Below, piece by piece: positions 1 to 64,000 of a stretch of DNA of 64,000 bases. This DNA is from an uncultured Parabacteroides sp. (lineage in GTDB: Bacteria > Bacteroidota > Bacteroidia > Bacteroidales > Tannerellaceae), in assembly GCA_949295065.1 (NCBI GenBank), contig CASFJQ010000001.1, positions 186,001-250,000 of the forward strand. The letters are read 5' to 3'. Position 1 is the first letter of the stretch, and every line of letters begins with the position of its first letter. A program made the translations under genes and the position numbers. A model generated the notes under the pieces. The model was not told where the DNA came from and did not search any database. It was given only the letters and a program-made list of their open reading frames with translations.

Positions 1-866
1 CTTTCATCATACAATTTACCGGCAAGAGCACCGGAACTGCAAATGTAGAATGCTGGATTGTCTTTTTCGTCTTCTGATAGTTTTTCGGATTCACGTCCAA
101 CAAGCCAGTTCGCAGTCATGATTACGTTTTGCAGTTCTATATCGCTATCTTTATAACCTTCAGTATTAGCGAACAGGTCATCAAATGAATATTCATCAGC
201 ATGGTCTGTTATAAGCATTACCTTATACTTGAAAGCTATCTTTGCCCATTGCAGTAAAGTCGGTTTATCTTGGAATACGTTTCCAGGAACAACCATAAGA
301 CTATAACAGTCTTTTAGGCTTAATCTGTCGAAACCATTGCGTAATAATGTATCTACTTCTTGTGAGAAACCAGAGTCACTGTCTGCAATATCATCTTTGT
401 AAACATTGATAATGCGTAGGTTTTTAACCTTGTCAGTGTTGGCATTCTTGAAAAATCCATCAAGAGCACGATATGAGCGTTCCAAGTTAGCAGTAGCGTA
501 GAGAGCATCTGTAATACCTTGGCTTAAGACTTTTGTATATTTTTCTTCTTTCTTTTTGCAAGCGTCAACAAATTCAGTAGCACTTTCATGATTTTCATCA
601 AGTATCTCTAGCCAGCCTTTGATATCATTTATAAGATTTTCACGCTTGTCCTTGAATCTTTTGTCTGACAAAAATACTGCTTTAGCAGCTTTTCGAGCCG
701 GATTCAGGTTATCTGCATCAGGCATGAAGCCTCTTACAGCATTGAATCCACCAAAAGCTGATAACAATTGTGATATATCTTTTTTCTGAGTAGGCTGTTT
801 CTGTTCACTTTGGGCATTGGCATCTTGTTGAGCCATACCACTTTTCTGTAATTCTGTTTCTGCCAT
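1..866 (-). CDS. tssC: Type VI secretion sheath large subunit TssC (partial, C-terminus beyond window)
   Basis: The frame is open from an ATG at 866 to the left edge, giving 288 codons without a stop. The N-terminus is a low-complexity Q/K-rich stretch (MAETELQKSGMAQQDANAQ...), followed by helical sequence with motifs such as FGGFNAVRGFMP and DADNLNPARKAAKAVF, as in the Bacteroidota TssC (VipB-like, DUF5458 type). TssC pairs with TssB to build the contractile sheath in the cytoplasm. It starts 20 bp after the tssB stop, so the two are surely co-transcribed. Assignment rests on the tssH-tssB-tssC context as much as on my memory of the family; the C-terminal sheath core is not visible. Confidence 0.85.
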   Translation of the reverse strand, partial: MAETELQKSGMAQQDANAQSEQKQPTQKKDISQLLSAFGGFNAVRGFMPDADNLNPARKAAKAVFLSDKRFKDKRENLINDIKGWLEILDENHESATEFVDACKKKEEKYTKVLSQGITDALYATANLERSYRALDGFFKNANTDKVKNLRIINVYKDDIADSDSGFSQEVDTLLRNGFDRLSLKDCYSLMVVPGNVFQDKPTLLQWAKIAFKYKVMLITDHADEYSFDDLFANTEGYKDSDIELQNVIMTANWLVGRESEKLSEDEKDNPAFYICSSGALAGKLYDE

Positions 867-886
867 GATATTAATTTATTAAGCGA

Positions 887-1351
887 TTATTTGTTGTTTT
901 CCAATTCATCCAGCATAGCTTGCAACATTTCCTTCAATTCTTCTTTCGCAGAACTGTTTTTGAGAATATCTCTGAGCTTTCTGTTCTGTTCGATGCTTTT
1001 GCGAATCTTGCTGCTGGTGTCAATTTTCTTTTTTACACTTGAAAGGAACTGGCTGTTTTCAACAAGTTTGCCTTTTCCTCCTTGTGCTTCAAAATCTCTC
1101 AATTCTCCGAAGTGAAGAACTTCATTGACTGAACCACCTTCTTCGTCTATAAAATCAACTTCTACTGATGGTTTGAAGTGGGCAAATGCATCGTTGATTG
1201 TCTGGATATTCTCAACAAATTCCGGATTTCCAGGTTCTACGTCTGATGTGTATTGGTCTATCATCAGAGTTTTGTTGTTGTCTATCGGATTTACTTTCGC
1301 ATTTGATTCTTCATCTGGTGCCATTGAGATGAAATTTTCTTTCATTGCCAT
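887..1351 (-). CDS. tssB: Type VI secretion sheath small subunit TssB
   Basis: A 154-residue protein, the usual size for TssB/VipA. Residues about 60-90 (SVEVDFIDEEGGSVNEVLHF, then GELRDFEA) form the beta-rich core that interlocks with TssC, and the C-terminal 50 residues are a charged helix (SSKIRKSIEQNRKLRDILKN). It forms the contractile sheath with the adjacent tssC. A second Met at residue 3 could also be the start; there is no clear ribosome site to decide. It lies 90 bp after tssH and 20 bp before tssC on the same strand. Confidence 0.85.
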   Translation of the reverse strand: MAMKENFISMAPDEESNAKVNPIDNNKTLMIDQYTSDVEPGNPEFVENIQTINDAFAHFKPSVEVDFIDEEGGSVNEVLHFGELRDFEAQGGKGKLVENSQFLSSVKKKIDTSSKIRKSIEQNRKLRDILKNSSAKEELKEMLQAMLDELENNK

Positions 1352-1441
1352 AATTATTTAGTTTTTGAGTTTTTGATTATTAAGTTTATAAATTAGTTGT
1401 AATGAACTGATAGAACTTCGGATATTGTTCCTTTGTCTCTG

Positions 1442-3892
1442 TCAAGCTTTTACGATAAATGCAGGTTTTCCGTCTTTTATCTGTACTTCAACCGTATCGC
1501 CCGACTTTATTTCACCCGAAATTATAAGTTTAGAAAGCGGATGACGGAGTTCTTTTCGTATTGTACCGATAATAGGACGTGCTCCATATTGCGGACTGAA
1601 TCCCATTAGAGCTATTGCCTGTTTAACTTCTTGGCTTATGCTGAGTTTTATATCCTGTTCTTCCAGTAACTTTATGAGACCTTTGAGGTGAATGTCGAAT
1701 ATTCGTGTTACGGTCTCTTCTGTTATTGGCGAGAATGGAACTATTTCCGTAAGTCGTCCTAAGAATTCTGGACGGAAATATTTTTGCATAATATCCATTA
1801 AGTCATTGTTGCTCGGTATTTCACCTTTGTTGAATGAATCCACTATAAACTGGCTTCCAATGTTGGAAGTGAATAGTATAAGAGCGTTTGAAAAGTCTCC
1901 GACTCTTCCAAGCCTGTCGTGAAGTTTTCCTTCATCCAAAATCTGTAAGAACAGGTCGAATACGGATTTATGAGCCTTTTCTATTTCATCGAACAATACA
2001 ACTGAATAAGGTTTCTGGCGTATTTTATTAACCAGAAGTCCTCCTTCTTCATAACCTACATATCCCGGAGGTGCTCCATAAAGCAAAGCAACAGAATGTT
2101 CTTCTTTGAATTCAGACATATCGAATCGAATTAGAGACGATTCGTCTTCAAACAAAAATGCTGCCAACGCTTTGGAAAGTTCAGTCTTACCTGTACCTGT
2201 CGGACCGAGGAAGAAAAATGAACCCATCGGTTGTCCTTTCTTATTCAGACCTGATCTTGATTCAAATACTGAATCAAGCACAACTTTAACAGCGTGGTCC
2301 TGACCAACAACACGTTTCTTTAATGTCGCTTCGGCATTTATTAGACGGTTGCGTTCTTTTGATTGTACTTTTCCTAATGGAATGCCGGTTTGCTTAGCTA
2401 CAACCGCAAACAAATCGGAACTTTCTAATGCTGAACGTTTTTGTTGACTTATCTCTATAAGCTGGTCAAGAGTGTTGCTTAGATAGTCTATCCTTTCTTG
2501 CACACTTGGCATCTTATTTAAATCGATACTGGAATCAAGCTGGGCAGTGAGTATACAACTTATCTGGCTGATAAGTTTATAATGCAACCACTTGAGATCC
2601 GTCATGACTTTTTCTTTGTCTTGCTTGTCAACATTTTGAGTGATTTGTTCCAATTCTTCTTTCAGCTTGGACAAATCATTTGCAGACATATCATTCATCG
2701 TTTTGACCAGTGCCATGGTGCGATCTATCAAGTCGAATGCAGAATCAGGCAATGACTTTTCTGTCATATAGCGTTTAGCTAACCTAATGGCATCTACCAT
2801 CACTGGCTCATCTATTGTAAGATGATGATATTCTGTATAATTGTTTATCGCTCCTTTTAGGATACGAAGACACAAATCAGCATTAGGCTCTTCGATATTG
2901 ATTTTTTCAAGCTTAGCGACAAATTCTTTGTCTGTCTCTATATTTTTAGTATAACCATCTATTGATGCAGTGCATAATAACAAAAGTCCGCCTTTGCTCA
3001 ATTCCTGTTTCAGGATTGAAGATGCACCATATAAGTTACTTTGCTTGTCGAAGAGTTTGTCGATAGATTCAATTATGAGAATGGCATTAGACATACCTTT
3101 TATTTCCTGAAGCAGGTTCTTGAATCTGTCTTCAACTTCTCCCTTGTATGAAGCATCGGCTCCTATGCTTGCAAGGTCTATCTCGTAAGCTGTTGCATTA
3201 TTTAAGAACGTAGGCACATGACCTTCATATAACTGCCATGCGAAGGCATTTATTAATGATGTTTTGCCTACACCAGTTTCACCGGTTATCAAGAGATTGG
3301 ATTTTGTCTTTCTTCCCAAAATCTCAAAAATTATTGATATCTCGTTTTCAAATCCGATTACTGGAGAAATCTTTCCGGATTGTATCTCTGCTTTCTTGTC
3401 AATGCAATATTTCTTTATAACATCAGAAATGTTTCCGCTTGACGTCTGTTTCCTCTCAGAATTCTCAAGAGCCTTTTCTGAACCACCAAGGACACCAACT
3501 TTTGTTTGTATTTCCGAGATGGAAAGTGGCAAAGTCTTTAATTGTTCAAAAGTGAATCCTACTCCTGGAGTTACTAGCGATGCCAATATGCAAACTGGTT
3601 CACATGTTGAAAAACCGAATTTCTCTTTGTAAACTTCGGCTTCTTCCATGACAGCTTCGGCCTCTGCTGAATATTCAAGGTCTCCTTGTGGTTTAGCTGC
3701 TCTAGGCGATAGTTGCATTTGTATGTCAGCCCATTCTTGCAAGTAATAATAGTCCTTGTCAAGATCAGATTCAATAAAATGAACCAAACCCATACTTTTG
3801 TGCAATATTGCTTTGAACAAATGTGACGGGTATATCGCATCATTACAATATTCTTTTGCGAATGAATTCGCAATAACTCTAATGTCGCTCAT
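1442..3892 (-). CDS. tssH: T6SS sheath-recycling AAA+ ATPase TssH/ClpV, first ATPase domain degenerate
   Basis: An 816-residue Hsp100/ClpB-type protein that disassembles contracted T6SS sheaths. Residues 1-150 are a Clp N-domain. Domain D1 has Walker A GETGVGKT (204-211), but its Walker B is ILIIESIDKL (271-280), where the usual D-E pair is E-S, and the usual arginine-finger segment (LERRF) reads VAKLEK (325-330). Domain D2 is intact: Walker A GPTGTGKT (563-570), Walker B VVLFDEIE (631-638), a FRPEFLGR arginine finger and a GARP sensor 2. It is first of the visible tssH-tssB-tssC genes. A CAAAGATA at 3932-3939 (TATCTTTG on minus) is a plausible -7 box. Confidence 0.9.
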   Translation of the reverse strand: MSDIRVIANSFAKEYCNDAIYPSHLFKAILHKSMGLVHFIESDLDKDYYYLQEWADIQMQLSPRAAKPQGDLEYSAEAEAVMEEAEVYKEKFGFSTCEPVCILASLVTPGVGFTFEQLKTLPLSISEIQTKVGVLGGSEKALENSERKQTSSGNISDVIKKYCIDKKAEIQSGKISPVIGFENEISIIFEILGRKTKSNLLITGETGVGKTSLINAFAWQLYEGHVPTFLNNATAYEIDLASIGADASYKGEVEDRFKNLLQEIKGMSNAILIIESIDKLFDKQSNLYGASSILKQELSKGGLLLLCTASIDGYTKNIETDKEFVAKLEKINIEEPNADLCLRILKGAINNYTEYHHLTIDEPVMVDAIRLAKRYMTEKSLPDSAFDLIDRTMALVKTMNDMSANDLSKLKEELEQITQNVDKQDKEKVMTDLKWLHYKLISQISCILTAQLDSSIDLNKMPSVQERIDYLSNTLDQLIEISQQKRSALESSDLFAVVAKQTGIPLGKVQSKERNRLINAEATLKKRVVGQDHAVKVVLDSVFESRSGLNKKGQPMGSFFFLGPTGTGKTELSKALAAFLFEDESSLIRFDMSEFKEEHSVALLYGAPPGYVGYEEGGLLVNKIRQKPYSVVLFDEIEKAHKSVFDLFLQILDEGKLHDRLGRVGDFSNALILFTSNIGSQFIVDSFNKGEIPSNNDLMDIMQKYFRPEFLGRLTEIVPFSPITEETVTRIFDIHLKGLIKLLEEQDIKLSISQEVKQAIALMGFSPQYGARPIIGTIRKELRHPLSKLIISGEIKSGDTVEVQIKDGKPAFIVKA

Positions 3893-3931
3893 AATTATCT
3901 GTCATTAAGAGTAAATTAATTAGCTTCTCTC

Positions 3932-3939
3932 CAAAGATA
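3932..3939 (-). promoter_or_regulatory. Probable -7 box of the T6SS (tssH) operon
   Basis: TATCTTTG on the minus strand fits the Bacteroidota TAnnTTTG -7 element, 40 bp from the tssH start. No TTTG -33 element is visible at the right distance. Confidence 0.45.
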
Positions 3940-4134
3940 AAAATAATTTATTGATAATAAATGCTTTTTTTGTAAATAAAATACTGTCAAAAATGTTATT
4001 TTATGACGAGTTCTTATTAAATATGATTCCCCAATACCGCTTATTTAGATAATTATGATTAGTTTATTATACCTTATTGTGACATGAAGAAAACCTACTA
4101 GTCCCACTAAATCGTAGGTTCGGCCCTAATTGAG

Positions 4135-4174
4135 AATATATACGGCCCTACGAGTTGCTCGGTCCGTATATATT
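4135..4174 (-). terminator. Inverted repeat after queG
   Basis: A perfect 11-bp stem with an 18-nt loop, 27 bp beyond the queG stop. It lacks a long T-run on the minus strand, so a terminator role is inferred from position only. Confidence 0.4.
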
Positions 4175-4200
4175 TTGAAAAGGTTGTATTTAGCGTTTTA

Positions 4201-5136
4201 TTAGTGTTGGTCGTTGTTCAAATAAATTCCAACTGTCCTCATTAGCCCCTCATACTTCGCCCTTTTTACAGCAGATTTTGCAAATACTCTGTTGTAATCT
4301 TCTTTGGAAAATGACTGAAGGTTTTCTTTTGATAATGATAGAAGTTCTTCAGATGGGGAAAAATCATCAATGTTGGTTGGAGAAGCGAAGCGGTTCCATG
4401 GACAAACTTTCTGGCAAGTGTCACAACCGTAAATTCGGTTTCCAAGTAAATTGGATATTCCAGAAGGAAATTCTCCGCGATGTTCGATAGTAAGATAAGA
4501 AAGACAACGATTAGCGTTTAATACTCGTTCTTTAGTTAATGCATTTGTTGGGCATGCATCCAGGCAGTGTCGGCAGTTCCCACATTTGGAAGGGATTGGA
4601 CTGTCGTATTCATCAATTTCCCATGTCGTGATGATTTCGCCGAGAAAGAAGAATGAGCCTTTCCCCGGAATTATCAGATTTGTATTCTTGCCAATCCAAC
4701 CGAGACCTGCACGCCATGCCCAATATCTTTCTAATATCGGGGCTGAATCTGTGAATACTCTAGCTTCAGGCTTCTTGTCGCCAGTGTAAAGAGGGAGAAT
4801 CTCTTTCCATAGCTGGCGAAGCATATCTTTAACTACAATATGATAATCTTTCCCGTAGGCATAATATGCGATATGTGGTTCTTCTTCCGGTCGTCTGGTT
4901 TTAGGGTAATAATTCAATGCGACGGATATAACGCTTTTGGCTCCAGGAACAAGGCCATCGGGATTAAGGCGTATTTCCCTATGATTCCTCATATATTCCA
5001 TACCGGCATTATTACCGGCTGCAATCCATTTGTCGAAATATTCTGCTTCGCTGCTTGCTTCATATGAAGGAGCAATACCGCAGGCTGAGAAACCTAATTC
5101 CAGTGCTTTTGATTTTATTTGTTGTAGTAGGGACAT
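4201..5136 (-). CDS. queG: Epoxyqueuosine reductase QueG
   Basis: A 311-residue cytoplasmic enzyme for the last step of tRNA queuosine synthesis, reducing epoxyqueuosine to queuosine with cobalamin and two 4Fe-4S clusters. The catalytic-acid motif FTDSAP has Asp at residue 130. The bacterial ferredoxin-type cysteines are present: C185, C188, C191, C195 in the segment CGNCRHCLDACPTNAL, and C211, C238, C241, C245 around CDTCQKVCPWN. Length is slightly short of the E. coli protein, which has extra C-terminal HEAT-like sequence. An octamer-repeat hairpin starts 13 bp upstream of the ATG. Confidence 0.95.
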   Translation of the reverse strand: MSLLQQIKSKALELGFSACGIAPSYEASSEAEYFDKWIAAGNNAGMEYMRNHREIRLNPDGLVPGAKSVISVALNYYPKTRRPEEEPHIAYYAYGKDYHIVVKDMLRQLWKEILPLYTGDKKPEARVFTDSAPILERYWAWRAGLGWIGKNTNLIIPGKGSFFFLGEIITTWEIDEYDSPIPSKCGNCRHCLDACPTNALTKERVLNANRCLSYLTIEHRGEFPSGISNLLGNRIYGCDTCQKVCPWNRFASPTNIDDFSPSEELLSLSKENLQSFSKEDYNRVFAKSAVKRAKYEGLMRTVGIYLNNDQH

Positions 5137-5148
5137 AGATGAGGGAAA

Positions 5149-5260
5149 GGAGTTAAGTAGTTAAGAAGTAGAGGAGTTAAGTAGCCAAGGAGTTTTATTT
5201 TCTTGTTTCCTTGTCAACTTGTTAACTCGTCAACTTGAACCTTCGTTATCTCGTCAACTT
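5149..5260. repeat. Octamer-repeat hairpin 1 (queG / deacetylase junction)
   Basis: The left arm (5149-5192) repeats gGAGTTAAgtaGTTAAGAA-like units; the right arm (5202-5260) reads in steps of 8: CTTGTTTC, CTTGTCAA, CTTGTTAA, CTCGTCAA, and so on. The right arm overlaps the last codons of the deacetylase, whose final residues KLTR and stop codon are made from repeat sequence. Confidence 0.75.
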
Positions 5261-5860
5261 CAAAAAATCATATCCTTCACTTTTCAGCCATTCAATAGCC
5301 TTAGGCATAGCTTCACGCATATTCTTTTCTGCTTTAAGCGAATCGTGGAATACTATTATTGAACCGTTGCGTGTATATCGTTTCACATTGTTGAGAACTT
5401 GTTCCGGTGATAGCGCTGAGTTGTAGTCGCGCGTTACAACATCCCACATGATTATATCAAATTTTTTCCTTAAAAATAATGTTTGTGGAATACGCATATG
5501 TCCGTGAGGCGGACGGAACAGAGATGTATTAATCAGTTCTGAAGCTTTTTCTACGTTCTTAAGATAGTTGCGTGTGAGATAACGTAAACCTTGAATATGA
5601 TTGAATGTATGATTCCCGACAGAGTGCCCGCGCTCAACAACCATACGGAAAATATCGGGATGTTTTCTTACATTGTCGCCTACCATAAAAAAGGTAGCCT
5701 TGACATCATATTTGTCCAATATATCCAAAACCCAAGGTGTGACTTCCGGAATTGGTCCGTCGTCAAATGTGAGATAAACACATTTCTTTTTCCCTGGTTT
5801 CTTCCATATAGCACCTGGAAACAACAGACGATAGAAAAATGGAGGTTGCTCGATGAACAT
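5246..5860 (-). CDS. NodB-type polysaccharide deacetylase
   Basis: A 204-residue carbohydrate esterase family 4 protein, a metal-dependent deacetylase of amino sugars. All NodB motifs are visible: TFDDGP (31-36), HSVGNHTFNH with metal-binding His 84 and 88, RPPHG (116-120), WDVVTRDY (139-146) and IIVFHDS (168-174). An upstream in-frame Met at 5926 would add 22 residues encoded by tandem TTGAAAA repeat DNA; I prefer the ATG at 5860 because the family sequence begins there. There is no convincing signal peptide, only a hydrophobic start. Substrate unknown: peptidoglycan or an exopolysaccharide is possible. The C-terminal LTR is encoded by a repeat element. Confidence 0.9.
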   Translation of the reverse strand: MFIEQPPFFYRLLFPGAIWKKPGKKKCVYLTFDDGPIPEVTPWVLDILDKYDVKATFFMVGDNVRKHPDIFRMVVERGHSVGNHTFNHIQGLRYLTRNYLKNVEKASELINTSLFRPPHGHMRIPQTLFLRKKFDIIMWDVVTRDYNSALSPEQVLNNVKRYTRNGSIIVFHDSLKAEKNMREAMPKAIEWLKSEGYDFLKLTR

Positions 5861-5867
5861 TTTGTTA

Positions 5868-6018
5868 AATTGAAAGTTGAAAATTGAAAATTGAAAAGTT
5901 AAGGAGTTAAGAAGGCAAGGAGTCAAGAAGTCAAGAAGTTAAGGAGTCAAGAATAAATAGAATGTTGATTTTTTTACTTAACTACTTAACTACTTAACTA
6001 CTTGACTCCTCTACTCCT
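5868..6018. repeat. Octamer-repeat hairpin 2
   Basis: Between the DUF2723 gene stop and the deacetylase start. Left arm (5897-5953) in exact 8-bp steps: GTTAAGGA, GTTAAGAA, GGCAAGGA, GTCAAGAA, GTCAAGAA, GTTAAGGA, GTCAAGAA. Right arm (5974-6018): ACTTAACT three times, then ACTTGACT and CCTCTACTCC. A TTGAAAA tandem lies at 5868-5897. The arms can pair to a long imperfect hairpin. Confidence 0.85.
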
Positions 6019-6019
6019 C

Positions 6020-9000
6020 CTAATCATTCCCTTCCGGACTTAAAGACTGGAAAGCCATTCTGTAGTTGTCGAATTCTTCCTGATATTTCTTGCAGAATTC
6101 AGGATTGTATTTCTCGTTTACACGGAGAACTTCCTGCAATACGGCAAGATTTTCATATACATCATTTGCAACAGAAGCGAACTGAGATGGTTTCAAACGG
6201 AAATACCAGTTCAGATTTCTCATAGCTTCGTCTGCAATTCCTGTATATAGATTTGCTCCTTTTTCTTTCTGGTCGAGCACATAATAGAATTCAGCAATAG
6301 ACAGAGCATAATAGTCCAAAGGAACATTCTCCGGAGGAAGAACTTCCATACATTTATCGAGAACATTAAGAGCCTTGTCGTCTTTTCCTTCGTTAATCAA
6401 CGCGGCAGCAAGTTTGCCGAACAGAACTGTACGGTAAGTCTTACACATACGAAGAACATTCTCATCCAGATAAACACCAGGTTTATCAACTCCGCCCCAT
6501 TTGAACTTGTTCATGATGTTATCATACATTTTCTCTGTGTTCAGAGCTTTATTTGTTCCTTTCACTTTCTGAGGAACAATCTGATAAGCCAAACCTGTCT
6601 GCTGGAAGTATGGATCCATCTTGACAAACTGTTCCGGACTTACTGTAATTGCATAATACATCGGGCGCTGCCAGTTATTGTTCTGAAGCATATCAAGAAT
6701 AATCAGCTCGTGCTTGCCAAGATAATCTTTGCCTTTAAGGTCAATTACCATCTGTTTCTGGATTGAAGGAATATCAGCATCCTTTAAACCAGGACTGTTG
6801 GCAACTGCTGCAGAGTCGATATCAAATGTCAGAGTGTTTGATGGAATGTAATCCAATTCCTGATCGATTCCAGGAACTTTCTTAAACTTAGGATCATTGC
6901 TGCGGACGAAACCAAGAGCAGTTCCCAAATCTACAGATTTGTCAGTGATAGGCAGAATGTATGCAGCATCACGAGTTCCCTGGACATAGTCTTCATAATT
7001 CCATGATATAGGCAATGCGTCAGATTCGTATGCCTGTTTCTTCATCTGGTTGATATACCAGTCTGTCTGCAGATAACTTGTGTTACATACGCGGACATCT
7101 GTGCGGATGCCTTCGACTTCCTGTGCATACCAAAGAGGGAATGTATCATTATCACCATTAGTGAAGATAACAGCATTCGGCTCGCAAGATTCCAAATAGT
7201 TTGCTCCGAAATCGCGTGCAACGGTACGGCCTGAACGATCGTGGTCGTCCCAGTTCTGGGCAGCCATCTGCAACGGAACAAACAATGAAGCAACTGTAGC
7301 AACCGAAGCCGCAACCATAGCCGGAAGTTTTCCATATTTCTCCAAAGCTTTTGTCAAAGCTGCTACACCGAAACCAATCCATATACAGAATGCATAGAAC
7401 GAACCTGCGTAAGCATAATCACGTTCACGTGGCTGATATGGAGTCTGATTCAGATAAAGCACAATTGCAATACCTGTCATAAAGAATAGGCAGAATGTAA
7501 TCCAAAAGCCTTGAATACCTTTTTCTCCCGAATATGCCTGATAAAGCAGACCAAGCAAACCAAGGATCAAAGGAAGCATATAGTAAACATTGTGTCCTTT
7601 GTTGTCAGCAATAGATGATGGCATATTATCCTGCGGACCAACAAGAGCTTCGTCAATGAATTTTATACCAGTAATCCAGTTACCGTGTGTTATCTCGCCA
7701 TGTCCCTGGATATCATTCTGACGTCCGGAGAAATTCCACATGAAATAACGCCAATACATAAAGTTGAGCTGATAAGAAAGGAAGAAGCGGATATTTTCTG
7801 CAAATGTCGGCTTCATCACAGTCTTGGTCTCACCGCAGTTTGTAAACTTAACAGGCTGACCTTTTATCTGAGCCCATTCCTTATATGCGCTTACATGATT
7901 AGGGTCACTGCTGTGCATACGAGGGAAAAGCATATTAAGCTCATCTACGAATTTATAGTCTGTTTCGTAGCGAGAGATATAATACTTATCTTTCTCATTT
8001 GCATCTTTCTTTATAACTCTAGTCCATGTTGGAACACCTTGTTCTGAAACAGGAGCGCAATTGCCACCTTCATTTACTCGTTTTACTTCAGAAACATAAG
8101 TCTGACCATAAATAAGAGGCACTTTTCCATACTGTTCACGAGCAAGATATGTACGCAATGTGAAAATATCCTGAGGTGCGTTCTGGTTCATTGGTGTATC
8201 AGCTGTTGCACGAATCAATGTCAGTGCATAAGAAGAATAACCAACAACAACAACCATCAGACAAACCAACACAGTGTTGATCATCTTCAGGTTCAAATTC
8301 TTGTTCATGAACAAGAAAGCAGCAAGTGCTGCAATTAGGATAATAGCAATTACGTAACCGCTACCCATGAACGGAATACCTGTAAGTATAACAGACAACA
8401 GGAATGAAATGCGCAGTGCCATCGGATTAACCTCGTCACGCATTGTTTCGTAGATTGCCCATATAAGAACTGCTGCCAGAACAATTGCATAGATAAATAC
8501 GCCAGTGTTATATGGCATACCAAGAACATTCACGAACAGAAGTTCGAAGTAACCGCATATTTCAACCAATCCCTGAACAACACCGAACATCATCAAAGCA
8601 ATGATTGCAAATGAAACAAGCAATGCAATGATGGTTCCTTTCATTGTAGGGTTTGCACATTTCTTGTAATAATAAACAAGAACTATTGCCGGAATACAGA
8701 GCAAGTTCAGCAAGTGAACACCGATACTCAATCCCATCAGATATGCTATAAGAACAATCCAACGGTCGGCATGAGGCTGGTCTGCAACAGATTCCCATTT
8801 CAATATCAGCCAGAATACAACGGCAGTGAACAATGAAGAATAAGCATAAACCTCACCTTCAACGGCACTGAACCAGAATGTGTCTGTAAATGTATATGCC
8901 AATGCACCAACCAATCCTGAACCTAAGATTGTTATCATCTGTGCTGTTGTCATTTCTTCTTTACCCTGAAGAATAATCTTTCGGGCAAGATGTGTAATAC

Positions 9001-9286
9001 TCCAGAACAGGAACAGAATTGTAAGACCACTGAACAGTGCAGACATTGTGTTAACCATTACTGCTACTGTTGACGGATTTGATGCAAATTGTGTAAACAA
9101 GTTTGCTGTCAGCATAAAGAACGGAGCTCCAGGCGGGTGGCCTACTTCCAATTTGTAGGCTGAAGAGATGAACTCGCCGCAGTCCCAGAAGCTGGCTGTC
9201 GGCTCCATCGTCATCAAATAAACGGCCGATGCTATCAAGCAGACTATCCAGCCCAGCACGTTGTTGATTAGTTTATAGTTTCTCAT
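6020..9286 (-). CDS. DUF2723 integral membrane protein (GT-C-like)
   Basis: A 1088-residue protein with about a dozen predicted membrane helices in the first 650 residues, followed by a soluble domain and a TPR-like C-terminus (about 950-1060). The N-terminal block MEPTASFWDCGEF...GHPPGAP, just after the first helix, is the signature of the DUF2723 family, which is widespread in Bacteroidota and resembles GT-C glycosyltransferases (an acidic residue in the first periplasmic loop). The inner membrane is the expected location. A role in protein or polysaccharide glycosylation is inferred from the fold, not shown here. A CAAAGGTA at 9395-9402 may be its -7 box on minus. Confidence 0.85.
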   Translation of the reverse strand: MRNYKLINNVLGWIVCLIASAVYLMTMEPTASFWDCGEFISSAYKLEVGHPPGAPFFMLTANLFTQFASNPSTVAVMVNTMSALFSGLTILFLFWSITHLARKIILQGKEEMTTAQMITILGSGLVGALAYTFTDTFWFSAVEGEVYAYSSLFTAVVFWLILKWESVADQPHADRWIVLIAYLMGLSIGVHLLNLLCIPAIVLVYYYKKCANPTMKGTIIALLVSFAIIALMMFGVVQGLVEICGYFELLFVNVLGMPYNTGVFIYAIVLAAVLIWAIYETMRDEVNPMALRISFLLSVILTGIPFMGSGYVIAIILIAALAAFLFMNKNLNLKMINTVLVCLMVVVVGYSSYALTLIRATADTPMNQNAPQDIFTLRTYLAREQYGKVPLIYGQTYVSEVKRVNEGGNCAPVSEQGVPTWTRVIKKDANEKDKYYISRYETDYKFVDELNMLFPRMHSSDPNHVSAYKEWAQIKGQPVKFTNCGETKTVMKPTFAENIRFFLSYQLNFMYWRYFMWNFSGRQNDIQGHGEITHGNWITGIKFIDEALVGPQDNMPSSIADNKGHNVYYMLPLILGLLGLLYQAYSGEKGIQGFWITFCLFFMTGIAIVLYLNQTPYQPRERDYAYAGSFYAFCIWIGFGVAALTKALEKYGKLPAMVAASVATVASLFVPLQMAAQNWDDHDRSGRTVARDFGANYLESCEPNAVIFTNGDNDTFPLWYAQEVEGIRTDVRVCNTSYLQTDWYINQMKKQAYESDALPISWNYEDYVQGTRDAAYILPITDKSVDLGTALGFVRSNDPKFKKVPGIDQELDYIPSNTLTFDIDSAAVANSPGLKDADIPSIQKQMVIDLKGKDYLGKHELIILDMLQNNNWQRPMYYAITVSPEQFVKMDPYFQQTGLAYQIVPQKVKGTNKALNTEKMYDNIMNKFKWGGVDKPGVYLDENVLRMCKTYRTVLFGKLAAALINEGKDDKALNVLDKCMEVLPPENVPLDYYALSIAEFYYVLDQKEKGANLYTGIADEAMRNLNWYFRLKPSQFASVANDVYENLAVLQEVLRVNEKYNPEFCKKYQEEFDNYRMAFQSLSPEGND

Positions 9287-9316
9287 ACGTTGTATAAAGT
9301 AATTAATATTTATTTA

Positions 9317-9552
9317 GTTTTTAAGTTTGTGAGTTTATAAGTTTACGTGTTAACTTGTATCTTCACAGCAACCTCAGTGCTTTATTACAAATTGCAAAGG
9401 TAAACATTTAGCTTTATACAGAACGTTATAAGTTTGGTTTAATTGCTTAAATAATATTATTTAGAGACAAGTTGACGAGGCTACAGATACAAGTTTATGA
9501 GTAAATTAGATAAAATCTTGTCAACTCGTCCCCTTGTCATCTCGTCAACTAA
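9317..9552. repeat. Octamer-repeat elements between DUF2723 gene and comM
   Basis: 9317-9356 reads GTTTTTAA, GTTTGTGA, GTTTATAA, GTTTACGT, GTTAACTT in 8-bp steps. A second element at 9467-9552 has a left arm GACAAGTTGACGAGG and a right arm CTTGTCAA, CTCGTCCC, CTTGTCAT, CTCGTCAA, ending 3 bp before the comM stop codon. The middle contains the likely DUF2723 -7 box (9395-9402). Confidence 0.75.
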
Positions 9553-9554
9553 TA

Positions 9555-11093
9555 CTACATTCCCCAACTCTCCCTGTCCAGATTCCTGTAGTGAATAGCT
9601 TCGGCGAAATGTCTTGATTCGATATCCTCACATCCGTCGAGGTCGGCTATGGTTCGGGAAACTTTCAGTATTCTGTCGTAAGCTCTTGCTGAGAGATTGA
9701 GTCGTTGCATTGCATTTTTAAGAAGGCTTAGTCCTTCTGCATCAGGAACAGCATATTCATGCAGATGTTTTGTTGTCATTTGTGCGTTGCAATGCACATT
9801 CGGACAATCTTTAAACCGAGCTTCCTGTATTGCGCGAGCTTTCATCACTCTTTCTCGTATGGCAGAACTTGGTTCTCCTGGTTGCTGCTCTGATATCTTT
9901 TCGAACGGTACAGGAACTATTTCTACTTGGATATCGATTCTGTCCAGCAACGGACCGGAAATGCGGTTCATATACTTCTGCACTGCTCCTTGTGTACATA
10001 CACATTGCCGTGTGGGGTGATTATAGTATCCGCACGGGCAAGGATTCATGGAGGCTATAAGCATAAAACTTGCCGGATAGTCCACAGAGAAGCGTGCTCT
10101 AGAAATGTTTATCATTCTGTCCTCCAAAGGCTGACGCATAACTTCCAGAACATTCCTGCTGAATTCAGGCAGTTCGTCGAGGAATAATATTCCATTATGG
10201 GCAAGACTTATTTCTCCCGGTTGAGGATAAGTGCCGCCTCCAACCATCGCCACATTGGAAATTGTGTGATGAGGAGCGCGGAACGGTCGGGAAGTCATCA
10301 GTGATGTTTCACGGCTCAATTTCCCGGCAACAGAGTGAATCTTTGTAGTTTCCAAAGATTCTGCCAAAGTGAAAGGAGGAAGGATTGAAGGCAGACGCTT
10401 GGCAAGCATTGATTTGCCACTGCCTGGAGGACCAATCATAATTACGTTGTGACCACCTGCCGCTGCCACTTCCAATGCTCGTTTTACATTCTCTTGTCCG
10501 CGAACCTCAGAGAAATCATTTTCAAAAATAAGCTGATGCTCGTAGAATACTTTTCGTGTATCAATTATTGTAGGTTCAAGCACATCATTTCCAGACATAA
10601 ATTCCAATACTTCCTTAACGTTGTGCGCTCCATAAACTTCAAGTTTGTTCACCACCGCTGCCTCCATTACGTTCTGATGTGGAAGGATAAGCCCTTTGAA
10701 ACCTGCTTCACGGGCTTTTATTGCTATTGGCAATGCTCCTTTTATTGGCTTCAGGCTGCCATCCAGAGAGAGTTCGCCCATCAGCATATATTGTTCCAAA
10801 CGTGAGGAGTCTATTTGTTCGGCAGCAGCAAGAATACCGACTGCCAGAGGCAAGTCATAGGCTGTTCCCTCTTTTCTGATATCAGCCGGAGCCATATTTA
10901 TGGTTATTCTGTGTCTGGGAAATTTGTATCCACTTTCCTGAAGTGCGGATATGATACGTTCGTGACTCTCACGGACTGCGACATCCGGCAATCCTACAAG
11001 CATGAACTGGATACCTTTTGTGCAGTTCACTTCTATTGTTACGATAATAGCTGATACACCTTGCAGAGCAGCGGCAAAAGTTTTTACTAACAT
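9555..11093 (-). CDS. comM: Mg-chelatase-like AAA+ ATPase ComM/YifB
   Basis: A 512-residue protein with the ComM layout: an N-terminal Lon-protease-like fold (about 1-170), an AAA+ core with Walker A GPPGSGKS (221-228) and Walker B ILFLDELPEF (about 300-310), a zinc-knuckle-like NPCPCGYYNHPTRQCVC, and a C-terminal Mg-chelatase helical domain. The family acts as a hexameric helicase that promotes branch migration of incoming DNA in natural transformation, and is also common in species not known to be competent. Standalone; the thioredoxin-fold lipoprotein gene follows upstream with a terminator between them. Confidence 0.93.
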   Translation of the reverse strand: MLVKTFAAALQGVSAIIVTIEVNCTKGIQFMLVGLPDVAVRESHERIISALQESGYKFPRHRITINMAPADIRKEGTAYDLPLAVGILAAAEQIDSSRLEQYMLMGELSLDGSLKPIKGALPIAIKAREAGFKGLILPHQNVMEAAVVNKLEVYGAHNVKEVLEFMSGNDVLEPTIIDTRKVFYEHQLIFENDFSEVRGQENVKRALEVAAAGGHNVIMIGPPGSGKSMLAKRLPSILPPFTLAESLETTKIHSVAGKLSRETSLMTSRPFRAPHHTISNVAMVGGGTYPQPGEISLAHNGILFLDELPEFSRNVLEVMRQPLEDRMINISRARFSVDYPASFMLIASMNPCPCGYYNHPTRQCVCTQGAVQKYMNRISGPLLDRIDIQVEIVPVPFEKISEQQPGEPSSAIRERVMKARAIQEARFKDCPNVHCNAQMTTKHLHEYAVPDAEGLSLLKNAMQRLNLSARAYDRILKVSRTIADLDGCEDIESRHFAEAIHYRNLDRESWGM

Positions 11094-11143
11094 AGTTAAG
11101 TCTGGTTTTTAGTTAGTAATCAAGTTAACAAAATAAATACAGA

Positions 11144-11169
11144 GACATAGGATTTGTGGTTCCTATGTC
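11144..11169 (-). terminator. Intrinsic terminator of the thioredoxin-fold lipoprotein gene
   Basis: GACATAGGA (11144-11152) pairs with TCCTATGTC (11161-11169); on minus it is followed by TCTGTATTTATTTT. It lies 17 bp past the stop at 11187. Confidence 0.8.
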
Positions 11170-11186
11170 TTAAAGAAGCAATATCT

Positions 11187-12281
11187 TTATTTTAAGAACT
11201 TTTCCAGTTCTTTTTGCATATCCGGACCCGAGTCTGTCTTAACCTGTATTTTGTGTTGCTTGTCAATAAGAAAACAACGAGGCAAAGAGCTTATGTTATA
11301 CAAGTCCAGCAATTGTGTTGCCTGACCTGCCGAGTCGGTTACCAGATTCCAATGAACATTGCTATGCTCAAGAAGCTCTCTTAGTTTTTTGACATCATTA
11401 TCCAAACTAATCATAACAACTTCAAGCTGCTCTTTGGGAAAATGATTGGCAAGTTCTTTCAATAAATCTTGTTTTGCAAGATATATATCCATCCAAGGTG
11501 CTGTAAAAATAAGCATAGTATATTTATTCTCGATTGAATCGAGAGAAACTATTTCCCCATGAATGTTTTTAACAGAGAAATTTGGAGCTGTCGAACCAGG
11601 CATAGCTCTTTTAGAACGTATACTGTATTCTTCAAGCTCTTTATAAATACGGTTCTCCCTGTGTTCTGTCGGGATAAGAGACAGTGCTTTGTCCAGATAA
11701 CGCAAATGCTCCGGATTCATATACAGGAATTGTATAAGTATAAGTGCCGCTTCAGAATCAGGATTTTTAGTGATATATTCCATCACCGATTCGTTTATCT
11801 GCAAGTTTACGTTTGCAAGGCGAGCCATCAGGTCCGCTTTGTCAATAGAACTTATTCCAGTATTTTCAAGTGAACGTTTTATATCAGCTTGTTCACGCCA
11901 CAAGGCACTATCTTTTTGTCTGACTTTGGTCAGTTCATTATTCAGTTTGCCTCCTTTAACTTTAAGTAATGCAGGATACAAGGCATTACCTTCAATCTCA
12001 ATTTTTTCTCCCTTTTCAATAAATGCGGTTATCCAATAACTTTTATTTTCCCACATGAGCGTAACGCGGTCAAAATCGCCGGATTTATGCTCTATCTCAA
12101 AAACACCTGGCTTTTCACAAACCACAGTATCAACGACATTTTCTTTATCATTTTCAAAAACAGCATATATTGTCTGATTATCAAGATTGGAGAATTTCCC
12201 TTTTATCCGATAAGCAACGTCGTCTCCGCAAGAAGACAAACTGAAAATCAAGCTTATTATCAAAAATAATCTATATACCAT
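11187..12281 (-). CDS. DUF4369/thioredoxin-fold lipoprotein without redox cysteines
   Basis: A 364-residue lipoprotein: signal MVYRLFLIISLIFSLSSC with the lipobox Cys at 18. Residues 20-115 resemble DUF4369, 115-220 are helical, and 225-364 are a TlpA/AhpC-TSA thioredoxin fold (APNFSVKNIHGEIVSL). At the place of the usual WCxxC the sequence is FTAPWMDIYLAKQDLL, with neither cysteine; the cis-proline loop (SLPRCFLID) is kept. Disulfide exchange is therefore unlikely, and a binding or structural role in the periplasm is inferred. A second protein of this kind is at 36555-37709. Confidence 0.85.
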   Translation of the reverse strand: MVYRLFLIISLIFSLSSCGDDVAYRIKGKFSNLDNQTIYAVFENDKENVVDTVVCEKPGVFEIEHKSGDFDRVTLMWENKSYWITAFIEKGEKIEIEGNALYPALLKVKGGKLNNELTKVRQKDSALWREQADIKRSLENTGISSIDKADLMARLANVNLQINESVMEYITKNPDSEAALILIQFLYMNPEHLRYLDKALSLIPTEHRENRIYKELEEYSIRSKRAMPGSTAPNFSVKNIHGEIVSLDSIENKYTMLIFTAPWMDIYLAKQDLLKELANHFPKEQLEVVMISLDNDVKKLRELLEHSNVHWNLVTDSAGQATQLLDLYNISSLPRCFLIDKQHKIQVKTDSGPDMQKELEKFLK

Positions 12282-12396
12282 CAGGTCTGTTTTTATCAGT
12301 TTAAGATATTTTATGCTGCAAATATAATAAGAATTAATGAAACAACCTTAATATTTATAAAAAATCTAAATTTGGTATAAAAAAATAGTGCATAAA

Positions 12397-12425
12397 AAAA
12401 GCGTAAGGTAAAACCCTACGCTTTT
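12397..12425 (-). terminator. Intrinsic terminator of pckA
   Basis: AAAAGCGTAAGG (12397-12408) pairs with CCCTACGCTTTT (12414-12425); the minus strand continues in a T-run. It starts 21 bp beyond the pckA stop. Confidence 0.88.
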
Positions 12426-12445
12426 TATATTCTGGTTTATTGTAA

Positions 12446-14053
12446 TTACAATTTTGGACCAGCAGCAACCAAAGCCTTACCAGCTTCGTTACCTGTGAAC
12501 TTAGTAAAGTTCTTGATGAAGCGACCAGCCAAATCCTTAGCTTTTTCTTCCCACTGAGCAGCGTCAGCATAAGTGTCGCGAGGATCCAAGATAGCTGGAT
12601 CAACACCTGGCAATGCAGTTGGAACTTCGAAATCGAAGTAAGGGATCTTCTTAGTTGGAGCGCTGTTGATAGAACCGTCAAGGATAGCATCGATGATACC
12701 ACGAGTATCGCGGATAGAGATACGTTTACCTGTACCGTTCCAACCAGTGTTAACCAAGTAAGCCTTAGCACCAGTCATTTCCATCTTCTTAACCAATTCT
12801 TCGCCGTATTTTGTTGGGTGCAATGACAAGAATGCAGCACCGAAGCAAGCAGAGAATGTTGGAGTTGGTTCAGTGATACCACGTTCTGTACCAGCCAATT
12901 TAGCTGTGAAACCAGACAAGAAGTAGTACTGAGTCTGTTCTGGAGTCAAGATAGATACTGGAGGCAATACACCGAATGCATCAGCTGACAAGAAGATAAC
13001 TTGTTTAGCGTGAGGACCTTTAGAAACTGGCTTAACGATGTTTTCGATGTGGTAGATTGGGTAAGAAACACGAGTGTTTTCAGTTACGCTCTTATCAGCG
13101 AAGTCAATCTTACCGTTAGCATCAACTGTAACGTTTTCCAACAAAGCGTCACGTTTGATAGCATTGTAGATATCTGGTTCAGATTCTTTATCCAAGTTGA
13201 TAACTTTAGCGTAGCAACCGCCTTCGTAGTTGAATACACCTTCGTCATCCCATCCGTGTTCGTCGTCACCGATCAACAAACGTTTTGGATCTGTTGACAA
13301 AGTTGTCTTACCTGTACCTGACAAACCGAAGAAGATAGCTGAGCTCTTACCTTCTTTGTCTGTGTTAGCAGAACAGTGCATTGACGCGATACCGCGCAAT
13401 GGGTTCAAGTAGTTCATGATAGAGAAGATACCTTTCTTCATTTCACCACCGTACCAAGTGTTAAGGATAACCTGTTCTTTAGTCTTCAAGTTGAATACTG
13501 TAGCAGTTTCAGAGTTCAAACCTAATTCTTTGTAGTTTTCAACTTTTGCTTTAGCAGCGTTGAAAGATACGAAATCAGGTTCGCCATAGTTAGCCAATTC
13601 TTCAGCTGTTGGGCGGATGAACATGTTGGTTACGAAGTGTGCCTGCCAAGCTACTTCCATGATGAAACGAACTTTCAAACGAGTTGCTTCGTTTGCACCG
13701 CAGAATGTATCAACAACGAACAAACGTTTGCCTGACAATTCTTTTACTGCTTTAGCTTTCAAATCAGCCCATGCTTCTTCTGAACAAGGCTTGTTATCGT
13801 TTTTGTATTCTTCTGAAGTCCACCATACAGTATCTTCGCTAGCTTCGTTCTTTACAAAGAATTTATCTTTAGGAGAACGACCTGTGTAGATACCAGTCAT
13901 CACGTTAACAGCACCCAATTCTGTAACCTGTCCTTTTTCGAAACCTTCCAAACCTGCTTTTGTTTCTTCAGCGAACAGTACATCATAAGAAGGATTATGA
14001 ACGATTTCCTTCACATCGGTAATACCGTACTTGCTTAAATCTAAATTTGCCAT
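12446..14053 (-). CDS. pckA: ATP-dependent phosphoenolpyruvate carboxykinase
   Basis: A 535-residue PEP carboxykinase of the ATP type. It interconverts oxaloacetate and PEP; in succinate-forming Bacteroidales it commonly runs towards oxaloacetate, conserving ATP. Visible motifs: the kinase-1a P-loop [11 protein letters not shown] (about 244-254), GDDEHGWDD and [12 protein letters not shown] just after it, and GRSPKDKF near residue 58. Codon choice is strongly biased (CGT, GGT, AAG/AAA), as expected for an abundant enzyme. A probable promoter lies at 14162-14189, and a 5-copy palindrome array is further upstream. Confidence 0.97.
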
Positions 14054-14161
14054 CTTGATTAATAATTAAAAAATGATTGACTATTATTTATTTCTCTATT
14101 TTTCCACCTAAGTAAAAGATAGCGTGAATGGTATTTATTAACCTTTCCTTTTTTCACGTCA

Positions 14162-14189
14162 CAAATGTAATATTTTTTTCGTTTGCAAA
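14162..14189 (-). promoter_or_regulatory. Probable pckA promoter
   Basis: On minus: TTTG (14189-14186), a 16-bp spacer, then TACATTTG (14169-14162). The -7 box matches TAnnTTTG fully; the spacer is a few bases shorter than the usual 19-21. Confidence 0.5.
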
Positions 14190-14294
14190 TGTCTTATTAA
14201 GGAAATTTTTCAGTAATAAATATCGTTTTTCTATTTTATGTTAGTTTTTGATATATAGAGTTGGCATTCTGATGTTTTTTGTTTCTCAAAATTC

Positions 14295-14397
14295 CATATA
14301 TTATGAAAAAGTTTTTCCATATATTGTGGAATTTTATTTTCATATATTGTGAAATTTTATTTTCATATATTGTGAAATTTTTGTTTCATATATTATG
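14295..14397. repeat. Palindrome array A: five CATATATT(A/G)TG cores at exactly 23-bp period
   Basis: Cores start at 14295, 14318, 14341, 14364 and 14387. The full unit is about TTyCATATATTrTGrAA with an A/T-rich spacer. It lies in the divergent 565-bp space between pckA and the collagen-motif lipoprotein gene. No gene is seen in this space apart from the pckA promoter (14162-14189), this array, and the lipoprotein -7 box (14592-14599). Confidence 0.9.
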
Positions 14398-14591
14398 AAA
14401 AAACTTTTCCATGCAGCTGAAAAATGCTGAAAATGCAAATAGTTGATTATGTGATGATTATTAAAATATCTTTTATCGCTGCTTCCTTTATTTTGCGAAT
14501 AAGAAAGGTTTTATGCATGTGACTTGAACTTATTGTTGACATTTTTTGGTTTAAGCTTACCATTTATAAATAAAATAACGGGATAAAATTT

Positions 14592-14599
14592 TATCTTTG
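14592..14599 (+). promoter_or_regulatory. Probable -7 box of the collagen-motif lipoprotein gene
   Basis: TATCTTTG, 20 bp before the ATG at 14619, so the leader would be very short (about 12 nt). No clear -33 TTTG. Confidence 0.45.
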
Positions 14600-14618
14600 C
14601 AGATAATACATACAGTTA

Positions 14619-15083
14619 TTGATATATATGAAAAAAATAGTATTCTTTTTGTTTGCCCTTCTGATGACTTTTGCATCGTGTGAAGGGCCGATGGGACCTG
14701 AAGGTCCTGCCGGACCGGGAACCAACTGGAAAATCCTGACTTTCACTGTTGATTCCAGAGATTGGAAGATTATGCAGAACGAGGATGGCTCCAACCCAAG
14801 ATTCTTTTACGAGTTTGAAGTTCCGGAAATAGACGAGTTTATTTATACTGACGGATTGGTTTCAGCATATCTGTACACAAATGTGGGTATTGAAACTCAG
14901 ACTCCGCTTCCTTATGTCTTGCACCAGGAAACTATGGATAATCAGGGAAATCCTATTTTTGGGACTGAAACTTACACCTACGACTATTCTCCGGGTTCAA
15001 TAGCATTCTATTCAACATTCAGTGATTTCTTTGTTGAACAGAATCCGCCTACTATGGAATTCCGCGTGGCTCTTATGTGGTAA
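14619..15083 (+). CDS. Small lipoprotein with a collagen-like stub
   Basis: A 154-residue protein with signal MKKIVFFLFALLMTFASC (lipobox Cys 18). The mature protein begins EGPMGPEGPAGPG, a short Gly-Pro-X run directly after the lipidated Cys, then about 125 residues without recognised domain (KILTFTVDSRDWK...). Small lipoproteins with such a Gly-Pro-X stub are common in Bacteroidota and unnamed. The X-ray-like beta sequence pattern suggests a beta-sandwich, but that is a guess. Stands alone 57 bp before the methyltransferase gene and may be co-transcribed with it. Confidence 0.8.
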   Translation: MIYMKKIVFFLFALLMTFASCEGPMGPEGPAGPGTNWKILTFTVDSRDWKIMQNEDGSNPRFFYEFEVPEIDEFIYTDGLVSAYLYTNVGIETQTPLPYVLHQETMDNQGNPIFGTETYTYDYSPGSIAFYSTFSDFFVEQNPPTMEFRVALMW

Positions 15084-15140
15084 CTAAGCAATTGAGATTA
15101 TAGACTTAAGTATATATATTAACAAATTCAAAAACAAAAC

Positions 15141-16556
15141 ATGAATTCATTTGAAATGGTTGCTAAAACCCTTTACGGGTTGGAAGATGTGCTTGCACAG
15201 GAGTTGATTCAACTTGGCGCAACCGATGTACAGACAGGCCGACGCATGGTCTCTTTCTATGGCGACAAAGAACTTCTTTACAAGGCTAATTTCTATTGCC
15301 GCACGGCTCTCAGAATACTTATGCCTATATATAAGTTTAAAGCGAAGGACGCGGACACTGTATATAAAGAGGTGAAAAAAATCAAATGGGAAACTTATAT
15401 AACCAACGACAAGACTTTTGCTATCGATTCGGTTATTTATTCCGAAGATTTCAACCACTCTAAATTCGTAGCATACAGAACTAAGGATGCTATCGTGGAT
15501 TATTTCGTTGAAAACGGACAGAAAAGACCGTCAGTGAGAGTCAATAATCCTGATTTGCTTATCAATATTCATATATCTCACAATGATTGTACGTTGTCTA
15601 TTGACAGTTCGGGTGAGAGTCTTCACAAACGTGGCTACAGAGTTGACCAGACTGAAGCTCCTCTTAACGAGGTTCTGGCTGCCGGTATGATTCTGAAAAC
15701 CGGATGGAAAGGCGAGTCAAACTTTGTTGACCCTATGTGTGGTTCTGGAACATTGCTTATCGAAGCAGCTATGATTGCTTTGAATATTGCTCCGGGTGTT
15801 CACCGCAAAGAATTTGCTTTTGAAAAATGGGTTGACTTTGACCGTGAACTTTTCGACAGGATTTATAACGACGATTCTCAGGAAAGAGAATTCAACTTTA
15901 TGTGTTATGGCTCTGATATTTCTCAGCAGGCTATCGACATTGCAATGGAGAATGTACGCAGTGCAGGTCTTACTAAATATGTATCTCTCAAAACTTTACC
16001 GTTCCAGCAGATGACTTCGGCTCCACAGCCAGGTATTTTGGTGACAAATCCTCCTTATGGCGAACGTATTTCGAGCCGCGACCTTCTAGGCCTGTATTCT
16101 ATGATTGGCGAACGTCTGAAACATGTGTTCATGGGCTATAAGGCATGGATTCTTTCATATAAGGATGAGTGTTTCGACAAAATTGGACTTCGTCCGTCTG
16201 AGCGTTGCAAACTTATGAACGGTTCGTTGGAATGCGAATATCGCTGCTACGAAATGTTTGAAGGAACAAACAAAGAATTCAAGAAAAACAAGGCTGAAAA
16301 TGAAGCTAAGAAAGGTAATCGCAATTCTGATGATGATGACAGACGTAAGGATCGCAGAGAATCAAAAGGTTCGTCGAATTTCAGAAACCAGAAGCCAGAC
16401 CGTCCTGAACGTCGTTTTGCAGCATTGTATTCTGAAGACGAAGAAGTTCGCCGTTCTTCACGCCCAGGAGTCAAGAGAATGGGAAATTCCGGACCGGGCA
16501 AGATGAAATATAAGGAAAGAGAAGATAGAAAGGATAAGAAAAGAAGATGGAACTAA
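15141..16556 (+). CDS. THUMP-domain class I SAM RNA methyltransferase (RlmL/YpsC-like)
   Basis: A 471-residue protein. Residues about 1-155 are a THUMP RNA-binding region; 160-375 are a Rossmann methyltransferase with DPMCGSGTLLIEAA (SAM loop) and NPPYGERI (N6-adenine/N2-guanine catalytic motif, about 303-310). By homology it methylates guanine N2 of 23S rRNA, like the RlmL N-terminal half. The last ~95 residues (from about 376) are an added, highly charged K/R/D/E tail without hydrophobic core, which may help RNA binding. The stop overlaps the start of the DPP-IV gene by 10 bp. Confidence 0.9.
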   Translation: MNSFEMVAKTLYGLEDVLAQELIQLGATDVQTGRRMVSFYGDKELLYKANFYCRTALRILMPIYKFKAKDADTVYKEVKKIKWETYITNDKTFAIDSVIYSEDFNHSKFVAYRTKDAIVDYFVENGQKRPSVRVNNPDLLINIHISHNDCTLSIDSSGESLHKRGYRVDQTEAPLNEVLAAGMILKTGWKGESNFVDPMCGSGTLLIEAAMIALNIAPGVHRKEFAFEKWVDFDRELFDRIYNDDSQEREFNFMCYGSDISQQAIDIAMENVRSAGLTKYVSLKTLPFQQMTSAPQPGILVTNPPYGERISSRDLLGLYSMIGERLKHVFMGYKAWILSYKDECFDKIGLRPSERCKLMNGSLECEYRCYEMFEGTNKEFKKNKAENEAKKGNRNSDDDDRRKDRRESKGSSNFRNQKPDRPERRFAALYSEDEEVRRSSRPGVKRMGNSGPGKMKYKEREDRKDKKRRWN

Positions 16557-18757
16557 GAAAAAGTGGTTTGGTTTGTCTCTGTGCCATAGCTTGTGCTTCG
16601 ATAGCTGTGGCTCAGAGTAAGGATTTGGGCTTGCAGGAGTTGATTCCGGGAGGCAAGAATTATAGCCGTTTTGTGCCGAAATCTGTTCCTCAGCTTCAAT
16701 GGTGTGGTGATAGTTATCTTTACACCAAAGGTGATTCTGTAATTATGGGCGACGCAGTTCGCCAGGGTAAGAATTCCTTGAAGTGTGTCACCACTTTGCA
16801 GACAATGAATAAGGCTTTGGAAGATGCCGGTCTGAAAACTATCGGCAATATGCCAAGAATTTCCGTTCCGGATCAGGAAGAAGAGGAAATCCTTAGCTTC
16901 CGTGCCCATAATGTCCTTGTACATTATAATTACAAGGAAAACAAGGTGGAACGTTCTTATAATATGGACAAAGGTGGTGCAAACTACGAATATTGTCCGG
17001 CTACCGGCTATTTTGCTTTTACTGAAGGCAACAACGTCCGAGTTCTTTCTCCTGAGAATAAAGTAAGCGTTGTTACTGATGAGAAAGGTGAAGGTATTGT
17101 CTGTGGTCAGTCCGTTTATCAGAACGAATTTGGTATTCACAAGGGATTGTTCTGGTCGCCTGACGGTTCACAGCTTGCATTCTACAGAATGGACGAGTCA
17201 ATGGTTACACCTTATCCGCTGGTTGATATAACAGCTAGATGTGCCACTGTGAATCCTCGCCGTTATCCGATGGCAGGGATGAAGAGTCATCATGTTACAG
17301 TCGGAATATATAATGTTGAATCAGGAAAGACAACATGGTTGAAGACTGGAACACCTAAAGAGAAATTCCTAACAAATGTAGCTTGGAGTCCGGATAGCAA
17401 ATACGTCTATATAGCGGAGCTTAACCGTGAACAGAATGAAATGCATTTGGTTCGTTATTCTGCTGAAACAGGAAGTAAGGACGCAGATTTGTTTACAGAG
17501 AAGAATGAACATTACGTTGAGCCGCAACAGCCGGTATTGTTCTTGCCTGAGAATCCTGAGCAATTCATTTGGCAGAGCCAGCGTGACGGTTTCAACCATT
17601 TGTATCTTTATAACACAGATGGAACTCTTGTCCGTCAGCTGACAGAAGGCAGATGGATTGTAAGTGATGTTTTGGGATTCGACGAAAAAGGTGACAACTT
17701 GTTTATATCGGCAACTAAACCTATTTCAGCCGATTTGCCTGAATCCAACAATCCTTTGTCAGTAAAGACATGGAAGCTTAATATCAAGAAAGGAACATTG
17801 TTGTGTATGTCGCCAAGCGAACAGAAAGTTGGTGTTCACAACACAATGTTAAGCCACGACGGAAAATATCTTATTGACAATTATTCATCTTGGAATGTTC
17901 CTCGTAACATTGATATTATCGAAACTAAAAAGGGCAAGACTCTGAAGAATATTCTTACGGCAAAGAATCCTTATGAAGGTTATGTAATGCCGGAAGTGGA
18001 ACGTGGCACAATAAAGGCTGCCGATGGCACAACAGATTTGAATTATTTCATTGTAAAACCGGGAAATATGGTTCCTGGAAAGAAATATCCGACAATTGTG
18101 TATGTATATGGCGGTCCGCATGCTCAGCTAGTAACAGGAAACTGGATGGGCGGCGTTAGCGGTTGGGATATTTATATGGCTAATCGCGGATATGTTGTAT
18201 TCACAGTTGATAGCCGTGGTTCGGCAAACAGAGGTTTTGATTTTGAAAGTGTAATTCACCGAAATCTTGGAGTGAATGAAATGGCAGACCAGGTGAAAGG
18301 TGTGGAATTCCTGAAAACGAAATCTTATGTTGATGCTGACCGTATCGGAGTTCATGGATGGAGCTATGGTGGTTTCATGACAACAAACCTTATGCTTACA
18401 TATCCTGATATATTCAAGGTTGGAGTTGCCGGTGGTCCGGTTATTGACTGGAGTAAATATGAAATCATGTATGGTGAAAGATATATGGACCGTCCTCAGG
18501 AGAATCCGGAAGGTTACAAGAATGCAAATCTTAAGTTGAAAGCTGGAAACCTGAAAGGTCATTTGCTGATGATTCATGGAGATATCGACCCGGTTGTAGT
18601 ATGGCAGCACAGCCTCGGCTTCCTGAAAGCTTGTGTTGAAGCAAATACTTATCCTGATTATTTCGTATATCCGGGACATGAGCACAATGTAATAGGCAAG
18701 GACAGACCTCATTTGCATGAGAAAATAACTCGTTATTTCGATGATTATTTGAAATAG
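16547..18757 (+). CDS. Dipeptidyl peptidase IV, S9B family
   Basis: A 736-residue secreted serine peptidase that releases X-Pro dipeptides. The signal peptide is MELRKSGLVCLCAIACASIAVA, followed by an eight-bladed beta-propeller (about 50-480) and an alpha/beta hydrolase domain. The triad is Ser606 in GWSYGG, Asp681 in DIDPVV and His713 in GHEHNV. Length and spacing match the periplasmic or surface DPP-IV of Porphyromonas. The start codon lies inside the end of the upstream methyltransferase gene (10-bp overlap), so the pair is likely translated together. Confidence 0.95.
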   Translation: MELRKSGLVCLCAIACASIAVAQSKDLGLQELIPGGKNYSRFVPKSVPQLQWCGDSYLYTKGDSVIMGDAVRQGKNSLKCVTTLQTMNKALEDAGLKTIGNMPRISVPDQEEEEILSFRAHNVLVHYNYKENKVERSYNMDKGGANYEYCPATGYFAFTEGNNVRVLSPENKVSVVTDEKGEGIVCGQSVYQNEFGIHKGLFWSPDGSQLAFYRMDESMVTPYPLVDITARCATVNPRRYPMAGMKSHHVTVGIYNVESGKTTWLKTGTPKEKFLTNVAWSPDSKYVYIAELNREQNEMHLVRYSAETGSKDADLFTEKNEHYVEPQQPVLFLPENPEQFIWQSQRDGFNHLYLYNTDGTLVRQLTEGRWIVSDVLGFDEKGDNLFISATKPISADLPESNNPLSVKTWKLNIKKGTLLCMSPSEQKVGVHNTMLSHDGKYLIDNYSSWNVPRNIDIIETKKGKTLKNILTAKNPYEGYVMPEVERGTIKAADGTTDLNYFIVKPGNMVPGKKYPTIVYVYGGPHAQLVTGNWMGGVSGWDIYMANRGYVVFTVDSRGSANRGFDFESVIHRNLGVNEMADQVKGVEFLKTKSYVDADRIGVHGWSYGGFMTTNLMLTYPDIFKVGVAGGPVIDWSKYEIMYGERYMDRPQENPEGYKNANLKLKAGNLKGHLLMIHGDIDPVVVWQHSLGFLKACVEANTYPDYFVYPGHEHNVIGKDRPHLHEKITRYFDDYLK

Positions 18758-18770
18758 GGATAAGGGCGTT

Positions 18771-18907
18771 GAGAAGTTAAGGAGTCAAGAAGTCAAGGAG
18801 TTAAGTAGTGGAGTAGAATATATTCTTAATTTAATTCCTTGTCCCCTTGTTAACTCGTTAACTCGTTCCCTTGTCAACTTATAAACTCAAAAACTTAAAA
18901 ACTCAAA
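18771..18907. repeat. Octamer-repeat hairpin 3 (before purD)
   Basis: The left arm reads GTTAAGGA, GTCAAGAA, GTCAAGGA, GTTAAGTA; the right arm reads CCTTGTCC, CCTTGTTA, ACTCGTTA, ACTCGTTC, CCTTGTCA, ACTTATAA, ACTCAAAA, ACTTAAAA, ACTCAAAA. The right arm ends at the purD start codon and is open in the purD frame, so gene callers may extend purD into it. Confidence 0.85.
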
Positions 18908-18909
18908 AT

Positions 18910-20178
18910 ATGAACATCTTATTATTAGGTTCAGGCGGTAGAGAACACGCCATTGCTTGGAAAATAGCACAAAGCCCGAAAGTAGATAAATTATTTATTG
19001 CTCCGGGAAATGCAGGAACAGCTCAGGTTGGAACAAATGTAAATATCAAAGCTGACGACTTTCCTGCAATCAAGGAATTTGCTTTGGCAAATGACGTGAA
19101 TATGGTTGTAGTCGGTCCTGAAGACCCACTTGTTAAAGGTGTATATGATTTCTTCAAGAACGATGCTGAACTTGCTGGAATTCCTGTTATCGGCCCAAGC
19201 AAAGCCGGTGCACAGCTTGAAGGTAGCAAGGACTTTGCAAAAGCATTTATGATGCGTCATAATATTCCTACTGCAAGATATAAGAGTATTTCTGCAGAGA
19301 ATCTGGAGGAAGGATATGCTTTCCTTGAACAGCTTGAAGCTCCTTACGTTCTTAAGGCAGACGGTTTGGCTGCAGGAAAGGGTGTGTTGATTATAGATTC
19401 TTTGGAAGAAGCCAAGAAAGAACTTGGCGATATGTTGGGTGGAATGTTTGGTGATGCCAGCAAGACTGTTGTAATCGAGGAGTTCCTTGATGGTATTGAA
19501 TGTTCTGTATTCGTAATTACTGACGGAAACGATTATAAAGTATTGCCAGTTGCAAAAGATTATAAACGTATCGGCGAAGGCAATACAGGACTTAATACTG
19601 GCGGTATGGGTGCAGTTTCTCCTGTTCCGTTTGCTGATGCTGTGTTCATGCAGAAAGTTGACGAAAGAATTATCCGTCCGACAGTTGAAGGTCTGAAGTC
19701 TGAAGGCTTGGATTATAAAGGTTTTATTTTCCTTGGACTTATCAATGTCAAGAACGAACCGATGGTTATAGAATACAACTGTCGCATGGGTGACCCGGAA
19801 ACAGAAGTTGTAATGTTGCGTATCAAGAGTGATTTGGTTGAGCTTCTCGAAGGTGTTGCTGCCGGAAATCTTGCATCTAAGACTCTTGTAGAGGACGAAC
19901 GCGCTGCAGTTACAGTAATGTTGGTTAGCGGTGGTTATCCGGAAGCTTATGAAAAAGGAAAAGTGATGACAGGAATGGAAAACGTTACTGACAGTATTCT
20001 TTTCCACGCAGGAACAAAAGAAGAAGACGGAAAGATTCTGACAAACGGCGGACGTGTTATCGCAGTCAGCTCTTACGGAAAAGACAAGGAAGAAGCACTT
20101 GCCAAATCTTTTGCCGGAGCGAAAGCTATAGACTTCGATAAGAAATATTTCCGCAGCGATATTGGATTTGACCTGTAA
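18910..20178 (+). CDS. purD: Phosphoribosylamine-glycine ligase PurD
   Basis: A 422-residue ATP-grasp enzyme that joins glycine to phosphoribosylamine in step 2 of purine synthesis. It begins [18 protein letters not shown], the standard N-terminus, followed by [20 protein letters not shown] (ATP-grasp lysine loop) and [11 protein letters not shown]-like [12 protein letters not shown] place the start at 18910; the in-frame ATG at 18871 would add 13 residues ([13 protein letters not shown]) coded by repeat DNA that have no place in the family. A terminator follows. Confidence 0.97.
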
Positions 20179-20192
20179 GAAATAAACCAGAT

Positions 20193-20248
20193 AAAGAGTT
20201 GGGGAGGAAATATATGGCTTATGGCTAGTCTTTCCCCAGCTCTTTTTT
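20193..20248 (+). terminator. Intrinsic terminator of purD
   Basis: AAAGAGTTGGGGA pairs with TCCCCAGCTCTTT (one G-T) and a T-run follows; 15 bp after the purD stop. Confidence 0.8.
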
Positions 20249-20281
20249 ATAGTATTTATTGCATAAAATTCCCTTGTTTTT

Positions 20282-21277
20282 ATGTTTTCTTCCCGATATA
20301 CAACCGGCAAGCTTTCGATTTTTCTTTTCATTAATATTGCTTGTATTTTGTGTTGGGTTGCCGGATATATTTTTTCGATAGGTTATCCTGTTTATGGAGA
20401 AATATCAGCTCCTCCTTTATGGAATTATATTTGCCAGATAATGCCAGAGAAAGGAACAACATTTATGTTTGGTTTCTTTCTGATGGTTGGTGGAGCTTTT
20501 TTGGTTCATAGAGCAAATTATTCACTGATGCTGATAAGAGAGAAAACGCTTTTGCCAGTTCTCTTTTATATGCTTTTCAGCAGTACAAATCCCGATTTTT
20601 TCCCTATGAAGTCGGCATCGTTTGGTGTGTTCTGCCTTGTGCTGGCAATTTATCAGCTTTTTGTGTCATATCATAATCCTTATAATACATTCAGGGCTTT
20701 TAATGCTTCATTTATAATCGGATTGGGAAGTTTGCTTTGGACTTATATATTGTGTTTCCTCCCTTTATTCTGGTTTGGTATGTATAAATTCCGTTCCTTG
20801 AATATACGCTCGTTGGTAGCTTCAGTCATGGGTGTTCTGACAATATATTGGTTCGTATTCGGTTGGTGTGTTTGGCAAAATGATTATTCCGCATTAAGCA
20901 TACCATATCACACGTTGTTTAAGATACAGCCCTTGCAAATATTTAATTCTCAATGGACGGATTGGGTTGGCATTATATATGGAGTGATACTTATTTCTGT
21001 CGCATCAATAAATATAATAACACACGAGCATGAGGATAATTTGCGAACACGTCAATTCTTGTCATTCCTTATATTGATGACTGTTTGGTCTTTTGGACTC
21101 TTCTTTCTTTATGAGCAATCATCAGAAGAGTTCCTGCAGGTCATAGGTTTGCCGGCTTCTATTCTTGTAGCTCATTTCTTTACTGTTGTAAAAGGGAAAT
21201 ATGTATTTTGGATGTTTAATGTGTCATTAATCGCTTATTTTATATTCTTTATTCTTCGTATATGGAATTTCTTATAG
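20282..21277 (+). CDS. Multi-pass membrane protein of unknown function (DUF6427-like)
   Basis: A 331-residue protein that is hydrophobic throughout, with about nine or ten predicted membrane helices (for example 12-32, 60-80, 105-125, 145-170, 180-200, 240-260, 265-285, 300-330) and short loops. I recognise no catalytic motif; it resembles the unnamed Bacteroidota membrane family placed near purD, but I am not sure of the family name. Its last 16 bp overlap the DedA-like gene that follows, so the two are probably one transcript and perhaps a functional pair. Confidence 0.75.
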   Translation: MFSSRYTTGKLSIFLFINIACILCWVAGYIFSIGYPVYGEISAPPLWNYICQIMPEKGTTFMFGFFLMVGGAFLVHRANYSLMLIREKTLLPVLFYMLFSSTNPDFFPMKSASFGVFCLVLAIYQLFVSYHNPYNTFRAFNASFIIGLGSLLWTYILCFLPLFWFGMYKFRSLNIRSLVASVMGVLTIYWFVFGWCVWQNDYSALSIPYHTLFKIQPLQIFNSQWTDWVGIIYGVILISVASINIITHEHEDNLRTRQFLSFLILMTVWSFGLFFLYEQSSEEFLQVIGLPASILVAHFFTVVKGKYVFWMFNVSLIAYFIFFILRIWNFL

Positions 21278-21717
21278 ACTTTGGATATATCGGTGTTTTT
21301 ATCGCGTCTTTTCTTGCTGCAACAATTTTGCCTTTCAGCAGTGAGGTGGTTTTGACCGGTGTACTTCTTGCCGGAGCATCGTATTGGCCGTGTATGATTG
21401 CTGCTACTTTGGGTAATTTCCTTGGAGGAATGAGCTGTTATTGGCTTGGAATGTTAGGGAAAGTAGAATGGATTGAGAAGTATCTGAAACTTGATCCGGT
21501 AAAATTGCAAAAGGTCCAAAACTGGATTGAAGGAAAAGGTTCATGGATGGCTTTTTTTGTCTTTTTGCCTGGTGTCGGTGATTTTATAGCTGTTGCTCTT
21601 GGTTTCCTTCGCGGTAATGTGTGGATTGTTGCTATTTCAATGTTTATGGGCAAAGCCTTGAGATATTGGGTATGGATGGAAATGGTATATAAAGTGCAGG
21701 AAGTTGCCGTATTTTAA
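21262..21717 (+). CDS. DedA/YqaA-family membrane protein
   Basis: A 151-residue small member of the DedA/SNARE-associated superfamily (YqaA branch). It shows the re-entrant loop pattern FLAATILPFSSEVVL near residues 20-34 and, near 88-110, FFVFLPGVGDFIAVALGFLRG, matching the conserved G-x-x-R-G of the family. DedA proteins are proposed lipid flippases at the inner membrane. Start overlaps the preceding membrane-protein gene by 16 bp. Ends 22 bp before a shared terminator. Confidence 0.88.
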   Translation: MEFLIDFGYIGVFIASFLAATILPFSSEVVLTGVLLAGASYWPCMIAATLGNFLGGMSCYWLGMLGKVEWIEKYLKLDPVKLQKVQNWIEGKGSWMAFFVFLPGVGDFIAVALGFLRGNVWIVAISMFMGKALRYWVWMEMVYKVQEVAVF

Positions 21718-21739
21718 TAATAAAGACATAATAAAAAAG

Positions 21740-21768
21740 AACCCCGACTGTCCAGAACAGCCGGGGTT
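21740..21768. terminator. Bidirectional terminator (dedA-like / TPR lipoprotein)
   Basis: AACCCCGACTGT (21740-21751) pairs with ACAGCCGGGGTT (21757-21768), flanked by A-run on the left and T-run on the right, between convergent genes. Confidence 0.9.
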
Positions 21769-21795
21769 TATTGTTTTTATCTTATTGGAATCTTA

Positions 21796-23487
21796 TTATT
21801 TTACCAATGCAGTGAAATCTGAGTTAGTTGCATATTTAGCAAATTCCAAATCGATAGCAGCTTCTTTCTTCATGTTGCTGTCTTTAGCGATAGCATCTTT
21901 CAAGTTGCTGATTACGCCGTTTGCATCGTTAGTACGAGCAGCAACGATAGCTTTCAAGTAAGAAGTTGTAGCATCAGGTTTAGTCACACCGTTCAAAGTC
22001 TGAGAAGCTTTGCTGTAGTCTTTTGTCAAGATCTGAGCCAAAGCAGCGTTGTTAGACTTGATTGAACCGAATGAGTTAACAGCCTTAGCATATTCGCCCT
22101 GTTCCAAGTAAAGAACACCAAGAGCTTCGCTCAATTCTGCAACGCCAGAAGCGCTACCGAACAACTGCTGAGCTTTAGCCTGGTCACCCTTAGTCAAAGC
22201 GATCAAACCTAAGTTCATGTTAGATTCAGGATTGTTCTTAACTGAGTTAGCTTTGTTGAACATCTGTTCAGCCTTAGCCAAGTCACCAGCACGGAATGCC
22301 ATCATACCGACGTTGTTCCAAGTACGGTAGTCGTTAGGATACAATTCAGAAGCTTTGTTATAGATAGCAGCCTTTTCTGCATCATTGTTAGTCAATGTAG
22401 CAGCGTAAAGGATTTCTTCAACGTTCAATTCTTTAGGATTGCTCTTAGCCAAAGCAGAGATTTCGTCGTCTGATTTACCGATGATTTCGATGTTAGCGAT
22501 CAAGCGAGAACGACGCAACTGAGGCAAGATTTCTTCAGCCAAAGTGCTGAATACAGAAGAAATGTTTTTGATTTCCTGTTCGCGCTGTTCAGAATCTTTG
22601 TACATTGAAAGAACACGCAATACCAAGTCTTTATCCTGGATGTTTGATTTAGAAACCAATTCCTGGAAGCCTTCCCAGTCCTGAGCAGTATATTTAGCGT
22701 CAACTGGAACGTCAACTTTCATTTTCTTCAATTCTTTAGCCAAATATTTAGAAGTATTGCCTTCACGTCTTTCAGCCAAACCTTCATTCAATTTCAAACC
22801 ACCATCAGGAGAAGCGTAAGCCTGGATTTCGATAGCTACGTTCTGGTTAGGAGCTTCGTCAGCATTCTTAACCAAGTCTTTCCAGTCAGCGATTTCGTCT
22901 TTCTTCAACTCTTTAGAGCGAAGTTCAGCCTGCTGAATCAAGAACATGATGTTTGCATCGTGAGCTTCTTTGATGATGCGCTGGAATTTATCAGCAGCGA
23001 TAGCAGCGTTAGCTGTAGCAGCGTCTGCCAATTCTGAAGTAGCGATTACACCTTCACCGATTTTCAAATCAGGCAATTTAACAGTTTTGTTTTTGATTTT
23101 AGCGTCGAATGTCAAATACAATTCAGATTTTTTCATTTCTGGTTTGTAAGTGAAATTAGATTTCATTGTAACATTGCCGCCCTGTTTGTAAGCAATAACT
23201 TGGTTGTTACCCTGAACTTTTTCACCCTGGTAAGTGTAAGAAGTTCCCCAAGCTTCGCCGCCTTCATAACGGATTACCGGAGTAACAGTTACTACAGCTT
23301 TTTTGTTGAACCATTTTGCTGGGAATGTAGCGTTGATAGTAACAGGAACTTTACCACCGATAGCTTCCATCGGCTGTGGTTCTGCTTTAACGTATTCTTC
23401 TGCTAACGGTTTCAATTTGTTAGAACAAGAAGAAAAAGTCAAAATAGCTGCCAATACTAAGAAAGGCAATAAAAACTTTCTGTTCAT
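21796..23487 (-). CDS. TPR lipoprotein with OmpA-like segment
   Basis: A 563-residue lipoprotein: signal MNRKFLLPFLVLAAILTFSSC (lipobox Cys 21). Residues 40-150 are beta-rich; 160-340 include VAIEIQAYASPDGG...NEGLAERREGNTSKYL (about 218-250), which resembles the peptidoglycan-binding OmpA-like motif; 345-500 hold tetratricopeptide repeats (YPNDYRTWNNVGMMAFRAGD). Codon choice is strongly biased, so the protein is probably abundant. A role in outer membrane or periplasm scaffolding is inferred. A CAAAAGTA at 23560-23567 is the likely minus -7 box, with CAAA at 23591-23594 as a loosely spaced -33. Confidence 0.85.
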   Translation of the reverse strand: MNRKFLLPFLVLAAILTFSSCSNKLKPLAEEYVKAEPQPMEAIGGKVPVTINATFPAKWFNKKAVVTVTPVIRYEGGEAWGTSYTYQGEKVQGNNQVIAYKQGGNVTMKSNFTYKPEMKKSELYLTFDAKIKNKTVKLPDLKIGEGVIATSELADAATANAAIAADKFQRIIKEAHDANIMFLIQQAELRSKELKKDEIADWKDLVKNADEAPNQNVAIEIQAYASPDGGLKLNEGLAERREGNTSKYLAKELKKMKVDVPVDAKYTAQDWEGFQELVSKSNIQDKDLVLRVLSMYKDSEQREQEIKNISSVFSTLAEEILPQLRRSRLIANIEIIGKSDDEISALAKSNPKELNVEEILYAATLTNNDAEKAAIYNKASELYPNDYRTWNNVGMMAFRAGDLAKAEQMFNKANSVKNNPESNMNLGLIALTKGDQAKAQQLFGSASGVAELSEALGVLYLEQGEYAKAVNSFGSIKSNNAALAQILTKDYSKASQTLNGVTKPDATTSYLKAIVAARTNDANGVISNLKDAIAKDSNMKKEAAIDLEFAKYATNSDFTALVK

Positions 23488-23559
23488 AATTGTTGTAAGT
23501 TTAAATAAAATGTTTGTATATATTTTTTAATCTTTTCTACCTAACACATAACCAAGTGA

Positions 23560-23594
23560 CAAAAGTACAGCATTTTTTTAATTTGGTTATCAAA
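23560..23594 (-). promoter_or_regulatory. Probable promoter of the TPR lipoprotein gene
   Basis: On minus: TTTG (23594-23591), 23-bp spacer, TACTTTTG (23567-23560). The -7 box is a full match; the spacer is long. Confidence 0.5.
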
Positions 23595-23654
23595 CTTGCT
23601 TTAAAATATTTAAGAAAAGTGCTTTTTAAGTAAATATCTAGGTGAAAACAGATA

Positions 23655-25907
23655 TTATAGCACTATTTTCTTTGTTGCAGATAGATTTTTACCTTCTATT
23701 TTTATGATATAGATACCTTGATTCATGTTTTGTGAATTGATTTTATTTTCTTTCTGTAGGTTGTCGGTAAATTTTATCAACTCTCCATTCATAGAATAAA
23801 TTCTGAGACAAGATTCTTTTGCGCTTTCTTCATCGGGGAAAATTATTCTTATTCCTTTGGTTGAATTCTCTACATATATTATTATACTTTCTGAAGCCGG
23901 AGTATTTATGCTTTCATTTGAAACATAGTTCTTATATTCTATTACCGGATCCAAATACAATGATGTGGAAAATCCTGCCGCATCATATTCTGTTGACTTT
24001 TGCCAAATATCATTATTCTTTATCCATGCTGTGCTTCCGCTTATGCAACCTTTGGGGAGATTATATGCAGCAAAAGATATGTCATCAGTAACTTGTTGGA
24101 TTTTGTAGCCAACATAAAATTTCCCGTTTACATTAACCGGAGTTCCGAATTTTATGAAATGTTCCTGTGCCTGTCCGAGAGGCTTGTCTGTTTCAACAAA
24201 GGAACCGTTGCTCAAGTTAAGATAACTTGGCTTAAATGTTTCACTATATAATAATGTATAGGGAGAATTATTGTTGCTGCTGTAAACAACAATTTCCACA
24301 TTTATGTTTTCTGTGGTTTTCCCTATATTGGGAGTTACAATATACGTGCCATAAAGGATTGCATCTCCTGTTATGGAATATTCTTCCAGATATTCAGAGT
24401 TGCCTGAACCATTGTTCCCGAACATGGGTTTTGTATCTGTTTCTGAATAGGGTGAACATTCTATTTTTTCTTTATACCCTGAATCACCTATATTGCTTAA
24501 TCTGTAGCATGATGTGTTTGAGTACGGATTCATGCCTTCGCAATCTTTAGTGCTGTTATTGTTAGGGTCGAGCCAGCACTTCAGTTGCTTGCTCGTGTCA
24601 TTTTGTTTGTCCCATGCTTGTGCCAGAGAATAGAAATAGTCATTGTATGGCGAGCCATTTTTAGATTCTCCTCCACTCAGAGCCCCAATTATCCTATTAT
24701 TTGAGTTAAATAAAGCAGAACCAGATGAACCTGCTGCAGTGTATCCAACGTCCCATTTCTCAACACACCAATGTGATTGGTTAAAAAACGGGAAACTGCT
24801 GTTTATGAATGTTTTTAATTCTACATTATTATATGTCAAACTGATTCGTTTTGTTGAATATGATGGATGTTGAATACAAAATAATGGCGACTTTCCCACA
24901 TTCTCAATATTCCAACCTGCAAGGTAAGGCTGATAGTAAACCGGTGGAAGTTCCAAGAGTTCCAATAATGCCATATCATTCCCTTCAGACACTGCCCTGC
25001 AATGTGCCGAAGCTGTTGTCATTTCCTCTGTTCCTTTGAGGATGGTTTCACAGAGTGGACTATTATAATTGTAGAAACAAACAATAGAGTTGGCAACTTT
25101 CTCGTAATCAGGATTACTAACAGTGAAAGATTTATTCAGGCAATGAGAAGCTGTCAACAAATAAGGCTTTCCGTCTTTCTGTGTATTATTTATCAGTGTA
25201 CCAGTGCAACCTGTCGTTCCGTCAATTATCATCAGAACTACACTGTGGCCAAGTCCATTGTAACTGCTCGAACTGTCAGCATAACAGCTAAGAGAAGGGA
25301 TTTCGTCAAGCGAACTTTTCCCTTCTTCCGGTTCTTTCCCTTTGAAATCACGGTAACCGTGATTAACTTCTCCAACTGTCAGTCTTCCCGGGAATTCAGC
25401 CAGTCTGGGTTCCTGATACTCAATTATTATTCTTTCGCCGGTAATTGGAGCTACAGGCAATATGTCGAGTTCAGAATTATTTTCATTTGTGAATGAGCCA
25501 AGTATTTGTGTTTGAGTTTCATCATATAGGAAAAGTTTTGCACCTGCAGGTAGTTCATATTCACTGAACAAAACATTGATAGATAATGCGCCCGGAGAAT
25601 AAATGCCTAGTCGCCAAACCTTTGTTCCGTCTTCCAGGATAAACGAACTTCCTGAATTACTTCTGTTGAAGTTTGTCATAAATTTATAGGCAAAACGATA
25701 TCCGCTCCTGTGGTCCGACTCATTCAGCGAGTCAATACGGAGTTCTTCCGCCACATCAAAATATGGCATCTGTTCATAAACAATATTTTGAGTGCTTCGC
25801 AATGAAGTCAAAGGAAGAGGCGAACCTCCATGGCTGACTTGTGCAGTGACTTTTCCGACAATCAGGATAACAAGACTTAACGTCAATATAAATCTGTACT
25901 TTTCCAT
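23655..25907 (-). CDS. Secreted trypsin-like serine protease with T9SS type A sorting domain
   Basis: A 750-residue protein with signal peptide (MEKYRFILTLSLVILIVGKVTAQ). Residues about 200-450 are a chymotrypsin-fold protease like lysyl endopeptidase: His255 in LLTASHC, Asp311 in GNDMALLE, Ser395 in GSSGSALF. A beta-sandwich follows (500-670), then a C-terminal ~75 residues of the type A T9SS sorting domain (LRIYSMNGELI ... QGIYIIKIEG ... KIVL). It should be exported by the Por/type IX system and anchored on or released from the surface. Codon use is less biased and more A/T-rich than in the neighbouring TPR gene. Confidence 0.9.
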   Translation of the reverse strand: MEKYRFILTLSLVILIVGKVTAQVSHGGSPLPLTSLRSTQNIVYEQMPYFDVAEELRIDSLNESDHRSGYRFAYKFMTNFNRSNSGSSFILEDGTKVWRLGIYSPGALSINVLFSEYELPAGAKLFLYDETQTQILGSFTNENNSELDILPVAPITGERIIIEYQEPRLAEFPGRLTVGEVNHGYRDFKGKEPEEGKSSLDEIPSLSCYADSSSSYNGLGHSVVLMIIDGTTGCTGTLINNTQKDGKPYLLTASHCLNKSFTVSNPDYEKVANSIVCFYNYNSPLCETILKGTEEMTTASAHCRAVSEGNDMALLELLELPPVYYQPYLAGWNIENVGKSPLFCIQHPSYSTKRISLTYNNVELKTFINSSFPFFNQSHWCVEKWDVGYTAAGSSGSALFNSNNRIIGALSGGESKNGSPYNDYFYSLAQAWDKQNDTSKQLKCWLDPNNNSTKDCEGMNPYSNTSCYRLSNIGDSGYKEKIECSPYSETDTKPMFGNNGSGNSEYLEEYSITGDAILYGTYIVTPNIGKTTENINVEIVVYSSNNNSPYTLLYSETFKPSYLNLSNGSFVETDKPLGQAQEHFIKFGTPVNVNGKFYVGYKIQQVTDDISFAAYNLPKGCISGSTAWIKNNDIWQKSTEYDAAGFSTSLYLDPVIEYKNYVSNESINTPASESIIIYVENSTKGIRIIFPDEESAKESCLRIYSMNGELIKFTDNLQKENKINSQNMNQGIYIIKIEGKNLSATKKIVL

Positions 25908-26005
25908 AATGCTGCGAATATAGTGAAAGTATATTGATTTCCCATTTTTTTTATGTCTATCTCAGCTTTTTTCGTTAAGTTTGCCATGAAAATAGCGTTG
26001 CTTGA

Positions 26006-26131
26006 GTTTCGCAAGTTGCTCAACTGAAAGCAGACAAGGCTTCAGGAACAAGTTGATAAGGAAATAATCAGAAAAAACTTGTCAACTAGTTTTCTTGTCA
26101 ACTTGTTAACTGAAAACCGAGCTTGCTAAAC
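26006..26131. repeat. Octamer-repeat hairpin 4, GCAAGTTGCTCAACT subtype
   Basis: Left arm begins GTTTCGCAAGTTGCTCAACT and contains GACAAGGCTTCAGGAACAAG; the right arm contains CTTGTCAA, CTAGTTTT, CTTGTCAA, CTTGTTAA in 8-bp steps and ends GAGCTTGCTAAAC, pairing with the left end. Same subtype as 47213-47374 and 47522-47640. Lies just before the fumarase gene. Confidence 0.8.
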
Positions 26132-26182
26132 CTGAATAGCATTATATTTAAACCAATAATATATCATAAAAATATAAAGAAT

Positions 26183-27832
26183 ATGGCAACACCTTCATTC
26201 AAGTATCAGCCGATGTTCGAACACGGACATGATACAACTGAGTATTATTTGCTTACAAAAGACTATGTGTCTGTTTCAGAATTCGAAGGAAAACCAATCC
26301 TGAAGATCGCAAAAGAAGGTCTTACAGCGATGGCAAATGCGGCTTTCCGCGATGTTTCTTTCATGCTTCGCCGTTCTCACAATGAGCAGGTTGCAAAAAT
26401 CCTTAGCGACCCGGAAGCTAGCGACAATGATAAATATGTAGCTTTGACTTTCTTGCGCAATGCTGAAGTTGCAAGCAAAGGTTTGCTTCCTTTCTGCCAG
26501 GATACTGGTACTGCAATTATTCACGGTGAAAAAGGTCAGCAAGTTTGGACTGGATATTGCGATGAAGAAGCTTTGTCAGAAGGTGTTTTCAAAACATATA
26601 CTGAAGAAAATCTTCGCTATTCACAGAACGCTCCGTTGACAATGTATGAAGAAGTCAACACTAAATGCAACTTGCCTGCTCAGATTGACATCGAAGCAAC
26701 TGAAGGTATGGAATATAACTTCCTTTGCGTAACTAAAGGTGGTGGTTCTGCTAACAAAACATATTTGTATCAGGAAACAAAAGCTATCCTTAATCCTGCA
26801 ACTTTGGTTCCTTTCTTGGTTGAAAAGATGAAAACTCTTGGAACTGCAGCTTGTCCTCCTTACCATATCGCTTTCGTTATTGGTGGTACTTCTGCTGAAA
26901 AGAACTTGCTGACAGTTAAGTTGGCTTCTACTCGCTTCTATGACAATTTGCCTACAACAGGTAATGAAGGTGGACGTGCTTTCCGTGATATCGAATTGGA
27001 AAAACAAGTTCTTGAAGAAGCTCACAAGATTGGTTTGGGTGCACAGTTCGGTGGTAAATATTATGCTCATGATGTTCGTATCATCCGTTTGCCTCGCCAC
27101 GGTGCTTCTTGTCCTGTAGGTTTGGGCGTTTCTTGCTCTGCAGACCGTAACATCCGTTGTAAGATTAACAAAGATGGTATTTGGATTGAAAAACTTGATT
27201 CAAATCCTGGCGAATTGATTCCTGAAGAATTGCGCAAGGCAGGCGAAGGCAATGCTGTTAAGATTGACTTGAACCGTCCGATGAATGAAATCTTGGCTGA
27301 ATTGGATAAATATCCTGTTGCAACACGTTTGTCTTTGAACGGAACAATCATTGTTGGCCGTGATATCGCTCACGCAAAATTGAAAGAACGCTTGGATCGT
27401 GGTGAAGACTTACCACAGTATATCAAGGATCATCCTATTTATTATGCTGGTCCTGCTAAGACTCCTGCTGGAATGGCTTGTGGTTCTATGGGCCCGACAA
27501 CAGCAGGTCGTATGGACCCGTATGTTGATTTGTTCCAGAGCCACGGCGGTAGCATGATTATGTTGGCAAAAGGTAACCGTAGCCAGCAGGTAACAGATGC
27601 TTGTAAGAAACACGGTGGTTTCTATTTGGGTTCAATCGGTGGTCCTGCTGCTATTTTGGCTCAGAACAATATCAAGAGCATCGAATGTGTTGAATATCCT
27701 GAATTGGGTATGGAAGCAATCTGGAAAATCGAAGTTGAAGACTTCCCTGCATTTATCCTTGTAGATAATAAGGGTAACGACTTCTTCAAGCAGATTCAGT
27801 CTCGTTGCTCAGATTGCAAATTACAGAAATAA
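26183..27832 (+). CDS. fumA: Class I (Fe-S) fumarate hydratase
   Basis: A 549-residue class I fumarase, an oxygen-sensitive 4Fe-4S enzyme that interconverts malate and fumarate. In Bacteroidales it works reductively on the way to succinate. The alpha part holds PFCQDTGTA and [10 protein letters not shown] (conserved in class I hydro-lyases); CPVGLGVSC supplies another cluster-region cysteine; the beta part has [22 protein letters not shown] and KGNRSQQV. The start at 26183 ([12 protein letters not shown]) is preferred over the ATG at 26123, whose 20 extra residues have no counterpart in the family. Codon use is strongly biased. A terminator follows at 27877. Confidence 0.95.
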
Positions 27833-27876
27833 TCTGTGATTTTAAGTTTCGTATATTTTAGGGGAACTTGAATATA

Positions 27877-27935
27877 AAAGGCACAAAGCCACAGGGTTAA
27901 AATGAATTCTCTGAGCTTTGTGCCTTTCTTTTTTT
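27877..27935 (+). terminator. Intrinsic terminator of the fumarase gene
   Basis: AAAGGCACAAAGC (27877-27889) pairs perfectly with GCTTTGTGCCTTT (27915-27927), then CTTTTTTTT. Part of the stem and loop (GGCACAAAGCCACAGGGTTAA) closely resembles the inner sequence of the 123-bp palindromic element next to it. Confidence 0.88.
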
Positions 27936-27956
27936 TAGGCTGAAAATATATGAAAG

Positions 27957-28079
27957 TGTTGCAAAACATAAATAATGAAACACAAAGGCACAAAGTCACA
28001 GAGGTAATATATTGAGAATAAACAAAATAAAAATCTCCGTGTTCTCCGAATTCTCTGTGTTTAAATTAGTTTTGCAACA
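27957..28079. repeat. 123-bp palindromic element, copy 1 (MITE-like)
   Basis: Terminal inverted repeats TGTTGCAAAAC (27957-27967) and GTTTTGCAACA (28069-28079). The interior is also self-complementary: AAACACAAAGGCACAAAG on the left against CTCTGTGTTT on the right. A near-identical copy (about 96%) is at 49838-49959. There is no open reading frame and no obvious target-site duplication. Confidence 0.88.
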
Positions 28080-28085
28080 TCCTCT

Positions 28086-28143
28086 ACTTCCGTATATATT
28101 TCAATTTACTTCCGTATATATTTCCACATACATACGGATGTAT
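28086..28143. repeat. Short 22-bp-period repeat ACTTCCGTATATATTTC
   Basis: A 17-base unit occurs exactly at 28086-28102 and 28108-28124, 22 bp apart; an inverted, diverged third unit (CATACGGATGTAT) lies in the next 22-bp step. Likely related to the longer palindrome arrays. Confidence 0.7.
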
Positions 28144-28163
28144 TTTTAAGAACATATATTTTT

Positions 28164-28304
28164 TAAGTTTCGTTACTCAATTGGCATGTTGGCAAGTTCG
28201 AATATCTGTCATAATGCGCTTGATTATTTGGGAACTCTAGTCAACTTGTTTCCTTGTCAGCATATTGGTTTTAGTTGTATATACATTGGAAGTTGCTGAA
28301 CTTA
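28164..28304. repeat. Decayed octamer hairpin (GCAAGTTGCTCAACT subtype)
   Basis: Left part AAGTTTCGTTACTCAATTGGC...GTTGGCAAG and right part AGTCAACTTGTTTCCTTGTC...GAAGTTGCTGAACTT match the two arms of the 26006-26131 element with many changes. Confidence 0.55.
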
Positions 28305-28306
28305 TG

Positions 28307-28459
28307 TTTCACAATTTTGTTATATCCTTGATTGCCTGATGATTCATGTGAATCTTGAATATATTTTAACAACAGCTTGTTTGTAAAATGACAGTGTTAA
28401 AATATGTTCTTAAATCACATGATTTATCAGAATATTAATACTATACAGAAGTTGTGAAA
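28307..28459. repeat. Long imperfect inverted repeat
   Basis: 28336-28371 pairs with 28395-28430 (about 29 of 36 positions) around a 23-base loop; outer arms TTTCACAA (28307-28314) and TTGTGAAA (28452-28459) extend the pairing. The whole could fold as one hairpin of about 150 bases. No coding potential; either an old mobile palindrome or a structured RNA. Confidence 0.65.
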
Positions 28460-28792
28460 CTTGTAAAAGTAAAATACCTGTTATTCCTCTGAAAATATTT
28501 GACATTTCGGACGAAACAAAGGATATTTCAGAAAAAACATAGGCACGTTTTTTATTGAATTTATCTTTTCGTTTTTGCAATCATAAATGTAATAGCGGCA
28601 ACTGAAAGTAGAATACCTGCGATTTATTGCTTGAAATATGTATTTGGAAATAATTTGTTTTACAACCTGGTGAAACTTGGGCTAAATATCTGTTTCTTTT
28701 TAGTTTATTTTATGTGATTTTTTGAATGTCATTTTATTATTATACTTAACTTTAGGGGAAATCATAGCTATCCATTTTAAATCTATTACTAT

Positions 28793-30997
28793 ATGGTGAC
28801 AAGTATCTTTTGGGTTATTCCAGCAGCGTCAGTTCTCGCATTGCTGTTTGCCTGGTATTTTTTCAGGCAAATGAAGAAGGAGAGCGAAGGGACAGAGACG
28901 ATGATTCGTATTGCTTCGCACGTGCGTAAAGGAGCAATGTCCTATCTGAAACAACAATATAAGGTTGTTGGCTATGTCTTTATGGTTTTGGTTGTTTTGT
29001 TCGCATTTATGGCTTATGTGCTTAATGTTCAGAACGAATGGGTTCCGATTGCCTTCCTTACGGGAGGATTTTTCTCTGGACTTGCAGGCTTTCTGGGAAT
29101 GAAGACTGCAACTTATGCTTCTGCTCGAACGGCAAATGCCGCACGTGATTCATTGAACAAAGGTTTGCAGATAGCATTCCGCAGTGGAGCTGTAATGGGA
29201 CTTGTTGTTGTGGGCCTTGGGCTTCTTGATATTTCTTTCTGGTATATATTGCTGAATGCAGTTCTGCCTGTTGATGCTATGAATCCTACCAGTAAACTTA
29301 CGCTTATAACAACAACGATGCTTACGTTTGGTATGGGTGCTTCAACACAGGCTCTATTTGCCAGAGTTGGTGGCGGTATTTATACTAAAGCAGCTGATGT
29401 TGGTGCAGATTTGGTTGGTAAAGTTGAGGTTGGTATTCCGGAAGACGACCCTCGCAATCCGGCTACTATTGCCGACAATGTAGGTGATAATGTAGGCGAC
29501 GTTGCTGGAATGGGTGCGGATTTGTATGAATCTTATTGTGGCTCCATTTTGGCAACTGCGGCATTGGGCGCGGCCGCTTATGTTTCTTCCGGTGATATAG
29601 GAATGCAATATAAGGCTGTAGTGGCTCCGATGCTTATTGCTGCGGTGGGAATAGTCCTTTCAATAATAGGAATATTTGCAATCCGCACGAAGGAAGATGC
29701 AAATATAAGCCAGTTGCTGAAAGCTCTTGCAGTGGGAACAAATCTTAGTTCTGTCCTGATTGCTATTGCGTCTTTTGCTGTATTGTATTTTCTTCAGTTG
29801 GAAAATTGGTTCTGGATAAGTTGTTCGGTCGTTGTAGGTTTGTTGGTCGGAATAATCATCGGCCAGGCAACTGAATATTATACTTCACAGTCTTATAAGC
29901 CTACGCAAAAGGTTTCGGAGTCAGGACTTACCGGACCTGCCACTGTGATAATTTCCGGTCTTGGTGTTGGTATGTTGTCAACAGCTGTTCCTGTTTTGGC
30001 TGTTGTTGTTGGTATAATTGCTTCATTCCTGTTTGCTTCCGGATTTGATTTCAGTAATGTTGGTATGGGACTTTATGGAATAGGTATAGCTGCGGTAGGA
30101 ATGTTGTCAACTCTTGGAATAACTCTTGCTACAGATGCCTATGGCCCGATAGCTGATAATGCCGGAGGAAATGCAGAAATGTCCGGATTGGGCGCAGAAG
30201 TGCGTCGCCGTACTGATGCATTGGATTCTTTGGGAAATACAACTGCCGCTACCGGCAAAGGTTTTGCCATAGGTTCTGCCGCTCTTACGGGGCTTGCTTT
30301 GCTTGCGTCATATATTGAAGAAATAAAGATAGGACTTCTACGTATTGGAGAGTCGTTGCTGACGTTTGCCGACGGACGGACAATAGAAATATCAAAAGCT
30401 TCGTTTTCCGACTTTATGATATATTATGATGTAACACTTATGAATCCGAAGGTTCTTGCCGGAATGTTCATTGGTGCGATGATGTCGTTCGTGTTCTGCG
30501 GACTTACGATGAATGCTGTTGGCCGTGCTGCAGGACATATGGTGGAAGAAGTGAGAAGGCAGTTCCGGGAAATTCCTGGAATTTTGGCAGGAAAGTCTGA
30601 ACCGGATTATGCTAGATGCGTTGAAATATCAACAAAAGGAGCGCAGCGAGAGATGATTTTCCCGTCAGTATTGGCGATTGTGGCACCTATGCTTACTGGT
30701 ATATTTCTTGGTGTGTCAGGTGTTATAGGTCTTCTTATTGGAGGATTGAGTACTGGATTTGTGCTGGCCATATTTATGGCAAATGCAGGTGGTGCTTGGG
30801 ATAATGCCAAGAAACATATCGAAGAAGGTAACCACGGAGGAAAAGGAAGTGATGCTCATAAAGCAACAGTTGTTGGTGATACTGTAGGCGATCCGTTTAA
30901 AGATACTTCAGGTCCAAGTCTTAATATACTTATCAAATTGATGAGTATGGTTGCTATTGTTATGGCTGGTCTGACAGTAGCCTGGAGTTTATTCTGA
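28793..30997 (+). CDS. hppA: Membrane-bound ion-pumping pyrophosphatase HppA
   Basis: A 734-residue protein with about 16 membrane helices that couples PPi hydrolysis to H+ or Na+ pumping. The substrate motifs are [19 protein letters not shown] (about 219-237) and [15 protein letters not shown] (about 700-714), and the central [16 protein letters not shown]. The motif [10 protein letters not shown] carries Ala where K+-independent enzymes have Lys, so by the known rule this is a K+-dependent type, many of which pump Na+. Preceded by a long repeat-filled region and followed by a hairpin at 31018-31072. Confidence 0.95.
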
Positions 30998-31017
30998 TTG
31001 AAATTAAGTCTCTGTTG

Positions 31018-31072
31018 GTTGGCAAGGGCATTTTGATATGAAATATCTGTTTATTTGCCCTTGTCAACTTTG
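31018..31072 (+). terminator. Hairpin after hppA (octamer-type ends)
   Basis: TTGGCAAGGGCA pairs with TGCCCTTGTCAA across a ~30-base loop, about 20 bp after the hppA stop. The ends carry the TTGTCAACTT unit of the octamer repeats, so this may be a repeat serving as a terminator. Confidence 0.6.
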
Positions 31073-31127
31073 ATTTCTGCTACATAGGCAAATAATATGA
31101 TGAAATAAAATAAATTAGTGTTGTATG

Positions 31128-31158
31128 TTTGTGTATAATAAAATAATTACTACCTTTG
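31128..31158 (+). promoter_or_regulatory. rpsO promoter
   Basis: TTTG (31128-31131), 19-bp spacer, TACCTTTG (31151-31158): an exact match to the Bacteroidota sigma-ABfr consensus. The leader to the ATG at 31205 is about 40 nt. Confidence 0.85.
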
Positions 31159-31204
31159 CAACCGCTTAGATAACATAGTATTAATTTATTAAAGTATTAG
31201 AATC

Positions 31205-31474
31205 ATGTATTTGGATTCAGCAAAGAAAAAAGAAATTTTCGAAAAGTATGGTAAGTCTGCAGCTAACACAGGTTCAGCAGAAAGCCAGATTGCATTGTTT
31301 ACTTTCCGTATTGCTCACTTGACAGAGCACTTGAAAGCAAACCACAAAGACTACAGCACTGAAAGAGCATTGAAGATGTTGGTAGGTAAACGTCGTCGTT
31401 TGTTGGATTATCTAATCAAAGTTGATATCGAACGTTACCGTGCGATCATCAAAGAATTAGGTATCAGAAAATAA
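31205..31474 (+). CDS. rpsO: 30S ribosomal protein S15
   Basis: An 89-residue ribosomal protein of the usual size that binds 16S rRNA in the central domain. It has the conserved NTGSAESQIALFTFRIAHLTEHLK and KRRRLLDYL segments. Its own promoter and terminator make it a single-gene unit. S15 often represses its own translation through the leader, but the short leader here shows no structure I can name. Confidence 0.98.
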   Translation: MYLDSAKKKEIFEKYGKSAANTGSAESQIALFTFRIAHLTEHLKANHKDYSTERALKMLVGKRRRLLDYLIKVDIERYRAIIKELGIRK

Positions 31475-31500
31475 GAAACAACTTCGTTTTGCGAAGAAGA

Positions 31501-31535
31501 AAAGGCAATTCTCATTCAAAGAGAATTGCCTTTTT
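31501..31535 (+). terminator. Intrinsic terminator of rpsO
   Basis: AAAGGCAATTCTC (31501-31513) pairs with GAGAATTGCCTTTTT (31521-31535). A second hairpin, GCTGTTT/AAACAG within TATATAT flanks, follows at about 31540-31577. Confidence 0.92.
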
Positions 31536-31596
31536 GTTTATATATGCATTGCTGTTTGATAAAACAGTGCTATATATGGATATGTTTGCAAATTTA

Positions 31597-31628
31597 TTTG
31601 TTTTAGTCTTATTTTTGTATTAGTTTTG
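31597..31628 (+). promoter_or_regulatory. Promoter of the cupin regulator / acyl-CoA ligase operon
   Basis: TTTG (31597-31600), 20-bp spacer, TAGTTTTG (31621-31628): full match to the Bacteroidota consensus, 45 bp before the ATG at 31674. Confidence 0.8.
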
Positions 31629-31673
31629 CATTATTAGTATTAGAAAAGTATTAATCTAAAAGTTTTAATATTC

Positions 31674-32258
31674 ATGGGAAACAATAAAGTGATCGGAGAA
31701 AAGATCAAGAATATTCGTGAAACAAAACAAATAACAATAGAAGAAATGTCTCAACGTTCAAACTTATCAGTAGATCAGATTGAACGTATAGAAAATAATA
31801 TAGATTTCCCTTCTTTGGCTCCGCTGATAAAGATAGCAAGAGTTTTGGGCGTAAGATTGGGAACATTCCTTGATGATCAGTCAGAGTTGGGACCTGTTGT
31901 TCATCGAAAGGGTGATTCAAATGAATCAAATGGTATAGATTTTACCAACAACGCTTCTGCTGGAAGAAAGCATATGGAATATCATGCGTTGTCGCAGGAT
32001 AAATCAGGCAGACATATGGAACCGTTCCTGATAGATGTTGCTCCATCAACGGCTAACGATTTGTTTGCCCTTTCATCTCACGAAGGAGAAGAGTTTATTT
32101 ATGTAATGAAAGGCGTTGTAGAAGTAAACTACGGAAAAACACAATATATATTGGAAGAAGGTGACAGCATTTATTATGATTCAATAGTTCCGCATCATGT
32201 TCATGCTGCTGCTGATGAAGCTGCCCAAATCTTGGGCGTTGTATATACTCCTTATTAA
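31674..32258 (+). CDS. XRE-type HTH regulator with C-terminal cupin
   Basis: A 194-residue protein. Residues 5-62 are a helix-turn-helix of the Xre/Cro type (IKNIRETKQITIEEMSQRS ... QIERIENN), and 110-190 are a cupin_2 barrel with GEEFIYVMKGVVEV and GDSIYYDSIVPHHVHA. Such proteins act as transcription factors that sense a small ligand through the cupin. It is 27 bp upstream of an acyl-CoA ligase, with which it forms an operon under one promoter; it probably controls this operon in response to a carboxylic acid or CoA ester (inference). Confidence 0.92.
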   Translation: MGNNKVIGEKIKNIRETKQITIEEMSQRSNLSVDQIERIENNIDFPSLAPLIKIARVLGVRLGTFLDDQSELGPVVHRKGDSNESNGIDFTNNASAGRKHMEYHALSQDKSGRHMEPFLIDVAPSTANDLFALSSHEGEEFIYVMKGVVEVNYGKTQYILEEGDSIYYDSIVPHHVHAAADEAAQILGVVYTPY

Positions 32259-32285
32259 TAATCTTTCAATATCATAATAGAATAT

Positions 32286-33941
32286 ATGTTACAATTGCAA
32301 GATAAAACTTTGGGGCAGTGGCTTGAGTATTGGGCTGAAACTACTCCGGATAAAGAATATTTGGTCTATTCAGACCGTGACTTGAGATTTACGTGGAAAC
32401 AGTTCAACGAACGTGTTGACAGAATGGCAAAGGGTATGCTTGCCTTGGGTATTACGCATGGAACTCATATTGGAGTTTGGGCAACCAATGTGCCAGATTG
32501 GTTGACTTTCCTTTTTGCCGGAGCTAAAATCGGAGCTGTTTTGGTTACAATAAATACCAACTATAAGCAAAGCGAGCTGGAATATCTGGTTGAGAATGCT
32601 GATATACACACAATGTGTATAACAGACGGAGTATTTGATGGAAGCTATATTGATATGATGTATACAATGCTTCCCGAGCTGAAGACTTCGCAGCGTGGAT
32701 ATCTCAAAAGCGAACGCTTCCCAATGCTTAAGAATGTTGTGTATATCGGACAGGAGAAATACCGTGGAATGTATAATACTCCTGAATTATTACTTCTTGG
32801 AGAGAATATTGATGATAGCACATTGGATGAGGCTAAGAAGAAGGTCGATTGCCATGATGTTGTAAATATGCAATATACTTCCGGTACAACAGGTTTCCCT
32901 AAAGGTGTGATGCTTACTCATCATAATATCACCAACAATGGCTATTTTACCGGCGAAGGTATGGGATTTACATCAGAAGATAAGTTGTGCTGTTGCGTTC
33001 CATTATTCCATTGCTTCGGTGTTGTTCTGGCTTCAATGAATGTTCTTACACATGGCTGTACGCAGGTGATGGTCGAGAAGTTTGACCCACTTGTTGTTTT
33101 GGCTTCAGTACACAAGGAACGATGCACTGCGTTGTATGGTGTACCAACGATGTTCATTGCCGAATTGAATCATCCGATGTTCGATATGTTCGACCTGACT
33201 TCCCTGAGAACTGGAATTATGGCAGGATCTCTGTGTCCTATCGAACTTATGCGTGCTGTTACTGAGAAGATGCATATTACACATATCACAAGTGTATATG
33301 GACTGACTGAATCTTCTCCCGGAATGACTCATTCCGTGTTGGCTGATTCATTCGAGGCTCGTTGTACTACAGTAGGTAAGGAATATCCTTTTACGGAAGT
33401 AAGAGTTATTAACCCTGAAACCGGCGAAGAGTGTGCTGTCGGCGAGCAAGGTGAAATGTGTTGCCGTGGATATTTGGTAATGAAAGGTTATTATAAAAAC
33501 CAGAAAGCAACAGATGAAGCAATTGATGAAAATGGTTTCCTTCATAGTGGTGACTTAGGAGTTAAGGATGAAGATGGATATTACCGTATAACCGGACGAA
33601 TAAAAGATATGATTATCCGTGGCGGTGAAAACATTTATCCTCGTGAACTTGAGGAATTCCTTTATCATCTTCCAGGCGTGAAAGATGTTCAGGTTGCAGC
33701 TGTACCTTCAAAGAAATATGGAGAGGAAGTAGGTGCATTCATTATATTGCATGAAGGTGCTTCTTTGACTGAAGATGAGGTTCGTGATTTCTGCCGTGGA
33801 AAAATTGCTAGACATAAGATACCAAAGTATATATTCTTTGTCGATTCATTCCCTATGACAGGAAGTGGGAAGATTCAGAAATTCAAATTGAAGGATTTAA
33901 GCCTTCAGTTGTTGGCAGAAAAAGGGGTAACAGTTATATAA
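32286..33941 (+). CDS. AMP-forming acyl-CoA synthetase
   Basis: A 551-residue member of the ANL superfamily. The phosphate loop is [11 protein letters not shown] (about 197-207), then [31 protein letters not shown] (hinge and adenylate-binding core), [13 protein letters not shown], and the catalytic lysine in [10 protein letters not shown] near the C-terminus. It activates a carboxylic acid to the acyl-CoA in the cytoplasm; medium- to long-chain fatty acids are most likely, judged by similarity to FadD-type enzymes, but the acid is not fixed by sequence. Paired with the cupin regulator. Confidence 0.9.
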
Positions 33942-33943
33942 TA

Positions 33944-34009
33944 GGGAACGAGTTGACAAGGAGACAAGATGATAAGTCTTTTTAGATATTGTTTTTCTTG
34001 TCAACTTTA
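33944..34009. repeat. Octamer-repeat hairpin 5
   Basis: GGGAACGAGTTGACAAGGAGACAAG on the left and TTTTTCTTGTCAACTTT on the right, directly after the acyl-CoA ligase stop codon. Confidence 0.65.
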
Positions 34010-34021
34010 GTAGAAAAAGTC

Positions 34022-34056
34022 AAGGGCTGTATCGGTAGATTATCGATACAGCCCTT
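34022..34056 (+). terminator. Intrinsic terminator of the acyl-CoA ligase operon
   Basis: AAGGGCTGTATCG (34022-34034) pairs with CGATACAGCCCTT (34044-34056), between convergent genes; may serve both strands. Confidence 0.82.
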
Positions 34057-34070
34057 GTTGTATAAAGAAC

Positions 34071-34102
34071 TGAAGTTTCATGATGTGAAGTATGAAACTT
34101 CA
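34071..34102 (-). terminator. Hairpin terminator after pnp
   Basis: TGAAGTTTCAT (34071-34081) pairs with ATGAAACTTCA (34092-34102); 19 bp past the pnp stop. Confidence 0.75.
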
Positions 34103-34121
34103 GTAAATAAGAAATCGGATA

Positions 34122-36329
34122 TTATTCGCGACGTGGAGCTCTGTTAGGTCTTTCTTGTCTGCGTTCGCCTCTGTCTCCTCTTGGAGCTCTTTCAGGGCGT
34201 TCTTCGTATCCTTCTGGTTTCGGGATAAGAACTTTGTGAGACAATTTGAATTTACCTGTCTTCTGGTCGATGTCAACAAGTTTTACTGAAATAGTATCAC
34301 CTTCTTTCAAACCAGCCTGTTCAACAGTTTCTAAACGTTTCCAGTCTATTTCAGAAATATGCAACAATCCATCTTTGCCTGGCATGAATTCAACGAATGC
34401 ACCATAAGGCATGATTGAAGAAATCTTACCTTCATAAACTTCGCCAACTTCAGGAACTACAACAATACTCTTGATTGCACGGATAGCGCTGTCGATAGTT
34501 TCTTTGTTGTTACCAGAGATTTCGATTCTTCCTGCACCGTCAACTTCTTCAATTGTGATAACAGCACCAGTCTTTTCCTGGATTCCCTGAATGATTTTAC
34601 CACCCGGGCCAATAACTGCACCAATGAATTCCTTGCCAATTGTCATAGTTTCGATTCGTGGAGCGTGAGGCTTCAAATCGCTTCTAGTTTCTGGCTGAGC
34701 TTCCATAATCTTGTCAAGGATATACATACGTCCTTCACGAGCCTGAGCCAAAGCGTTCTCAAGGATTTCGTATGAAAGACCGTCAACCTTGATATCCATC
34801 TGAGTTGCAGTGATACCATCTCTAGTTCCTGTTACCTTGAAGTCCATATCTCCCAAGTGGTCTTCGTCACCAAGGATATCAGAAAGGATAGCATAGTTAG
34901 TACCATGGTTTTCTGAGATAAGACCCATTGCAATACCTGAAACCGGTTTCTTCATTGGAACACCTGCATCTCTAAGAGCCAAAGTACCGGCACAAACTGT
35001 TGCCATTGATGATGAACCGTTTGATTCAAGAATGTCTGACATAACTCTGACAACATATGGATAATCTTCTGGAATCATACGTTTCAAAGCACGCCAAGCC
35101 AAGTGTCCGTGACCAATCTCACGACGACCAACGCCACGCTGAGCTTTTGCTTCGCCAGTTGAGAATGGAGGGAAGTTATAGTGCAACAAGAAACGTTCTT
35201 TGTCATGAACAAGAACATCGTCAATAATCTTTTCGTCAGCTTTAGTTCCCAAAGTCACAGTTGACAATGACTGAGTTTCACCACGAGTAAAGATTGCTGA
35301 ACCGTGAGGTCCTGGCAAATAATCAGTTTCAATCCATATAGGACGAATCTGAGTTGTCTTACGTCCGTCCAGACGTTTGCCTTCGTCAAGGATAGCACGG
35401 CGCATAGCTTCTTTCTCAACATCGTGATAGTAGCGGTCAATCATGCCAACCTTTTCTTCTGTCAAATCTTCTTCAGTGAACTGAGCTTTATATTCTTCAA
35501 CGATAGCTTCGAAAGCTTCAGCACGCTGGTGTTTGTCTGTACCTGAAACGGCAACTGCATAAGCCTTAGCATAGCATTTGTCGTGAACATCCTTACGAAG
35601 TTCTTCATCGTTTACTTCGTGGCAATATTCACGTTTCACAGTTTTGCCGCAAGCTTCCATAAGTTCCATCTGTGCCTGGCACTGAACTTTGATTGCTTCG
35701 TGAGCAACCTTGATAGCATCAAGCATTTCAGATTCCTGAACTTCGTTCATTTCACCTTCAACCATCATGATATTATCGATAGTAGCACCTACCATGATGT
35801 CTATGTCGGCATTTTCCAGTTGCTCGAAAGTCGGGTTAACGATAAATTCTCCGTTAACACGTGCAACTCGCACTTCCGAAATCGGACCATTGAATGGAAT
35901 GTCGGAAACAGCAAGGGCAGCAGATGCAGCCAGGCCGGCCAAAGAGTCTGGCATATCAACACCGTCAGCAGAGAAAAGTATGATATTTACATAAACTTCA
36001 GCATGATAGTTATCCGGGAACAATGGACGCAGAGCTCTGTCGACCAAACGGGCTGTCAAGATTTCGTAATCAGAAGCCTTTCCTTCTCTTTTGGTAAAAC
36101 CTCCCGGGAAACGGCCAAATGCAGAGAACTTTTCTTTGTATTCAACCTGTAATGGCATAAAGTCAACACCGGGATTTGCATCTTTAGCGGCACAAACAGT
36201 TGCAAGCAGAACAGTATTGCCCATACGGACAGTTACTGCACCGTCTGCTTGCTTAGCCAATTTCCCGGTTTCGATGGTGATGGTTCTTCCATCGCCTAAC
36301 TCGATCGTCTTGTTAATTGGATTAAGCAT
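34122..36329 (-). CDS. pnp: Polyribonucleotide nucleotidyltransferase (PNPase)
   Basis: A 735-residue phosphorolytic 3'-5' exoribonuclease of the RNA degradosome type. Order of domains: RNase PH 1 (about 1-150), helical linker, RNase PH 2 (about 320-550; [23 protein letters not shown]), KH (about 560-620; [16 protein letters not shown]) and S1 (about 630-700; [18 protein letters not shown]), ending in an Arg/Glu/Pro-rich tail ([19 protein letters not shown]). CAAAGTTA at 36370-36377 is a candidate minus -7 box. Confidence 0.97.
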
Positions 36330-36470
36330 AATCTTCTTTCTTATTTTTCTTCAATCTATAAAATTGTCGCAAAGTTAGTGAAAGTTTGTCTGTAAACACA
36401 TGAAAATGAAAAATAAATCATTCAATTAAGCCTATTTTTCCTAAAAAAATAAATAAGAAACAGTTATTCT

Positions 36471-36502
36471 TTAGTGTCTGTTTGTAAAATAATGTATATT
36501 TG
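36471..36502 (+). promoter_or_regulatory. Probable promoter of the second thioredoxin-fold lipoprotein gene
   Basis: TTAG (36471-36474; consensus TTTG), 20-bp spacer, TATATTTG (36495-36502). Confidence 0.55.
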
Positions 36503-36554
36503 CAGCAAATTAATAATAAAAAGATTAAGATAATAACTGATGTTTTATTACCAG

Positions 36555-37709
36555 ATGAACAAGATTTCTAAAATTCTGACAGCGTTTTTAACTCTTTCCT
36601 TACTGCTTACTGCATGTCAGAAAGAACAGAAGTTTAAGGTTGAGGGTGTGATTTCCGATGCGGAAGATATGGTTTTGTATCTTGAGAATATTGGAATTTC
36701 TTCAGTTGAAACTTTAGATTCGGTAAAATTAAACAGAACTGGTAAATTCGATTTTTCGCAACCTCGCCCCGATTATCCTGATTTTTATCGTTTGAGATTA
36801 AAGAACCAGTTGATTAATTTCGCTGTTGATTCAACTGAAACCGTAATGATTGAGGCTGATGCCAGCACTTTCGCTACATCCTACAAAATAGAAGGGTCGG
36901 AAAGCAACAAAGCCATAAAAACTATAACACTGGCTCAGCTCGATGCAAACCAGGCTATTTCAAAGTTGAAGAAAGAATATAATGAAAAGCAGATAGCTGA
37001 TACTACGATGGCTAATCAGGTGGACCGTATATTCAAGGAGTATAAGAATACGGCTCTGAAATATATTTATTCAGCTCCAATGTCAACCGTTGCCTATTAT
37101 GCTTTGTTCCAGCAGATTGATGGAATGCTTTTGTTCGACTTGTATGATAAGACGGATTCAAGGGCCTATGGCGCCGTTGCTACAAGCTACGACCATTTTT
37201 ATCCCGAAAGTCCACGAGCTGCTCATTTGCATAACTTGGCATTGCAGTCAATAAAGGTTATAAGAAGCCAGCGACCTATCAATCTCGACAATGTGGAAAC
37301 AACTGAGATAAGTTATATGGATGTTTCTCTTCCTGATGAGAATGGCAATATCGTCAAATTGTCGGACGTGGCGCGTGAGAGCGTGACTATTGTCAATTTC
37401 ACTGCATATCAGGCAGAATGGTCTCCATCCCTTAACATGGAGTTTGGAAGATTATATTCCGAATACTCTCCAAAAGGATTGAATATTTATCAGATTTCCC
37501 TGGACGCAGACTTGCATTTCTGGAGAAATGCTGCTTCGAATCTTCCTTGGAGCTGTGTACGCGACCCTGAAACTGTCTATTCTAAAATCGCTTCATTATA
37601 TAATGTAAAACAATTGCCTGCCATTTTCCTATTGGACAGAAAAGGCAATCTTGTGAAAAGGGTGGAGGATTTAAGAACAATGGAAAAGGATATAAAGGGA
37701 TTGCTTTAA
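36555..37709 (+). CDS. DUF4369/thioredoxin-fold lipoprotein without redox cysteines (second copy)
   Basis: A 384-residue lipoprotein. The start at 36555 gives MNKISKILTAFLTLSLLLTAC with a good lipobox (LLTAC); the ATG at 36540 would add five residues. Residues 25-120 are DUF4369-like (VEGVISDAEDMVLYLEN), 120-245 helical, and 250-384 a thioredoxin fold. At the redox site it reads FTAYQAEWSPSLNMEF, where TlpA proteins have WCxxC, so both cysteines are missing; the cis-Pro loop QLPAIFLLD is kept. Expected on the periplasmic face of a membrane. Compare 11187-12281. Confidence 0.85.
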   Translation: MNKISKILTAFLTLSLLLTACQKEQKFKVEGVISDAEDMVLYLENIGISSVETLDSVKLNRTGKFDFSQPRPDYPDFYRLRLKNQLINFAVDSTETVMIEADASTFATSYKIEGSESNKAIKTITLAQLDANQAISKLKKEYNEKQIADTTMANQVDRIFKEYKNTALKYIYSAPMSTVAYYALFQQIDGMLLFDLYDKTDSRAYGAVATSYDHFYPESPRAAHLHNLALQSIKVIRSQRPINLDNVETTEISYMDVSLPDENGNIVKLSDVARESVTIVNFTAYQAEWSPSLNMEFGRLYSEYSPKGLNIYQISLDADLHFWRNAASNLPWSCVRDPETVYSKIASLYNVKQLPAIFLLDRKGNLVKRVEDLRTMEKDIKGLL

Positions 37710-37761
37710 GCATTTTCCATAATTATGTGTTTTAAAGCAGAAAACTTAGTCTCTTTATTAA

Positions 37762-37793
37762 TTTGTTTATATTAAAAACTTCGTTTATATTTG
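37762..37793 (+). promoter_or_regulatory. greA promoter
   Basis: TTTG (37762-37765), 20-bp spacer, TATATTTG (37786-37793): full consensus match. Transcription should start near 37800. Confidence 0.78.
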
Positions 37794-37816
37794 CGAAGTA
37801 CACAAGGTATATAAGA

Positions 37817-37851
37817 GTTCCGGCCATAATTATGGTCGGGATTCTTTTTTT
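37817..37851 (+). terminator. Terminator-like hairpin in the greA leader
   Basis: An 11-bp stem (three G-T pairs) with an AATT loop at 37817-37842, then TCTTTTTTT. It lies between the greA promoter and the greA ATG, so it would end transcripts at about +50. It could also serve as the terminator of the upstream lipoprotein gene. Confidence 0.75.
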
Positions 37852-37894
37852 ATTGTAAAATAATTAATCAAATAAAATATAGGAGGATATTATT

Positions 37895-38365
37895 ATGGCT
37901 GTTAGTTATATGACAGAGGAAGGCTACAACAAAATATTAGCCGAAATTAACTATTTGGAAACTGTGAAACGTCCGGAAATCTCAGCTCAGATTGCAGAAG
38001 CCAGAGATAAAGGCGACTTGTCTGAAAATGCCGAATATGATGCAGCAAAAGAAGCTCAGGGCATTATGGAAGCAAAATTGGCTCAGTTGAAAGGTCTGAT
38101 TGCTAATGCTCGCCTTATTGACGAATCACGTGTTCAGACTGACGAAGTTCAGATTTTGAACAAAGTAAAAATCAAGAATACAAAAAACAATGCCGTAATG
38201 ACATATACATTGGTTTCAGATTCTGAAGCTAATCTTAAGGAAGGAAAAATCGCGGTAAGCACTCCTATTGCTCAAGGTCTTATGGGTAAAAAGGTGGGCG
38301 ATATTGTTGAAATCAAAGTTCCTTCCGGAATTATGACATTTGAAATTATGGATATTTCAATTTAA
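37895..38365 (+). CDS. greA: Transcription elongation factor GreA
   Basis: A 156-residue factor that enters the RNA polymerase secondary channel and triggers cleavage of backtracked RNA. The N-terminal coiled coil with its acidic tip is seen as ARDKGDLSENAEYDAAKEAQ (tip D and E residues), followed by the FKBP-like C-terminal domain (GLMGKKVGDIVEIKVPSG). An unusually good AGGAGG-like sequence stands before both greA and the next gene. It is co-transcribed with the HIT gene 14 bp downstream. Confidence 0.97.
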   Translation: MAVSYMTEEGYNKILAEINYLETVKRPEISAQIAEARDKGDLSENAEYDAAKEAQGIMEAKLAQLKGLIANARLIDESRVQTDEVQILNKVKIKNTKNNAVMTYTLVSDSEANLKEGKIAVSTPIAQGLMGKKVGDIVEIKVPSGIMTFEIMDISI

Positions 38366-38367
38366 AG

Positions 38368-38373
38368 GAGGTT
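38368..38373 (+). promoter_or_regulatory. Shine-Dalgarno-like site before the HIT gene
   Basis: AGGAGG, 7 bp before the ATG at 38380. A similar AGGAGG is at 37882-37887 before greA. Bacteroidota genes seldom show such sites, and no other gene in this window has one so clear. Confidence 0.6.
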
Positions 38374-38379
38374 TATTAT

Positions 38380-38775
38380 ATGGCATCAATTTTTAGCAGA
38401 ATTGTGGCTGGTGAGATTCCTTGCCACAAGGTTGCGGAGAATGACGAATTCTTTGCATTCCTGGATATTAATCCGGTTGCCGTAGGTCATACTTTGGTTA
38501 TCCCAAAGCAGGAGATTGACTATATTTTTGATATCGACGACGACGTTTTAGGACGTATGATGGCTTTCGCAAAACAGGTTGCCAAAGCTCAGAAAGCAGC
38601 TATCGACTGCAAGCGTGTGGGTATTGCAGTTATGGGTTTGGAAGTTCCTCACGCACATATTCATCTGATTCCTATCAAGAAAGAATCTGATATGTATTTT
38701 GGTGGTGATAAGCTTTCTCTTTCTTCAGAAGAACTAGCAGGCATTGCTGAAAGCATCAGAAAAGAATTCAAATAA
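38380..38775 (+). CDS. HIT-family nucleotide hydrolase
   Basis: A 131-residue histidine-triad protein. The catalytic HAHIHLIP motif is at about residues 95-102, and CHKVAENDEFFAFLDINPVAVGH near the N-terminus is typical of the HinT/Fhit-like bacterial branch. Such enzymes hydrolyse aminoacyl-adenylates, AMP-lysine or dinucleoside polyphosphates. It follows greA by 14 bp with a strong AGGAGG ribosome site (38368-38373), rare in this phylum. A terminator follows. Confidence 0.93.
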   Translation: MASIFSRIVAGEIPCHKVAENDEFFAFLDINPVAVGHTLVIPKQEIDYIFDIDDDVLGRMMAFAKQVAKAQKAAIDCKRVGIAVMGLEVPHAHIHLIPIKKESDMYFGGDKLSLSSEELAGIAESIRKEFK

Positions 38776-38813
38776 AGTTTGATACAGAGACTTTTTAGTG
38801 TTACCAATATTTT

Positions 38814-38860
38814 AGGGCTTAAGGATTTGGTCAGCAATATGACGATCTTTAAGCCCTTTT
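38814..38860 (+). terminator. Intrinsic terminator of greA-HIT
   Basis: AGGGCTTAAGGAT (38814-38826) pairs with ATCTTTAAGCCCT (38845-38857; one G-T) and a T-rich run follows. Confidence 0.82.
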
Positions 38861-39170
38861 CTTTTCCCTATCCGTCTTTATTGTAATATATTTTGCTTTA
38901 ATATTGACCGGACACGGCGAAAAACCGTAATTATACTTTCTTTAATAACGTATAATAGTTTGATTCAATGTATAAAAAATACAGATTGGATATTATAAAA
39001 ACATCGGCTCACCTAGGTGGTTCAATCAATCCACCTAGGTGAGCCAATCAATCTACCTAGGTGAGCCGATTGAACCACCTAGGTGAATCGAAAAAAAGAA
39101 TTAGATTTTCGTCATTAGTTTTAACTATGAAAACAAGATATCAATTAATAGTTCCAATCTTATTTCTTAT
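38861..39170. other. Convergent spacer holding palindrome array B
   Basis: No gene seen between the greA-HIT terminator and the end of the MATE gene. The only structure is the four-copy CACCTAGGTG array at 39010-39085. Confidence 0.7.
39010..39085. repeat. Palindrome array B: four CACCTAGGTG cores at exactly 22-bp period
   Basis: Cores start at 39010, 39032, 39054 (first base T) and 39076. The 12-bp spacers are GTTCAATCAATC, AGCCAATCAATC and AGCCGATTGAAC. Neighbouring cores also form larger inverted repeats: GGCTCACCTAGGTGG (39006-39020) pairs with CCACCTAGGTGAGCC (39031-39045). Confidence 0.92.
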
Positions 39171-40541
39171 TTATATGGAAGATATTTTGTATTTTAGTTT
39201 CTCCTTGTTTAGGAAGATTCTGGTAATTATAATTGTTGCCAGTGTCAAAGCTTCAGCTATCGGCACTGCAAGCCATATTCCTTCGTCTCCGAAAAATTGA
39301 GGCAGAACGAGGAAGCATAAGTTTATGAAAACAAAACCACGCATAATGGTGATGAATGTTGCAGTCTTGTCCTGTTCCAGACTTTGGTAATAACCGATAC
39401 ATACAAGATTGGCACCGAAAAATGCATAACCCGACGCAAACAACGGCATTCCTTTGACAGCTATATTATAGGCAGGATATTGACTGTCAATGAAAAGACC
39501 TACTATTTCGTGACTGAAAATATAAGTCAGAACAAATGTTATACTTCCAAAGACAACAGCTGTTGAAAGAGCAAGAATAAACGCTGATTTTACTCGGTCG
39601 GAACGCTCAATTCCATAGTTGTAACTTAATATAGGTTGCGCTGATTGTGCTATTGCGTTATATGCCATGAATATAATAGGAAAGAAATAGCATGCGATAC
39701 TGTATGCTGCAACACCATCTTCTCCCAAGTGACGGATAAATACGTAATTACCTGTAAACATCATGATAGCTATAGCGGCTTCGCACAGGAAAGACGAAAT
39801 TCCGAGTTTACAGATATAGATGCTGTTTCTAGCCAGAGCTTTCATATTTGACAGACATTTGAGCAGTGGATAGAAATGTACGGTTCTTTTCTTGTCATAC
39901 AAATAATACAGAATCATTGCCGCGCCAATGATATAACCAAGGCTTGTGGCAAGAGCTGCGCCAAAAAGTCCCCATTTGAACTCAAATATAAAAACATAGT
40001 CCAGGATAATATTAAGAACAGCCGGAATAACATTGCATATCATTGCATAATTAGGCGAACCGTCGAGGCGCACATAAAACATCCCTGCATTAAGGATTGA
40101 ACTGAACACAAAGAATGGCAGGAACCACTGCATATATTCACGGGCTAGAGGCAAAAGCCTTTCGGAACTGCCTAGACCGACAGCCAGTTTGTCGATGAAG
40201 CAAAAACTTATTCCCGACAGAAGAATTATGGAAAACGACATTACAAACATAGCTTGTGTTATGTTCACTCTTGCTGCGTCGGTTTTCTTTTGTGCCAAAT
40301 ATACCGATGCAACAACAGATGCTCCGATTCCGAACATCAACGCTATGCCGGTATTAACCATGAATAATGGAGCTGTAATATTAACTGCGGCCAGAGCATC
40401 ACTTCCTATTCCTTTTCCCACAAATATACCATCAGTGATAATGAAAACAGCAGAAAACACCATTCCCAAAATAGTAGGAAGCAATAGCTTGCGAAACAAA
40501 GTGGAGACTTTCATTGTCCCGAAATCAATCTTTTTGTCCAT
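39171..40541 (-). CDS. MATE-family efflux transporter
   Basis: A 456-residue inner membrane protein with 12 predicted helices in two homologous halves, exporting drugs or cationic metabolites in exchange for Na+ or H+. The N-terminus STLFRKLLLPTILGMVFSAVFIITDGIFVGKGIGSDALAAVN is the usual MATE opening. I choose the ATG at 40541 (MDKKIDFGTMKVSTLF); the upstream ATG at 40616 lies before the -7 box (40580-40587) and would add 25 residues outside the family. Confidence 0.93.
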   Translation of the reverse strand: MDKKIDFGTMKVSTLFRKLLLPTILGMVFSAVFIITDGIFVGKGIGSDALAAVNITAPLFMVNTGIALMFGIGASVVASVYLAQKKTDAARVNITQAMFVMSFSIILLSGISFCFIDKLAVGLGSSERLLPLAREYMQWFLPFFVFSSILNAGMFYVRLDGSPNYAMICNVIPAVLNIILDYVFIFEFKWGLFGAALATSLGYIIGAAMILYYLYDKKRTVHFYPLLKCLSNMKALARNSIYICKLGISSFLCEAAIAIMMFTGNYVFIRHLGEDGVAAYSIACYFFPIIFMAYNAIAQSAQPILSYNYGIERSDRVKSAFILALSTAVVFGSITFVLTYIFSHEIVGLFIDSQYPAYNIAVKGMPLFASGYAFFGANLVCIGYYQSLEQDKTATFITIMRGFVFINLCFLVLPQFFGDEGIWLAVPIAEALTLATIIITRIFLNKEKLKYKISSI

Positions 40542-40579
40542 CTTTTGATTATCAGTATTTAATTTTTTAGAAACGCTGG

Positions 40580-40587
40580 CAAAAGTA
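40580..40587 (-). promoter_or_regulatory. Probable -7 box of the MATE gene
   Basis: TACTTTTG on minus. Its place downstream of the 40616 ATG supports the start at 40541. Confidence 0.5.
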
Positions 40588-40697
40588 AGACTCTTTGAAC
40601 GGATAAAGATTAACAAATGGTAATTTCGGAGTATACGGAAAAATAAAGGGAGAGATTAGTGCAGAAGGTTTTGTCGGTAATATATTATGAAACAAAA

Positions 40698-40758
40698 AAC
40701 ACTGTGAATAGAGAGATTACAAGCATCATATCAATATAATCTCCGTATTCGCAGTGTT
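40698..40758 (-). terminator. Inverted repeat after trpB2
   Basis: AACACTGTGAATAGAGAGATT on the left can pair with AATCTCCGTATTCGCAGTGTT on the right with few mismatches; 21 bp past the trpB2 stop. The right arm (CTCCGTATTCGCAGTGTTTCTGTGTT) resembles the end of the 123-bp palindromic elements. Confidence 0.65.
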
Positions 40759-40779
40759 TCTGTGTTGTATTATTTAGAA

Positions 40780-42141
40780 TCAGATAATCTTTTCCAATTC
40801 GCTGATGTTTCGTGCAACTTCTTCGTCTGTTACCTCATAGTTACGTAAATCACCTGAAATATACATATCATAAGCAGCCATATCAATCAATCCGTGACCA
40901 GAAAGGTTGAACAGAATTGTGCGTGGCTTACCTTCGATTTTTGCCTGTTCAGCTTCTCTGATTGCTGCAGCAATGGCGTGTGAAGATTCCGGAGCTGGGA
41001 TAATGCCTTCAGCTTGAGCGAACAAAGTGGCAGCTTTGAATGTTTCCAATTGCTGAATATCTACAGCGCTCATCAAGTTTTCTTTCAATAGCTGACTTAC
41101 GATAGAGCCAGCACCATGATAACGCAAACCACCAGCATGGATATTAGCCGGAGCAAAATTATGTCCGAGTGTGAACATAGGAATTAGCGGAGTATAACCG
41201 GCTTCGTCTCCAAAGTCATACTGGAATTGTCCGCGAGTCAATTTAGGACATGATGCCGGTTCAGCAGCTACAATACGTATTTCTTTACCTTCGTTAAGCT
41301 TATGACGCAAGAATGGGAATGTAATACCTGAGAAGTTTGAACCACCGCCGAAGCAACCGATAACTACATCAGGATATTCGCCAGCCATTTCCATCTGCTT
41401 TTCAGCTTCAAGTCCGATAACAGTCTGGTGAAGCATAACATGGTTCATCACACTACCAAGAGTGTATTTGCAGTTTGGTGTCTGCATAGCCAGTTCAACA
41501 GCTTCAGAAATAGCCGTACCAAGACTTCCCTGATAGTTTGGAGTGTCAGTCAGGATTTTTCTTCCGGCCTTTGTACTCATACTAGGAGAAGCAATAACCT
41601 GAGCTCCGAAAGTCTGCATGATAGAACGGCGATAAGGTTTCTGGTGATAACTTACTTTCACCATATATACAGCCAGTTCCAGACCAAAAGCCTTAGCTGC
41701 GTATGACAAAGCTGCGCCCCACTGTCCGGCTCCAGTTTCGGTAGTAATGTTTGTCACGCCTTCCTGCTTGCAATAATAAGCCTGAGCAATAGCAGAGTTA
41801 AGTTTGTGTGAGCCGATAGGACTAACACTCTCATTCTTGAAATATATATGTGCCGGAGTGTCTAATGCTTTTTCCAATCCGTAAGCGCGAACAAGAGGAG
41901 TTGGTCGCCAAACTTTATATAAATCTCTAACTTCTTCAGGAATTTCAATCCATGTATCAGTAGTATTCATTTCCTGATGAGCTGCAGCCTTGGAAAACAA
42001 AGGATATAAGTCTTCTTCCTTCATCGGCTGCTTTGTCTGAGGGTTAAGCATTGGCATTGGCTTGTTCTTCATGTCAGCCACTATATTATACCATGCAGTT
42101 GGTATATCTTTTTCTTCTAATAAGAACTTTTTTGTACTCAT
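40780..42141 (-). CDS. trpB: Tryptophan synthase beta chain, TrpB2 type
   Basis: A 453-residue PLP enzyme that joins indole and serine. The Schiff-base lysine is in GSHKLNSA (about residue 113), with ETGAGQWG and GCFGGGSNFSG (phosphate-binding glycine loop) after it. Length above 430 and the N-terminal block mark the TrpB2 branch, which usually works without TrpA and may salvage free indole. No trpA or other trp gene is in the window. A full consensus promoter stands at 42202-42233. Confidence 0.93.
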   Translation of the reverse strand: MSTKKFLLEEKDIPTAWYNIVADMKNKPMPMLNPQTKQPMKEEDLYPLFSKAAAHQEMNTTDTWIEIPEEVRDLYKVWRPTPLVRAYGLEKALDTPAHIYFKNESVSPIGSHKLNSAIAQAYYCKQEGVTNITTETGAGQWGAALSYAAKAFGLELAVYMVKVSYHQKPYRRSIMQTFGAQVIASPSMSTKAGRKILTDTPNYQGSLGTAISEAVELAMQTPNCKYTLGSVMNHVMLHQTVIGLEAEKQMEMAGEYPDVVIGCFGGGSNFSGITFPFLRHKLNEGKEIRIVAAEPASCPKLTRGQFQYDFGDEAGYTPLIPMFTLGHNFAPANIHAGGLRYHGAGSIVSQLLKENLMSAVDIQQLETFKAATLFAQAEGIIPAPESSHAIAAAIREAEQAKIEGKPRTILFNLSGHGLIDMAAYDMYISGDLRNYEVTDEEVARNISELEKII

Positions 42142-42201
42142 GATGTAGCTTTGTTAACAATTTGAAATTAAAAACTGTGATTATCTTACCTGATAATGGG
42201 C

Positions 42202-42233
42202 AAAAGTAAGTAATAAATTTACATTTATCAAAT
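42202..42233 (-). promoter_or_regulatory. trpB2 promoter
   Basis: On minus: TTTG (42233-42230), 20-bp spacer, TACTTTTG (42209-42202). Full match to the consensus. Confidence 0.8.
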
Positions 42234-42297
42234 AATGGGTTTGCTTTTCTTTGAATTATTCAAGTCTGTTAATAATGATAACCGTATAAAAACAACA

Positions 42298-42327
42298 CAG
42301 CCCACAAACCGAAAGGTAAGTGGGCTG
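42298..42327 (-). terminator. Intrinsic terminator of asd
   Basis: CAGCCCAC (42298-42305) pairs with GTGGGCTG (42320-42327); the minus strand continues TGTTGTTTTT. Confidence 0.85.
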
Positions 42328-42390
42328 CAGTTTTAGTTTCTTCCGATTCCTTGCAGTCACTGCAAAGAAAATGTTCTTTCGAAACTTCTA

Positions 42391-43401
42391 TTATTTAATA
42401 TTTCCAACCTTAACCAAATATTCTGCAATCTGAACAGCATTCAAAGCGGCACCTTTCTTAATCTGGTCGCTAACAGTCCAGAATGTCAAACCGTTTGGAT
42501 TTGAAATGTCTTTGCGGATACGGCCAACGTAAACAGGATCGTGGTCAGCAACGAACAAAGGCATTGGATATTCTTTGTTTTCAGGATTGTCCTGAAGAAT
42601 AATACCTTCAGCTTCTGCAAATGCTTTGCGAGCTTCTTCAACGCTTACCGGACGTTCTGTTTCAATCCAAGTAGATTCGCTGTGTGCACGCATAACAGGA
42701 ACACGTACGCAAGTTGCGCTTACTTCGATATCTGAGTGCATGATTTTACGTGTTTCGTTATACATCTTCATTTCCTCTTTTGTATATCCGTTTTCAGTGA
42801 AAACATCTACGTGAGGAATCAAGTTGTATGCAAGCTGGTATGCGAACTTTTCAACTGTAGGTTCTTCACCTTTAAGAATCTGTTCGTACTGTTTTACCAA
42901 TTCAGCCATAGCAGTTGCACCGGCACCACTTGCAGCCTGATATGTAGAAACGTGAACACGTTTGATATGCGAAATGTTTTCGATAGCCTTCAATGCAACA
43001 ACCATCTGGATAGTTGTACAGTTAGGGTTTGCGATAATTCCACGAGGACGATCCAAAGCATCTTCCGGGTTTACTTCAGGAACAACCAATGGAACATCGT
43101 TGTCCATACGGAAAGCGCTAGAGTTGTCGATCATCACTGTTCCGAATTTAGTGATTGTTTCGGCAAATTTCTTTGAAGTACCGGCACCAGCAGAAACAAA
43201 GGCTACGTCAATACCCTTGAAATCGTCATTTTCTTTTAATTCCTTTACAGTATACTGTTTACCACGGAATGTATATTCTGATCCTGCACTGCGAGATGAA
43301 CCAAAAAGAACCAGCTCATCAATTGGGAAATTTCTCTGGTCAAGCACACGAAGGAATTCCTGTCCAACGGCTCCGCTTACTCCAACAATAGCTACTTTCA
43401 T
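42391..43401 (-). CDS. asd: Aspartate-semialdehyde dehydrogenase
   Basis: A 336-residue NADP-dependent enzyme that reduces aspartyl phosphate to the semialdehyde, feeding lysine/diaminopimelate, threonine and methionine synthesis. The N-terminal nucleotide loop is [12 protein letters not shown]; the catalytic cysteine is in NPNCTTIQM (about residue 128), and the substrate-binding HSESTWIE segment is near 240. Standalone, with its own terminator. CAAAGATA at 43480-43487 is the likely minus -7 box. Confidence 0.97.
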
Positions 43402-43438
43402 TTTTTAGCGATTATTTAAATTAAAACAATAATATTAT

Positions 43439-43487
43439 TATCTTTGTCTTATATTGTATTTGCATATTCAAATTCGCTGCAAAGATA
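43439..43487. promoter_or_regulatory. Divergent -7 boxes for asd and the lamin-tail gene
   Basis: On minus TATCTTTG (43487-43480) faces asd; on plus TATCTTTG (43439-43446) faces the gene at 43515. Neither has a clear -33 TTTG. Confidence 0.45.
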
Positions 43488-43514
43488 GTATTTTTCACTT
43501 AAAACCATATAACT

Positions 43515-45872
43515 ATGAAACAAATTGTTTTTATTTTAGCCTTATTGCTTCCTATTTGTGGCTTTGCGCAGTTTTCGGATGATTTCTCAAACTCGGATTT
43601 GAATCAGAATTGGAAAGGAAATATCAGTAAGTTTTCTATAAAAGACGGTCAGTTATGGCTTGATGCAGAACCAGGAAAAGCGGGAATTGCTTCGATATAC
43701 CATGAATATATTGTGTCTCCAACAATGGAATGGACTTTTGATGTTCTTTTGGATGTAAATCCGAGCAGTCAGAACAAGGTGGTTATTTATCCCTGTTATA
43801 ATCCGGAAAATGATGATTATATATATCTTAATGTTGGAGCCAGCAAGAATGCTGACTTAGATTTGTTTCGTAAAGGTGGCATTTCAATTCTTGACAACAA
43901 GCCGCGAGAACTACCTTATTCGGACTTTCCGTGTGTTGTTCATATAAAACTTACTCTTGAGAATGGGGAAAAATGGACTTTGTATTCTTCATTGGACGGT
44001 ATGGAATATACGAAAGAAGGCGAGGGTATTTATGATGTGGCGAATCCGGATAATAATGTCCTTTTCCATATTCAGATGGAATATACAAAGACAAGATATA
44101 ATTCATTTGGCATTGATAATGTAAGAATTTCTGATACAATATCTGATACTCCGCTTGAACCTGAAGATTCAGAAGAAGATAACGTGGAAAAGCCTGTTTT
44201 GGAAGAAATATATTTTGTTACCTCTTCCAGATTACTGTTTGAATTCAATAAGGAAATCGATTATTCCAACGCTATTGTCACTCTGTCGGAAATAGGACCG
44301 GCTACGAGATTCAACTATAATCAGGAAGCTATTGATAACAGTGAAGTGATTGTATCTTTTGCGTCAGACTTTGAAATGAACAAAGAATATGAATTGCATA
44401 TTGAAGGTTTTAAGGATTTGGATGGAAACATTGTTCCTGTTTCGGATGAGATTCTTTGTTTTTTAGATGAAGAAGATGAAGACAGCGAAGAAGATGATGA
44501 AACAACTACTGATGAAACAGAAGATAATATTCCTTATGACGCTGTATATATATCTGAGATAATGGCAGACCCGAAAGGCTCAGTTATGCCCGAAACAGAA
44601 TACGTGGAATTATATAATTCTTATGACAGAACAGTTTCTTTGAAAAACTGGAATCTTGTTTACCGCAATGATGTTTATACTGATTTGAGCAGTGTTGTTA
44701 TTCCTTCGGAATCGTATGTGATTTTGTATCGTGAAGGAGATGAAATGAAAGATGAATTGCTGGATTGTTCATTCCCTTTGGAAGATTTTCCTGCTAATTT
44801 GGCAAATACCGGACAGAACGTTCAGTTACTTAATTCGTCGGGCACAGTTGTTGATAATGTAGATTATCCAAAGGCAACGCCCGGAGTTTCGTGGGAAAAA
44901 GGAGAAAACGGATGGGCATTGTCAACCGACAAGAATGGAGGAACGCCCGGAACACGCAATTCATCTCCTCTGCCCGAAGAAGAAGAGGAAGAAGAACCTG
45001 AGGATGAAGATAAAGACGAAGAAAACAATGAGCCTTCTCCAATCCTGATTTCCGAAGGCGATATAATAATAAATGAACTTCTGCCGAATCCTTTGACTGG
45101 AGGAAGTGAATATGTTGAATTATATAACCGTTCCGGAAAATCTCTTCCTGTTTCCGGACTTGCTTTGTCAACAAGAAAGTCTGACGGAGAATTAAGAACA
45201 GTATATCGGCTGAACTCTTTGGATATAACTCTTGGCTCGGATGAATTCATTGTGCTTACTTCGGATGCCGGTGGAGTTACGGATAATTATTATACTCCGG
45301 ACGAGAGTCTGATTCAGGAAATTAAAATGCCTGTTCTTTCGAACGATGGAGCTACGCTTGTGTTGTATAACGCTTCGGATTCGAGTGTGGTTGACGAAGT
45401 TTCGTATGACGACAAATGGCATTCCGCAATGGTGAAAGATGAGAAAGGCGTTTCGCTTGAACGTATAAATCCTGATGGACCAAGCAGCGATCCTGAAAAC
45501 TGGACTTCGGCTTCCGAAGACTCCGGATACGGAACTCCAGGATATTTGAACTCGCAATATTTAAAGGAAAAAGATGATGATGAGCCTCTTGGAATTGAGA
45601 AGCCTGTTTATTCACCTGCTGATGGATTATATACTATTTCTTATGCTTTGGATAAAGCAGGCTATATGGCAAATGTTTATATTTATGATATTTCCGGCAG
45701 ATTGCTGGATTCGCCTTTTGTAAAGTATTCTGTCGGGACAAGTGGTGTTTTGCAGTGGAACGGATTTGTTGGCGGACGGAAACCAGATTCGGGAGTTTAT
45801 GTGATGTTTGTGGAAATATATCATCCTGAAGGTGATGTTCACAGAAAGAAATGTGCGTTTCTGATACGATGA
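43515..45872 (+). CDS. Secreted protein with two lamin-tail domains and a T9SS/FlgD-like C-terminus
   Basis: A 785-residue protein with signal MKQIVFILALLLPICGFAQ. Residues 20-210 look like a jelly-roll; 215-310 an Ig-like domain; an acidic linker (EEDEDSEEDDETTTDETED) leads to lamin-tail domain 1 (about 343-475, VYISEIMADPKGS), a second acidic linker (PEEEEEEEPEDEDKDEENN) and lamin-tail domain 2 (about 516-650, IIINELLPNP). The last 90 residues (ANVYIYDISGRLL ... VYVMFVEI) resemble FlgD/T9SS C-terminal modules. The cell surface is the likely location; ligand unknown. Confidence 0.85.
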   Translation: MKQIVFILALLLPICGFAQFSDDFSNSDLNQNWKGNISKFSIKDGQLWLDAEPGKAGIASIYHEYIVSPTMEWTFDVLLDVNPSSQNKVVIYPCYNPENDDYIYLNVGASKNADLDLFRKGGISILDNKPRELPYSDFPCVVHIKLTLENGEKWTLYSSLDGMEYTKEGEGIYDVANPDNNVLFHIQMEYTKTRYNSFGIDNVRISDTISDTPLEPEDSEEDNVEKPVLEEIYFVTSSRLLFEFNKEIDYSNAIVTLSEIGPATRFNYNQEAIDNSEVIVSFASDFEMNKEYELHIEGFKDLDGNIVPVSDEILCFLDEEDEDSEEDDETTTDETEDNIPYDAVYISEIMADPKGSVMPETEYVELYNSYDRTVSLKNWNLVYRNDVYTDLSSVVIPSESYVILYREGDEMKDELLDCSFPLEDFPANLANTGQNVQLLNSSGTVVDNVDYPKATPGVSWEKGENGWALSTDKNGGTPGTRNSSPLPEEEEEEEPEDEDKDEENNEPSPILISEGDIIINELLPNPLTGGSEYVELYNRSGKSLPVSGLALSTRKSDGELRTVYRLNSLDITLGSDEFIVLTSDAGGVTDNYYTPDESLIQEIKMPVLSNDGATLVLYNASDSSVVDEVSYDDKWHSAMVKDEKGVSLERINPDGPSSDPENWTSASEDSGYGTPGYLNSQYLKEKDDDEPLGIEKPVYSPADGLYTISYALDKAGYMANVYIYDISGRLLDSPFVKYSVGTSGVLQWNGFVGGRKPDSGVYVMFVEIYHPEGDVHRKKCAFLIR

Positions 45873-45880
45873 CAAATTAA

Positions 45881-45915
45881 AAAAGTCTGCTATGTTTTCC
45901 GGATAGCAGACTTTT
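45881..45915. terminator. Bidirectional terminator (lamin-tail gene / porin)
   Basis: AAAAGTCTGCTAT (45881-45893) and ATAGCAGACTTTT (45903-45915) form a perfect 13-bp stem between convergent genes. Confidence 0.92.
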
Positions 45916-45924
45916 CTATTAAAA

Positions 45925-47139
45925 TCAGAACATAAAAGAAGTTGAAGCAACAAATCTATGGTTTGTGACAGTGTGAGTATGAGTTATTCTTCCTCTTTGG
46001 TCTGCCTCGCCGAACCATGCTGTTGAAGGTGAATACTCGATGCCGAATTTCCAATGAGGCAATACGTATGCACCGTAAACATTGAATGAAAGCAGCTGGC
46101 CAACTTCAAGTCCTACTCCATATTGGTCTATAATATCTTTTCCTGCTCCCAGGTTTTTCATATATCCGGCAAAGAAACCTTGTCTCCATTTCGAGCCGTG
46201 TACAATATTAATCCATGTTGAAGTCTGTCTGAAAGGAGAGTACTTCTGTTCTCCTGTCTTTTCATCACGTTCAGTCACACCTATTCCGCTCAACATACAA
46301 ATATGCGATAAGTTAGAGCCATAAATAGTTTTTGCCGACATTGTCCAGTCGTTGACGATATATTTCAGATGAGCTTCAACTGCTCCTGATGTCACTCTTT
46401 CGTTTACTTTATAAATTTCTCCATTGACATTACACTGTGTTTGGGGAACAAGAGACAACATCTGCGCTCCAATTCCGGCAGTGAAATTATCTGAAGTGAA
46501 ATCTATCGAGCCATATAGCTCCGGAATGCAGCTATGCTTGATATAGGACTCACTTTTGCCGTGCGGTCCCATAGATAGAAATTGCAATTGCCACAAGGCA
46601 GCGCCGGTAAGTTGGATTTTTCCAGTATTGAATTTATATCTTATTTGCGGAGCACGGCAGAAACCGTTGAATGGAGCTCCTGTTGATAGATTTATCATTA
46701 ATGGATAAATATCTCCGAAAAGAGGATGCCATGTTTGTCCTATTAGCAAAGATGATTTAGTCCAGTCGAGTTTCAGATAAGCATGGCGTATACGGAGTAA
46801 AGTAAAATTACTTCCATATCCTCGAAAATCTGTTTCAATTTTTGCTGAAGTCTTTATTTTCCCAATTGACGGTCCGTTTATATCAACTCCTAATCTAGTA
46901 TATAAAAGATAAAAGCTGCCATTGCTTTGGTCGTTCAAATCCTTACCATTAGCATCATAATTATGATTTAAAGGATAAAGGTGAAACAAACCATCAACTA
47001 TTTCAGAATTAGCTCTTGAGTTGTAGAATAAGTCTCCTCTTACCTGCCCGTAGAATTTATATGAGAAATTATCCTTTTGTGAGTAACAAGTAAGGGATAG
47101 TAAGCTTAAAAAAACTGTCAAAAGAGATTTTGTATTCAT
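45925..47139 (-). CDS. Outer membrane beta-barrel porin-like protein
   Basis: A 404-residue protein with signal MNTKSLLTVFLSLLSLTCYSQ. The rest is alternating beta-strand sequence (FYGQVRGDLFYNSR, LLYTRLGVDINGP, KTSAKIETDFRG, RHAYLKLDWTKSSLLIGQTWHPLFGD) typical of a 16- to 18-stranded barrel, and it ends in Phe (FVASTSFMF), the outer membrane insertion signal. It resembles the DcaP/phosphate-type porin group of Bacteroidota but the solute is not known. Monocistronic. Confidence 0.8.
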   Translation of the reverse strand: MNTKSLLTVFLSLLSLTCYSQKDNFSYKFYGQVRGDLFYNSRANSEIVDGLFHLYPLNHNYDANGKDLNDQSNGSFYLLYTRLGVDINGPSIGKIKTSAKIETDFRGYGSNFTLLRIRHAYLKLDWTKSSLLIGQTWHPLFGDIYPLMINLSTGAPFNGFCRAPQIRYKFNTGKIQLTGAALWQLQFLSMGPHGKSESYIKHSCIPELYGSIDFTSDNFTAGIGAQMLSLVPQTQCNVNGEIYKVNERVTSGAVEAHLKYIVNDWTMSAKTIYGSNLSHICMLSGIGVTERDEKTGEQKYSPFRQTSTWINIVHGSKWRQGFFAGYMKNLGAGKDIIDQYGVGLEVGQLLSFNVYGAYVLPHWKFGIEYSPSTAWFGEADQRGRITHTHTVTNHRFVASTSFMF

Positions 47140-47212
47140 GTGTTTTTGTTGAATGATTGTCTGCCTAATTTTTCTTTGGCAAAGATAATGTTTTTTTGAT
47201 ATTAATCAATGA

Positions 47213-47374
47213 TTTAAGTATCGCAAGTTGCTCAACTTAAAAGTAAATAAAGCTTCAGATACAAGTAAACAAGGTCTGAATATCTGTAATTTCACGAATT
47301 ACTATCTAAAAATCTTGTTAACTTGCCTTTTGTCAACTTGTTATCTGTAAGTTGAGCTTGCGAAACTTGGAACA
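47213..47374. repeat. Octamer-repeat hairpin 6, GCAAGTTGCTCAACT subtype
   Basis: Starts TCGCAAGTTGCTCAACTT and ends AAGTTGAGCTTGCGAAACTT, so the outer arms pair; inner right arm CTTGTTAA, CTTGCCTT, TTGTCAAC in 8-bp steps. Confidence 0.8.
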
Positions 47375-47433
47375 ATAGTCTATGCGTAATATAGTAATAT
47401 TTATGGGAGCAAACTATATATACTAACTTCGTC

Positions 47434-47509
47434 ACAACTGTGATTTGATTTCGCCACATTTGTGACTTAATTAAATCACAAGTGTGACCTAATTTCGCCA
47501 CAGCTGTGG
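47434..47509. repeat. Palindrome array C: four CACAnnTGTG cores at exactly 22-bp period
   Basis: Cores CACAACTGTG, CACATTTGTG, CACAAGTGTG and CACAGCTGTG start at 47434, 47456, 47478 and 47500. The fourth sits in a perfect 20-base palindrome, TTCGCCACAGCTGTGGCGAA (47495-47514). TTCGC or TTCGT precedes three of the four cores. Confidence 0.92.
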
Positions 47510-47521
47510 CGAAGATAATAT

Positions 47522-47640
47522 GTTTAAGTTTAGCAAATAGCTTAACTTAAAAGTAAACAAGGCTTCAGGGACAAGTTTACAAGGTTAAAAACATCTGTAA
47601 CTTTAAAATTAGGCTATAAAACTTTATAAACTTAGTTTGT
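47522..47640. repeat. Octamer-repeat hairpin 7 (decayed)
   Basis: GTTTAAGTTTAGCAAATAGC...AACTTAAAAGTAAACAAGGCTTCAGGGACAAG aligns with the left part of the element at 47213, and AAACTTTATAAACTTAGTTTGTGCGAA with its right end. Confidence 0.65.
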
Positions 47641-47691
47641 GCGAATAGAATTAAAATATTATTTTTACGCAAATTAAAATAAAACCGGACT

Positions 47692-48381
47692 ATGAAACAG
47701 TTACCAATCAGTAAATGGGCCGAAGATGACAGACCACGTGAGAAAATGCTGCAACAAGGAGCTTCAGCGTTGACAAATGCCGAGTTGCTGGGAATTCTGT
47801 TGGGCTCAGGAAATTCAGAAGAAACGGCTGTAGGCTTGGCGCAGCGTATCCTTTCATCTTACAACAATAATCTTAATGAACTTGGAAAGAAAACGCCTCA
47901 GGATTTGGAAAAAGAATTCAAGGGCGTTGGTCCTGCAAAAGCTGTAACCGTCCTTGCGGCAATTGAATTGGGCAGACGCCGTGCGAAGGAGGAAATCCCA
48001 ATCAGAACACGTATTACATGCAGCCGTGATATTTACGAAACACTTCATCCGCAACTTGCTGATTTGGCGCACGAGGAATTTTGGGTTATTTATCTGAACC
48101 GGGCAAATAAAATTATCGAGCAGAAAAAGATAGGTCAGGGCGGAACGGGTGAGGTGGTTGCTGATATAATGCTCATATTGCGTACGGCTCTTATGGTTCT
48201 TTCCCCGGCAATTGTGGTGGTTCATAATCATCCTTCGGGAAATTGCAAACCCAGCAGACAGGACGATTTGCTGACAGGAAGAATAAAGGAGGCTTGCCGG
48301 AGTTTGAATATTCAGATGCTTGACCATGTTATTGTTTCGGACGGGCAATATTACAGTTATGCAGATGAAGGGCGTTTGTGA
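47692..48381 (+). CDS. radC: RadC/JAB-domain protein
   Basis: A 229-residue protein with an N-terminal HhH-like region (LTNAELLGILLGSG, KEFKGVGPAKAVTVLAAIELGRR) and a C-terminal JAB1/MPN metalloprotease-like domain with the metal site VVVHNHPSGNCKPSRQD (about 176-192). The name comes from an old, now doubtful, link to DNA repair; the true role is unknown. It begins a three-gene set with a DUF59 protein and lpxH. Confidence 0.95.
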   Translation: MKQLPISKWAEDDRPREKMLQQGASALTNAELLGILLGSGNSEETAVGLAQRILSSYNNNLNELGKKTPQDLEKEFKGVGPAKAVTVLAAIELGRRRAKEEIPIRTRITCSRDIYETLHPQLADLAHEEFWVIYLNRANKIIEQKKIGQGGTGEVVADIMLILRTALMVLSPAIVVVHNHPSGNCKPSRQDDLLTGRIKEACRSLNIQMLDHVIVSDGQYYSYADEGRL

Positions 48382-48424
48382 AAAGAGTTTTTTGATTATT
48401 TTTGCCAAAAAAATCAGGTAAACA

Positions 48425-48742
48425 ATGAATAACGAATTTTTGCAGACAGAAGAAGCTATCGTTGCGATGCTGAAAACAGTATATGACCCGGAAATACCGG
48501 TTAATATTTACGACCTTGGACTTGTGTATAAGGTTGACGTTGATGAAGAAAAGAATGTTACAATAGATATGACTCTTACAGCGCCTAACTGTCCGGCTGC
48601 TGATTTTATTGTTGAGGATGTAAGAATGAAGGTGGAGTCGATTTCGGATGTTAAGAGTGTTGACGTAAACCTTGTGTTCGAGCCGGAATGGGACAAAGAC
48701 ATGATGACTGAGGAGGCGAAACTGGAACTTGGTTTCCTGTAA
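48425..48742 (+). CDS. DUF59/MIP18-family Fe-S maturation factor (SufT/PaaD-like)
   Basis: A 105-residue small protein. It has the family signature VYDPEIPVNIYDLGLVY (about 19-35) and the reactive-cysteine segment LTAPNCPAADF (about 56-66). Relatives help to assemble Fe-S clusters on target proteins. It is 43 bp after radC and 19 bp before lpxH, so an operon is likely. It contains no hydrophobic helices and is cytoplasmic. Confidence 0.9.
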   Translation: MNNEFLQTEEAIVAMLKTVYDPEIPVNIYDLGLVYKVDVDEEKNVTIDMTLTAPNCPAADFIVEDVRMKVESISDVKSVDVNLVFEPEWDKDMMTEEAKLELGFL

Positions 48743-48761
48743 AAACAAATCATAACGACAG

Positions 48762-49529
48762 ATGAGCCGTAACAAAATATATTTTGCCTCTGATGCCCAT
48801 CTTGGTGCACGATTCCATAAAGATGCGTTGGCTGTTGAGCGCCGTCTTGTACGCTGGCTCGACAGCATCAAGGATGAGGCGGCTGAGATTTGGTTTCTCG
48901 GAGATATGTTCGACTATTGGTATGAGTATAAGTATGTTGTGCCAAAAGGATTTACCCGTTTCCTTGGGAAAATAGCCGAACTGTCCGACAATGGTGTGAA
49001 GATTCATTTCTTCATCGGGAACCATGATATTTGGATGTTCGATTATCTTCCGCAGGAAGTTGGAGCTATAATACACCGTAATCCTCTTACTGTGGATTTG
49101 CTTGGAAAGCGTTTCTTCCTTGGACATGGAGATGAAGTTGACTATCGCAGCAAGGCTTTTCGCGTAATCAGGCAGATTTTCCGTAATCGTTTTTGCCAGA
49201 TTCTGTATAGTGCGATTCATCCGCGCTGGACTTTCGGTTTTGCCCTCGGATGGTCGCTGCATAGCCGTAAGAAAGGTTTGGAGAAGAATGATAAAAACGA
49301 AGCTCCGGAATACATGGGCGAAGAGAAAGAATATCTTGTTCAATTTGCCAAATCATATCTTAAAGAGCATAATGATATTAATTTTTTTATTTTCGGTCAT
49401 CGTCATATTATGCTCGACCTTATGCTGACGCGTGACAGCCGCCTTCTTGTCGCCGGCGATTGGATGAGACATTTCTCATATATTGTTTGGGATGGTGAAG
49501 TTCTTTGGCTCGACCAGTTCGAGGAGTAA
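48762..49529 (+). CDS. lpxH: UDP-2,3-diacylglucosamine hydrolase LpxH
   Basis: A 255-residue calcineurin-type phosphoesterase that cleaves UDP-diacylglucosamine to lipid X in lipid A synthesis, acting at the inner membrane. The metal-binding motifs are in order: SDAHLG (8-13), GDMFDYWYEY (about 46-55), GNHD (about 88-91), GHGDEVDY and GHRHIM. Length matches LpxH. Third gene of the radC-DUF59-lpxH set. Confidence 0.93.
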   Translation: MSRNKIYFASDAHLGARFHKDALAVERRLVRWLDSIKDEAAEIWFLGDMFDYWYEYKYVVPKGFTRFLGKIAELSDNGVKIHFFIGNHDIWMFDYLPQEVGAIIHRNPLTVDLLGKRFFLGHGDEVDYRSKAFRVIRQIFRNRFCQILYSAIHPRWTFGFALGWSLHSRKKGLEKNDKNEAPEYMGEEKEYLVQFAKSYLKEHNDINFFIFGHRHIMLDLMLTRDSRLLVAGDWMRHFSYIVWDGEVLWLDQFEE

Positions 49530-49837
49530 TTTTTATGTGTGTGCGGTGTCTTATATAAAGAAACAAAGGCGGAATCATTTGTTTTCTACTGTATATTTTT
49601 TCGGAAAATCGGAGATAAAAATGGTTGTGTGAAAAAAACGGCGCGTAATATGCTGAATATTAATTGTAATGATTACCTTTGTGGCATGTATAAATATTAA
49701 ATGCAGAGTGGAAATTCTGATTTTTTATTCACTGAAGATATATCATTGAAAGTTCTTATATGAAATTATAGCTGTGTGGAATTAATTCCTGTCATGAAAA
49801 ATGAAGGAATTGTCCATGACTTTATATTGTATGTGGG

Positions 49838-49959
49838 TGTTGCAAAACATAAATAATGAAACACAGAGGCACAAAGTCACAGAGGTAATATATTGAGAAT
49901 AAACAAAATAAAAATCTCCGTGCTCTCCGTGTCTCTGTGTTTAAATTAGTTTTGCAACA
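49838..49959. repeat. 122-bp palindromic element, copy 2 (MITE-like)
   Basis: Same terminal repeats as copy 1: TGTTGCAAAAC (49838-49848) and GTTTTGCAACA (49949-49959). Differences from copy 1 are a few substitutions and one 1-bp indel near CCGTGTCTCTGTG. Both copies are followed by TCCTC. Confidence 0.9.
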
Positions 49960-50025
49960 TCCTCCAATTGATGGCTATCATTTTCCCTGTAGAGGGATCA
50001 AGATAGATTTCGCATAAAAATAAAA

Positions 50026-50057
50026 AAAAGCAGGCTGTCGTGAGACACCCTGCTTTT
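50026..50057 (-). terminator. Intrinsic terminator of pepD
   Basis: AAAAGCAGGCTGTC pairs with GACACCCTGCTTTT (50044-50057) and the minus strand runs into TTTTTTTT. Confidence 0.9.
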
Positions 50058-50078
50058 GCTATATATTTATGTTTGCTG

Positions 50079-51533
50079 TTAAATCTTTTCCAACACTCGT
50101 TTAATATATTCCCAAGTTCTTCCAACTGAAGAAATGCTTACACATTCATCCGGCGAATGAGGATGCCTCAAATCCGGGCCGATTGAAATCATGTCCATTG
50201 AAGGATATGCGCCCTGGATTATACCGCATTCCAATCCGGCATGCATAACTGTTACGTTTGGCTCTTTGCCATACAGTTCCTTGTATGTTTCTTTCATTAT
50301 ATTCAGAATTGGAGAATTAATATCCGGCTGCCAACCGTTATATCCATTTGCAATTTCAACTTTTCCTCCGGCAAGGGCGAATATGCTTTCAAGGCTTGAG
50401 CATACAGCATCTTTTCTGGTTTCGGAAGAGCTGCGGACAAGAATCATTATCTCAATCAGTTCGTCTGAAGTGCGGACAACAGACAAATTGCTTGAAGATT
50501 CAACAGTTCCGGGGAAATCATGCAGCATACTGATAGGACCATTCTGGCAACCTTCAATTGCATTAATCAAGTCGTCCTGGATTTCTTCAGGAATAAGAGT
50601 TGACGGAAGATCAACCATTTCTGCTGTGAAAGAAAGATTTGGCTCGATGCCTCGGTATTCTTCTCTGTACATATCCTGATAGTCGGCAACAAGTTCCCAC
50701 ATTGCTTCAACATTATCACCCGGAATGGTTACAACAGCCACGGCTTCACGAGGAATAGCGTTTCTCATGTTTCCTCCTTCGATTGACGACAGGCGTGCGC
50801 CATAATCGCAAACAGCTTCCTTGAGGAAACGGAACATCAGTTTGTTGGCGTTTGCTCGTCCAAGGTGAATATCAACACCTGAATGTCCGCCTTTCAGACC
50901 GGTAAGAGATACTTTTACAGCGACATCTCCTTCCGGAATATATTTGTCTTCTTTGAATTGGAAAGTAATATTCATATCAGCACCACCGGCACAACCCACA
51001 AAAAGCTGGCCTTCTTCTTCCGAATCACAGTTGAGGAGAATATCGCCTTTAAGGAATCCGGGTTTAAGGCCGAAAGCTCCGTCCATTCCGACTTCCTCGT
51101 CAACAGTAAACAAGGCTTCGATTGGACCATGTTTCAAGCTGTTGTCTGATAAAACAGCGAGAGCGAGAGATGCACCGATTCCGTTGTCAGCACCAAGTGT
51201 CGTACCTTGGGCTTTAACCCAATCTCCGTCGGCATAAGCATTGATAGGATCAGTAAGGAAATCATGCTCGACAGAAGAATTCTTCTGAGGAACCATGTCG
51301 AGGTGAGACTGCAGAGTCACTGTTTTTCTGTTTTCCATACCCGGAGTGGCGGGTTTGCGGATTAGGATATTTCCAACTTCGTCCTGCAGTGTTTCGAGTC
51401 CAAGCTTCTTGCCACATTCGGAAACATAACGTGTAACTGCTTCCATATGTCCTGTCGGACGGGGAATTTGTGTTAGGTCATAGAAATAACTCCATACCTG
51501 ATTTGGAGATAGATTCTTGATTTCTGCTGACAT
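50079..51533 (-). CDS. pepD: Aminoacyl-histidine dipeptidase PepD (M20)
   Basis: A 484-residue cytosolic Zn dipeptidase (carnosinase type). Metal and catalytic motifs: LQSHLDMVPQKN (about 76-87; His and Asp), GADNGIG (about 115-121), and TVDEEVGMDGA (about 144-154; the catalytic and metal-binding Glu pair). The dimerisation (lid) domain spans about 210-380, and the late HAGLECG carries the last zinc ligand region. A terminator follows at 50026. Confidence 0.95.
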   Translation of the reverse strand: MSAEIKNLSPNQVWSYFYDLTQIPRPTGHMEAVTRYVSECGKKLGLETLQDEVGNILIRKPATPGMENRKTVTLQSHLDMVPQKNSSVEHDFLTDPINAYADGDWVKAQGTTLGADNGIGASLALAVLSDNSLKHGPIEALFTVDEEVGMDGAFGLKPGFLKGDILLNCDSEEEGQLFVGCAGGADMNITFQFKEDKYIPEGDVAVKVSLTGLKGGHSGVDIHLGRANANKLMFRFLKEAVCDYGARLSSIEGGNMRNAIPREAVAVVTIPGDNVEAMWELVADYQDMYREEYRGIEPNLSFTAEMVDLPSTLIPEEIQDDLINAIEGCQNGPISMLHDFPGTVESSSNLSVVRTSDELIEIMILVRSSSETRKDAVCSSLESIFALAGGKVEIANGYNGWQPDINSPILNIMKETYKELYGKEPNVTVMHAGLECGIIQGAYPSMDMISIGPDLRHPHSPDECVSISSVGRTWEYIKRVLEKI

Positions 51534-51550
51534 AAAAAAGTGTTTTAATT

Positions 51551-51571
51551 AGGAAGTGTGTGGCACTTCCT
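51551..51571 (-). terminator. Hairpin after the flippase-like gene
   Basis: AGGAAGTG (51551-51558) pairs with CACTTCCT (51564-51571), between the flippase stop (51587) and the pepD start (51533). The T-run is weak, so this may be an internal hairpin rather than a full terminator. Confidence 0.6.
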
Positions 51572-51586
51572 GGTTGATAATTATGT

Positions 51587-52594
51587 TTACTCAAGTTCAG
51601 AGTCTTGTTCTTCCTTGTTTATTATAGGCAATGCCACAACGCCAACCAGACCGCAAAGCCCGGTCCATAAAGTCTGGACGGTGTGAACCACCAGAGCAAA
51701 TGCGGCAGCATCGTTTTCGTTTACACCAAAACAAACCAAAGTGGCTATTACCATAAAATGCCACGGCCCGATTCCTCCCTGGACCGGCACGGCAACTGCA
51801 ATGCTTCCCATTGCAAAGGCAATCAGTCCTACTGATATTCCCAAATTCTCTGTAAAGTCAAAAGCAAAGAATGTTATATAGAAATATATGAAATATCCAA
51901 TCCATATTAACAGAGTCTCAGCAATGAAAAGACTCTTATTCCTCATAACCCAGATGCTTTTGATGCCAGTCCAGATATTATTTAGCATATCCTTTGCTTT
52001 CTTGACGAGTGTAAAGTTACTCATATATCTGAAAATAAACCAACCTGCAACAATAAAAAATACAACTAAGGCATAAATCCAGATGGAAGTGAACATTGAA
52101 TAGAAGCCGTCGAGCAATGTAGGGTTTTTGGCAAAGAAACTGCCGAAGAAATTGAAGTTGAATATCATTATGCTTAAGGTGATGAGCCCGACCATTATCG
52201 TGTCGCTTACACGGTCTATCAGTAAAGTGCCTAACAGCTTGGTAAAAGGAATTTTGTCATATTTCATAACCATACCGCATCTCCACACTTCTCCAACTCG
52301 TGGCAAAACCAAATTTACTGCATAATTCCCCAATACGGCAAGAATGGCATTGCGCAGTTTGAAACGCTGTCCCAAGGATTCGATAAGCAAACCCCAGCGA
52401 AATCCTCTGATAATATTTGCGCCAAGACCGAAAATGAGAGAGAGCAGGATTATCTTATAGTTTACTCCATTTCTGATGACATCCTTAATCTCTGTAATAT
52501 CCATATTCCTGTATAGAAACCATAGAAGAAGGCATCCTAAAGCCAGTGGCAGGAATATTTTTAATATCGTTCGAAAAATATGAGCAAAATCCAT
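51587..52594 (-). CDS. Lysylphosphatidylglycerol synthase-like membrane protein (UPF0104)
   Basis: A 335-residue protein with about eight membrane helices. It belongs to the AglD/MprF-flippase fold group (LPG synthase TM region): RGFRWGLLIESLGQRFKLRNA, AVNLVLPRVGEVWR and the late GGIGPWHFMV are conserved pieces. It lacks the soluble MprF synthase domain, so it is probably a lipid transporter or flippase of unknown substrate. It is divergent from rsmA. Confidence 0.85.
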   Translation of the reverse strand: MDFAHIFRTILKIFLPLALGCLLLWFLYRNMDITEIKDVIRNGVNYKIILLSLIFGLGANIIRGFRWGLLIESLGQRFKLRNAILAVLGNYAVNLVLPRVGEVWRCGMVMKYDKIPFTKLLGTLLIDRVSDTIMVGLITLSIMIFNFNFFGSFFAKNPTLLDGFYSMFTSIWIYALVVFFIVAGWFIFRYMSNFTLVKKAKDMLNNIWTGIKSIWVMRNKSLFIAETLLIWIGYFIYFYITFFAFDFTENLGISVGLIAFAMGSIAVAVPVQGGIGPWHFMVIATLVCFGVNENDAAAFALVVHTVQTLWTGLCGLVGVVALPIINKEEQDSELE

Positions 52595-52630
52595 CGTACG
52601 GGGAATATTTAAATTTTGAATAATTTATTG

Positions 52631-52654
52631 TACTTTTGTATGTCTGCAAAGATA
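52631..52654. promoter_or_regulatory. Divergent -7 boxes for rsmA and the flippase-like gene
   Basis: TACTTTTG on plus (52631-52638) points to rsmA; TATCTTTG on minus (52654-52647) points to the flippase-like gene. The two boxes are only 8 bp apart, and no good -33 elements are seen. Confidence 0.5.
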
Positions 52655-52696
52655 AAGAATTTATTGAAATAGGAACTATATATTAACCTTTGGTGG

Positions 52697-53488
52697 ATGA
52701 GATTAGTAAAACCTAAAAAAGCATTAGGGCAGCATTTTCTTAAAGATTTGGACATTGCACGCCGCATAGCCGATACTTTGGCGGAGTACAAACATATTCC
52801 GGCTTTGGAAATTGGTCCGGGAATGGGAGTGCTGACTCAATATTTGTTGGAATACGGACACGACTTGACAGTGGTTGAACTGGATGGAGAGTCTGTGGAA
52901 TATCTTAAACAAAACTTTCCGGCTCTTGACGGCCGTATAATCGGTGATGATTTCCTTAAGTTGGATTTAAAGAAAATCTTTCCGGAACAGTTTTGTGTGA
53001 TTGGTAATTATCCGTATAACATTTCGAGTCAGATATTCTTTAAAGTGCTTGATTATAAGGACCAGATTCCTTGCTGTTCGGGTATGATACAGAAAGAAGT
53101 GGCTGAGCGTTTGGCTTCAGGTCCGGGAAGCAAAGCCTATGGAATATTGAGTGTACTTTTACAGGCTTGGTATGACGTTGAATATTTATTTACTGTCAGT
53201 GAATATGTTTTCGACCCACCTCCAAAAGTAAAGAGTGCAGTCATCAAAATGACCAGAAACAGCCGTACATCTCTTGGCTGTAATGAGGCGTTGTTTAAGA
53301 CTGTTGTGAAAACGTCGTTTAATCAGCGTCGTAAAACTCTTCGCAATTCAATGAAAGCTATTTTGGGGAAAGATTATCCGGATTATTCTTTGCCTGTTTT
53401 CGACAAACGTCCGGAGCAATTGTCGGTAGAGCAATTTGTTGAGCTTACCATAATGACAGACAATTGGCTTTCGGCGAATAAAGCCTGA
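52697..53488 (+). CDS. rsmA: 16S rRNA dimethyladenosine transferase RsmA (KsgA)
   Basis: A 263-residue SAM enzyme that dimethylates A1518 and A1519 of 16S rRNA (E. coli numbering) late in 30S assembly. Motifs: KKALGQHFLKD at the N-terminus, EIGPGMGVLTQYLL (SAM loop), and GNYPYNISSQI (catalytic NxPY). The C-terminal helical domain has FNQRRKTLRNS. Followed after 150 bp by mgtE. Confidence 0.97.
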   Translation: MRLVKPKKALGQHFLKDLDIARRIADTLAEYKHIPALEIGPGMGVLTQYLLEYGHDLTVVELDGESVEYLKQNFPALDGRIIGDDFLKLDLKKIFPEQFCVIGNYPYNISSQIFFKVLDYKDQIPCCSGMIQKEVAERLASGPGSKAYGILSVLLQAWYDVEYLFTVSEYVFDPPPKVKSAVIKMTRNSRTSLGCNEALFKTVVKTSFNQRRKTLRNSMKAILGKDYPDYSLPVFDKRPEQLSVEQFVELTIMTDNWLSANKA

Positions 53489-53640
53489 GTTGAACTGTAA
53501 TTTTGTGTCTGGTGTTTTATTAGAGATATAAAGTTTCATGTCGGAATGCATTTCCCTTATTGTGTGGATGTTTTTGCATGAACCCCAAATGATTTAAGAA
53601 TCTTGGACCTTTGTCAGGTCTCACAAAAACGTTGGTTATT

Positions 53641-54987
53641 ATGATTGAGCTAACGAAAGAATACATTGAAAAATTCCAAAACATAATTGCCGAGAGAGAC
53701 GATGAAAAAGCAAAAGAGGAGCTGCGTGGTTTATATCCTGCCGATATAGCAGAACTCTATAAGGAGCTTGATTTGGATGAAGCCATCTATCTGTATCTGC
53801 TGATGGATGATGAGAAGGCGGCGGATGTGTTGATGGAACTTGACGAGGAAGACCGTCATAAGCTGTTGAAGGAACTTCCAAATGAGCTTATTGCCAAACG
53901 CTTTGTCGACAATATGGAAACCGACGATGCTGTGGATTTGATGCGTGAGCTCGATGAAGACACTCAGGAAGAGATTCTTTCACATATTCAGGACGTTGAG
54001 CAGGCGGGCGACATTGTTGACTTGCTGAAGTATGACGAAGATACTGCCGGTGGTTTGATGGGTACTGAAATGATCGTTGTGAACGAGAATTGGAGTATGC
54101 CGAAATGTATCGATGAAATGCGCAAGCAGGCAGAGGAAATGGATGAAATATATTACGTGTATGTAGTTGATGATGATGAACGTTTGCGTGGAGTTCTTCC
54201 ATTAAAGAAATTGATAACCAATCCGTCCGTGTCGAAGATTAAACATGTGATGAAAAAGGATCCGATATCGGTTCGTGATAGCGACAGTATTGAGGAAGTT
54301 ACAGAAACGATTGAGAAATACGACTTGGTTGCTTTGCCGGTAGTAGACAGCATCGGCCGCCTTGTAGGACGGATTACAATCGACGACGTAATGGATGAAG
54401 TTCGCGAACAGCATGAACGAGACTATCAGTTGGCATCCGGTATCTCTCAGGATGTTGAAACTTCGGATAATGTATTTACTCAAACAGCTGCGCGTTTGCC
54501 TTGGCTTTTGATTGGAATGTTGGGCGGTTTGGGTAATTCCGTTATACTTGGAGGATTTGAAACCAGCTTTGCTACTAATCCCAAAATGGCATTGTTTATT
54601 CCGCTGATTGGTGGAACCGGAGGAAATGTTGGTATACAGTCATCAGCAATCATTGTTCAAGGTTTGGCAAACAACTCGTTGAAAGATGGTAATATTTTCC
54701 CTCAAATTCTGAAAGAGTCTGTAGTGTCATTGATTAATGCCAGTATAATCAGTATGGTTGTATTTATATATAATTTCTTTATGTTGGGTGATAGAGGAAT
54801 AACAGTTTCTGTTTCTTTAAGCTTGTTTGCTGTTGTGATTTTCGCCAGCGTATTCGGAACTCTGGTTCCTATGACTCTCGATAAACTGAAAATCGACCCG
54901 GCGTTGGCTACTGGACCGTTTATCACAATCACGAATGATATTATCGGTATGATGATTTATATGTTTATAACATCTGCATTGACATAA
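53641..54987 (+). CDS. mgtE: Magnesium transporter MgtE
   Basis: A 448-residue Mg2+ channel. The acidic N domain (about 10-130) is followed by paired CBS domains (about 135-260), the plug helix, and five membrane helices at the end (about 285-448) with the signature GGTGGNVGIQSS (about 330-341). Bound Mg2+ in the N/CBS region closes the pore. Start chosen at 53641 (MIELTKEYIEKF); the in-frame ATG at 53611 adds ten residues that do not fit the family. I looked for an Mg2+ riboswitch in the leader and saw only a short GGACCT/AGGTC hairpin. Confidence 0.96.
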   Translation: MIELTKEYIEKFQNIIAERDDEKAKEELRGLYPADIAELYKELDLDEAIYLYLLMDDEKAADVLMELDEEDRHKLLKELPNELIAKRFVDNMETDDAVDLMRELDEDTQEEILSHIQDVEQAGDIVDLLKYDEDTAGGLMGTEMIVVNENWSMPKCIDEMRKQAEEMDEIYYVYVVDDDERLRGVLPLKKLITNPSVSKIKHVMKKDPISVRDSDSIEEVTETIEKYDLVALPVVDSIGRLVGRITIDDVMDEVREQHERDYQLASGISQDVETSDNVFTQTAARLPWLLIGMLGGLGNSVILGGFETSFATNPKMALFIPLIGGTGGNVGIQSSAIIVQGLANNSLKDGNIFPQILKESVVSLINASIISMVVFIYNFFMLGDRGITVSVSLSLFAVVIFASVFGTLVPMTLDKLKIDPALATGPFITITNDIIGMMIYMFITSALT

Positions 54988-55010
54988 GATGTACTCAAAC
55001 TTAATTTTCA

Positions 55011-55131
55011 GGAGTTAAAGAAGTTATGGCTCTGCTTCGCATAGCCGGGAAGTAATAAGCAGATATATTTCAGAAACAATAGTATTGGCTGTTAACTCCT
55101 ATAACTCCTTTTTTAACACCAGTAACTCCAT
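55011..55131. repeat. GGAGTTA-type hairpin element, copy 1
   Basis: Left arm GGAGTTAAAGAAGTTATGGC, shared core GCTCTGCTTCGC (55029-55040), right arm TAACTCCTATAACTCCTTTT. Second copy at 63492-63626; the core, CCGG and ATTGGC blocks keep the same order in both. Confidence 0.8.
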
Positions 55132-55172
55132 AGTTGTTCTATATTGATATTCATCAATTATTTTTGCAATTG

Positions 55173-55194
55173 ATATATGTTGTAGAACATATAT
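55173..55194. promoter_or_regulatory. Candidate operator upstream of lrgA-lrgB
   Basis: A perfect 9-bp dyad, ATATATGTT-GTAG-AACATATAT, whose centre lies about 30 bp before the probable -7 box TAATTTTG (55208-55215). The position suits a regulator acting at the promoter. Confidence 0.55.
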
Positions 55195-55207
55195 AGTATA
55201 GGCTTAC

Positions 55208-55215
55208 TAATTTTG
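55208..55215 (+). promoter_or_regulatory. Probable -7 box of lrgA-lrgB
   Basis: TAATTTTG, 30 bp before the ATG at 55246; TTG at 55180-55182 is a poorly spaced -33. A second TATTTTTG lies at 55159-55166. Confidence 0.45.
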
Positions 55216-55245
55216 CACCGTCATCTTATTTAAAGGAAATCTAAA

Positions 55246-55590
55246 ATGCTGACTCAAGTTTTTTATGTGTTGTTCTTCTATTTTGTAGGGGAATTTATAA
55301 GCTACTTTATCAATGGATTTATTCCTGGTAGTGTAATTGGAATGATGCTTCTTTTTGTTTCGTTGGCTTTTCATTGGGTAAAACCGGAGAAAGTCAAAAG
55401 AATATCAACTTTGCTTACAGATAATATGGGGTTGTTTTTCCTTCCCGCCGGAGTCGGATTGATGACATCATTGGCTGTGATAAGTAAATACTGGCTTTTT
55501 ATTTTGCTGGCATCTGTTGTTAGCACGATTCTTGTGATAGCTGTGGTTGCTCTTGTTCAACAAAATATGGAAAAGAAAACTCATGAATAA
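55246..55590 (+). CDS. lrgA: CidA/LrgA family membrane protein
   Basis: A 114-residue holin-like protein with four membrane helices. The signature is GEFISYFINGFIPGSVIGMMLLF, then LPAGVGLMTSL. CidA/LrgA proteins work with LrgB as a small membrane complex that in other phyla affects autolysis and carries pyruvate or related organic acids. Its last 8 bp overlap the lrgB start codon. Confidence 0.93.
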   Translation: MLTQVFYVLFFYFVGEFISYFINGFIPGSVIGMMLLFVSLAFHWVKPEKVKRISTLLTDNMGLFFLPAGVGLMTSLAVISKYWLFILLASVVSTILVIAVVALVQQNMEKKTHE

Positions 55591-56281
55591 CTTATTTCAA
55601 AGCGAGGTTTTTACACTCACATTAGTTATAGGAACATACCTTATGGCAACACTTCTTTATACCAAAACCAAAATAAAGTTGCTTCATCCACTATTGACCT
55701 CTATTATGGTTATAATATTGTTCCTGAATGTTTTCGGAATAGAATATGAAACATTCAAGCAGGGAAGCCATCTGATTCATTTTATGCTAGGTCCGTCGGT
55801 TGTGGCATTGGGATATGTGTTGTATGAGCAGATGAAATATTTGAAAGGGAATGTGATATCAATTCTGACATCCGTTTTTGTAGGAGCTATTGTCGGAATA
55901 GTCAGCGTCATTGTTATTGGAAAACTTATGGGAGCTGAAGATGCGCTTATAGCAACATTGGAACCTAAATCAGTTACTACTCCGATTGCAATGGGCATAT
56001 CGGAGAAAAACGGAGGAATACCGTCTCTTACCGCAGTAATTGTTGTGGCGGTAGGTATATTCGGAAGTATTATTGGCCCTATGGTGATGAAAGTTCTGGG
56101 AATTGAAAGCCGCATAGCAAAAGGATTGGCACTAGGAGCTTCCTCTCACGGTGTCGGAACTGCTGCTGCAATACAGATTGGAGCTGTAGAAGGTGCGTTG
56201 AGTGGCTTGGCAATCGGATTGATGGGAATTATGACAGCAATACTTGTACCGGTAATTACATATATAATCTCTTTATTCTGA
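55583..56281 (+). CDS. lrgB: LrgB/CidB family membrane protein
   Basis: A 232-residue protein with seven or so membrane helices. Family motifs: LLHPLLTSIM, MLGPSVVALGYVLYEQ, EPKSVTTPIAMGISEKNGG and LGASSHGVGTAAAIQIG. Works with LrgA encoded just upstream. I choose the ATG at 55583, which overlaps the lrgA stop by 8 bp; the in-frame ATG at 55547 lies inside lrgA and adds 12 residues (MLLFNKIWKRKL) that are not family-like. Confidence 0.93.
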   Translation: MNNLFQSEVFTLTLVIGTYLMATLLYTKTKIKLLHPLLTSIMVIILFLNVFGIEYETFKQGSHLIHFMLGPSVVALGYVLYEQMKYLKGNVISILTSVFVGAIVGIVSVIVIGKLMGAEDALIATLEPKSVTTPIAMGISEKNGGIPSLTAVIVVAVGIFGSIIGPMVMKVLGIESRIAKGLALGASSHGVGTAAAIQIGAVEGALSGLAIGLMGIMTAILVPVITYIISLF

Positions 56282-56311
56282 ATAGTTAGTGGTCGTTTTT
56301 TTTAATTCTCT

Positions 56312-56343
56312 TTTGTTTCTTAAAAGGGAAAATAGTATTTTTG
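56312..56343 (+). promoter_or_regulatory. efp promoter
   Basis: TTTG (56312-56315), 20-bp spacer, TATTTTTG (56336-56343): full match. The leader to the ATG at 56395 is about 45 nt. Confidence 0.8.
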
Positions 56344-56394
56344 CGCCGAGAAAAACTCTCTTCAAGAATAATTACAAAATATAAAGTATAAAAT

Positions 56395-56958
56395 ATGATT
56401 AACTCTCAAGACATTAAGAAAGGTACTTGTATCCGTTTGGATGGCAAATTGTATTTCTGCGTAGATTTTCTTCATGTAAAACCAGGTAAAGGTAACACAA
56501 TCATGCGTACAACTTTGAAAGATGTTGTTAAAGGTGGTGTTATCGAACGTCGTTTTAATATCGGTGAAAAATTGGAAGATGTTCGTGTTGAACGTCGTCC
56601 TTATCAGTATACATATCGTGAAGGTGAACACTTCCACTTTATGAATCAGGAAACTTTTGAAGATGTAATCATCGACAAGGATTTGATTAATGGTGTTGAA
56701 TTCATGAAAGAAGGCGAAATTGTTGATGTTGTATCTGATGCTTCAACTGAAACAGTTTTGTTCGCTGATATGCCAACAAAAGTTCAGCTTACAGTTACAT
56801 ACACAGAACCGGGTATCAAAGGTGATACAGCAACTAACACATTGAAACCTGCAACAGTTGAAACTGGTGCTGAAGTTCGTGTTCCTTTGTTCATCAACGA
56901 AGGTGAAATCATCGAAGTAAACACTCAGGATGGTTCATATGTTGGTCGTATCCGCTAA
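56395..56958 (+). CDS. efp: Translation elongation factor P
   Basis: A 187-residue protein that relieves ribosome stalling at polyproline. Three beta-barrel domains; the tip loop of domain I reads KPGKGNTIMR (about 27-36) with the lysine that is modified in some bacteria. No epm genes are nearby, so the modification state cannot be inferred. Codon use is strongly biased. Own promoter and terminator. Confidence 0.97.
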   Translation: MINSQDIKKGTCIRLDGKLYFCVDFLHVKPGKGNTIMRTTLKDVVKGGVIERRFNIGEKLEDVRVERRPYQYTYREGEHFHFMNQETFEDVIIDKDLINGVEFMKEGEIVDVVSDASTETVLFADMPTKVQLTVTYTEPGIKGDTATNTLKPATVETGAEVRVPLFINEGEIIEVNTQDGSYVGRIR

Positions 56959-56989
56959 TTTTTAGTATAAGTAAATCAACTAATATAGT

Positions 56990-57025
56990 AAGTCCGGAAG
57001 ATTTTTCTTCCGGACTTATTTTTTT
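56990..57025 (+). terminator. Intrinsic terminator of efp
   Basis: AAGTCCGGAAG (56990-57000) pairs with CTTCCGGACTT (57007-57017), then ATTTTTTT. Confidence 0.93.
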
Positions 57026-57094
57026 GTAAAACCACATCAAATTGTCTGGTGATAAAAAAGATGATTTAAAAAATAATTAATTGCAATTAATTTA

Positions 57095-57102
57095 TACCTT
57101 TG
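57095..57102 (+). promoter_or_regulatory. -7 box of the GH109 gene
   Basis: TACCTTTG; a transcript starting about 7 bp further supports the ATG at 57142 and excludes the one at 57100. Confidence 0.6.
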
Positions 57103-57141
57103 CGGATAAATCATGCTAACAACGAAAAACATAAATCAATC

Positions 57142-58719
57142 ATGGGAAAATTCAACAAATTGATTTTGGGCGCTTGTGCCATGTTTACTTTGGCATCGGC
57201 TCCTCAGTTAAATGCACAATCATTATCGCCTTCAACTAAATGGCATTGGGAGAAAGGTACAATTGTAATAGAATCTCCAGAACGTCCTGCTGGTCAGCAG
57301 CATGCTGTCGGACTTACAGTTCCAAAAATGGAAGTCGTAAGAGTTGGCTTCGTTGGTTTGGGTATGCGTGGACCTGGCGCAGTGGAACGTTTTACTCATA
57401 TTCCGGGAACACATATTGTTGCTCTTTGTGATTATGAAGAAGAAAGAGCTGAAAAATGTCAGAAATATTTGCGTGAGGCAAGTTTGCCAAAAGCAGATGT
57501 TTATTCCGGAGCTGAAGGTTACAAGGCTCTTTGCGAACGTGAAGATATTGACTTGGTATATATCGCAACAGACTGGGATCATCATTTCCCTGTTGCCAAA
57601 TATGCAATGGAACATGGAAAGAATGTAGCAATAGAAGTTCCTTCTGCCATGAACTTGGAACAATGCTGGGAACTTATTGACCTTAGTGAGAAAACTCGCA
57701 AGCATTGTATGATTCTTGAAAACTGCTGTTACGACTGGTTTGAGATGAATACATTGAATATGGCTCAGCAAGGTGTTTTCGGTGAAGTTCTCAGAGCTCA
57801 GGGTGCATATATCCACAATCTCGATCAGTTCTGGGATTATTACTGGAAAAACGGAAAAGAAGACAAACTAGGATGGCGCTTGCGTTATAACATGGAAAAC
57901 CGTGGTGACGTTTATGCTACTCACGGTCTTGGCCCGGTTGCTCAGGCATTGGATATTCACCGTGGCGACCGCATGACTACTTTGGTAGCTATGGATACTA
58001 AGTCTGTTCATGGAAAAGCTTTGGTTGAAAGAGCAACAGGTGAAAAATGCGATAACTTCCGCAATGGTGACCACACAACAACTCTTATCCGTACTGAAAA
58101 CGGAAAGGTTATCGAAATTCAGCATAATGTTATGAATCCTCAGCCATACAACAGATTGTATCAGCTGACAGGAACAAAAGGCTTTGCAAACAAATATCCG
58201 GTTGAAGGTTATGCTTTGGATGCATCTCAGATGGCAGCTTCTGGCGTTCAGCCAAAAGTAGATAATCTGAATTCTCATTCATTCATGCCGGAAGCTGAAA
58301 TGAATGCTTTGGTTGAGAAATATCAGCATCCTATCCTTAAGAAATATGGTGAAATGGCTAAGGAAGTAGGCGGACACGGCGGGATGGACTTTATCATGGA
58401 CTCTCGTCTTGTTTATTGCTTGCAGAATGGTCTTCCTTTGGACATGGATGTTTATGATATGGCTGAATGGTGTGCTTTGGCAGAACTTGGTGCAATATCA
58501 ATGGACAATGGCTGTGCTGCAGTCGCATTCCCTGATTTCACTCGCGGACACTGGAATGACGTTAAAGGATTCAAACACGCTTTCGCTTCTCCTGAAGATG
58601 AAGCTAAGGCAGAGCAGGCTGCAAAAGCTGCAACTGCAAAACTGAAAGAAGAAGGTGCTAAAGAATGGGCTAAGATTGCAAAGCAAGAAGCAAAGGCTGC
58701 AAAGAAGAATAAAAAGTAA
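57142..58719 (+). CDS. GH109-like Gfo/Idh/MocA family glycosidase or oxidoreductase
   Basis: A 525-residue secreted protein: signal MGKFNKLILGACAMFTLASAPQLNAQ, then a Rossmann NAD-binding domain (VGFVGLGMRGPGAVERF, about 65-81; YIATDWDHHFPVAKYAM; VAIEVPSAMN) and a Gfo/Idh/MocA C-terminal domain (YATHGLGPVAQALDIHRGDRM). This arrangement is the GH109 family, NAD-dependent alpha-N-acetylgalactosaminidases known from Bacteroidota. The last 40 residues are an Ala/Lys/Glu-rich helix (EQAAKAATAKLKEEGAKEWA). The substrate is not fixed by sequence. Start chosen at 57142 because the -7 box lies at 57095-57102. Confidence 0.88.
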   Translation: MGKFNKLILGACAMFTLASAPQLNAQSLSPSTKWHWEKGTIVIESPERPAGQQHAVGLTVPKMEVVRVGFVGLGMRGPGAVERFTHIPGTHIVALCDYEEERAEKCQKYLREASLPKADVYSGAEGYKALCEREDIDLVYIATDWDHHFPVAKYAMEHGKNVAIEVPSAMNLEQCWELIDLSEKTRKHCMILENCCYDWFEMNTLNMAQQGVFGEVLRAQGAYIHNLDQFWDYYWKNGKEDKLGWRLRYNMENRGDVYATHGLGPVAQALDIHRGDRMTTLVAMDTKSVHGKALVERATGEKCDNFRNGDHTTTLIRTENGKVIEIQHNVMNPQPYNRLYQLTGTKGFANKYPVEGYALDASQMAASGVQPKVDNLNSHSFMPEAEMNALVEKYQHPILKKYGEMAKEVGGHGGMDFIMDSRLVYCLQNGLPLDMDVYDMAEWCALAELGAISMDNGCAAVAFPDFTRGHWNDVKGFKHAFASPEDEAKAEQAAKAATAKLKEEGAKEWAKIAKQEAKAAKKNKK

Positions 58720-58749
58720 ATCCTCAGTTGAGGACTTCAAAATATGAAA

Positions 58750-58789
58750 AACAGAGCTTGCATTGATTGCAGGCTCTGTTTTTTTTTGT
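58750..58789 (+). terminator. Intrinsic terminator of the GH109 gene
   Basis: AACAGAGCTTGCA (58750-58762) pairs with TGCAGGCTCTGTT (58768-58780) and a T-run. A second hairpin, ATAGCCC/GGGCTAT, is at 58825-58850. Confidence 0.88.
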
Positions 58790-58902
58790 CGCTTTTATTT
58801 TGTGTTAAACATCCGGGAATAAAAATAGCCCCAACCGGTGTCAGGGCTATCCAAACACGAATCCTTTGTGTTTAGTGTAAGCTGTGAGGATCCGATATTC
58901 TA

Positions 58903-58980
58903 GTTAATTAGTTGACAAGTTAACAAGTTGACAAGAAACATTTATGAAAACCTTGTCAACTTGTTCCCTCGTTACCTTGT
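58903..58980. repeat. Octamer-repeat hairpin 8 (at the ackA stop)
   Basis: Left arm GTTAATTA, GTTGACAA, GTTAACAA, GTTGACAA in exact 8-bp steps; right arm CCTTGTCA, ACTTGTTC, CCTCGTTA, CCTTGTTT. The right arm abuts the ackA stop codon, so the hairpin could act as its terminator. Confidence 0.88.
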
Positions 58981-60183
58981 TTACTTCTTATTAAGAATTT
59001 CCATTGTATCAGATGCAATCATGAACTCTTCGTCAGTAGGAACAACCAATACTTTTACCTTACTGTCTGGAGTGCTGATTACCATTTCCTGTCCGCGCAT
59101 TCCTTCGTTTTTCTCGAAGTCGATTTTCATTCCCATATATTCCATATCCTGGCAAACCACACGGCGAGTTGCCCACTGGTTTTCACCAACTCCACCTGTC
59201 CATACAAGAATGTCGCAACCGTTCATTGCTGCAGCATAAGCACCGATATATTTCTTGATGCGATAGTTGTAAACATCCAAAACCATAGTTGCACGCTTGT
59301 TGCCATGAGCATCGGCATCTTCGATTTCGCGCATATCTGAAGAAATCTCAGACAAACCAGCAACACCGCTTTTCTTGTTCAACAAGTCAGACAAACCAGC
59401 AGCATCCAAACCTTCTTTTTCCATGATGAATGGAATTGCTCCCGGGTCGATGTCACCGCAACGAGTTCCCATCATCAAACCTTCAGTTGGAGTAAGACCC
59501 ATTGTTGTGTCGATACATTTACCATTCATGATAGCAGCGATTGAACCACCATTACCAACGTGAGCAGTGATAATCTTCTGATCTTCATATTTTACACCAA
59601 GGATATCGCAGGCACGCTTTGAAACATAGCGATGGCTTGTTCCGTGGAAACCGTAACGGCGGATACCATATTTAGTATAATATTCGTAAGGCAATCCATA
59701 CATATAAGCTCTTTCAGGCATTGTCTGGTGGAATGCTGTATCGAATACGCCAACCTGAGGAATACCAGGAATCAATGCTTCCATAGCAGCGATACCTTTC
59801 AAGTTTGCAGGATTGTGAAGCGGAGCCAATTCTGTACATTCTTCAACCTTATCCAAAACTTCCTTAGTCAAAAGCACGCTTGAAGCAAACTTTTCACCAC
59901 CGTGAACCACGCGGTGACCAACAGCGTCAATTTCCTTGTAATCCTTGATACAGCCGTAAGTCTCGTCTGTCAATACGCTAAGGATAAACTGAATACCTTC
60001 CTGGTGTCCCGGAATATTTTTCTCAAGTATAACTTTCTTTCCGTCTTTGTCTGTCAATTTAAGGAATGAATCAGACAAACCGATTTTCTCGATACCTCCT
60101 TGAGCCATAACATCACCGGAAGTCATATCGAACAATTTATATTTGATTGAACTACTACCGCAGTTTAATACTAAGATTTTCAT
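58981..60183 (-). CDS. ackA: Acetate kinase
   Basis: A 400-residue ASKHA kinase that makes ATP and acetate from acetyl phosphate. Motifs: NCGSSSIKYKLF at the N-terminus, HRVVHGG (about 91-97), TAFHQTMP, RRYGFHGTSH (substrate loop), GGSIAAI and GDIDPG. Second gene of a pta-ackA pair, 114 bp after pta, with an octamer-repeat hairpin in between. Confidence 0.98.
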   Translation of the reverse strand: MKILVLNCGSSSIKYKLFDMTSGDVMAQGGIEKIGLSDSFLKLTDKDGKKVILEKNIPGHQEGIQFILSVLTDETYGCIKDYKEIDAVGHRVVHGGEKFASSVLLTKEVLDKVEECTELAPLHNPANLKGIAAMEALIPGIPQVGVFDTAFHQTMPERAYMYGLPYEYYTKYGIRRYGFHGTSHRYVSKRACDILGVKYEDQKIITAHVGNGGSIAAIMNGKCIDTTMGLTPTEGLMMGTRCGDIDPGAIPFIMEKEGLDAAGLSDLLNKKSGVAGLSEISSDMREIEDADAHGNKRATMVLDVYNYRIKKYIGAYAAAMNGCDILVWTGGVGENQWATRRVVCQDMEYMGMKIDFEKNEGMRGQEMVISTPDSKVKVLVVPTDEEFMIASDTMEILNKK

Positions 60184-60216
60184 GTTTATTGAGTTTATTA
60201 GTTGTAAATTTTAATA

Positions 60217-60297
60217 GTTGACAAGTTGACGAGTTAACAAGGGAACAAGATATTAATCTTTTATTTCTAAAACCTTGTCAACTTGTTCCCCTGTATC
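60217..60297. repeat. Octamer-repeat hairpin 9 (between pta and ackA)
   Basis: GTTGACAA, GTTGACGA, GTTAACAA, GGGAACAA (60217-60248) face CCTTGTCA, ACTTGTTC, CCCTGTAT. The hairpin lies within the predicted pta-ackA transcript and may alter the ratio of the two products. Confidence 0.88.
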
Positions 60298-61311
60298 TTA
60301 TTTATTAGCTTTCAATCCTATAGACTGGTTGCAAGCAATTGCTACCATTTTGTAGATATCATCTACAGAGCATCCGCGAGACAAATCGTTAACAGGAGCA
60401 GCCATACCCTGAAGGATTGGACCAACAGCTTCAGCACCGCCAAGACGCTGAACAAGTTTGTAGGCAATGTTTCCAACTTCCAATGTCGGGAATACCAATA
60501 CGTTTGCCTTACCTGCGATTTCACTTCCCGGAGCTTTCTGAGCAGCAACTTTTTCAACCAAAGCTGCGTCAGACTGCAATTCACCGTCGATTTTCAAATC
60601 CGGAGCCATTTCTTTTGCCAAGCGAGTAGCTTCAACCACTTTGTCAACCATTTCGTGTGAAGCACTTCCTTTAGTTGAGAAGCTCAACATTGCAACGCGA
60701 GGTTCGATACCGGCAATGTGGCGTGCTGTCTGAGATGTAGCAACAGCGATGCTAGCCAATTCCTGAGCGTTAGGATTAGGCATAACAGCACAGTCGGCAA
60801 ATACGAACAAACCATTCTCTCCATACTGAGGAGTTTTAGTGAACATAAGGAATGCACCTGAAACACAGCTCATTCCTGGAGCAGTCTTGATAATCTGCAA
60901 TGCAGGGCGAAGAACATTTCCTGTAGTGTTCAAAGCACCGGCAATTTCACCGTCGGCATCGCCAGACTTAATCATAAGGCAAGCAAGGAACAATGGGTCT
61001 TCAACCAAAACTGCAGCCTTTTCAGGAGTCATGCCTTTTTTCTGACGCAACTGAACCAAAAGGTCGGCATATTCAGCCTTTTTAGCGTGGTTCTTAGGGT
61101 CAATAATTGTTGCTTCAGAAATGTGGTTCAAACCATATTCTGCTGCAAGTTTGTTGATTTCAGCAGGGTCACCGATAAGGATGATTTCTGCAACTCCATC
61201 AGCCAACAGACGGTCGGCTGCTTTCAATGTTCTTTCTTCAGTTCCTTCAGGAAGAACGATGCGCTGCTTGTTAGCCTTCGCGCGTGCAATAATGTCTTGC
61301 ATTAAGTCCAT
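60298..61311 (-). CDS. pta: Phosphate acetyltransferase
   Basis: A 337-residue short-type Pta that converts acetyl-CoA and phosphate to acetyl phosphate. It begins [23 protein letters not shown], as in the family; motifs [20 protein letters not shown] and [15 protein letters not shown] are present. The long upstream open frame to 61470 adds 53 non-family residues and runs through the likely promoter (CAAAATTA at 61356-61363, CAAA at 61387-61390 on minus), so I reject it. Operon with ackA. Confidence 0.97.
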
Positions 61312-61513
61312 AGGGAAGAATTTATTTATGTTTTGTGTTAAATCTTTTTCTGCTACAAAATTAGGCAAAATGCAATATAGAGTTTGCAAAATCGTATAAA
61401 TAAATTCAGGAATAGGTGTCAGTTTCAGAATATTTAACAATAATATGCCTGTCTGAATAGTTCTAACCAATTGAAAAAGGCTGATTTCAATAGCAAAATG
61501 AAAGATTGTTATG

Positions 61514-61616
61514 TTTCCGAAAAAAGCTCGGCATCTTTCCCGGAAAACACTGCAGTGTTTCCGAAAAAAGATGCCGAGCTTTTCCTGGAAATAACCTGTT
61601 CGAAATTCCCGGAATT
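61514..61616. repeat. Palindrome array D: five TTTCCsGGAAA cores at 22-24 bp, folded into a 78-bp palindrome
   Basis: Cores TTTCCGAAA, TTTCCCGGAAA, TTTCCGAAA, TTTCCTGGAAA and ATTCCCGGAAT begin at 61514, 61536, 61558, 61581 and 61605. A perfect 17-bp inverted repeat (61522-61538 with 61567-61583) and the central AAACACTGCAGTGTTT (61545-61560) make 61514-61591 almost fully self-complementary. It lies between cdaA and pta, both on minus. Confidence 0.88.
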
Positions 61617-61675
61617 AATATCCTAATGTAACTTCAATTCCTTACGGAAAGAAAACAAATTTGTTCCTGAGAAGA

Positions 61676-62452
61676 TTATCCAACCACCCTTTCCCCCGAA
61701 AGAATCTGCTGTAACTCTTCTGCAGTAACATTCACACTCAGATTACCTTTGTGTGCCACAGAAATCTTTCCTCTTTCTTCAGAAACGATGATGACTATTG
61801 CGTCTGTTTCGAGTGACATACCAAGACCGGAGCGATGGCGCAATCCCATTTCTTTAGGCAAACTTGCGTTTTGTGCAACGGGCAGAATACATCCGGCAGC
61901 CTTGATTCTGTTGTCGGCAATAATCATTGCGCCGTCGTGCAAAGGGCTGTTCTTGAAGAATATATTTTCAATCAGGCGGGCATTCACGTCGGCATTGAAC
62001 ATTTCACCGGTGTGTTCATAAACAGTCAGTTCCATTTCCTGCTGTATGCAAATAAGTGCGCCTGTTTTCTTTTTAGCCATATTCATACATGCAAGAACAA
62101 CGGGAGCGACAAATTTACTTTCGTTTTCGTTGTTCGGGTCGCGTTTGCTGAATATCTTGCTGAGGAATTTCCATCCTCTGTGTGAGCCCAGCACAAGAAG
62201 GAAACGCCTGATTTCGTCCTGGAAAAGAACCACCAGCACAACGAAACCAACACTGATAAATTTATCCAGTATGGCTCCCATAAGCTTCATTTCCAGAACG
62301 TGCGAAATAAGAATCCATACAACAATAAAAGAAATCACACCGCTGAATATCGCCAAAGTCCCCGACGTCTTCATTATCTGATATGTCTTATACAGGAAGA
62401 AGGCAACAAGCAATATGTCTATTAAATCTTTAACGCCGAATTGTAGCCACAT
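61676..62452 (-). CDS. cdaA: Diadenylate cyclase CdaA
   Basis: A 258-residue protein that makes c-di-AMP from two ATP. Three N-terminal membrane helices (about 10-80) precede the DAC domain, with the DGAMII motif (about 170-175) and RHRSGLG (about 203-209). Codes for a membrane-anchored enzyme, as in CdaA; no cdaR-like partner is next to it. The next gene upstream is folP, only 13 bp away, so they are co-transcribed. Confidence 0.95.
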   Translation of the reverse strand: MWLQFGVKDLIDILLVAFFLYKTYQIMKTSGTLAIFSGVISFIVVWILISHVLEMKLMGAILDKFISVGFVVLVVLFQDEIRRFLLVLGSHRGWKFLSKIFSKRDPNNENESKFVAPVVLACMNMAKKKTGALICIQQEMELTVYEHTGEMFNADVNARLIENIFFKNSPLHDGAMIIADNRIKAAGCILPVAQNASLPKEMGLRHRSGLGMSLETDAIVIIVSEERGKISVAHKGNLSVNVTAEELQQILSGERVVG

Positions 62453-62465
62453 TTTGTTTATTTGT

Positions 62466-63359
62466 TTATATAGTTTTTTTAGTTAATGGGTTGACAAACT
62501 TGCAAGTTGACGAAGTTGCCACCTCTCCGGAAAGCATTTCGTATATTCTTACAGTTTCAACAGCTTCTTTCACATCGTGAACTCTCAATATATTTGCGCC
62601 GTTGAGCAATGCGAAGGTGTTAAGTACGCTAGTCCCTTTAAGAGTTTCGTCGGCTGTACATCCCAGTAGTTTGTAAATCATACTTTTCCTTGATATGCCT
62701 ACAAGAATAGGCAGATCAAACAGTTCGAAATCTTTCAGATGTCTCATCAGTTCGTAATTCTGATCCAGAGTTTTGCTGAAACCGAAACCTGGATCCAGAA
62801 TAATATCGTGCACGCCCATCATCCGCAATCTTTCCACCTTTGCAGATAAATCCGTCATGATGTCAGCGGTAAGATTGACGTAGTTAGTGTTCTGTTGCAT
62901 AGTCTGAGGTGTTCCGCGCATATGCATCAAAATATATGGAACATGAAGCTCAGCCACGGTTCGGAACATATCTTTGTCAAGGTCGCCGCCCGAAATATCA
63001 TTGATAATGGCAACTCCAAATTCTTCAACGCAACGTCGTGCCACTTCAGCCCTGAAAGTATCTACCGAAACTATTGCTTCAGGAAAATCTTTCATGATAA
63101 TTTTCAGAGCTGTTTCCAGTCTTTTCATTTCCTCGTCGGCAGAAATGTCGTCAGCGTCGGGTCGCGAAGAATAACCGCCGATGTCAATTATATCTCCGCC
63201 TTCATTGATTATAGTCTCTATACGGTTTTTTATTGAAGATTCTGTCTGCATGCGGCTTCCCTCGTAGAACGAGTCCGGAGTAACATTCAATATACCCATT
63301 ACCAGAGGTTTTTCCATCGACAGAAGCTCTCCTTTTATATTTAGAGTCGAGTGTTTCAT
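62466..63359 (-). CDS. folP: Dihydropteroate synthase
   Basis: A 297-residue TIM barrel that joins p-aminobenzoate to dihydropterin pyrophosphate in folate synthesis. Motifs: MGILNVTPDSFYEG (about 23-36), IDIGGYSSRP, INDISGG, LDPGFGFSKT, LVGISRKS. The start at 63359 is chosen because the -7 box (63381-63388) puts the transcript start at about 63374, downstream of the ATG at 63383. The last ~17 residues (ATSSTCKFVNPLTKKTI) lie beyond the family end and are encoded by octamer repeat DNA. Confidence 0.95.
   Translation of the reverse strand: MKHSTLNIKGELLSMEKPLVMGILNVTPDSFYEGSRMQTESSIKNRIETIINEGGDIIDIGGYSSRPDADDISADEEMKRLETALKIIMKDFPEAIVSVDTFRAEVARRCVEEFGVAIINDISGGDLDKDMFRTVAELHVPYILMHMRGTPQTMQQNTNYVNLTADIMTDLSAKVERLRMMGVHDIILDPGFGFSKTLDQNYELMRHLKDFELFDLPILVGISRKSMIYKLLGCTADETLKGTSVLNTFALLNGANILRVHDVKEAVETVRIYEMLSGEVATSSTCKFVNPLTKKTI
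62484..62521. repeat. Octamer-repeat element inside the 3' end of folP
   Basis: Reads GTTGACAA, ACTTGCAA, GTTGACGA, AGTTGCC on plus. It lies within the folP coding frame and encodes the extra C-terminal residues. Confidence 0.75.
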
Positions 63360-63380
63360 TTCCGAATGATTATTTGCTCG

Positions 63381-63388
63381 CAAAGATA
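63381..63388 (-). promoter_or_regulatory. -7 box of the folP-cdaA operon
   Basis: TATCTTTG on minus, matching TAnnTTTG; used to choose the folP start. Confidence 0.55.
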
Positions 63389-63491
63389 GAAATTCTTCTT
63401 TTATTCTTACTTTTGCTCCGTCTATAAAAACTTGTATTTAAGTAGGTGCTCAAAAATATTTTTATAGATCAAATTTATTTGAACATGGCTT

Positions 63492-63626
63492 ATAGGAGTT
63501 ATAAGGAGTTATGGGAAGTTAAAGCTCTGCTTCGCGACGCAAAGAAGTTAAAAGCCGGTAGATTTAAGATACAAAATGGTATTGGCCTTTAACTTCTATT
63601 ACTCCTTTTAACTCCTGTAACTTCAT
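63492..63626. repeat. GGAGTTA-type hairpin element, copy 2
   Basis: Left arm AGGAGTTATAAGGAGTTAT, core GCTCTGCTTCGC (63524-63535), CCGG, ATTGGC, right arm TTTAACTTCTATTACTCCTT. Same order of blocks as 55011-55131. Confidence 0.8.
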
Positions 63627-63680
63627 TAGTTATACAATCCGAAATATTTAAAATATAAAATTAATTTTGAACAGTTTATT

Positions 63681-64000
63681 ATGAAGTTGTCAGAACTATA
63701 TGATTTATATCTTCAGCACCCAATGGTGACCACCGACAGCCGCAATTGCCCTGCCGGTTCAATCTTCTTCGCCCTCAAAGGCGAGCGTTTCGACGGGAAC
63801 AAATATGCTGAAGGAGCTTTGGCTTCCGGAGCTGCTTATGCAGTTATCGACAATGCGGAATTTAAAAGTGATGAGCGCATGATTCTCGTTGAAGATGTTC
63901 TTTCCACATTGCAGCAACTGGCACGCCTGCATCGTCAGACTCTTGGTATTCCGGTTATAGGAATCACCGGCACAAACGGAAAGACAACCACAAAGGAATT
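63681..64000 (+). CDS. murF: UDP-N-acetylmuramoyl-tripeptide-D-alanyl-D-alanine ligase MurF (partial)
   Basis: The first 106 codons up to the window edge. The N-terminal substrate domain has TTDSRNCPAGSIFFALKGERFDGN (UDP-MurNAc-binding pattern of Mur ligases), and the ATP loop GITGTNGKTTTKE ends at the edge. MurF adds D-Ala-D-Ala to complete the peptidoglycan precursor in the cytoplasm. MurF rather than MurE is chosen because of the short N-domain and TTTKE ending; the catalytic remainder is not visible. Confidence 0.9.
   Translation, partial: MKLSELYDLYLQHPMVTTDSRNCPAGSIFFALKGERFDGNKYAEGALASGAAYAVIDNAEFKSDERMILVEDVLSTLQQLARLHRQTLGIPVIGITGTNGKTTTKE

Follow-up and report, generated by a model that had tools for sequence, protein, structure and literature searches.

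Four copies of the palindrome CACANNTGTG follow one another at intervals of exactly 22 bp in the window, by which we mean the whole 64-kb stretch of DNA analyzed here, and a second array in the same window (array B) has another core at the same period and in the same copy number. What kind of element keeps its geometry while its sequence changes? The initial annotation, which had correctly seen what the two arrays share, proposed a class defined by geometry, made up either of binding arrays of different regulators or of products of a mechanism that makes 22-bp repeats. The array near radC and its surroundings contain the following features.

47433..47508, no strand: family A array, window copy; four CACANNTGTG cores and three 12-bp linkers, period 22 bp
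47427..47432, no strand: left outer half-linker; by sequence, the half-site pattern goes on beyond core 1
47509..47514, no strand: right outer half-linker, outside core 4 (by sequence)
45925..47139, minus strand: gene for a 404-aa protein, called a porin in the initial annotation; start 294 bp left of the array
47692..48381, plus strand: radC, confirmed by Pfam; start 183 bp right of the array
47213..47275, no strand: left copy of a 63-bp direct repeat, 83% identical to 47523-47585
47523..47585, no strand: right copy of the 63-bp direct repeat, partner of 47213-47275

The cores occupy positions 47433-47442, 47455-47464, 47477-47486, and 47499-47508. These coordinates bear out the exact 22-bp period described earlier and place each core start one position below the values then given (47434, 47456, 47478, and 47500). 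The central bases AC, TT, AG, and GC are as described; the outer CACA/TGTG is invariant within the window array but not in its sister arrays, where CACG.. and ..CGTG occur. Core 4 and its flanks form a near-perfect palindrome. A single CACANNTGTG core was matched five times in the window, compared to a mean of 0.89 in shuffled sequences, and none of 100 shuffles reached five. The array lies in the 552-bp gap between the divergent 404-aa gene (minus strand) and radC (plus strand); Pfam supports the name radC, and the 404-aa protein called a porin had no Pfam match at E 0.01. The 63-bp direct repeat on either side is a piece of a separate dispersed intergenic repeat, distinct from the array, with pieces of up to ~190 bp that are 74-90% identical. 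This repeat is also present in loci L124, L125, L126, L129, and L130, near arrays or elsewhere in these loci. Clusters of octamer-type 8/16-bp repeats (AGTTAACAAGTTGACA-like) occur in the window at 5147-5237, 5896-6007, 18772-18908, 26076-26111, 58902-58935, and 60216-60241.

Two further arrays in the window introduce two more families.

39010..39085, no strand: family B array (array B); four CACCTAGGTG-type cores at 22 bp
14292..14402, no strand: third dispersed family (family C), CATATATTRTG core, 23-bp period; related in form only

When the source genome (G000; 2.80 Mb in 70 contigs, 87% complete) was searched for two CACANNTGTG cores 22 bp apart, 11 matches per strand were obtained at six loci, and a reversed-pattern control gave none. 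Each of these six family A loci has four cores, counting one or two deviating ones. Array B is one of 17 family B loci (CACCTAGGTG, up to two mismatches), which contain four cores in 14 cases, three in two, and five in one. A single oriented element, in which the three linkers are distinct, describes the 14 four-core copies, and the linker differences are mostly transitions. Family C is also present in L123 from position 564 and has 28 loci in G000 by our count (up to three mismatches). Exact family A pairs were also present in 12 of the 34 other genomes that make up the genus sample, but in none of 24 genomes at a greater distance; exact CACNNNNGTG triplets at 22 bp occurred in only 6 of the 393 genomes of the order sample. 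Across 331 kb, a non-random sample consisting of the window and 20 stretches picked around arrays, palindromic arrays at 22 bp exceeded those at all other periods from 14 to 40. Other periods were used for this comparison because a reversed palindrome is again a palindrome, which makes reversed sequence invalid as a control for palindromic arrays.

The arrays are symmetric about their linkers as well as their cores. A second dyad lies at the middle of the linker, 11 bp from the core center, and the repeating unit is an 11-bp half-site in alternating orientation, present eight times in a four-core array. The majority letters of the half-site are NTGTG-R-Y-N-W-R-A in family A (6 loci) and AGGTG-R-N-Y-Y-R-A in family B (14 of the 17 loci). 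Positions +6 and +10 are purines in 48/48 half-sites of family A and 112/112 of family B, with both purines occurring. The 12-bp linkers are also constrained: every family A half-site has a purine adjoining the core.

A comparison of the genes beside 36 arrays of several genomes revealed a few shared families. The only family adjacent to arrays in three genomes (G000, G241, and G387) was a protein of ~200 aa, identified by Pfam as HU-HIG (PF18291; E 4.6e-37 to 1.6e-19). In G000, its array-adjacent genes are on contig C5, beside a family A array, and on contig C8, beside a family B array; no HU-HIG gene was found on the window contig (C1). A survey of HU/IHF clades published in 2017 reportedly proposed the HU-HIG family. 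PF18291 proteins contain an HU domain, and their C-terminal part gives only sub-threshold matches to helix-turn-helix domains. An AlphaFold model built from 34 aligned sequences (pLDDT 88, pTM 0.59) predicts an HU fold and, at the C terminus, a domain with three helices and two strands. We interpret this domain as a winged helix whose third helix spans residues 167-179. Foldseek matched the model, mainly in its HU part, to a putative DNA-binding protein of Bacteroides vulgatus (4fmr) and to HU/IHF structures. In both G000 and G241, an array lies between the HU-HIG gene and homologous genes, of which the G000 member is VapE-like by Pfam; thus, the two arrays probably represent one locus in two genera. 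Relatives of the VapE-like gene of L184 were detected by BLAST beside HU-HIG in eight of 30 loci (L184, L186, L189, L192, L195, L197, L207, and L209), on the upstream side in seven. These neighbors recall the replication modules of mobile elements. Our literature search, mostly confined to journals outside subscription, found nothing that links HU-HIG to a target site or to such arrays, which is weak evidence of novelty.

We scanned the DNA upstream of HU-HIG genes for such arrays, which we call home arrays. We counted as a hit any series of at least three palindromes with a 22-bp period and a score of 1.30 or higher, a threshold set after a first look at the data. The first set combined 30 HU-HIG loci from 118 genomes of the bacterial family (the best match of 30 genomes) with 40 further genes, taken in list order except for two already included and four skipped near the end. 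Three of these 70 genes (L187, L258, and L287) were dropped for having <300 bp of upstream sequence, and L196 and L199 were dropped by a locus-length rule although both show an array. Of the remaining 65, 49 had an array at 22 bp and 16 fell below threshold, whereas any other period from 14 to 34 gave at most 4/65. The DNA upstream of radC, examined at 26 of 29 loci (three with short flanks were left out), contained no array at 22 bp, with 5 hits at 18 bp and 2 at 14 bp that represent other repeats. Block-shuffled upstream DNA reached threshold in 2/325 cases. The home arrays contained four copies by scan in 24 cases, three in 23, and five in 2. The distance from array start to start codon ranged from 109 to 286 bp, bar one hit at -578 (L203) that is probably spurious.

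In a second set, from nine genomes searched for PF18291, an array was present at 12 of 17 genes of at least 195 aa. Four of these genes repeat the first set (L221, L225, L226, and L236), leaving 9/13, and L242 had too little upstream sequence. Shorter HU-HIG genes, which by their length lack the winged helix, had an array in 2/12 cases. One of these short genes, encoding 162 aa (L246, G005:C85), is preceded by a 24-bp CCATGCATGG array, so the arrays of the short branch may follow a different geometry. In a third set, 9/20 genes reached threshold and the best period was 22 bp in only 6/20, with 21 bp in four, 23 bp in two, and 24 bp in one. Taken together, 62 of 98 HU-HIG genes of winged-helix size (47/65, 9/13, and 6/20) have an upstream array whose best period among 14-34 is exactly 22 bp, compared to 0/26 for radC; the bare threshold gives 67/98. 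Four loci counted in this test (L184, L193, L211, and L231) had been seen beside an array beforehand. Home-array sequences differ between paralogues, of which related bacteria have many, and are alike among close relatives.

Among 58 gene-array pairs, arginine 172 (numbered as in the C5 protein) occurred with 18 of 19 arrays with GTG half-sites and 7 of 39 others (Fisher 1.7e-8). As this residue and base +5 were picked by eye from a mutual-information scan, the p value for the first set is post hoc. In that scan, the mean score did not single out the recognition helix (0.76 versus 0.84 for an N-terminal stretch). R172 falls inside the predicted recognition helix and ranked first of 502 residue indicators for a GTG half-site; threonine 169, in the same helix, ranked second. 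None of 5000 simulations on the HU-domain tree reached the R172 signal (highest 0.72 versus 0.73). In ten held-out gene-array pairs, the association was 3/3 versus 1/7 (p 0.033). Arginine-guanine pairs are a common contact.

We also compared the dispersed families with 59 home arrays. For six of seven families (G000 A, G000 B, G002, G007, G067, and G241), the home array of the same genome ranked first, narrowly for G241 (0.70 versus 0.69). G067 belongs to another bacterial family. The window array alone was most similar to the home array at G000:C5 (0.77 versus 0.64 for the next), and pooled family B to the one at G000:C8. In this test, L203 was dropped, family B was used without two of its 16 non-home loci (L131 and L132, with other copy numbers), G002 was represented by 19 of 26 pair matches with its home array among the seven left out, and G007, G067, G241, and G294 by one or two loci each. 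In G294, no home array matches the dispersed CACTSSAGTG arrays: the single one present ranks 40. Of the other HU-HIG genes of winged-helix size in this genome, one has only 202 bp of upstream sequence and two showed no array. In G000, no cognate HU-HIG gene was found for the 23-bp family C; the third HU-HIG gene of winged-helix size (L217, C15) is close to the end of its contig, and no array was seen in the ~200 bp available upstream. In L094, L097, L102, and L103 (G005, G026, G024, and G009), CACAACTGTG cores recur 3 to 7 times with a 22-bp period; these arrays matched no HU-HIG home array and may be another class. A prospective search with another home array of G241 as the pattern (up to three mismatches) found nine further loci, with none in the reversed control. 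The same kind of search in G436, a genome assembled as a single contig, recovered the home copy and no dispersed ones. Home arrays seem to be the rule and dispersal optional. By Mantel test, array similarity correlated with that of the winged helix (rho 0.28) and of the HU domain (rho 0.35; each 0/1000 permutations); since it tracks the HU domain at least as well as the winged helix, it may in part reflect relatedness.

The initial annotation had suggested orthologous spacers as a way to distinguish its two readings. At the radC locus, the nearest RadC of the same genus is only 63% identical, and 80 RadC loci of other Bacteroidota were left out as too distant to serve as orthologous spacers. 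Three orthologous home arrays were informative: the proteins are 85-90% identical, and the upstream neighbors are not alignable. Spacing is kept without insertions or deletions and 23 of 24 CAC/GTG half-site bases are invariant, compared to 6/16 in core centers, 27/36 in linkers, and 111/254 in flanks. As half-sites are kept while core centers drift, the copies do not change in concert; constraint acts site by site and not by concerted copying. A mechanism that makes 22-bp repeats is thus weakly supported, by the gain or loss of one unit in duplicated loci (five cores in one and four in the other of L132 and L134). The other reading, binding arrays of different regulators, is strongly supported at the level of sequence, provided that all the regulators belong, as paralogues, to the winged-helix HU-HIG proteins; this common origin would explain why the geometry is shared and the sequence free. 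Arrays also lie within duplicated segments at L122/L135 and L127/L130. For L127/L130, homology was found only in the right flank, where it starts immediately after the last core, an arrangement that resembles a recombination junction at the array.

Which account best fits the window array? Most likely, judging from these comparisons of sequences, it is a dispersed copy of the cognate array of the HU-HIG protein encoded at G000:C5:50940-51542, which would combine an HU/IHF-type bending domain with a winged helix. The recognition unit would be the 11-bp half-site (GTG, a purine, and an AT-centered half-linker), eight of which alternate in orientation. In this arrangement, a dyad falls every 11 bp and a dyad of the same kind every 22 bp, on the same side of the double helix. 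Half-sites would be read by the winged helix, for which R172 touching the G of GTG is the leading candidate contact, and the ~90 bp would be bent or wrapped by the HU domains, probably acting as four dimers. The protein's own gene is preceded by the home copy, a position that makes autoregulation at the home site likely. With a half-site private to each paralogue of one protein family, arrays would come out alike in geometry and different in sequence. In some genomes, the home array would have spread to intergenic sites, of which the window array would be one.

One alternative is that the arrays are MITE- or REP-like mobile repeats, elements of ~100 bp with inverted ends moved by a transposase, with the palindromes serving as transposase or structural features and the link to HU-HIG being incidental. 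Such an element would fit the single oriented consensus of 14 of the 17 family B copies, the inverted ends of many copies (AAAATATCG / CGATATTTT), and the location of the loci: none of the 23 family A and B loci is inside a predicted ORF of at least 100 aa (two touch an ORF end), whereas 91% of random windows overlap one. There is also a precedent in BrickBuilt of Porphyromonas gingivalis, a MITE with 23-nt repeats (PMC4596501). However, the inverted ends largely coincide with the outer half-linkers, the single-contig genome has a home array without dispersed copies, and the same geometry recurs with differing sequences before most HU-HIG genes. We consider a mobile repeat of this kind improbable.

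That the window array is an operator array for radC and the divergent gene, bound by an unrelated transcription factor such as a CRP-like protein with TGTG/CACA half-sites, is very improbable. In favor of an operator, the genes on either side of the window array diverge, with their starts 183 bp and 294 bp away, but some sister arrays lie between convergent genes. Moreover, the flanking genes of the 23 loci are oriented in tandem at 10, divergently at 9, and convergently at 2, with 2 at an edge, close to the values for random intergenic placement (11.9, 7.1, 2.6, and 1.4). Ten Pfam-annotated genes, out of the many that flank these loci, showed no common theme.

A structured RNA or bidirectional terminator, in which the long imperfect inverted repeat folds when transcribed, is a reading to which we give almost no weight. 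The window array folds far better than shuffled sequences (z -6.5 and -8.7 for the two strands), but any tandem palindrome folds well. We dropped this reading because linkers 1 and 3 of 14 family B arrays, which would pair in such a structure, did not covary (117 of 168 cells paired, versus 120 in shuffles). Scarcely credible is a neutral satellite arising by replication slippage that happens to favor two helical turns: although L132 and L134 differ by one 22-bp unit and constant-size repeats are known in bacteria (PMC8161180), the arrays mostly have four cores (6/6 in family A and 14/17 in family B), their half-sites are strictly conserved while their centers are free, and they are associated with one gene family.

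If the window array is a dispersed copy of an HU-HIG cognate array, what are such copies for? Since their orientations resemble random intergenic placement and ten of their flanking genes share no theme that we can see, we think that they are not simply operators. Our first guess is that they are extra anchor points of a nucleoid-organizing complex; both selfish copies of the home array and such additional anchor sites would fit. A bolder and doubtful possibility is that the winged-helix HU-HIG proteins form a large class of private chromatin systems, in which every paralogue has an 88-bp array of eight half-sites to itself and wraps it into a discrete nucleosome-like particle. Dispersed arrays would then form a genome-wide network of particles in some genomes, and changes in the helix arginine and its neighbors would cause specificity to diverge, yielding many non-cross-reacting systems per genome. 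If true, this would account for part of the long-puzzling bacterial repeats of constant size and variable sequence. These proteins may be a set of histone-like proteins that are orthogonal to one another and have sequence-specific anchor sites; HU itself is not known to have such sites. The predicted protein-DNA code is directly testable on dozens of naturally paired winged helices and arrays, for which one contact is predicted.

The arrays resemble several known systems. In iteron arrays of plasmid origins and other tandem operators, direct repeats of ~22 bp precede the gene of the binding protein, and autoregulation is plausible there. The present arrays differ in having palindromic units, an HU-type protein, and dispersed copies, with no evidence of replication. 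BrickBuilt is a minisatellite MITE with 23-nt repeats at 19 intergenic loci (PMC4596501). Its repeats, like ours, span about two helical turns and are intergenic, but they number 1 to 22.8, with a leader, a tail, and IS5-type ends. When the flanks of the 23 loci were read by eye against the BrickBuilt end sequences given there, IS5-type terminal inverted repeats were absent. The shortest member, BrickBuilt_14 (84 nt), adjoins PGN_0872, annotated in that source as a PF00216 DNA-binding protein; we suggest that PGN_0872 may be an HU-HIG protein with its home array.

Another parallel is the two-turn repeats of Subirana and Messeguer, which occur across bacteria with constant size and variable sequence (PMC8161180; earlier, PMC6749651). 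Like these, the present arrays are non-coding, 20-23 nt in period, constant in size, and private to species in sequence, with several families per genome. Judged by the criteria for those repeats (non-coding, 20-23 nt, at least four copies, and several families of similar length per genome), and not with the authors' detection program, our arrays qualify. Subirana and Messeguer considered a protein that needs a constant repeat size, or small RNAs (PMC8161180); the accessible part names no cognate protein and discusses Hfq in connection with RNA. The window array consists of tandem palindromes at 22 bp and best matches the home array of its own genome, which places it in a class of HU-HIG cognate arrays (21-23 bp, mostly 22 bp) with putative binding. 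This class would connect an unexplained kind of bacterial DNA, repeats with a fixed length but no fixed sequence, to a protein family that has a name but an obscure function. For it, and for Bacteroidota only, we give a gene family, a home array, and a candidate contact; its palindromic half-sites and four-core unit are specific.
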